24,607 nucleotides of DNA from a virus, in the IMG/VR virus record IMGVR_UViG_3300022225_000005, positions 1-24,607 of that record; one strand, 5' to 3'. Both the position numbers and the translations under genes were made by a program. Below the pieces are notes generated by a model, which saw nothing but the letters and a program-made list of their open reading frames with translations, did no database searches and had not been told where the DNA came from. How positions within the stretch are numbered: the first letter of the stretch is position 1; every line of letters starts with the position of its first letter. This document shows positions 1 through 24,607 of this stretch, in pieces.

Positions 1-650
1 TCACTCACTGGTCGTGTTCTACCATAACACCCATTCTTTTCACCGAGTTTAGCGTTAGAACGATTATCATGATATTTTTGTTCCATTTCATCGGCTTTAC
101 GTTTGCCAAATTGATTAACCCAACCATCATAATACGCTTTATTTAATTGATGATTAAATTGTCCTACCATTTTATCATCAGCCTCTATGTATAATTTCAA
201 CCATTCATCGGGCCAACCATATAACTTTTGTCGGTTTTTGAATCGTAATTTAATCCTATCCAATTCCGAATCGGATATCCAATTCTCGTTTATATTTGTT
301 ATTATTTTATTTCGGTTCTTATTATATTCATTATACTGATCTAAATTCCAACCATATTTATCAAGTTTATACTCAAATGAATTACTATATGCTTGCCTAT
401 CCTTGTAAAGTTGCCATTTTATTTCACCCTCAATTTCACCATGTTTTTTAATAAAATTCTCGTATGTATTTTTTCGTTTACCGTGATATTGTTCTTTAGC
501 TTTCTTAGCATCATCTTCATTCATTTTTTTGAATATCATAAAATACTCTAATGTTCCTGGTATTCTACTTAACCTCATTCGCTCAGCTTCTTCACCTTTA
601 TAACCTTTATCTAACCAATATTTTAATGTCCTTGCACTTCCTTTACTCAT
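1..650 (-). CDS. KYG-repeat protein related to Vsr-like homing endonucleases, partial at left edge
   Basis: An open frame starts at ATG 650 and runs off the left edge (about 216 residues visible). It opens with a module common in phage mobile endonucleases, of the type YWLDKGYKGEEAE. Next come loosely repeated blocks of the type FIKKHGEIEGEIKW and EYKLDKYGWNLDQY, and a NUMOD3-like stretch GEKNGCYG near the edge. The same style of F-x-x-K-Y-G-E repeats fills the N-terminal part of the Vsr-like endonuclease at 21748-23004. The catalytic domain would lie beyond the edge and is not seen. It follows the broken DNA polymerase, the position a fractured-gene endonuclease would occupy. A TATAAATAT string (plus strand, about 688-696) lies upstream, as before other endonuclease genes here. 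That the frame is coding is fairly certain; the endonuclease assignment is inference. Confidence 0.7.
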   Translation of the reverse strand, partial: MSKGSARTLKYWLDKGYKGEEAERMRLSRIPGTLEYFMIFKKMNEDDAKKAKEQYHGKRKNTYENFIKKHGEIEGEIKWQLYKDRQAYSNSFEYKLDKYGWNLDQYNEYNKNRNKIITNINENWISDSELDRIKLRFKNRQKLYGWPDEWLKLYIEADDKMVGQFNHQLNKAYYDGWVNQFGKRKADEMEQKYHDNRSNAKLGEKNGCYGRTRPVS

Positions 651-782
651 ATTATATCCTTTACATTGATACGTTAATGTATCTATGTATAAATATCATA
701 TAATTAAGTTTTACATTCACTTTTAGATAATTTAGAATTAATCCATATTGTATCTACATCGACTTCTATTTTTTGTATGTTT

Positions 783-917
783 TTAATCTTCATAAATTGT
801 ATCTACATTTTTATCACTTAATCGTATAAATTTACAATTAAGTATTTCCATTATTTTTTGTTGTCTTTCTAAATCTTTAGTTTGTTGTTTGATATGTAAG
901 TGATATCGTTCATCAAA
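783..917 (-). pseudogene. C-terminal remnant of a phage endonuclease-like domain, lacking a start
   Basis: Directly after the TGA stop of the 86-aa gene at 918-1178, the same frame continues open for 44 codons. It contains a recognisable pattern: DERYHLHIKQQ, then DLERQQKIMEIL, then NCKFIRL. This resembles the C-terminal strand-helix-strand of nuclease-fold domains found in phage mobile proteins (family memory, no search run). There is no in-frame start at its beginning, so it looks like debris of a larger gene truncated by deletion, or it is read only by stop readthrough. The rest of 651-782 holds no convincing gene. A 29-codon ORF there begins with ATG near 793, and the string TGTAGATACAAT occurs twice. 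I consider this a decayed mobile-gene tail. Confidence 0.4.
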
Positions 918-1178
918 TCATGTTTTTAATGCATCTAGTTGTAATTCTAAATCAATTCGTTTCTTTTCTTCATTAAAAAATGAACATTTTTTAGATTGAG
1001 TGCACATCACACACCAATTGCCAATTCCCCACTTTGTACCATCTTCACATGTGTAACTAAGGTGTTCATTTATATAATCATCCATTAACTCTAATACCGC
1101 TTCTCGTGGAAGTGAATCGAATCCCTGCCACTTGTACAATCGGTACTTATCATCATACATGTTTTCTTTTGATTTCAT
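918..1178 (-). CDS. small conserved-looking phage protein with a Cys cluster
   Basis: An 86-aa ORF with an ATG at 1178. I do not recognise the family. It is mixed in charge, with a helical N-terminal half (REAVLELMDDYINEHL). A cysteine cluster of the form C-x2-C-x5-C (CVMCTQSKKC, about residues 57-66), with another Cys at about 44, suggests possible metal binding. It lies downstream of the broken DNA polymerase and 27 nt after a 24-codon ORF. Its stop is followed in frame by an endonuclease-like tail (783-917), so it may once have been part of, or been disrupted by, a mobile gene. Function unknown. Confidence 0.6.
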   Translation of the reverse strand: MKSKENMYDDKYRLYKWQGFDSLPREAVLELMDDYINEHLSYTCEDGTKWGIGNWCVMCTQSKKCSFFNEEKKRIDLELQLDALKT

Positions 1179-1205
1179 ATTATTATACTATCTCGTAATA
1201 TCCTG

Positions 1206-1280
1206 TTACTTTCTCGTTAATTTCGTTAAGTGTAACCCGGTTACACCCTTATCAAGTTTTTCTATCTTAAATGTTTTCAT
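1206..1280 (-). CDS. possible 24-aa peptide ORF after the polymerase fragment
   Basis: ATG at 1280 lies 2 nt after the stop of the polymerase fragment. The reading frame gives MKTFKIEKLDKG followed by VTGLHLTKLTRK. It is basic and very short, and it contains the perfect palindrome at 1230-1246. The tight spacing would allow translational coupling, but length alone gives little support. It may be leftover sequence from a broken gene. Confidence 0.25.
   Translation of the reverse strand: MKTFKIEKLDKGVTGLHLTKLTRK
1230..1246. repeat. perfect 17-bp palindrome (8-bp arms, 1-nt centre)
   Basis: GTGTAACC, one C, then GGTTACAC: perfect 8-bp arms. It is G/C-richer than its surroundings and is not followed by a T-run on either strand, so it does not look like an intrinsic terminator. 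It could be a dimeric-protein operator or an endonuclease or recombinase recognition site between the polymerase fragment and the 86-aa gene. Confidence 0.5.
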
Positions 1281-1282
1281 GC

Positions 1283-1831
1283 TTAACTTAATTCATCTGT
1301 CATTACTAAATCTTTTGCCATTATTTCAGCTAATTCACCATTTCGTACTACCTTTATGTATTCAGTTAATTTGTATTGCTTAATCGTATTATCTTCTAAT
1401 TCAACTTGAACTCTATGTGGTGAGTTTATTTCATTATTATACTTAGTGTTACCCATATCAGCTGTAGACTTTATAATAAGTTGTCCTGACCCAGTCGTTG
1501 CACCGGCGTTATCCACATCGTAGAATCTCCAACCAGGCAATCCAAGTACACCATATAAACTGTTAAGTAGTATCTTTTGTACGTGTTGGCGTTTGTTATA
1601 ATAATTGTATTTGTCGGTATCATTTGCTATACCGTATTTTTTCATTAAACCTTTATACTCAACACGTTTATCGAACCAAATGTTCAATATACCTGGAATA
1701 CAACCTATGTCTTCTGTTTTTATAATATCACCATTATCGTTTAATTTCAACTCATATCGGGTTAAATGTTCCAACATTGATTCACGGTTGTCAAATTCTA
1801 AAATTTTATTATATAACTCTATTTTTATCAT
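1283..1831 (-). CDS. 43: family B DNA polymerase, middle fragment (fingers and motif B)
   Basis: A 182-aa piece of a T4 gp43-like replicative polymerase. After about 40 non-obvious residues, GCIPGILNIWFDKRVEYKG (43-61) matches the T4 segment leading into the fingers, and KILLNSLYGVLG (86-97) is motif B, the dNTP-binding helix. The match continues through GSGQLIIKSTADM. The protein stops before motif C (the DTDS catalytic Asp), which is absent from the window. Its last 45 or so residues (about 137-182) do not look like polymerase. The pattern VELEDNTIKQ, then VVRNGELAEIMAKDL, recalls the block B half of an intein/Hint fold, but the TxxH is missing. The start ATG lies inside the 3' end of the HNH gene (23-nt overlap), so translation may be coupled. 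It cannot polymerise alone and must assemble with the 528-aa fragment and an unseen C-terminal piece. Confidence 0.85.
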   Translation of the reverse strand: MIKIELYNKILEFDNRESMLEHLTRYELKLNDNGDIIKTEDIGCIPGILNIWFDKRVEYKGLMKKYGIANDTDKYNYYNKRQHVQKILLNSLYGVLGLPGWRFYDVDNAGATTGSGQLIIKSTADMGNTKYNNEINSPHRVQVELEDNTIKQYKLTEYIKVVRNGELAEIMAKDLVMTDELS

Positions 1832-2501
1832 AATCTACTACGCTCTTACATAATTCTATAAATTCTCGTTGAGTGTACGCTTGTTTCATCATATTAATTT
1901 TCGTATACACCCATTGTACATTTCCTTTGATATAGCCACGTGATGAATCTATTCTATCAAGAGATGCACTCATATGACCATTTGCGATATTATACCCATC
2001 CCGTGGAATAAAATCTATATCTATACCAGTTAATGCACATTTTTTACCTTGTATTTTATACAGTTCCATTAGATAATGACCATCTACGTTATATTCATAA
2101 CCCCGTTTATGTGCTCTATTTTTTATCTTAGTGATGACTGTAGCTGGTATTTCACCGTGCCCGCGCCAGTTCCCACTACCACTACCAACAACCGTACATT
2201 TTCGGCAACCATTTGTTGTACCATTTAACAATCTATTTATTTTAACTGTTGATATATAACCACATTCACATTCACATTTTATCAAACCGCCATCTTTTAT
2301 TACATCACCTATTACCGTCCATTTTCTAAAAACATCACCATGTTTGATTTTATCATTATATTTAGACACCCGGTTGGGTCTTTGTTTTTGTGCACATGAC
2401 CTACATACAGTCTTATCTAATCGTTTAGCTTCGTAATAACTACTCTCCGTAAACTCACGTGATTTACCACATGACGAACATTTAATTTCATATTGTTTCA
2501 T
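1809..2501 (-). CDS. HNH homing endonuclease inserted in the DNA polymerase gene
   Basis: A 230-aa free-standing endonuclease lying exactly between two polymerase fragments. The N-terminal zinc-ribbon-like pairs are CSSCGK (8-13), CRSC (33-36), CECECG (76-81) and CRKC (99-102). The C-terminal HNH domain spans roughly 150-206: KKCALTGIDI, SASLDRIDSS, GYIKGNVQWVY and N-x-MK. The LDRID Asp-Arg and the NVQWV signature are typical of phage HNH nucleases of the AP2/NUMOD type. By family knowledge it would cut polymerase genes lacking the insertion and spread by repair. The next polymerase fragment starts within its last codons. It begins 39 nt after the upstream fragment's stop, with a TATATTTATA motif in that gap. 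Confidence 0.88.
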   Translation of the reverse strand: MKQYEIKCSSCGKSREFTESSYYEAKRLDKTVCRSCAQKQRPNRVSKYNDKIKHGDVFRKWTVIGDVIKDGGLIKCECECGYISTVKINRLLNGTTNGCRKCTVVGSGSGNWRGHGEIPATVITKIKNRAHKRGYEYNVDGHYLMELYKIQGKKCALTGIDIDFIPRDGYNIANGHMSASLDRIDSSRGYIKGNVQWVYTKINMMKQAYTQREFIELCKSVVDYDKNRVI

Positions 2502-2522
2502 ATTTCATATAATTAGTATGAC

Positions 2523-2532
2523 TATAAATATA
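2523..2532 (-). promoter_or_regulatory. TATATTTATA motif upstream of the HNH gene
   Basis: On the coding strand TATATTTATA lies 21 nt upstream of the HNH start, straddling the 3' end of the polymerase fragment and the gap. The same 10-mer precedes the genes starting at 5236, 19203 and 23004. Here the upstream G-T6 half is not present. Candidate promoter element of mobile genes. Confidence 0.35.
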
Positions 2533-2540
2533 AAAATATT

Positions 2541-4127
2541 TTATTTAGTGTCATTATCATATATAATTTTTCCAACTTTTTGTTCTTTTACAGATTTATA
2601 TAACACATTATTAGCTGATATTGTGACTCTACCACTATCTAATAATTTCCTAACATCATCAGCTGATATTTCTTTGTTATCGTTTGGGCCAACTGCAATT
2701 GATATTGGTTCATTATACTCACCACTCTTAAGTTTCAGAATGTCCCAGTCATGATTATTTATTTTCGCCAATTTTGTTTCAGGTGAAATATTCAATGTGA
2801 TAATAATCATTGGATATAGTGATGTTAAATCCAAATCATATATCCATTCGTATCTACCTGTAATTGGGTCTTTTACATAAGCACCCATTAAATCAATAAC
2901 AACACCCCACTCTTTATCTAATGTTTCTGGAAGTGGTTTTGCCGTTTCAAAATATCCCTGTTCACGGTTAATGCCTATATATGGTATTAGTATTTTACTT
3001 GATTTTGATTTATTTATCTTTAGTGTACCAGTATTTGGTATTTCAGCCAATGAACCCCTTACGTATATACGTGATTCACCCGATATACCCTTTTTGATAA
3101 CCAATTTTGTTTTTGGTTTTTTATTCGGAGCAACTATACCACGTTGTTTTAGATACGTTAATAATGCACCCTCTAAGTATTTAGATGAATATACTATATC
3201 CTCATATGGCACGTGGCCTGCGTGACAAATACCACGTGCTAATTCAATGAACTCTAATTTTTTCTCAAACTTAATAATCAATTTGGTATCTACTAAACTA
3301 TACTCGATAAATTTATCAAGATTAGTTCTAAATAACTCATCCAAGTTACCTTGATGTTCAATTTTACCCTCACCAAGTTCTAATCTAGCAACTGTATCTA
3401 ATCTGTAATTAGGTAGTTCACCAAATGTGAATTTCTTGTACATTACCATGTAGTCTAAACAACTTACACCAGCAATGAACCACCTATCTCGGTAATCTGA
3501 ATAAAACATCTCGCCGATTGGTGATAATCTATTAGCATATACATCACCAAGAACACGTTTTAACCGATTATATATGTATGGTATATCAAAGTAATCAATA
3601 TTCCAACCTGTAACTATATCTGGGTGTATTCCCTCATAAATTTCTAAGAATTTCATGAGTAATTCATGTTCAGTCTGAAATGGTAGTACAATGGCTTCTG
3701 GTGTTGTTCGTTCTTGCATCGTACCATCTTTATTGAGTACCAATACCCAATATTGATCAGTTGCACTATCATGTAAACTTATAGCAGTAATTTCGTTTTC
3801 AGCTGTTTTAACATTAGGTGCACCCGTTTCGGTTTCGACCTCAATATCAAATGGCATTACTACAATACCCGTAGATACCTCATCACTATCGGTGTACATA
3901 TCTACTAATACCCGTGTTGTCTCAGGTACATCGGATTCAAATAAACCCTCTTGTCCTTTTTTAAACTTATATATTTTAGATAACTTGTCACCATACAATG
4001 ATGTATACTGACCATTCTCAGCAGGTTCATATGCATACTTAGTGTATGGCATTGTTATGTAACCCCGTTCGTCATCCCAGACATGTACACGGTTACGTTC
4101 TTTTTGGTAATAGCAATTGCGATACAT
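2541..4127 (-). CDS. 43: family B DNA polymerase, N-terminal fragment (exonuclease and motif A)
   Basis: A 528-aa N-terminal piece of a T4/RB69 gp43-like replicative polymerase. The 3'-5' exonuclease motifs are complete: Exo I in MPFDIEVE (91-98), Exo II in GWNIDYFDIPYIYNR (174-188) and Exo III in YSLVD (276-280). Palm motif A is DLDLTSLYP (431-439), followed by NISPETK as in T4. The frame ends at 528, shortly after SANNVLYKSVK, the T4-equivalent stretch just before the fingers. The terminal dozen or so residues look non-native. The chain resumes in the fragment at 1283-1831 after an intervening HNH gene. Bipartite gp43 enzymes are known in Aeromonas T4-like phages. This one also lacks motif C and the thumb within the window, implying at least three pieces. 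Confidence 0.9.
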   Translation of the reverse strand: MYRNCYYQKERNRVHVWDDERGYITMPYTKYAYEPAENGQYTSLYGDKLSKIYKFKKGQEGLFESDVPETTRVLVDMYTDSDEVSTGIVVMPFDIEVETETGAPNVKTAENEITAISLHDSATDQYWVLVLNKDGTMQERTTPEAIVLPFQTEHELLMKFLEIYEGIHPDIVTGWNIDYFDIPYIYNRLKRVLGDVYANRLSPIGEMFYSDYRDRWFIAGVSCLDYMVMYKKFTFGELPNYRLDTVARLELGEGKIEHQGNLDELFRTNLDKFIEYSLVDTKLIIKFEKKLEFIELARGICHAGHVPYEDIVYSSKYLEGALLTYLKQRGIVAPNKKPKTKLVIKKGISGESRIYVRGSLAEIPNTGTLKINKSKSSKILIPYIGINREQGYFETAKPLPETLDKEWGVVIDLMGAYVKDPITGRYEWIYDLDLTSLYPMIIITLNISPETKLAKINNHDWDILKLKSGEYNEPISIAVGPNDNKEISADDVRKLLDSGRVTISANNVLYKSVKEQKVGKIIYDNDTK

Positions 4128-4168
4128 TTATTCGTTTATTATTATGAATTCACATTTCAGTAAATTCG

Positions 4169-4312
4169 TTATTTCTTTTCATCTACACGTAATACTATTG
4201 GATAATCAACTTTATCTTCAAGAATATCATCAATTACATATACAGCATCAGTCGGTAACCCCATTTCATATGAGGCCTTTTCTGTTAATTTAACACTTGA
4301 TTTTGATTTCAT
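4169..4312 (-). CDS. 47-aa acidic hypothetical protein
   Basis: ATG at 4312 follows the NADAR stop by one nucleotide, and the frame stays open to a TAA at 4169. The product begins MKSKSSVKLTEKAS and ends YPIVLRVDEKK. It is rich in Asp/Glu in the middle (VIDDILEDKVDY). No recognised domain. Tight spacing behind the NADAR gene and the same strand support a real gene. About 40 nt of apparently empty sequence separate it from the polymerase start. Confidence 0.5.
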   Translation of the reverse strand: MKSKSSVKLTEKASYEMGLPTDAVYVIDDILEDKVDYPIVLRVDEKK

Positions 4313-4313
4313 A

Positions 4314-4787
4314 CTATCTATCTCTTAATTGATTCCGTACCTCTGTTAATACGTTTCCTAACCGATTTTCACCTTTCCATTCTGATTTCGGTGTTTTCTT
4401 AGCTTCATTTACACCCATTCCGATGCCCCATATTGAGTCATATGGCGAAGCCTCTACTAATGTAGTTGGGTAGGTTTCCATTAACTCTGTCATCAGTATA
4501 GGATTTTGTTCGAATTTTGCAACGTTACCACGTTTTACAATATCATATGATATTCCATCCCACATAATTGCATCAAAATTTCGTACCGATCTCCCCAATT
4601 TCTTTTGAGAATGAGGTGATGATGTTTCCATAATCTTTTGTGATGTCTCTAAATCACCAAATGTTATTGCTTTTTGGTGCATCATGTATTGTTCAGCACA
4701 GGTGTACGTAACACCATCAACTGTGAATTCTGTTGGATACCATTGTGAAAAAGGGCCGTTCCAAAAGAATGTGTATTCTTCGTTCAT
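4314..4787 (-). CDS. NADAR (YbiA-like) domain protein
   Basis: A 157-aa single-domain protein matching the NADAR/YbiA family along its whole length. It has FSQWYPTEFTVDG near the N-terminus, then the hallmark Y-T-C-A-E-Q-Y-M-M-H-Q-K-A, GRSVRNFD, W-D, EASPYDSIWGIG and W-K-G-E-NRLGNVL. Family knowledge: YbiA-type members hydrolyse N-glycosidic bonds of early riboflavin-pathway intermediates. Other NADAR proteins remove ADP-ribose from guanine in nucleic acid, and the domain occurs in NAD/ADP-ribose-linked phage and defence contexts. In a phage genome a role in reversing host ADP-ribosylation or in NAD metabolism is plausible, but the sequence cannot distinguish these. Its start lies 2 nt after the stop of the upstream small gene and its stop is 1 nt from the next start. 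Confidence 0.88.
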   Translation of the reverse strand: MNEEYTFFWNGPFSQWYPTEFTVDGVTYTCAEQYMMHQKAITFGDLETSQKIMETSSPHSQKKLGRSVRNFDAIMWDGISYDIVKRGNVAKFEQNPILMTELMETYPTTLVEASPYDSIWGIGMGVNEAKKTPKSEWKGENRLGNVLTEVRNQLRDR

Positions 4788-4788
4788 A

Positions 4789-5115
4789 TTACTTTACCCA
4801 TTCATTAAATGCCATTTCATATGCTTCTACCAATGTAGTAGTTGAACCTTCATTTATGATTTTCCATGCCGTTTGTTCTACCTCATTTCGTAGACCATAT
4901 GCGTTAGCTTCGGCAAGTATTTCTAGTATTTGTTCTTTTTCGTCCATTGTTTTATGTTTTTTAGTTTCTTCGGTATGAGTTCGTCCTGTATTTGCACATG
5001 ACTGACAATTTGTCTTAGTTTTATTTGCATATTGCCAATTTCTTTCACGAGTGTAGTTAATCACTTTCCCGCAAGTTGGACAATTTCTCTTCCATTTCTT
5101 TAATTCGTTTTTCAT
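4789..5115 (-). CDS. 108-aa ORF: endonuclease zinc-ribbon/NUMOD3 remnant joined to a small conserved-looking phage protein
   Basis: The frame from ATG 5115 has two unrelated parts. Residues 1-56 contain WKRNCPTCGKVINYTRERNW and CQSCANTGRTHTEETKKHK, the N-terminal zinc ribbon plus NUMOD3-like motif of phage HNH/GIY-YIG mobile endonucleases, with no catalytic domain after it. Residues 57-108 begin at an internal Met (ATG 4947) and run MDEKEQILEILAEANAYGL to EAYEMAFNEWVK. This looks like a self-standing small helical protein of the sort found in T4-like phages. I infer a homing-endonuclease insertion that decayed by deletion and left its 5' end fused in frame to the next gene. Which start is used is unknown: 4947 would give the native 52-aa protein. 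An upstream in-frame ATG at 5208 is less likely because it runs through the 59-aa ORF in another frame. Confidence 0.6.
   Translation of the reverse strand: MKNELKKWKRNCPTCGKVINYTRERNWQYANKTKTNCQSCANTGRTHTEETKKHKTMDEKEQILEILAEANAYGLRNEVEQTAWKIINEGSTTTLVEAYEMAFNEWVK
4948..5115 (-). pseudogene. truncated homing-endonuclease N-terminus (zinc ribbon plus NUMOD3-like)
   Basis: This marks the mobile-element part of the fused frame: two CxxC pairs (CPTC and CQSC) and a G-R-T-H-T-E-E-T-K-K-H motif. No HNH or GIY-YIG domain follows, so it cannot be a functional nuclease. Its 5' end overlaps the 3' end of the 59-aa ORF by 59 nt in a different frame, which is consistent with insertion into that gene. 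Confidence 0.5.
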
Positions 5116-5236
5116 AATAAGCCTCCATCTGACGGGTATTATGCTTGTCTTTGTTTTTGTTATACCAACGTTTCCAGTCTGCTCTATTAGCAGCTTTCTT
5201 TTCTTCATCGGTATGATACTTCTTGTTTCGTCCCAT
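5057..5236 (-). CDS. 59-aa basic, coiled-coil-like small protein
   Basis: ATG at 5236 and stop TAA at 5057-5059. The product begins MGRNKKYHTDEEKKAANRAD, continues WKRWYNKNKDKHNTRQMEAYY and ends EMEEKLSNLRESD. It is very rich in Lys/Arg/Glu and has a helical, coiled-coil-like pattern. A strong TATATTTATA-type element lies immediately upstream, supporting expression. The KYHTEEEK-style start occurs in many small phage proteins and at the head of mobile-endonuclease ORFs (recollection, not searched). Its 3' end overlaps the endonuclease remnant in another frame, so its original C-terminus may have been replaced. Function unknown. Confidence 0.5.
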   Translation of the reverse strand: MGRNKKYHTDEEKKAANRADWKRWYNKNKDKHNTRQMEAYYEKRIKEMEEKLSNLRESD

Positions 5237-5241
5237 CTATA

Positions 5242-5268
5242 TATAAATATAAAACTTTTATAAAAAAC
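5242..5268 (-). promoter_or_regulatory. GTTTTTT-N10-TATATTTATA element
   Basis: On the coding strand GTTTTTT, 10 nt, TATATTTATA ends 5 nt before the ATG at 5236. A nearly identical element precedes the Vsr-like endonuclease gene (23018-23044), and a 9-nt-spaced version precedes the GIY-YIG gene (19207-19232). TATATTTA also fits the TAnnTTTR -7 pattern. The very short distance to the ATG would imply a near-leaderless message, or a role in translation initiation. Confidence 0.45.
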
Positions 5269-5281
5269 CTTTGTTTAATTG

Positions 5282-6508
5282 TTATTTAGAAAAAATCCAA
5301 ATAGGTTCAGAAAACAACTTGTCTTTTGACTCTTCTGATTCTTGTATTCGTTCTTCACTATATTGTTCGGTATCTTTAGCAGTTCCGGCTCCACCGGAAT
5401 TTGGTCTACGTGCCATGGCCTGTCCTATACAACCCTCATATGTTAATCCCTTTGATGTTAAATAATCATTCATTGGGTTACATATTTCTAACCACGACCT
5501 ATCAGTTGACCACTTTGCGTTTGTATATACATCAGCTATGTTAATTGCAATGATACCACCTTTTTTAACAGTTGGTATAATCTTTTCAAGAGTCTTGTGT
5601 AGGAAATTGGTATTCCAATCATCTATATTCTTGTATCGTACCCAACTCTGTGTATCATCATACGAATACCGTTCTACTGAAAAGTATGGTGGTGATGTAA
5701 ATACAACGTCAAAGTATTCATTCCATTTACTGAAATCAAAGTCCTCTGAGGGTGATATATGAAATTCTGATGTTTTATCATTTTCAAAGAACCCCAAATG
5801 TTTCTCATAGAATTCCTTTTGTTGTTCGTATATAGGATGATTCTCTTTACGTGGATCTAAACCTACGTAATGTTCGGTACAATCCGATGCATAAAAACCT
5901 GCCAATCTATCACCCCATCCCATTGAAAAATCCAATACGGTTTTAGCCTTGAACATTTCATAGAATATCTTGGCAACATTTGGTTTGAATTGGGCGCATA
6001 TATACTTGCGTAATCCAATCATGGTACGTAACTCACTCTTACCCAATTGTGGTAATTTGAGTGAATACGCCGATCCCATTAACGAGATCATAAATTTCTT
6101 ATCTCCCCATGTCCTTTGAGGGCCTGGTGAAACTGAGCCATCAACTGACCACCTATTTTTCTGTTGGAAGTAGTTAGATGATGAGTTACCTGTGTTTAAT
6201 CTACTAAAATATAATTGTTTGTCTTTATATATGTACGGATACCGAGACTCGGAGGCCTTACGTGGAAACCATTCACCTTCTTTTAATATTTCATTCCAAC
6301 GCACCGTTTTGAGCCGCATAAAATCTTTATAAGCATCTTGTTCGATGATATCCGCATATGGTATGGGATATGCCATTAGAATTTCAGCTAGTATTTCCCT
6401 AACCTCTTGCTTCGGATACGTTTCTTTGACGTGAGTCCACTGATCTTCATTTATGAAGAAGTAAGGCTTCATGTCTTTGAACTGATTGAAATATTCTTGT
6501 ATGTCCAT
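5282..6508 (-). CDS. TSPPY-type DNA methyltransferase (N4-cytosine or N6-adenine)
   Basis: A 408-aa AdoMet-dependent DNA methyltransferase. Motif I is VLDFSMGWGDRLAGF (191-205), with SMGWG replacing the common FxGxG. An acidic residue follows in YVGLDPR (215-220). Motif IV is FDVVFTSPPYF (266-276); S/TSPPY is typical of N4-cytosine enzymes but also occurs in N6-adenine enzymes. The conserved tail KKGGIIAINIADVY fits the family. The order I then IV is not that of circularly permuted beta-class enzymes. A second protein with the same SMGWG...TSPPYF layout is at 19499-20557, so the phage carries two paralogues. The gene has its own promoter-like element 12 nt upstream. No restriction endonuclease is adjacent, so self-protection of phage DNA is the likely role (inference). 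Confidence 0.87.
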   Translation of the reverse strand: MDIQEYFNQFKDMKPYFFINEDQWTHVKETYPKQEVREILAEILMAYPIPYADIIEQDAYKDFMRLKTVRWNEILKEGEWFPRKASESRYPYIYKDKQLYFSRLNTGNSSSNYFQQKNRWSVDGSVSPGPQRTWGDKKFMISLMGSAYSLKLPQLGKSELRTMIGLRKYICAQFKPNVAKIFYEMFKAKTVLDFSMGWGDRLAGFYASDCTEHYVGLDPRKENHPIYEQQKEFYEKHLGFFENDKTSEFHISPSEDFDFSKWNEYFDVVFTSPPYFSVERYSYDDTQSWVRYKNIDDWNTNFLHKTLEKIIPTVKKGGIIAINIADVYTNAKWSTDRSWLEICNPMNDYLTSKGLTYEGCIGQAMARRPNSGGAGTAKDTEQYSEERIQESEESKDKLFSEPIWIFSK

Positions 6509-6519
6509 GTATTATATAT

Positions 6520-6551
6520 TAAAAGTACGAAAAATCCATCACAATTCCTAA
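6520..6551 (-). promoter_or_regulatory. promoter, TTAGGA-N18-TACTTTTA
   Basis: On the coding strand TTAGGA (6546-6551), 18 nt, TACTTTTA (6520-6527), 11 nt before the methyltransferase ATG. It matches the element at three other genes with identical spacing and resembles the Bacteroidota -33/-7 promoter (TAnnTTTG). The TAG within TTAGGA is the stop codon of the upstream GIY-YIG gene. Confidence 0.6.
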
Positions 6552-6571
6552 TTAAATCGGAAAAACTTTTC
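6546..6571 (-). repeat. repeat copy 1: shared gene-end/promoter segment
   Basis: About 26 bp closely matching 8176-8201. On the coding strand it reads GAAAAGTTTTT, nine variable bases, then TTAGGA. It encodes the last residues EKFFRFN plus stop of the GIY-YIG protein and supplies the -33 box for the next gene. GAAAA-GT-TTTTC, which reaches one base past the copy, is an inverted repeat and may be an upstream promoter element. Confidence 0.5.
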
Positions 6572-8125
6572 ACTTTTTATGTTTTTGTTTTGTGTTGGAA
6601 ATAATGTTTTTAATAAGCCTGTACGTTTTGCAAATTTATACGCGCCACTACAATTACATTGTAACTCACTCCTATTTTTATATTTTTTAGCCTCTACTAT
6701 ACAATCCATTTCATTCCATTCACCTGGAAATCGTGTTGTCTTCACTAAACCATCCATAATATCAGGCCACCAACCAGATTCTATAGCTACCGTTCTAGCA
6801 TGAGGTGGTACTTTTTTATAATATTCCTCACGAGTAGTACATTCATTTTTTATTTTAAAAAGTACATCACGTGTCCATTTCGTTCGCATTCCACCCAAAC
6901 TACCAGCAGGTGCTTTGTTTAACAACACCCATCCGTTACTCTTATACTTATCCATGTAAAATTGTTCTCTATCACCTGCGTTTTTCTCTAATACCGGTCT
7001 ACGTGTTAATATCTTAAACGTAAATGTCTCATTGTTTTTTATCATATAATTATACACAGTAGATTTACTTACTCCATGTTTATTACGTTCTAATCCCATG
7101 TGTGATCGTTTCCTACGTTCCACCTCACATGATAAACCCACATATACAGTCTTACTGCTCTCAAACTCACACGCATATATATGTCGATGTTTCATGGTCA
7201 TTGTTCTAACCATGTGTTTAAAACAAGATGATTGCCATTTATTGTCAAGTATTGCGCGATACACACCACTACAAACATTCATTAACTCACTACGTGTTTT
7301 ATATTTAGATGCTTCAGTAAGACATCTATCATGGTTTAATCTATAATACCCGTTTGGTATTTTGGCACTACTCATGTGACTACATAATTCATCCCACCAA
7401 TCATTATTCTTTATTATATTATATACGGATGCATCTTCGCTGTTTCTAAAGTCCACAAACGTTGTATATTTGTTAGCAATTACCCTACACCGTTCCTTAG
7501 TCCAATACCCATTGGGTTTAAAAATATAATCCATATGTTCAATACACTCATCGAAAAATGGTTCTAGTTTTTTACGTGATCTAGATGCAGTATAATATGT
7601 ACCACTGTCACCTAATTTCCAATCACGTTGGTTTTTATACTTTCTAGCAGATTCAATACATTCATCACGGGTATACGCCGGTAAATGAGCGGAACGGTTC
7701 ATGTGTTTACAAACCTCATCAAATACACCCAACCGTTTAGCGGCACAATACTCACCATTAGATTGTCTCTGAAAATCAACTCGTCTATTATATTTAGCTG
7801 CGGCTACTTGTACCTCATCAATTGTATATGGTCTATGAAGTTGTCGTTTTAGGTGTACCGTTAACTCATCAAACCAACCGTTTCGTTTCATAGCATTACA
7901 AGCTGAATGGCCTTGTAATTCAGATAGATGTGTCATTTTACTAACTTCTTCCTTACATCTATCATATGTCCATTTAATTAACAATGGAATATGTGATATT
8001 AACTCATCCCATTTATTTTTTTTAATTTTCATCCATACTGAAGCATGTCCATTCAAATGAAATTCAGTTCGAGTGTTATACTTCGAAGCTACAACTTTAC
8101 AATACACATATGTTAATTTAGCCAT
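6548..8125 (-). CDS. GIY-YIG endonuclease embedded in an array of about 45-50-residue repeats
   Basis: A 525-aa basic protein. Residues 1-300 consist of six divergent repeats and residues 416-510 of two more. Each follows the pattern Y-T-x-D/E-E-C, A-x-K-Y, R-x-E-F, then G-x-Y, N-x-W-x-D-E, H-M. In the middle lies a GIY-YIG nuclease domain: HIYACEFESSKTVYVGLS (315-332) with a following R-R pair (337-338) and the metal-binding Glu in DREQFYMDKY (about 387). The repeats are probably DNA-reading modules, since similar K-Y-x-T-R-x-E-F units occur in mobile phage proteins. A nuclease placed internally with repeats on both sides is less usual than N-terminal GIY-YIG. It sits between GNAT and methyltransferase genes. 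Its last residues EKFFRFN match the EKFFSFD end of the upstream gene. Confidence 0.82.
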   Translation of the reverse strand: MAKLTYVYCKVVASKYNTRTEFHLNGHASVWMKIKKNKWDELISHIPLLIKWTYDRCKEEVSKMTHLSELQGHSACNAMKRNGWFDELTVHLKRQLHRPYTIDEVQVAAAKYNRRVDFQRQSNGEYCAAKRLGVFDEVCKHMNRSAHLPAYTRDECIESARKYKNQRDWKLGDSGTYYTASRSRKKLEPFFDECIEHMDYIFKPNGYWTKERCRVIANKYTTFVDFRNSEDASVYNIIKNNDWWDELCSHMSSAKIPNGYYRLNHDRCLTEASKYKTRSELMNVCSGVYRAILDNKWQSSCFKHMVRTMTMKHRHIYACEFESSKTVYVGLSCEVERRKRSHMGLERNKHGVSKSTVYNYMIKNNETFTFKILTRRPVLEKNAGDREQFYMDKYKSNGWVLLNKAPAGSLGGMRTKWTRDVLFKIKNECTTREEYYKKVPPHARTVAIESGWWPDIMDGLVKTTRFPGEWNEMDCIVEAKKYKNRSELQCNCSGAYKFAKRTGLLKTLFPTQNKNIKSEKFFRFN

Positions 8126-8149
8126 ATTTTATTTTAAAAAGTTATGATG

Positions 8150-8181
8150 CAAATATATGAAAAATATTCCATATTTCCTAA
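8150..8181 (-). promoter_or_regulatory. promoter, TTAGGA-N18-TATATTTG
   Basis: On the coding strand TTAGGA (8176-8181), 18 nt, TATATTTG (8150-8157), about 25 nt before the GIY-YIG ATG. TATATTTG is a perfect match to the Bacteroidota -7 consensus TAnnTTTG. TTAGGA contains the stop codon of the GNAT gene. Confidence 0.65.
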
Positions 8182-8201
8182 TCGAAACTGAAAAACTTTT
8201 C
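8176..8201 (-). repeat. repeat copy 2: shared gene-end/promoter segment
   Basis: Counterpart of 6546-6571. It encodes EKFFSFD plus stop at the end of the GNAT gene and carries the -33 box of the GIY-YIG promoter. The GIY-YIG gene is thus bracketed by two copies of the same segment, as expected if it was inserted by recombination at, or duplicated, this segment. Confidence 0.5.
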
Positions 8202-8702
8202 ATTGTTTATTTTTTCTAACTGATATTTGTACACAACACCTGGAATAATCCCATCCGCTTTAGATGTCCAATGAGTTTCTTCAACAAATTTAAATCCATA
8301 TCGTTCGTAGAATATTCTTGCTCTACTATTGAATGAACGTACTGTTAATATGATATTCGGTGCTCCTTTTGATTTACAATATGTTACAAATTCATCTAGT
8401 ACCTTTTTAGTTGCACCTTTTATTTTCTGATCTGATGCTATTTGGTGTATTATAAATGCCTTTGGTTTTGCTTTACTACGTGAATTACGAGTTATTGGTG
8501 TACTACCTTTATATTGATGAAATGTAATTACCACACCATCTTGTAATACCAAGTTTCCTTTCTTAATTCTCTTAACTAATCTGAATCCCTGTTTATACAT
8601 ATGTGGAAATATCTCTGGATATAGATTGATAATTGCCATTGAATCCTCAATGACTTTATCCATTTCTTCACCCTCTTCCTCTATGTGTATCACATTCAAC
8701 AT
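8178..8702 (-). CDS. GNAT-family N-acetyltransferase
   Basis: A 174-aa protein with a GNAT core in its C-terminal half. A strand (FIIHQIAS) leads into the acetyl-CoA loop DQKIKGATKKVLDEFVTYC, matching the Q/R-x-x-G-x-G/A motif A. Then come IILTVRSFNSRARIFYERYGF (the N-x-x-A-x-x-F-Y-E-R-x-G-F motif B) and a terminal strand. The substrate cannot be read from the sequence. The ATG overlaps the AsnB stop by one base (TAATG), indicating co-translation with the asparagine-synthetase-like gene. Because GNAT-fold enzymes such as Mu Mom act in phage DNA modification, a base-modification role is possible here but unproven. The last residues lie in the segment repeated at the end of the next gene. Confidence 0.82.
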   Translation of the reverse strand: MLNVIHIEEEGEEMDKVIEDSMAIINLYPEIFPHMYKQGFRLVKRIKKGNLVLQDGVVITFHQYKGSTPITRNSRSKAKPKAFIIHQIASDQKIKGATKKVLDEFVTYCKSKGAPNIILTVRSFNSRARIFYERYGFKFVEETHWTSKADGIIPGVVYKYQLEKINNEKFFSFD

Positions 8703-10138
8703 TATCCAAAGAATTTATTTAGTACCAATGTGTTCTTATACTGAAATTTATCAGATAATCTTTGTTTTAACGTGTGTTTTTGTTTCTCTATAATATCAGA
8801 TATACCAGCTCCTTGAGCAAACCATATCTTTTTTCTATATAATAGTTCATCACTTATCTCACCTTTGAATGCATCCCTCAATAGTGGTTTCATTCTACTA
8901 TTTTCAGTTTGGTACAATGGTGGTATGTTTAATGAGTATTCTACAAATGGTCGCCAACTATACGGTGTACGTATTTCAACCGTACCACCGTGCATAATAC
9001 TTGTATTTTGTGATACGAAATTTCCTTTATGTACATCACGTATTAATTTCCTACGAGCTTTATCATAATCCTCTTCGGTATATGCCCACCTAGTAATGTG
9101 TCCATAACTACCCCATATTTCATCTGATAAATCACCACTAAATACTACCTTAAATCCTTGTTCATCAATAGCTTCACCGAGTTTTCTAGTAGCTAATGCA
9201 CTACCAACGTTTTGCCATTTGGCCATTTCGGTAACATACAATGTACTATCTATCATACTTTCAATTTCTTCACTTGATAAATAAACCTCATGTAGTTTGA
9301 TACCAAATTCCTTAGCGGCTATTCTTGCAAACTCTATATCAGTACCACCATCTGTTGTAACCACAAAAGCTTCTATCTGTGGGTATATCTTTGAAAGTAA
9401 GTATGTGATTATCACACTATCTATGCCACCACTTAAAAGTGTACAAATGGGTACGTCAGATATCATCTTAACTCGCACCGCCTCTTCTAACGATTCTCTA
9501 ATTTTCTTTACTATGGTTTCTCTATCATCGTTTATGATATCAGTTGATAACTCATAATATGTATGTTGTTTGTGTATCTTAGTTTTGTAATTGTATTCGA
9601 TATATGTTCCAGGTGGCACCGTTTTAACTTGTTTTTCATACAACTCGTTAATTGGTAAACCTTTCTTTTCAGAACAAAATACCAAATTAGAATCACTATT
9701 AAGTGCATACCAAAACGGTACTTCACCAATGTAATCCCTAACTAAGAAACATGTATCAATTCGTGTATCTATAATTGCAAATGAAAACATACCGTCTAAC
9801 TCACGAAATACATCTACACCAAATTGTAAATACCCATTCAGTATAATTTCGGTATCTGAAGTCGTTCTGAATGGTATTGTAATCTTATCCTTTAATTCCT
9901 TAGTAAATTCACTTCCCCACAATTCACCATTATATGTTATACAAACCATGTGATCTATATCCCAAAATGGTTGGTGTGCATCAGTTGATAAATCTTGTAT
10001 TGATAATCGGTTGTGTCCAAAATAGAATTCATCCACATTATCGTAAGCAGAGTTATCCCTACCACGATGTATTATTTTACGTAAACCACCTTGAATTGTA
10101 TCTACGTTGTATCCATTACCACCAATTATACCACACAT
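8702..10138 (-). CDS. asnB: AsnB-type glutamine-hydrolysing asparagine synthetase
   Basis: A 478-aa two-domain enzyme. An N-terminal class II glutamine amidotransferase starts MCGIIGG (the catalytic Cys becomes residue 1 after Met removal), with HRGRD (24-28), HNRLSI (42-47) and YNGE (69-72). The C-terminal ATP-pyrophosphatase domain has the PP-loop LLSGGIDS (234-241) and the SGDLSDEIWGSYGH motif. Known reaction: aspartate plus glutamine plus ATP to asparagine. It is shorter than E. coli AsnB (about 554 residues), and AsnB-like proteins can amidate other carboxylates, so the substrate is not certain. It starts 1 nt after the HD gene and overlaps the GNAT gene by one base. It is an auxiliary metabolic gene for protein synthesis during infection, or part of a modification pathway. 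Confidence 0.9.
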   Translation of the reverse strand: MCGIIGGNGYNVDTIQGGLRKIIHRGRDNSAYDNVDEFYFGHNRLSIQDLSTDAHQPFWDIDHMVCITYNGELWGSEFTKELKDKITIPFRTTSDTEIILNGYLQFGVDVFRELDGMFSFAIIDTRIDTCFLVRDYIGEVPFWYALNSDSNLVFCSEKKGLPINELYEKQVKTVPPGTYIEYNYKTKIHKQHTYYELSTDIINDDRETIVKKIRESLEEAVRVKMISDVPICTLLSGGIDSVIITYLLSKIYPQIEAFVVTTDGGTDIEFARIAAKEFGIKLHEVYLSSEEIESMIDSTLYVTEMAKWQNVGSALATRKLGEAIDEQGFKVVFSGDLSDEIWGSYGHITRWAYTEEDYDKARRKLIRDVHKGNFVSQNTSIMHGGTVEIRTPYSWRPFVEYSLNIPPLYQTENSRMKPLLRDAFKGEISDELLYRKKIWFAQGAGISDIIEKQKHTLKQRLSDKFQYKNTLVLNKFFG

Positions 10139-10139
10139 A

Positions 10140-10790
10140 TTATTTTGGTCTTACGGTATCACGTTCGATACATGTACTCATGTGGTCAGCCCAATGAATT
10201 ATATAAGGAATATTTGTTCGTCTGTGTTGTGTTACATTATAAGCTCTTAGATAACGTGCGTTTTCGTCCTCATACATACCATCAGCCAATTTGATACCGA
10301 AAAATTCAGTTTCAGAATATTTGATTCCATACCGATTCAATAGTAAAAAAGTACGATCAGTTACGGTTATATATGATAACGCTGGATTTGGTACATATAG
10401 TTTACCTTGATTCTTTATATGCCATTCCGATTCATTTGGTAAAAAGTGTATTTTACCAACATCACCAAGTTTACCTAAATCATGGTGTATTGCTGAGAAT
10501 AGTAATTCTTCTTGTGTGAAATTAATTATACCACCACTGTCTTGGTACATTTTCATCATTTTCATACCATTCTTAGCAACATTCATAATGTGGTCAAGAT
10601 AACCACCATCATAGGAATTATGATAATCAATGTTACCACTTGCGGGTGATATCAATGCATTTATCCCAAGTTCCTTTTCGGAATACATGTGTAATAGTTT
10701 ATCTAATCTATCTCCTGAGAATGCCTTTTTAAGAAATTCTATGAAATCAGCATAATTTTGCTGTAATTGTTGTTCTGTGTATTTAGCCAT
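10140..10790 (-). CDS. HD-domain phosphohydrolase
   Basis: A 216-aa protein with the HD metal-binding set: H in GGYLDHIMNV (about 67), the HD pair in FSAIHHDLGKLGD (102-110), and a distal Asp in IIHWADHMST (about 200). Family members hydrolyse phosphate esters such as nucleotides, (p)ppGpp or cyclic nucleotides. Nothing visible identifies the substrate. Stand-alone HD hydrolases are frequent in large phages near nucleotide-metabolism genes, which suits the RNR and polymerase context here. It is the first gene of the HD-AsnB-GNAT run, preceded by a promoter-like element. Confidence 0.8.
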   Translation of the reverse strand: MAKYTEQQLQQNYADFIEFLKKAFSGDRLDKLLHMYSEKELGINALISPASGNIDYHNSYDGGYLDHIMNVAKNGMKMMKMYQDSGGIINFTQEELLFSAIHHDLGKLGDVGKIHFLPNESEWHIKNQGKLYVPNPALSYITVTDRTFLLLNRYGIKYSETEFFGIKLADGMYEDENARYLRAYNVTQHRRTNIPYIIHWADHMSTCIERDTVRPK

Positions 10791-10807
10791 TGTTTTATTT
10801 TATCTTG

Positions 10808-10839
10808 TAAAGATACGAAATTTATCTGTAATAACCTAA
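10808..10839 (-). promoter_or_regulatory. promoter, TTAGGT-N18-TATCTTTA
   Basis: On the coding strand TTAGGT (10834-10839), exactly 18 nt, TATCTTTA (10808-10815), 17 nt before the HD gene ATG. Same architecture as the elements at 6520, 8150 and 15534. It probably drives the HD-AsnB-GNAT unit. Confidence 0.6.
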
Positions 10840-10843
10840 TTAT

Positions 10844-11317
10844 TTATATAAATCTATTTAAAGTATTTTCCGTTTCTGTCGTTTCTGGTGATGACCCATC
10901 AAACCGGTAGTGGTATGTGAGTGCATCTGCACATACTATGTTTTTATCCAAGATATCTAATATCTCTTGTGTTGGATGTGGTCCTTGTAATCGTTCCTTG
11001 CATAGCTTTACATTATCTTCCATTAATTCTACCCCATATGTGGTTGAAAGTGCTTGTTCCAATGAACATTTACTACGTTCCATTTTTCGTATTACCACTT
11101 CTGATAAGAATTGACCATCACCACAACTTGGGTCTAGGAATGTTTTTGTTTTATCTATGAATGTGAATTCTGGTAACTTATTTAACATTTCTTGTACCAA
11201 CGATGTGGGTGTAAAAACTTCGGCGGTTTCTTTTACTCGGAGATCATCACGTTCTACACCACTCATGTAATCGAAATTACGAGTGTGATTTATATATTTA
11301 TCTAAAATCACGTTCAT
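10844..11317 (-). CDS. short N6-adenine methyltransferase-like protein (motifs X and I only)
   Basis: A 157-aa protein with the N-terminal signature of Eco57I/type I-like N6-adenine methylases: VFTPTSLVQEML (motif X region, about 34-45), FLDPSCGDGQFLSEVV (motif I, AdoMet binding), YGVELMEDNV and NIVCADALTYHY. It ends before any NPPY catalytic motif, so it cannot be a classical methyltransferase as it stands. Either it is a truncated gene or a distinct short family; I recall similar-sized annotated proteins in marine phages but cannot check. Its ATG lies within the 3' end of the helicase-methyltransferase gene (20-nt overlap). Translational coupling suggests a partnership with that protein. 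Confidence 0.7.
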   Translation of the reverse strand: MNVILDKYINHTRNFDYMSGVERDDLRVKETAEVFTPTSLVQEMLNKLPEFTFIDKTKTFLDPSCGDGQFLSEVVIRKMERSKCSLEQALSTTYGVELMEDNVKLCKERLQGPHPTQEILDILDKNIVCADALTYHYRFDGSSPETTETENTLNRFI

Positions 11318-14300
11318 ACCAATTTTGAATATATGTTTCTATGAATTCAGTTTCTTCAACTGTTAAATTAAAATGTTCATATAATTTCCCATCTGTCCAT
11401 TTTTGTGAAAAATCTAAATAAGGTACTGAATTTAACTCCCCTCTGTGTAAATTACCATTTATTTTATATAATGAAACGCAAAATCTGGCAAATTTAGTTT
11501 TTACATATTCGAATAAATTTCGACCTTCTGTTTTATTTGATACACCAATGTAATTATATCCCCGTTCAAAGAAATCACCAAACACATCATCAAATTTATT
11601 CTCGTCATCTTTATATAATAACTGAAAGAAGTCTGGATTTAATTTTCCGTGATTTGGAATATGTCCTGAGATGGATGGTAAATGTACATAAAATTTATAT
11701 TTTTTATAATCACTATTTCGTGCATTGTAATTTTCCAACGTTGTATTCATTTTTGAAAATATTTTATCTTTAATACGTATTACAATATCATTTCCATGTA
11801 TAAAGATATCATCTAATGTATTATATGTTTTAATTTCAACATTAGTATCATCAATGTGAGAATAAATAACTTCTATATTTTTATCTTTTGTTTTCGTAAC
11901 ATGTGTAATCGAAAGTGGGGTGAAAAATCCAGCATTGAAAATTTCATTTCCATCAATTAACGTTAATTTAGTTTTATAATCTAATATTATTTCTTTAATT
12001 TGTTTGGTTTTAGAATTTTCATTTGTTGGTTTTCTGTTAATGAATGGTGTACTTGGTTGTACATAAATTATGTCACCGTTTGGTTTCAAATAATCAAATG
12101 CTGTATTAAAAATATCAATATGTAATCCATTCTTATATGGTGGATTACCTATTATTACATCGAATTCTTTCATATCTAGTAGTTTTTTTAGTTTGTTGGA
12201 TGGATTCAACACATCACCACAAAATATATTTTCATCTGGAATACCAAGACTATACTCGTTATTAAGTTTCTTGAAAATCTTAACCCAGATTGGATTAATA
12301 TCACAATAATATATATTAGATGTGTCAAGTTCCATTCCCATTCGTTCATAAGTTCTAATGAACGATATCAATGATGTCCCACGACCACCAACAGGATCCA
12401 AGACCATTGGATTTTCAATTCTGTTTATTTCAATGAACTTTTCAATCATTTCATCAAATAACCGTAATGGTGTTGGATAATATGCTGTATCCTCCTCTTG
12501 TAATTCCTTAGATGCCAATAACTCAATAACACCATCCAATGATAAATTATCTGAGTTAATTTTATGTATCCACCTGTTAATATAACTTATGTCAACTTGT
12601 GTACCATCTAACATATAATGTGGTATCCATTGAACACCCTTCCCAATCTGGTCAAGAATAAGCTTATTTTCTGTGTTTCGTGGGTTTTGTACCGCGTTTT
12701 CAATAACAGATACTGCCTCTTGTAAAGTATTAATCTCATTGGTGTAACATAGTAATCTCACTTTTGCAAGATGTTTTTTTACCATGTTTCTATACCATGT
12801 ATCTTTATCTTTTTGTTTATTTAGTTCCTCTGTAAATAGTCTAAGTTGTTTTGCTAGTGTTCGTTTGTTTATATCTTTGGCTTTTGTACCACCATTATCA
12901 ACAATATCAATCTTTTCCTTACCACGTTTAATAGTCTTAAACATATCATCAAAACCATATGGTGTTTTTAACTCTCGTATACAACCAGAAACACCGTAAT
13001 TTCCTTTTACAGATAACTCCTCTAGAATAGAGGGCATATCAGGAAAATCAATTTCTTCCCATTTGCCATTTTTACCCACAAAGATATTATAACAATCTAA
13101 GACACTAATGGCGATTTCCTTGAACGATGTTGATTCACCATTCATCATGGAAATTTTCTCGGCTATGGAAACCTCGATATTCATGACTTCATCAATATTT
13201 CCAATGAAAATACCACAATTAGATTTACCATCAAATGGTCGTTTCACCCTACCAATTATTTGCTCGAATAATTTAACTGAGTCGCCGATTGGTTTTAGGA
13301 ATACAACAGAACCCCATGCTGGAATATTAGTTCCAGTTAAATATTTTGTACAAGTTAGTGTAATTGTTTTTGACTCATTACTGTCAACTAACTTATTAAT
13401 ATCACCAACGTCGCCATCTTCGTAAACCTCTATTAATTTGTATTCCGATAATATTCCACTATCCTCAAGAATCTTCTTTAATTTAGGAACATACTCACCA
13501 ACGCCGTGGCCATTCTGTCCGGATGGAAGTGCTATAATGATATGACGTTTAGCCAAATCACATAGTTTGGGAGCTGCGTTTATACTAAGGCCCTCCTCTT
13601 GGTTTGAGAATGTATCTACATTTCGTCCAAACAATCTTTTGAACAAGAATAGTATACCATCTTTATAAGTAAATTCACCGTTGTCATCGAATGTTGTGAA
13701 TAGTTTTCTATAAGTAAGTAAGTTCATGTCGGATTCCCACTTAACATTACGTTTTAATTCATCAATTACATCTTTTAGATTTGGTAACCCATAGTAATTA
13801 GTATCAGGATACTTTCCAAACGGGCCATTTGGATTTTTATATTTCTCTCTAATCAAATCTAACCAAGTGAACAATACACGTTCCTCTGGTTTAAAATAAA
13901 GTTGCTCTTCCTCATTAAAAATATAATCATACGGTGTTCCTGTAATTAATATCAAAAATTCTCTTTTTAGTGAATTAATATGTGACCACATTTTGTTATC
14001 TGACCTAGATAAAAACTTGTGAGCCTCACCAATAGATAGAATTCCAATCCTAGATTCCAAACCTCTATATTTGGGTTTAAGTTTAGTGATCTTGTCGTGT
14101 TTATTAGCCATACCAATATCATGAAAACTACCAAACAATACAGGTACAACCTCTTTTGGGTGATATGTTGGAATATCCAATACATCATCCACAACAGTAA
14201 CATTCTGTCTAAACCAAACTCTTTGTTCGGTGTTTAATATTGGATAATAACTTTTTTCGTAATCACGTACCATATATGGTTTAATTCTAAAATAATCATA

Positions 14301-15020
14301 GAAATTAAGTTCATTCACCATACCTCTGACAGATGATAACTCTTTAATAAGTTCCATCGTAGTTGAAGGAACAGTTGCAACTGCAACGTGCAATTTAGTT
14401 TCGTTAAACTTAGTTCCCCACCACCTATCGTGAAAATGTATTATAGTAGTAAGTGTTGATGTTTCTTTACCGGAACCAGGACACCCACCAATTAATCCTT
14501 TATCTGACATAAAGTCATCACTCAAAAGTGGTCTTAAATAAGGTCTTGCGGTGTATATCACCGATGGTTTGATTAATTCTTGATTAGATAATCTAGTTAT
14601 TGTTTCCAATAATTGTTTTTTTATCTCATCCTCATCAATTTCACTTGCATCAAATTCTAATAGTTCTTGTGAAGAACCACCGAATTTATTTGTAATAACG
14701 CCGTTCCAATTAGGAAAATGTGGCCTAATAAAATCATCAAACTTAGAATTCTCATGAAGCATACCAACTTTCTTAGCTTGGTCGGTCATATCCACACAAA
14801 AAATTATATTTTTCTCTGTAAGTACCCCTCTTAATTTACCGGCGGTATTGTTGATGGCGTATTTAATAGCATCTTCACGTGTGAGTTGAAAAGTTTGACC
14901 AGGTGCTTTAGCCAACATCCATGTTTTTTTAACTGGATGATATATCAACACACCATATACCCACAATCGTTTCAATGAAAACAACGTAGATTGTTTTGTA
15001 TTTGGTTTAAATTTACTCAT
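11298..15020 (-). CDS. SF2 helicase-DNA methyltransferase fusion (type ISP/IIG-like, no nuclease domain seen)
   Basis: A 1240-aa protein counted from ATG 15020. An in-frame TTG at 15038 is less likely because it would nearly abut the predicted transcription start. The N-terminal 170 residues are unassigned and show no obvious PD-ExK nuclease. The SF2 motor has a degenerate Walker A GGCPGSGKE (178-186, Glu instead of Thr/Ser), GEAH in place of DEAH (331-334), TGTPY (360-364) and QIIGRVKR (587-594). An N6-adenine methyltransferase follows: YYPTPLRLFDEM (847-858), motif I LDPVGGRGTSL (874-884), VIIGNPPY (955-962). The C-terminus resembles Eco57I-type target-recognition ends (VPYLDFSQKWTDGKLYEHF). 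Helicase-methylase-TRD order recalls type ISP enzymes such as LlaBIII, which also carry an N-terminal nuclease. It could be self-modifying, a nuclease-free relic or an anti-defence enzyme (inference). Confidence 0.85.
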   Translation of the reverse strand: MSKFKPNTKQSTLFSLKRLWVYGVLIYHPVKKTWMLAKAPGQTFQLTREDAIKYAINNTAGKLRGVLTEKNIIFCVDMTDQAKKVGMLHENSKFDDFIRPHFPNWNGVITNKFGGSSQELLEFDASEIDEDEIKKQLLETITRLSNQELIKPSVIYTARPYLRPLLSDDFMSDKGLIGGCPGSGKETSTLTTIIHFHDRWWGTKFNETKLHVAVATVPSTTMELIKELSSVRGMVNELNFYDYFRIKPYMVRDYEKSYYPILNTEQRVWFRQNVTVVDDVLDIPTYHPKEVVPVLFGSFHDIGMANKHDKITKLKPKYRGLESRIGILSIGEAHKFLSRSDNKMWSHINSLKREFLILITGTPYDYIFNEEEQLYFKPEERVLFTWLDLIREKYKNPNGPFGKYPDTNYYGLPNLKDVIDELKRNVKWESDMNLLTYRKLFTTFDDNGEFTYKDGILFLFKRLFGRNVDTFSNQEEGLSINAAPKLCDLAKRHIIIALPSGQNGHGVGEYVPKLKKILEDSGILSEYKLIEVYEDGDVGDINKLVDSNESKTITLTCTKYLTGTNIPAWGSVVFLKPIGDSVKLFEQIIGRVKRPFDGKSNCGIFIGNIDEVMNIEVSIAEKISMMNGESTSFKEIAISVLDCYNIFVGKNGKWEEIDFPDMPSILEELSVKGNYGVSGCIRELKTPYGFDDMFKTIKRGKEKIDIVDNGGTKAKDINKRTLAKQLRLFTEELNKQKDKDTWYRNMVKKHLAKVRLLCYTNEINTLQEAVSVIENAVQNPRNTENKLILDQIGKGVQWIPHYMLDGTQVDISYINRWIHKINSDNLSLDGVIELLASKELQEEDTAYYPTPLRLFDEMIEKFIEINRIENPMVLDPVGGRGTSLISFIRTYERMGMELDTSNIYYCDINPIWVKIFKKLNNEYSLGIPDENIFCGDVLNPSNKLKKLLDMKEFDVIIGNPPYKNGLHIDIFNTAFDYLKPNGDIIYVQPSTPFINRKPTNENSKTKQIKEIILDYKTKLTLIDGNEIFNAGFFTPLSITHVTKTKDKNIEVIYSHIDDTNVEIKTYNTLDDIFIHGNDIVIRIKDKIFSKMNTTLENYNARNSDYKKYKFYVHLPSISGHIPNHGKLNPDFFQLLYKDDENKFDDVFGDFFERGYNYIGVSNKTEGRNLFEYVKTKFARFCVSLYKINGNLHRGELNSVPYLDFSQKWTDGKLYEHFNLTVEETEFIETYIQNWYERDFR

Positions 15021-15047
15021 TTTAAGTTTTACTTTCAATATCTACTA

Positions 15048-15079
15048 CTAAAGTACAGCAATTATTTGACATACACAAG
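15048..15079 (-). promoter_or_regulatory. promoter-like CTTGTG-N18-TACTTTAG upstream of the helicase-methyltransferase
   Basis: TACTTTAG (15048-15055), followed by TAGTAGA on the coding strand, matches the -7 element at 15534 (TACTTTAGTAGTA). The hexamer 18 nt upstream is CTTGTG, which keeps only the TTG core. It lies 27 nt before ATG 15020. The surrounding 15039-15126 is otherwise empty. Confidence 0.45.
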
Positions 15080-15126
15080 TCTTTTTGTGAAAAGTTATTA
15101 ACAATTTGACAAAAGGAAATATTAAA

Positions 15127-15489
15127 TTATTTTACTGAATACGAAGTTTTTAACTTCCTGTTACCACTAGTTCTTTTCTGAAATGGTCTAAGTGGTGTGT
15201 AATCGTAACCATGTTTTTTCAACATTGCCATCACATCCTCTTTGATTACCAATGAAGTTGCAAGTATTTTAACATTACGTTTCAATACTCTACGAGAATC
15301 ATTACCACGTAGATTCGTAATTACATCACCTACTTTGAATGTTCCACTTTGTGCGTATAGTAACATATTTTCATCTGTAAGAAATACAGATGTTGTGGTT
15401 GGGAAATTATCATAAATACCCCAATCATATTGGGTCTTCCCTGATGGGATATTAATTACACCGATTGGTAACACATATACATCATTCAT
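15127..15489 (-). CDS. 120-aa hypothetical protein
   Basis: ATG at 15489. Unrecognised. The N-terminal 75 residues look beta-rich (VYVLPIGVINIPSG, SVFLTDENMLLYAQSG, TFKVGDVITNLRG) and the C-terminal part is basic (RRVLKRNVKIL, KRTSGNRKLKTS). A nucleic-acid-binding role is possible but unsupported. It has its own well-formed promoter-like element with about 45 nt of A-rich leader containing the repeated string AAACTTA. It sits between the RNR/endonuclease-fragment block and the helicase-methyltransferase. Confidence 0.65.
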   Translation of the reverse strand: MNDVYVLPIGVINIPSGKTQYDWGIYDNFPTTTSVFLTDENMLLYAQSGTFKVGDVITNLRGNDSRRVLKRNVKILATSLVIKEDVMAMLKKHGYDYTPLRPFQKRTSGNRKLKTSYSVK

Positions 15490-15533
15490 ACTTTATAGTT
15501 TTAAGTTTTAAGTTTTATTATCAATTTATACTA

Positions 15534-15565
15534 CTAAAGTACGACTTTTTTTCGAGACTTCCTAA
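15534..15565 (-). promoter_or_regulatory. promoter, TTAGGA-N18-TACTTTAG
   Basis: On the coding strand TTAGGA (15560-15565), exactly 18 nt, TACTTTAG (15534-15541), about 45 nt upstream of the 120-aa gene. Fourth strict copy of the shared promoter architecture. Confidence 0.6.
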
Positions 15566-15576
15566 TAAAAAGTGAC

Positions 15577-15762
15577 TTATTTTAAGTGTTTCCAAATAAA
15601 TTCTTTGGCAATATAATCCACGTTCCACGTACTTATTTTGTAGTTGCGTGCGATTAATCGTTTAGAGAATCCTTGTTTTATTAGTTTCTTAATCTCTATA
15701 ACTTGATTATCTGTTAATTTGGCATTCGGGTGGTTTTCACCACGTAACCTATTATCACTCAT
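15577..15762 (-). CDS. 61-aa helix-turn-helix fragment of homing-endonuclease type
   Basis: It contains GENHPNAKLTDNQVIEI, KKLIKQGFSKRLIARNYKIS and a final W-K-H. The G-x-x-x-x-x-A-K-L-T-x-x-Q-V signature followed by a helix-turn-helix is the DNA-binding tail found at the C-terminus of many HNH homing endonucleases. No catalytic domain is present. It starts 11 nt after the 98-aa NUMOD fragment; both open with MSD. It could be a stand-alone DNA-binding protein, but more likely it is the 3' remnant of a decayed endonuclease inserted behind the RNR gene. Confidence 0.6.
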   Translation of the reverse strand: MSDNRLRGENHPNAKLTDNQVIEIKKLIKQGFSKRLIARNYKISTWNVDYIAKEFIWKHLK

Positions 15763-15773
15763 GATAATATTTT

Positions 15774-16070
15774 TTATGTAATCTCACAAAATTTAAATGT
15801 CCATTCTTTATATGGGCCTCTAACGTAATGTGTATCATTTTTACAATGTTCTCTCACCCGTTGTGGTGCAACTCCAAGTTTGTTAGAAACTTCAACGGCT
15901 GATTCATAAACTGTACTTGTTCCTTCTAAATCAATAACCTCAATACTTCCCAACCATCTACCATTGTTTGATCCTTTTTTACAATCACTCCATTTTTTTA
16001 AATTCTCTGGTGTGTTTATTGTTTTCTTTAATGATGATGATATCCTATCTCGTACAGTTTGGTCACTCAT
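15774..16070 (-). CDS. 98-aa NUMOD-domain protein, homing-endonuclease remnant
   Basis: It begins MSDQTVRDRISSSLKKT with a NUMOD3-like helix. GSNNGRWLGSIEVIDLEG then leads into a NUMOD1-type helix-turn-helix (YESAVEVSNKLGVAPQRVRE, HCKND) and the end W-T-F-K-F. This is the specificity part of GIY-YIG/HNH homing enzymes without a nuclease domain. It lies 47 nt downstream of the RNR C-terminal gene, and the upstream sequence AGGAG about 20 nt before the start is only weakly ribosome-site-like. Together with the 61-aa ORF it probably represents one broken homing endonuclease. Confidence 0.65.
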   Translation of the reverse strand: MSDQTVRDRISSSLKKTINTPENLKKWSDCKKGSNNGRWLGSIEVIDLEGTSTVYESAVEVSNKLGVAPQRVREHCKNDTHYVRGPYKEWTFKFCEIT

Positions 16071-16117
16071 AATTAATTTTGAAGCTTTACTCCTGTTTTG
16101 TTTATATTAATTCTAAA

Positions 16118-16795
16118 CTATTCCAACGCACATGAAGCCCCACTACATGCAAGTTCGGCTGATAACTCAGTTGTATCTTCTGCTTCCACTACTTTGGTTA
16201 AGTCGATACTTTTAAGTTGTGAGTATAATTCTTCGTATTCTTTTTTAGTAATGTCTTCAAACGGCATTTGTTTATACGTACCACCATCGAAAGGAATTAC
16301 GGATATACCGTTATAATGTCGTTTTTCTCGCCACATCCAATCACGTACCAAATCCCATTCATTATCTTTTACCGAAACTGTACATGATACATTATGGTGA
16401 TTTTGTCCTTTTCGGTATCCATTATGTATCCAATTTTCGGATATAAACTTAACACGTTCCAATAAATCTATCGGTGATTCGTGTCTTGTTATCGCTCCCT
16501 TTGGTGCTTGTTGTGGTACTGATATTACCGATTGTTGTTCTGGTCTGAAAAACTCATCCTCAATTAATTTTGGATGTCTTTTCTTTAGATATGGATAAAT
16601 TGATTCATCTTTACCAATTCTCATTCGTCTTATATAGTAGTTATTGTGCCACGCATGTATTCCACTACTTGTACCCAACACTAAACTTGTTGTATTATGT
16701 GAAAGAGTCCCATTTGACATTTGATACATCGGTTTATTTTCTACCTCAATGTCTACTGTGAACGATTGTGTTATTTCTTTTTTCTTGAATTTCAT
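16118..16795 (-). CDS. nrdJ: class II ribonucleotide reductase, C-terminal fragment with C-intein
   Basis: A 225-aa protein. Residues 1-34 are a C-terminal split intein (ending GTLSHN). From Thr35 the RNR resumes with TTSLVLGTSSGIHAWHNNYY, the conserved continuation of KPAG in the large subunit. It ends ELACSGASCALE, a C-x4-C pair like the re-reducing thiols at the C-terminus of adenosylcobalamin RTPR (Cys731/Cys736 in Lactobacillus leichmannii). Its ATG overlaps the stop of the N-terminal gene (ATGA), so both halves should be made in similar amounts. Trans-splicing would give an enzyme of about 626 residues, somewhat shorter than the 739-residue L. leichmannii enzyme. Confidence 0.9.
   Translation of the reverse strand: MKFKKKEITQSFTVDIEVENKPMYQMSNGTLSHNTTSLVLGTSSGIHAWHNNYYIRRMRIGKDESIYPYLKKRHPKLIEDEFFRPEQQSVISVPQQAPKGAITRHESPIDLLERVKFISENWIHNGYRKGQNHHNVSCTVSVKDNEWDLVRDWMWREKRHYNGISVIPFDGGTYKQMPFEDITKKEYEELYSQLKSIDLTKVVEAEDTTELSAELACSGASCALE
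16694..16795 (-). mobile_element. NrdJ split intein, C-terminal half (34 aa)
   Basis: Residues 1-34 of the downstream RNR gene: block F-like FTVDIEVEN, then MSNGTLSHN. The terminal His-Asn is the block G cleavage signature and the +1 residue is Thr. Length fits canonical split-intein C-halves (about 35-47 residues). Confidence 0.85.
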
Positions 16796-18465
16796 TGTAT
16801 CTGTTCCTTTAACTTATTTTTTAGTTCATCTTTATTAGAATGCCAATCATCATCCTCTGTTATATCAATTGCTTGTTTCCAAGTGCCGTCTGACATCATA
16901 AATTTATGATGTGGTGTACATTCAATTATACTACCATCTTCCATTGTAAATTTAACTGTTTCTTCTGTACCATTGATGAATAATTTTGTAATGGAGTTTT
17001 CGTTTCCGTTATCATCATACACTTTAATATCAGTATTCACATCATACCATTCTCGGTACTCATTGAGTTTATCATTAAGTTCTATACCATTTTTCTTAAA
17101 AATATCATATAAACTCATATCACCATCAGTTGTTCGTATTTTAGTAGACGGTATTTGACACCCTGCAGGTTTTACTGATGTTGTTCTTGCCGCTGGGTTT
17201 ATACCAATTATCTCAGCAACACGTTTGTTTTCATCATTTACAACGTGAGTTGCTGAACTATAATCTAATAATAAATTACCCTTTGATGCAATACCTGTCA
17301 TACTAACACCTAGTAGGGCATCCTTTTCAGTAGTTCTAGCCCATACATCACGTAGATAATGAAAATCAGTATAACCACCTTGTAATGTACCTATGAAAGC
17401 GGCTGCCTTTGCACGTTGATTAAAATCTTCTTGACCATTCACACTACTCATGTTAATCTCGGTAAGATTACAAAATTGATTAGATCTTAATGAAATTTCA
17501 GCACAAGGATTTGTACCCCAATCCATATCATTTGTAAAGTATATTCCAGGTTCACCTGCTTTACTAGCTTTCATCCGCTCCCACAAATGATGGAATTTAG
17601 ATTTAGTGATTTTATGTCTAAGTATTACAGCACTGTTATTAGCTCTACCACGTTGTGGATTTCTAATGTACCAGTCACCAATCTTACATGATAACATAGC
17701 AGAATCATTTAGGTTAAACAACGCTATCATTGCCGCCCTACGAATACCACCTGCTAAAACTGCATCAGCGATATGACACATAATGTCATGTGCTTCAAGT
17801 GATGATAAACTTGAGTTATCTTCCTTTTCACGTAACATACCCTCTAATTTAGTAAGAGCCAGTCTAAGTGGTTCAGGACCAGGTGCTCTACCACCTGCCG
17901 TGATTAATAATGCACCCTTTTCTCGGATGTCACTATAATCAAATTGAATATGTGAATTGATTTTACCTGTATATGATTTGAATAGTACCTTAACAGCATC
18001 AGCCCAACCTATAATACTATCTTGTATCACATATTTTCGTTTTCTATCATAATTAGGTTTATGAATTTCAGGCAGGTTTTCAATATGGTGTGTTTGTACA
18101 CTATAACCCACTCCTGTGCCACCTAGTAGAAGAAACATAGTTTCCGAAAAACTGTATATTGAATCTATTGGTAGGAATGCACAATTATAAATTCTTGAAT
18201 TGTTTATCTCAATAGGTCGTCCACCAAACTGCATTGACCTCATTGAGGGTAATACTCTTTTAGTTAATACAAATTTATTATATACATCTTCGATTTCACC
18301 CGCTATCATTGGGTATTTTCTCACATGCATGTCTTTATTTCGGGTCACAATTTCTAACCAATTCTCCCTACGATTTTCCTTCTCTAAATGTCTAGCGTAT
18401 TTGGTGTGTACCACAATATCACTAAGTATTCTTTTATCCAAATCTAATTGATTCGTTGTGTTCAT
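16792..18465 (-). CDS. nrdJ: class II ribonucleotide reductase, N-terminal fragment with N-intein
   Basis: A 557-aa protein; residues 1-435 are RNR and 436-557 are a split-intein N-half. It is adenosylcobalamin-type (monomeric RTPR-like). It has YNCAFLP (Cys95), NPCAEISLRSNQFCNL (Cys321 as thiyl-radical candidate, Glu323, Cys332 as redox partner of Cys95), and the 11-residue Cys-Cys spacing matches C408/C419 of L. leichmannii RTPR. GGTGVGYSVQ fits the specificity region. The RNR part stops at TTSVKPAG, and Cys436 begins the intein. It reduces ribonucleotides for phage DNA synthesis, independent of oxygen but needing host B12. A GIY-YIG endonuclease gene lies just upstream and endonuclease fragments lie downstream. 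Confidence 0.92.
   Translation of the reverse strand: MNTTNQLDLDKRILSDIVVHTKYARHLEKENRRENWLEIVTRNKDMHVRKYPMIAGEIEDVYNKFVLTKRVLPSMRSMQFGGRPIEINNSRIYNCAFLPIDSIYSFSETMFLLLGGTGVGYSVQTHHIENLPEIHKPNYDRKRKYVIQDSIIGWADAVKVLFKSYTGKINSHIQFDYSDIREKGALLITAGGRAPGPEPLRLALTKLEGMLREKEDNSSLSSLEAHDIMCHIADAVLAGGIRRAAMIALFNLNDSAMLSCKIGDWYIRNPQRGRANNSAVILRHKITKSKFHHLWERMKASKAGEPGIYFTNDMDWGTNPCAEISLRSNQFCNLTEINMSSVNGQEDFNQRAKAAAFIGTLQGGYTDFHYLRDVWARTTEKDALLGVSMTGIASKGNLLLDYSSATHVVNDENKRVAEIIGINPAARTTSVKPAGCQIPSTKIRTTDGDMSLYDIFKKNGIELNDKLNEYREWYDVNTDIKVYDDNGNENSITKLFINGTEETVKFTMEDGSIIECTPHHKFMMSDGTWKQAIDITEDDDWHSNKDELKNKLKEQIQ
16795..17160 (-). mobile_element. NrdJ split intein, N-terminal half (122 aa)
   Basis: It starts CQIPSTKIRTTDGDMSLYDI (block A, nucleophile Cys). 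Block B is IIECTPHHKFM (C-T-P-H-H gives the TxxH-type histidine), followed by W-K-Q-A-I-D-I-T-E-D-D-D. Both A and B are on this half, so the break is at the canonical position before block F. The insertion point is KPAG|T in a highly conserved RNR loop. No endonuclease domain or gene lies between the halves. Confidence 0.88.
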
Positions 18466-18495
18466 ATTATATTAGTTGTTTTTTATTTGATTAAT

Positions 18496-19203
18496 TTACT
18501 TTTTCGTATACTCCCAACGATATCCACCGGCAGTTTTGTATCCATATTTTTTTTGGCAACACCCCAATATAGAGTCGCACCTAATCCCTAAGTTTATATA
18601 AGCTTCATTTGCCGAATCCCATTTTTTTATAAAATGTCCATTCAATGAATATTGGTGAACTGTATGTCCAAGTGAACGTCTTATCTTATAAATACTTTCA
18701 TCTGTATGATGTTTATTATACATTCCATTCTTCTCTCCAGTTACCGATTTTGCAATCTTTTGTTTATGTATATCTGATAACTTATTACCCTTACAGTTAG
18801 TATTACCTTTCATCATTTGACTCATATGTTTTTTATATGAATCACTTCTACGTTTTCCTGTATTTGCTACACTAATTTTTTTTCGTGTACTATCACATAT
18901 CGACTCTCCAGGTCGGCGGCCTTCACCACCGACTTTAAGATTCATACATTCTTTTTTAGCAATTTCATTGAGATTTACAATTTCCTCCTCACGTGATTTT
19001 AATTCTTCTCTGGTTTTACAGAATTCTAAGATTTCACGACTGTGGTTTTCTTTACCGTATTTATTTAATGAATATCGTAATCTTCTACCACTACCTAGAT
19101 ATCCATCATCTAAATCATCTGCACTGTGCATTCCTATATAATATTTTCCACTTATTGTATTTGTGGTCTTGTATATGAAATGAAATTGTTTTTCTTTTCT
19201 CAT
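18496..19203 (-). CDS. GIY-YIG homing endonuclease with NUMOD3 and NUMOD1 domains
   Basis: A 235-aa protein from ATG 19203. An in-frame TTG at 19227 lies upstream of the promoter-like motif and is rejected. The N-terminal GIY-YIG domain is FIYKTTNTISGKYYIGMHS, followed by YLGSGRRLRYSLNKYG and a conserved Glu in SREEEIVNLNE. The middle has NUMOD3-like repeats (TRKKISVANTGKR, KQKIAKSVTGEKNGMY), and the C-terminus carries a NUMOD1 helix-turn-helix (VHQYSLNGHFIKKWDSANEA to YRWEY). Domain order is that of T4 Seg/I-TevI-type free-standing enzymes. It lies 30 nt upstream of nrdJ, so the RNR gene is its likely homing target. It has its own TATATTTATA element. Confidence 0.9.
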   Translation of the reverse strand: MRKEKQFHFIYKTTNTISGKYYIGMHSADDLDDGYLGSGRRLRYSLNKYGKENHSREILEFCKTREELKSREEEIVNLNEIAKKECMNLKVGGEGRRPGESICDSTRKKISVANTGKRRSDSYKKHMSQMMKGNTNCKGNKLSDIHKQKIAKSVTGEKNGMYNKHHTDESIYKIRRSLGHTVHQYSLNGHFIKKWDSANEAYINLGIRCDSILGCCQKKYGYKTAGGYRWEYTKK

Positions 19204-19206
19204 ACT

Positions 19207-19232
19207 TATAAATATAAGAAAGTACAAAAAAC
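19207..19232 (-). promoter_or_regulatory. GTTTTTT-N9-TATATTTATA element before the GIY-YIG gene
   Basis: On the coding strand GTTTTTT, GTACTTTCT, TATATTTATA, ending 3 nt before the ATG at 19203. It combines the mobile-gene motif with an internal GTACTTT that resembles the other promoter class. The short distance to the ATG suggests little or no leader. Confidence 0.45.
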
Positions 19233-19244
19233 AACCACATGTTT

Positions 19245-19418
19245 TTAACGAGATTCTGCTACCGATGCTTTACGGTAGTCCGTTATTAGTTTTTTCAATT
19301 CCCCAATAGCCTTACGTGCTTTTGTATTTGAGGCTTTGGTTGTTTTACTATGTTCTACTTCAAATTGATCAAATAATGTCTTAATTTGTTCAAATAATTC
19401 TTCTGATGTTTGTGTCAT
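19245..19418 (-). CDS. 57-aa histone H1-like basic protein
   Basis: ATG at 19418, TAA at 19245-19247. The sequence runs MTQTSEELFEQIKTLFDQFE, EHSKTTKASNTKARKAIGEL and KKLITDYRKASVAESR. The block K-x-x-K-A-x-x-x-x-A-R-K-A-x-x-E-L-K-K-L is the pattern of small histone H1/Hc1-like proteins of Bacteroidota and some phages (family memory). It would coat or compact DNA. It lies between the TSPPY methyltransferase and the GIY-YIG gene. An inverted repeat CTACCG/CGGTAG within its 3' end is part of the coding sequence. The 80 nt upstream hold no clear promoter of either class seen here. Confidence 0.7.
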   Translation of the reverse strand: MTQTSEELFEQIKTLFDQFEVEHSKTTKASNTKARKAIGELKKLITDYRKASVAESR

Positions 19419-19498
19419 AATTTCGTCTTGATTTTCTATTAATTTCTTATTGGTGAATATAACTATTGTTTATTTAAAAATGTATGTACTTTTAACTG

Positions 19499-20557
19499 TT
19501 AATTTTTGATGAAAATGAATATTGGTTCGGTTTTTATTCCCTTACCTGCAACACTAGATAGTGTTAGATAAATAGTATCTTTTAGTCTAAATCCAGTATT
19601 TTCTGATATTTTTTTTGTCTGTTCTTCTATGTTCTTATGTTTCGTAGTATTTGCTATGTTTAATATCATATGACCACCTTTACGTAATCCATGATAACAA
19701 TTATTAATTGTATCTGTTAAAAACCCATTCAGCCACAAATCCTCTGATGGATATTTCAAATATGATTGAGTTGGTTCATCTGAATACTTCTCAGTATCAA
19801 AATATGGTGGTGATGTGAATATCAAATCAACACTTTCATGTTTTGGTTTAAATATCTCAGAACCTAAGTTGTGAAATTCAACGTGTTTATCGTGTAAATT
19901 CAAATCTTTGTTGAGTTTAACAAGACCAGCATATGTTTTAGTAGATGGATCAGTACCGATATAAGTCTTACAATTACTTGATAAAAATCCTAGTAATCGT
20001 CCACCCCAACCCATACTTGGGTCATATATCACACCATTATTACCATATGTATTATATAGATATTTAGCAACCGTTGGTCTAAAATTACTCACCGTTTGGT
20101 TTCCACCATATATCTTAAAATTCTGTCGTAATCTGTTTAGTGTGAACTTTCCATTACCATGTTTCAGTTGCCATACCCACGTTTTTCTAATAATTTCTTT
20201 TAATTTTTCATCACTATTCCAGTACTCTATTGGTGTCATTTTACTTGATCCACACCGAACATCCACCCAATGCGGAAAGTACGACCAGGCCGTTGATAAA
20301 CCATGCATAGTCTGTTCTAGTCTGTTATCAATTAGTAGTGTATTCTCATCAAAGTTGATTAACGATTTTATATCCTTAACTCGTTGATAATGAGGGACAT
20401 CATAGTGTGGAAATCCATGTTTACGGAAGTACTTAAATATTACGTGTAAAGCATGTTTTGTTTCCTTAACTCTTAATATATCATTAGTTATCTTACGATA
20501 TTCCACGTCAAGTTCATCACATTCAATGAATTTATTTAAGATGTTATATTCAATCAT
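19499..20557 (-). CDS. TSPPY-type DNA methyltransferase, second paralogue
   Basis: A 352-aa protein from ATG 20557. Motif I is IYDPSMGWGGRLLGF (about 176-190), then YIGTDPS. Motif IV is VDLIFTSPPYFDTEKY (243-258), followed by TQSYLKYPSEDLW and HMILNIANT. It shares the SMGWG-x-R-L-x-G-F and TSPPYF-x-x-E-x-Y blocks with the 408-aa enzyme at 5282-6508 but is otherwise divergent, indicating an old duplication or separate acquisitions with different specificities. It begins 2 nt after the Dam-like gene's stop, so the two are likely co-translated. An in-frame TTG at 20566 is rejected in favour of ATG. No cognate nuclease is visible. Confidence 0.87.
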   Translation of the reverse strand: MIEYNILNKFIECDELDVEYRKITNDILRVKETKHALHVIFKYFRKHGFPHYDVPHYQRVKDIKSLINFDENTLLIDNRLEQTMHGLSTAWSYFPHWVDVRCGSSKMTPIEYWNSDEKLKEIIRKTWVWQLKHGNGKFTLNRLRQNFKIYGGNQTVSNFRPTVAKYLYNTYGNNGVIYDPSMGWGGRLLGFLSSNCKTYIGTDPSTKTYAGLVKLNKDLNLHDKHVEFHNLGSEIFKPKHESVDLIFTSPPYFDTEKYSDEPTQSYLKYPSEDLWLNGFLTDTINNCYHGLRKGGHMILNIANTTKHKNIEEQTKKISENTGFRLKDTIYLTLSSVAGKGIKTEPIFIFIKN

Positions 20558-20559
20558 TG

Positions 20560-21300
20560 TTACCAAAATTTATTTTCAGGTTTCGCTTGTTTATTGTATA
20601 TAAATAAACGTTCAATTGGCCTATGTGTAATACGTGTGCTCATTGAATTAGTTACATTTCTCTCCCATATACAAACAAAATCAACAGGTGCTTGATATTC
20701 ACTTATGAAAACCTTATGGCCTTTATCACTCATAACTCTACACCATTCCCAAAACTTATCATAATCAAATTCCTTAGATGTTGTATAGTTTGTTGTGTCC
20801 TTGTATGGTATATCACAATAAATAATACTATTATCTGGTATATTCAAGTTTTCATAACTTGAATGTACAAATTTTGTATCGAATAATTTAGGTATTTGTT
20901 TTTTAGTATTCCGTATTTGCTCGCTGATGTAATCACGTTTAGAGGTTTTACCACCATAACCACCATCAAAAAACTTACCATTAAATGAACCCATCCATCC
21001 TACCCAACCTTTCATAAAATCATCATACTCAATACTAGTTCCATTATCATATTCCAATTTTACCTTTGAATACAATTCCCTTGATATCACATGAGGGCGT
21101 TCGTGGTTGTTCTGTAATCCAGACCACATTGCAATCACATACTTATTTAGATCAGCACCAATACGATTACCTTTAACTTTATCAATCATATTACAACCAC
21201 CTACAAATGGTTCAACATACCACTGATTAATAGTTCTTTCACGTAATACGATTGGTAATATATATTTCGCAATCTTACGTTTGCTGCCCATGTATTTCAT
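20560..21300 (-). CDS. dam: Dam-like D12-class N6-adenine DNA methyltransferase
   Basis: A 246-aa protein. The N-terminal YMGSKRKIAKYI (3-14) is the D12-class AdoMet-binding start, FVGGCNMID (32-40) is motif I, and IIYCDIPYKDTTNY (159-172) is motif IV with DIPY instead of the usual DPPY, a variant I recall in phage members. Length is close to T4 Dam (259). It would methylate adenine in a short recognition site, probably to protect phage DNA. Specificity cannot be read. It starts 2 nt after the stop of the helicase C-terminal gene and runs directly into the TSPPY methyltransferase, forming one unit. Confidence 0.87.
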   Translation of the reverse strand: MKYMGSKRKIAKYILPIVLRERTINQWYVEPFVGGCNMIDKVKGNRIGADLNKYVIAMWSGLQNNHERPHVISRELYSKVKLEYDNGTSIEYDDFMKGWVGWMGSFNGKFFDGGYGGKTSKRDYISEQIRNTKKQIPKLFDTKFVHSSYENLNIPDNSIIYCDIPYKDTTNYTTSKEFDYDKFWEWCRVMSDKGHKVFISEYQAPVDFVCIWERNVTNSMSTRITHRPIERLFIYNKQAKPENKFW

Positions 21301-21302
21301 AA

Positions 21303-21761
21303 TTATCTCATTGTGTCTAAATATTTTTTGTGCAGTAACTCTTTCTGTACGAGTTTCCCACTTGATGCCTCTTTTGATGATAGAATACCGGCCGGTGTGT
21401 TACCATCATATATCTCAATAAACCCAGTATTTGTATCCATTTTACATGGAAACGTAATACCATCGGGGCCAAATCTGTTTTTCATAATGTGAGCTCTCGC
21501 GGTATTGTTAACCTTATCAGCTGTTTTTCTACTCCAACTCATAATAAAGTCGGCATTCATTACTTTTGCATATGAATCTGCTATTTTATCAGCCTCGATT
21601 ACCTCTGAATCAATTGCCGAATTATGAGTATATACATCATTTGCGTAAAACATATGGGTATCTTCTACTGTTATATCTACTGTTTCTCGTTCACCGATTA
21701 ACTCTATGGATACAATTTCATCCATTATAAAGTCTTTTGGGGTTAAGTTATGTTGTTTCAT
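21303..21761 (-). CDS. 41: gp41-type replicative helicase, C-terminal fragment with C-intein
   Basis: A 152-aa protein. Residues 1-47 form a C-terminal split intein ending YANDVYTHN. Ser48 begins the helicase continuation SAIDSEVIEADKIADSYAK, MNADFIMSWSRK, with ARAHIMKNRFGPDG (the F-G-P-D-G segment of T4 gp41) and the polypeptide C-terminus. Its ATG lies inside the last codons of the Vsr-like endonuclease (14-nt overlap). By family knowledge the helicase is hexameric, travels 5'-3' on the lagging strand and works with primase. Without trans-splicing this piece lacks the P-loop and Walker B. Confidence 0.9.
   Translation of the reverse strand: MKQHNLTPKDFIMDEIVSIELIGERETVDITVEDTHMFYANDVYTHNSAIDSEVIEADKIADSYAKVMNADFIMSWSRKTADKVNNTARAHIMKNRFGPDGITFPCKMDTNTGFIEIYDGNTPAGILSSKEASSGKLVQKELLHKKYLDTMR
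21621..21761 (-). mobile_element. helicase split intein 2, C-terminal half (47 aa)
   Basis: MKQHNLTPKDFIMDEIVSIE, then a block F-like ETVDITVEDTHMFYAND and terminal THN before Ser48. Length and pattern closely resemble the gp41-8/gp41-1 C-halves known from marine metagenomes. Confidence 0.88.
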
Positions 21762-23004
21762 TTATAAAATTTATGCATATGTTTATAATTTGTTCTTTGT
21801 CTTTTTTGTAATCTGATTCCCAGATTATTAATACTTCGTAACCATGTGATTCCAACCAATCTATTCGTTTTTTATCATTGTCCCACAACTCTTCTGCTAT
21901 TACATGATTATTTGGATGTGTTAATATTTCATTCTTTTTGTATTGTTTAGGATTTGCGTGCCAAAAATCACCGTTAAATTCTATTATTTTATTACCACAT
22001 TTGAAGTCTACTTGAATATATGAATCAATATTAGTTACAAACTTACATTCTTCGTTTAACTCTGCAAATTTAATTTTTTGTTGGAGTTCATCGGATAATG
22101 CAACTGATACGTTCCAGAATAATTCTTGTGATATTTTACTATATACCTCTGGTTTGGAATTTAACCACGGACCCATCCGTTTAATATATTCATTACGTGC
22201 TAGTTTGCTACCATACCGTTCAACAAAATATGGATATGTGTTTATGTACGATTGACGTTTACAAAATAATTCATATCGTTCTTTACCAATTTCATCACCA
22301 TATCTATTAACAAATGAATCCAATGAAGTATTATTTTTTAATTTATGACACATTTTAGTTCCGATAACTTCACCGAATTCATCAATGTATCGTTGTAATG
22401 ATACCATATAGCTCTGACGTTTATTCCTAATATTCCATCGTTTATACCCATCTTCTATACCATGTCGTTCCTGATATTCTTCTAAGGTTCTGCCATTTTT
22501 CCATCTTTTATTCTTGAAGTTTTCCCTTTGTGTGTTTAGTTTTTTTGTTAATGTTTCCTGCCATTTTTGTTTACCTAGTAACTCGCCGTATTTTTCTACA
22601 AAACGTTGCTCTGAAAAGCTAACCTTTGATGTACATAACTCTTGCCATTTTTGTTTCCCGTATTTCTTAACATATGTATTTTTACTCACCGAGTTCTTAA
22701 ATGTATTAATACGTTCTGTGTGTAATTGTGTGCCCACTACATCACCATACCTACCAATATAACTATTTAACGTTATACTATCCCGTTTAAATTGTTTACT
22801 ATTATGTATCAGCGTTACCCAGTCATCACCTACATTATATTTAATTAATGATGTAATCTGTAATGCCTTGTTTTGAATTTCACGTTTAGTAAATTGTATT
22901 ACAATTTTATTTAGTTGCTCTACGATATTATCCGTTATCTTTTCAAATTCATTAAAAGGTTTTATTCTTAAAATATGTTCCGCGTTTTTATAATATAATT
23001 CCAT
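21748..23004 (-). CDS. Vsr-like (EDxHD) homing endonuclease between the halves of split intein 2
   Basis: A 418-aa protein. Residues 80-290 contain repeated units of the type RFVEKYGELLGKQKWQE (repeated F-x-x-x-Y-G-x-x-x-G-x-x-x-W/Y), probably DNA-reading modules. The C-terminal 110 residues form a Vsr-like nuclease: YIQVDFKCGNKIIEFNGDFW-HA, with Asp333, Glu342, Asp346 and His349 as the E-D-x-H-D-type active site, then LWDNDKKRIDWLESHGYEV and LIIWESDY. This is the endonuclease family described for fractured genes (I-Bth0305I-like). It sits exactly between the two halves of the helicase's second split intein and its 3' end overlaps the downstream piece. It likely cleaves uninterrupted helicase genes. 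Confidence 0.9.
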   Translation of the reverse strand: MELYYKNAEHILRIKPFNEFEKITDNIVEQLNKIVIQFTKREIQNKALQITSLIKYNVGDDWVTLIHNSKQFKRDSITLNSYIGRYGDVVGTQLHTERINTFKNSVSKNTYVKKYGKQKWQELCTSKVSFSEQRFVEKYGELLGKQKWQETLTKKLNTQRENFKNKRWKNGRTLEEYQERHGIEDGYKRWNIRNKRQSYMVSLQRYIDEFGEVIGTKMCHKLKNNTSLDSFVNRYGDEIGKERYELFCKRQSYINTYPYFVERYGSKLARNEYIKRMGPWLNSKPEVYSKISQELFWNVSVALSDELQQKIKFAELNEECKFVTNIDSYIQVDFKCGNKIIEFNGDFWHANPKQYKKNEILTHPNNHVIAEELWDNDKKRIDWLESHGYEVLIIWESDYKKDKEQIINICINFINETT

Positions 23005-23017
23005 AGTATCTCTTTAT

Positions 23018-23044
23018 TATAAATATAATATTTTTATAAAAAAC
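23018..23044 (-). promoter_or_regulatory. GTTTTTT-N10-TATATTTATA element before the Vsr-like endonuclease
   Basis: On the coding strand GTTTTTT, ATAAAAATAT, TATATTTATA, ending 13 nt before ATG 23004. The same arrangement precedes the 59-aa ORF (5242-5268). It would let the endonuclease be expressed independently of the helicase. Confidence 0.5.
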
Positions 23045-23067
23045 GGAACGAATACACAAACTTTTTA

Positions 23068-24183
23068 TTATTTTTTTGTAAATAATTTGTCGCCAACTTT
23101 TAATCCACTTTCCAATGATTTAAGTTTTCCGTATTTAACAGGAAATTCATGACGTAATGAACATTTTATTGTTTTTCCGCTTTTTAATTTAATTTCGTAC
23201 ACCGGTTGTTCTTCAATTGGAAATACATGGGTAACTTCCTTATAACCGTTATGGGTTAATATTTCATCACCGTTTTTAATTTTACCTATCTCAACTTTAC
23301 CACGTTTTGTATCAACTAATTCAGAAATTTCACAACATCTATTTGTCTGGCTGGCAGTCCAAACTGGTACACCTATCTCACCACTTAATCCACGTAATTC
23401 TATATACACACCACCTTGTTCTTGGTATGTTGAATCTGATTTGTTTGTGTGTGATAACAATAAATCAGCATAATCAATAATTACCAAATCTGGTTTATTA
23501 CCAGTCATTGTTAATTTCTCGATATGTTGTTGTATGCTTCTCGTTGAAATTCCTTTTGGTGGAAAATACTTAATCTGTAAATGACCCTTTAGTGATGATA
23601 TCTTATCTTGAACAATTTGAGCCTTATCTGGATCCTTTAATTCATTCGATGGTATTTGTGTAAACACGGTATCATATCTCATACCAACATAATGTTCGGA
23701 TAATTCTAATGAATAATGAGCCACATTCAAACCTTGTAATACAGCATATGCACCAATTGCCGTTAAAATCCATGTATTATGTGATAATATTCCATTTGCA
23801 TAAAAACAATGAACTTTATCAACCATCAAATCATATAATATTTTCTCTTTACCTTCATGAATTTTTCTAATTTTAGTAGTACCAGTTTCAGTTTCAATAA
23901 TATCAGTCTCAATATTAATATCTCTGACCTCCGTCCATTCGCCATTTACTTTTAACTTATGTTCCCACCCACATTCAAGTGTTCTGTTATTAGTAAAATA
24001 TAATCTAATGGATGTCTGTTTTATAGTTCTACACACTGATGGTATTTTGTGATACCCATATGGAGTCTTAACCCTAACATCGTGTATTAAATCTTGAAAA
24101 TGGTTTTCTACGTGTGGTATTTCGTTTAACTCAAAAAATTTATCAACTTTTATTGTTTCCCGTTTTTTACGAGTCTGTATCAT
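23068..24183 (-). CDS. 41: gp41-type helicase, middle fragment flanked by two intein halves
   Basis: A 371-aa protein of three parts: C-half of intein 1 (1-136, ending GILSHN), helicase core (137-282) and N-half of intein 2 (283-371). The core starts TWILTAIGAYAVLQGLNVAH, where Thr137 completes the Walker A GVGKT once joined to the upstream piece. It continues YSLELSEHYVGMRYD (the S-x-E-M motif of DnaB/gp41), Walker B DLVIIDYADLLL (232-243) and WTASQTNR (275-282). To enter a working helicase it must undergo two trans-splicing reactions, one at each end. The start ATG overlaps the 3' end of the endonuclease stub by 17 nt. Confidence 0.92.
   Translation of the reverse strand: MIQTRKKRETIKVDKFFELNEIPHVENHFQDLIHDVRVKTPYGYHKIPSVCRTIKQTSIRLYFTNNRTLECGWEHKLKVNGEWTEVRDINIETDIIETETGTTKIRKIHEGKEKILYDLMVDKVHCFYANGILSHNTWILTAIGAYAVLQGLNVAHYSLELSEHYVGMRYDTVFTQIPSNELKDPDKAQIVQDKISSLKGHLQIKYFPPKGISTRSIQQHIEKLTMTGNKPDLVIIDYADLLLSHTNKSDSTYQEQGGVYIELRGLSGEIGVPVWTASQTNRCCEISELVDTKRGKVEIGKIKNGDEILTHNGYKEVTHVFPIEEQPVYEIKLKSGKTIKCSLRHEFPVKYGKLKSLESGLKVGDKLFTKK
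23071..23337 (-). mobile_element. helicase split intein 2, N-terminal half (89 aa)
   Basis: It starts at the first Cys of NRCCEIS (Cys283). The 24-residue distance from this Cys to the Gly-Asp of IKNGD equals that in gp41-8. PVYEIKLKSGKTIKCSLRHE is block B with the S-x-x-H histidine, and it ends LKVGDKLFTKK. It is near the gp41-8 N-half length of 88, with the same SGLKVGD end. Insertion point SQTNR|S. Confidence 0.9.
23776..24183 (-). mobile_element. helicase split intein 1, large C-terminal half (136 aa) carrying blocks B, F and G
   Basis: VKTPYGYHKIPSV and RTLECGWEHKLKVNGEW (block B, with the E-H histidine) lie on this half, followed by KEKILYDLMVDKVHCFYANG and ILSHN. Block order and length resemble the C-fragments of atypically split inteins such as AceL-TerL. 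The break therefore lies between blocks A and B rather than near block F. The +1 residue is Thr137, the Walker A Thr. Confidence 0.85.
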
Positions 24184-24364
24184 TTAAGTATTCTTTTATA
24201 ACATTCATAACATTTTTTTTATCATCGGTATATTCATTCTCCCATATAACCAATACATCATATCCAATTTCCTTTAGATAATTAATTTTTTGTAAATCAT
24301 ATTCTCTAATTTCATATACCGGTTTACGTATAGTCGGGTGTATATCATTATCATCAAACACCAC
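24167..24364 (-). pseudogene. C-terminal stub of a Vsr-like homing endonuclease between halves of split intein 1
   Basis: A 65-codon frame with only a GTG near its start, directly preceded by a stop. Residues 20-62 (YDLQKINYLKEIGYDVLVIW, then ENEYTDDKKNVMNVIKEYL) align with the last 45 or so residues of the 418-aa Vsr-like enzyme (KKRIDWLESHGYEVLIIWES and following). The catalytic E-x-x-x-D-x-x-H region is missing, so it should be inactive. It overlaps the N-half gene by 11 nt and the next gene by 17 nt. It marks a once-complete endonuclease inserted in the intein and then deleted. Confidence 0.75.
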
Positions 24365-24607
24365 TTAGTTCTATCAATTTTCTAGCCTCACTTGCTGTTA
24401 GTTCAACATCATAGCCTAATTGAATTTTATCCCATGGTTTACACCATATAACAAATCCGTTTTTCAATTCGAATCCAATTTCATCGTATTCAATATCAAT
24501 TTCAGTATCACCCCCAACGCATTTACCTACACCACTTGGTGCAACCACAACTGCGAGTTCACCACCAGATAACCCACCATCCATTAAATCGGTGATAACA
24601 TCCCACG
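24354..24607 (-). CDS. 41: gp41-type helicase, N-terminal fragment ending in N-intein, partial at right edge
   Basis: The frame is open to the window edge. The visible part reads WDVITDLMDGGLSGGELAVV, then VAPSGVGK, the first half of the Walker A loop of a DnaB/gp41 helicase (compare T4 GGVNVGKS). Cys at 24519-24521 starts the intein and the chain stops 54 codons later. The N-terminal domain of the helicase lies outside the window. An apparent internal ATG at 24584 is not the start. The piece cannot bind ATP until spliced to the fragment at 23068-24183. Confidence 0.9.
   Translation of the reverse strand, partial: WDVITDLMDGGLSGGELAVVVAPSGVGKCVGGDTEIDIEYDEIGFELKNGFVIWCKPWDKIQLGYDVELTASEARKLIELSGV
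24357..24521 (-). mobile_element. helicase split intein 1, short N-terminal half (55 aa)
   Basis: It begins CVGGDTEIDIEYDEIG, a block A of the C-V-x-G-D-T type seen in AceL-TerL-like inteins, and ends EARKLIELSGV. There is no block B. The middle (GFVIWCKPWDKIQLGYDVEL) has no clear counterpart and may be an extra insertion, since known atypical N-halves are shorter. Insertion point GVGK|T in Walker A. Confidence 0.82.

What the first reader, a model, noticed from the sequence alone, without database searches (positions are those of the whole stretch)
21303..24607. Replicative helicase in three genes joined by two different split inteins
Seen: exteins ...APSGVGK | TWILTAIG...SQTNR | SAIDSEVIEADK..., each junction flanked by an intein N-half (Cys start) and C-half (His-Asn end) on separate ORFs. 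The middle protein carries an intein half at each end and so must splice twice. Known: gp41 helicases fractured by split inteins and Vsr-like nucleases were described from marine metagenomes (gp41-1, gp41-8). Inference: a functional hexameric helicase forms only after ordered, orthogonal trans-splicing, giving a post-translational control point on replication. Two mechanistically different split inteins in one short gene is notable.
Basis: partly seen in the sequence, partly recalled or inferred. Interest (0 to 1): 0.9.

Follow-up and report, generated by a model that had tools for sequence, protein, structure and literature searches.

The report
Phage helicase broken by two inteins
In this phage the gene for the DNA-unwinding motor is broken into three pieces, each break carrying the two halves of a self-splicing protein element that should stitch the product back together, and closely related phages suggest that the breaks are the work of selfish mobile genes rather than a built-in switch.

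Summary
On the minus strand a gp41/DnaB-type helicase is encoded in three ORFs joined by two different split inteins: J1 inside Walker A (GK|T), J2 at SQTNR|S. The window is a whole 24.6-kb contig and cuts off most of piece 1; a 99.9%-identical contig holds it entire. J2 is split canonically (89+47 aa; nearest solved intein gp41-1), J1 near its N-end (55+136 aa; nearest VidaL). An endonuclease gene sits at J2, a 65-aa remnant at J1.
The control-point reading is not supported. A sister phage (96% protein identity) has an uninterrupted helicase. J2 carries about 20 bp of donor-like flank. J2 cassettes move between phages as units; intein halves are under purifying selection; endonucleases decay. 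Near-identical contigs have lost the J2 endonuclease through a 10-bp repeat, yet the intein stays split. Among sampled relatives J2 is split in 48 clusters and contiguous in none; 16 of the 48 include an allele with a decayed or lost endonuclease; J1 exists split and contiguous; eight clusters are fractured twice.
Fractured genes are known. I found no report of a gene broken twice, but the key 2009 paper was not held. No splicing was measured.

The parts
24522..24605 (-). Helicase N-extein, last 28 residues, up to the Walker A lysine (cut by the contig end; whole in L002 3775-4386)
24357..24521 (-). J1 N-intein half, 55 aa, Cys1 (59 aa in L007, L008, L010)
24167..24364 (-). 65-aa ORF, remnant of the J1 endonuclease (301, 284 and 301 aa in L007, L008, L010); its 3' end overlaps the start of piece 2 by 17 nt
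23776..24183 (-). J1 C-intein half, 136 aa, ends SHN; nearest solved intein VidaL
23338..23775 (-). Middle extein, 146 aa, starts at the Walker A threonine, ends SQTNR
23071..23337 (-). J2 N-intein half, 89 aa, Cys1; nearest solved intein gp41-1
21748..23004 (-). Free-standing J2 endonuclease ORF, 418 aa, DUF559-like C-terminal domain just over the curated cut-off, phrog_22677 (unknown function); its 3' end contains the start codon of piece 3
21621..21761 (-). J2 C-intein half, 47 aa, ends THN
21306..21620 (-). Helicase C-extein, 105 aa, starts SAIDSEV

Best explanation
A phage replicative helicase gene has been invaded at two conserved sites by two independent inteins, each broken by a free-standing endonuclease gene. 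Three proteins are made. The J1 halves on pieces 1 and 2, and the J2 halves on pieces 2 and 3, should associate and splice in trans, giving the ordinary uninterrupted helicase (inferred, not shown). The cassette (N-half, endonuclease, C-half) spreads by homing into intact alleles with co-conversion of flanking sequence (inferred from sequence signatures, seen for J2). The endonucleases are later lost by deletion, as has almost fully happened at J1 here and at J2 in sibling contigs, but the inteins remain split, perhaps because the start of the downstream piece lies in the end of the endonuclease gene. The arrangement is a by-product of selfish DNA that has become needed to build the helicase, not an evolved switch.
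For: Junctions and pieces. The spliced product equals a natural protein: L009, 455 aa, 96% identical across both junctions. HINT fold of the contiguous J1 of L042: one search handed back (mean pLDDT 65.7), Foldseek best VidaL E 5.7e-6, VIA Z 12.3 to an archaeal mini-intein, VidaL Z 8.4, all 50 rows shown being inteins or intein-like. J1 is one intein broken at one place: halves from four phages align end to end with contiguous forms of 188 and 191 aa. Constraint, window against L007: dN/dS N1 0.098, C1 0.056, N2 0.100, C2 0.022, middle extein 0.117; J1 endonuclease remnant 0.394 and 214 codons of the J2 endonuclease 0.309. Mobility: L141/L142 extein dS 0.71-0.77 but J2 halves identical and endonuclease 0.058; L227/L228 extein dS 0.67-2.4, halves identical. 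Co-conversion-like flank: window type against L009 22 mismatches in the 60-bp bin at J2, 0-11 in the other 22 bins; in the 20 bp from -17 to +2 of J2 it differs from L009 at 10 and from L007 at 0 positions. Endonuclease loss with the split kept: L002 and L004, and L003 as far as it reaches, lack 1,270 bp (1,260 bp between two 10-bp repeats plus one repeat copy) and keep the endonuclease's 3' end; of 48 J2-bearing clusters 16 hold an allele with an insert under 800 bp, 34 one of full length, 2 both, none a contiguous J2.
Against: No splicing, cleavage or homing was observed. dS is saturated in several comparisons, including the C-extein of window against L007. Downstream of J2 (+3 to +22) the window type differs from L009 and from L007 alike at 7 positions, and an intein-free relative (L047) is closest with 2, so the donor is not identified and the tract may be short. 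J1 flanks show no clear co-conversion. Loci were fetched with helicase and intein queries and capped lists, so counts are not population frequencies. The tree of J1 C-halves (24 rows) does not resolve whether J1 was split once or repeatedly, or whether a contiguous form arose by re-fusion. In 6 of 16 endonuclease-decayed J2 alleles the 40-nt leader is no closer to full-length alleles than many shuffles.
Confidence: 0.86

Rival explanations
1. The two trans-splicing steps are a selected control point: helicase activity is timed or gated by assembly of three proteins.
For: J1 splits Walker A between K and T, so precursors should lack ATPase. Conditional splicing of a P-loop intein in the replicative helicase DnaB of a mycobacterium is in print (PMC6195587, passages).
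Against: A sister phage 96% identical has an uninterrupted gene; 51 of 118 clusters hold phages with neither intein, one of them also the window type; the signatures are those of mobile elements. Nothing seen in the sequence indicates order or regulation.
Confidence: 0.06
2. The pieces assemble without covalent splicing, like the T4-family split proteins that work as complexes.
For: Split NrdA and gp43 that function as separate chains are described for T4-related phages (PMC2988022, passages).
Against: The junctions aligned keep Cys1, block-B His, penultimate His, terminal Asn and a Ser/Thr +1, with low dN/dS in the intein halves; leaving an intein half inside the P-loop would be hard to tolerate (inference).
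Confidence: 0.04
3. The helicase is decaying and the fragments are not used.
For: The J1 endonuclease beside it is a remnant.
Against: Where dS is not saturated, dN/dS of exteins and intein halves is 0.02-0.12 against L007; the same two-break structure recurs in seven further clusters.
Confidence: 0.03
4. Assembly artefact: fragments of different alleles joined.
For: Metagenome contigs only.
Against: Three contigs under three IMG/VR dataset numbers (which may be samples of one site) agree with the window over J1 and, apart from the deleted endonuclease, over J2, L003 only up to its end; seven further clusters have two breaks.
Confidence: 0.01

Closest known systems
Fractured genes with split inteins and free-standing endonucleases (Dassa et al. 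2009, known to me from memory and from citations; text not held)
   Same: Conserved replication enzyme broken by a split intein with an endonuclease gene between the pieces, in phage contigs; further published cases are AceL NrdHF (PMC7891396, passages) and MIJ3 PolB (PMC6892783, passages)
   Different: Here one gene is broken twice by two different inteins, so the middle protein carries an IntC and an IntN; endonuclease-plus, endonuclease-minus and intein-free alleles occur in closely related phages
gp41-1 / gp41-8 canonical split inteins
   Same: J2: IntN 89 aa, IntC 47 aa; gp41-1 (6qaz) is the nearest solved relative, E 9.3e-22. That gp41-8 sits at the same SQ.NR|S site is recalled, not tested
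   Different: J2 is a divergent relative; no gp41-8 sequence was compared
VidaL / AceL-TerL / CAT atypically split inteins
   Same: J1: split near the N-end so that block B lies on IntC; VidaL is the best hit by profile (E 1.1e-10) and by Foldseek
   Different: IntN is 55-74 aa in the 12 forms and 45 aa in L154, against 15-37 aa reported for natural atypical inteins (PMC13014065, passages); contiguous homologues exist at the same site
Two contiguous inteins in M. smegmatis DnaB
   Same: Two inteins in one replicative helicase, one in the P-loop with the P-loop hydroxyl residue as splicing nucleophile (PMC6195587, passages)
   Different: Those are contiguous, cis-splicing, and one is class 3; here both are split and class-1-like
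[quoted passage not shown]
   Same: Neighbouring inteins in one helicase gene, one after the Walker A lysine, studied for homing; double homing into an empty allele was inefficient (PMC10643990, passages)
   Different: Contiguous inteins with internal endonuclease domains

Membership tests
Fractured gene (split intein plus endonuclease) | Enzyme gene broken at an intein site with complementary halves on separate ORFs | tested here: met
   both junctions; uninterrupted homologue L009 shows the exact joints
Fractured gene (split intein plus endonuclease) | Free-standing endonuclease gene between the pieces | tested here: met
   J2: 418-aa ORF 23004-21748, DUF559 21.3 bits, cut-off 20.6, phrog_22677 6.9e-33, unknown function. 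J1: only a 65-aa remnant in the window (DUF559 21.3 bits; homing endonuclease phrog_3339 4.4e-5); the full J1 ORFs of L007 and L008 match nuclease families only below the cut-offs
Fractured gene (split intein plus endonuclease) | Endonuclease active and site-specific | not testable with these tools
   sequence only; the flank at J2 is indirect support
Canonical split intein (gp41-1/gp41-8 type), J2 | IntN with blocks A and B, IntC with blocks F and G, broken between them | tested here: met
   89 and 47 aa; gp41-1 E 9.3e-22. 89 aa is somewhat under the 100-130 aa that PMC13014065 gives for canonical IntN (passages)
Canonical split intein (gp41-1/gp41-8 type), J2 | Identity with gp41-8 in particular | not tested
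   no gp41-8 sequence came from a call; the shared site is recalled
Atypical split intein (VidaL/AceL type), J1 | Split before block B so that IntC carries blocks B, F and G | tested here: met
   hhalign places the block-B region of J2 IntN on J1 IntC, E 2.2e-5, probability 76%, 45 columns; VidaL best by profile and Foldseek
Atypical split intein (VidaL/AceL type), J1 | Short IntN of 15-37 aa (range in PMC13014065) | tested here: not met
   IntN 55 aa in the window, 59 in L007/L008/L010, 59-74 in eight others, 45 in L154: broken like the family, but with a longer N-half
Class 1 intein (both) | Cys1, block-B His, penultimate His, terminal Asn, +1 Cys/Ser/Thr | tested here: met
Functional split intein (both) | Protein trans-splicing | not testable with these tools
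   inferred from conserved residues and dN/dS
Conserved regulatory element | Retained in close relatives | tested here: not met
   L009, 96% identical, has neither intein

The most novel reading that the evidence does not exclude
Breaking a gene by an endonuclease inside an intein is close to a one-way ratchet: the endonuclease brings the translation start of the downstream piece inside its own 3' end, so when it is later lost its last codons tend to stay and the intein stays split. Repeated at a second site this leaves an essential helicase that can only be built from three chains. The middle chain (IntC-extein-IntN) has the layout that engineers use to cyclise proteins (recalled), so the two inteins must remain unable to pair with each other, which two different split positions help to guarantee. 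Closely related phages then display the steps by which orphan split inteins could arise.
Probability: 0.5. Interest if true: 0.75.

Novelty: new variant of a known kind. Interest (0 to 1): 0.66.

Why it matters
How split inteins arise and why they persist rests, as far as I know, mostly on hypotheses from scattered examples. Here one gene family offers intact, contiguous, split-with-endonuclease, endonuclease-remnant and endonuclease-free alleles, two of these states in phages about 99.9% identical over the shared sequence, so the steps can be tested with natural constructs. The helicase is also a natural case of one protein assembled from three chains by two split inteins with different split positions, of direct use for multi-part protein ligation. 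A GenBank T4-like phage with a once-fractured gene 41 (ESh36, ON528746) may offer a culturable relative.

Tried and rejected
Hypothesis dropped: I noted that J1 never occurs without J2 and thought of hitch-hiking on the J2 endonuclease. A more sensitive J1 search and searches found 12 clusters with a J1-site insert and an empty J2 (11 split, 1 contiguous), so this is wrong.

Tree of J1 C-halves (24 rows): contiguous and split forms intermix, 4 changes by parsimony, one origin not excluded; 116 (split) and 124 (contiguous) of 500 shuffles are as low. Inconclusive.

Model of the middle protein: pLDDT 63.8, pTM 0.45, the J2 half mostly below 60; it cannot say whether J1 IntC and J2 IntN might pair within one chain. 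Not used.

The first classification was wrong because tblastn ran on into intein sequence; one search used the three exteins apart, profiles. In one search, 7 of 265 loci gave no match to the helicase core; 2 of 258 with a match (L170, L246) were left out of the clustering because the core is incomplete. In the tally undetermined members were ignored where another member of the cluster was determined; by this the contiguous J1-site insert of L223 is not counted (its cluster mate L244 is empty there). One cluster (window type and L009) counts twice. L154 is counted as twice split: its J1 reads stop, three codons, a second stop, then a start; a sequencing error is not excluded. In some searches the start codons taken for L154 and L265 are wrong (stops follow), so their leaders say nothing. 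In one search the closest full-length alleles to L002 and L247 are near-identical siblings, and shuffles keep only base composition.

The genome search over the own record found one copy only; it is a fragment, so an intact second copy in the genome is not excluded.

In one search Z values of 7-8 are common background by the tool's own note.

Paper searches. No listing showed a gene fractured twice by split inteins; the key paper (Dassa 2009) is not held, so priority is not established. All papers cited were seen as passages only.
Full report
What is there. The window is a complete 24,607-bp virus record. On its minus strand a DnaB/gp41-type helicase is encoded in three ORFs. Piece 1 is cut by the contig end and keeps 28 extein residues; contig L002, which matches the window at 1,534 of 1,536 and 2,164 of 2,165 aligned bases, holds it whole (259 aa). 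Piece 1 ends in a 55-aa intein N-half; piece 2 (371 aa) has a 136-aa C-half, a 146-aa extein and an 89-aa N-half; piece 3 (152 aa) has a 47-aa C-half and a 105-aa extein. The first junction (J1) falls between lysine and threonine of the Walker A motif, the second (J2) after SQTNR. Removing the intein halves gives a 455-aa protein that exists uninterrupted in contig L009, 96% identical, with the same residues at both joints.

The inteins. J2 is a canonical split intein: its N-half profile (9 sequences) finds gp41-1 first among solved structures (E 9.3e-22). J1 is different: a profile of its C-half and two contiguous relatives finds VidaL first (E 1.1e-10) and gp41-1 second (1.1e-8). The contiguous relative at the same site in L042 (188 aa) was modelled (mean pLDDT 65.7); a low-confidence loop (model residues 48-60) lies just before the place where the split forms are broken (about residue 63 by the alignment). 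Foldseek ranks VidaL first (5.7e-6); VIA gives Z 12.3 to an archaeal mini-intein and 8.4 to VidaL, and all 50 rows shown are inteins or intein-like. Split halves of four phages align end to end with the contiguous forms of L042 and L133. Profile comparison puts the block-B region of the J2 N-half on the J1 C-half (E 2.2e-5, probability 76%), so the two inteins are broken on opposite sides of block B. The J1 N-half (55-74 aa in the 12 forms; 45 aa in L154) is longer than the 15-37 aa reported for natural atypical inteins (PMC13014065, passages). Both inteins have the class 1 residues.

The endonucleases. Between pieces 2 and 3 is a 418-aa ORF with a DUF559-type C-terminal domain (21.3 bits, cut-off 20.6; phrog_22677, unknown function, 6.9e-33). 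Between pieces 1 and 2 is a 65-aa ORF that is the tail of a 284-301 aa ORF intact in L007, L008 and L010; those of L007 and L008 reach nuclease families only below the cut-offs. In the window both tails overlap the start codon of the next piece. That they relate to Vsr nucleases is recalled.

Alleles in closely related phages. L002 and L004, and L003 as far as it reaches, are nearly identical to the window (2 mismatches in 1,536 bp each; 1, 1 and 0 in 2,165, 3,015 and 126 bp) but lack most of the J2 endonuclease: 1,270 bp are missing, namely the 1,260 bp between two copies of a 10-bp repeat and one copy; the last codons of the endonuclease remain in front of piece 3. In L002 piece 2 ends in a few new residues and the intein is still split. 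L009 has neither intein. Mismatches between the window type and L009 number 22 in the 60-bp bin at J2 and 0-11 in the other 22 bins. In the 20 bp from -17 to +2 of J2 the window type differs from L009 at 10 positions and from the J2-bearing L007 at none, L008 at 1, L011 at 5, L010 at 6, although the encoded residues are the same. In the next 20 bp it differs from L009 and L007 alike at 7, and least from an intein-free relative (L047, 2). A short co-conversion tract from a homing event is the simplest reading; the donor is not identified. J1 shows no such peak.

Census. 265 loci (redundant; from six scans of IMG/VR, two of them capped at 80 loci, plus the window) were examined; 258 held the helicase core and 256 of these were clustered at 93% nucleotide identity into 118 clusters. 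States J1/J2, one cluster counted twice: empty/empty 51, empty/split 31, split/empty 11, split/split 8, contiguous/split 8, contiguous/empty 1, and 9 with an undetermined side. J2 is split in 48 clusters and contiguous in none. 16 of the 48 hold an allele with an insert under 800 bp (endonuclease decayed or gone), 34 one of full length, 2 both. J1-site inserts are split in 19 and contiguous in 11; of the 11, five match the J1 profile and six are a different, longer in-frame insert. In 10 of 16 decayed J2 alleles the 40 nt before the start codon of piece 3 resemble those of endonuclease-bearing alleles more than nearly all shuffles (3 or fewer of 500 as high); in 6 they do not (42 to 416 of 500), one of these (L154) with a misplaced start. 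J1 endonuclease loss is seen in the window type, in L161 and in L154. The loci were sought with these queries, so the numbers are not frequencies in nature.

Selection and movement. Window against L007: dN/dS 0.098 (J1 N-half), 0.056 (J1 C-half), 0.100 (J2 N-half), 0.022 (J2 C-half), 0.117 (middle extein), 0.394 (J1 endonuclease remnant, 64 codons) and 0.309 (214 codons of the J2 endonuclease); the C-extein is saturated. Over the 16 pairs run the intein halves stay at or below 0.28 where dS is finite and above zero; intact endonucleases are also constrained (L007/L010: 0.17 and 0.24); the J2 remnant of L008 against L007 stands at 0.79. In L141/L142 the exteins differ at dS 0.71-0.77 while the J2 halves are identical and the endonuclease differs at 0.058; in L227/L228 the exteins differ at 0.67-2.4 and the halves are identical. 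The J2 cassette thus moves as a unit between diverged phages.

How it works. Shown: the anatomy, the exact joints, the intact, contiguous, split and endonuclease-free alleles, purifying selection on the halves, transfer of J2 as a unit. Inferred: trans-splicing at both joints, homing by the endonucleases, lack of helicase activity before splicing. The best reading is two independent selfish elements in one gene, each broken by its endonuclease and then partly or wholly losing it while the protein remains in pieces. This fits remarks in print on split inteins as constructive neutral evolution (PMC10643990, passages).

Known and new. Fractured genes with split inteins and intervening endonucleases are known (PMC7891396 and PMC6892783, passages, both citing Dassa 2009, which is not held). 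Two contiguous inteins in one replicative helicase are known (PMC6195587, passages). Nine paper searches listed no gene broken twice by split inteins. Among 50,697 GenBank phage records 1,470 match the middle protein, none over 80% of its length, none matches the J1 C-half, and 10 match the J2 N-half at under 60% identity. One of these, Shigella phage ESh36, is a T4 relative whose gene 41 is fractured once, at another site, and whose relative ESh31 has the gene whole.

Verdict. Observation confirmed; interpretation partly supported; a new variant of a known kind, with an unusually complete series of natural intermediates.

Noticed in passing
L266 (ON528746.1, Shigella phage ESh36, record marked UNVERIFIED) 1870-4850: T4-like phage with gene 41 fractured once: N-piece ending MSDIAE|CLDKSTV, a 332-aa ORF of unassigned family between, C-piece ...GILTKN|SAGLPATADF (penultimate Lys, not His). 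ESh31 has MSDIAESAGL uninterrupted; of 599 matching phage records only ESh36 itself covers 80% or more of the fractured locus.
   Followed up: partly
window 16118-18465, minus strand: Ribonucleotide reductase is also split by an intein, by eye (...VKPAG|CQIPST / ...LSHN|TTSLVLG); Pfam sees only the N-half and below its cut-off. The two ORFs overlap by 4 nt with no endonuclease between them. L007 and L008 carry a further RNR intein half at LLLGG|CFDP, by eye.
   Followed up: no
L002 926-2452 and L009 1371-4119: RecA/UvsX beside the helicase, by eye: at GDPW|TTSGG L002 has a contiguous intein-like insert (no Pfam intein match) while the 97%-identical L009 has a split one plus a second break with an endonuclease-like ORF. 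L008 3896 carries a C-half at the RecA P-loop (Pfam intein below cut-off).
   Followed up: no
window 1283-4127, minus strand: Family B DNA polymerase in two ORFs with an HNH/endonuclease VII-like ORF (1809-2501) between them; no intein domain listed for these ORFs in Pfam or PHROGs.
   Followed up: partly
L207, L208, L218, L250, L260, L263, J1 site: Other phages carry a different, longer contiguous insert (699-1107 bp, ending THN) at the same Walker A site.
   Followed up: partly
L247 and L249: A second pair of close relatives (dS 0.02-0.06 in two exteins) with the J2 endonuclease reduced (insert 745 bp) in one and full length (1682 bp) in the other.
   Followed up: partly
L128 (same contig as L194), start of piece 3: An AGGAG stretch seven bases before the start of piece 3 lies inside the last codons of the endonuclease gene, a possible reason why those codons are kept.
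   Followed up: no
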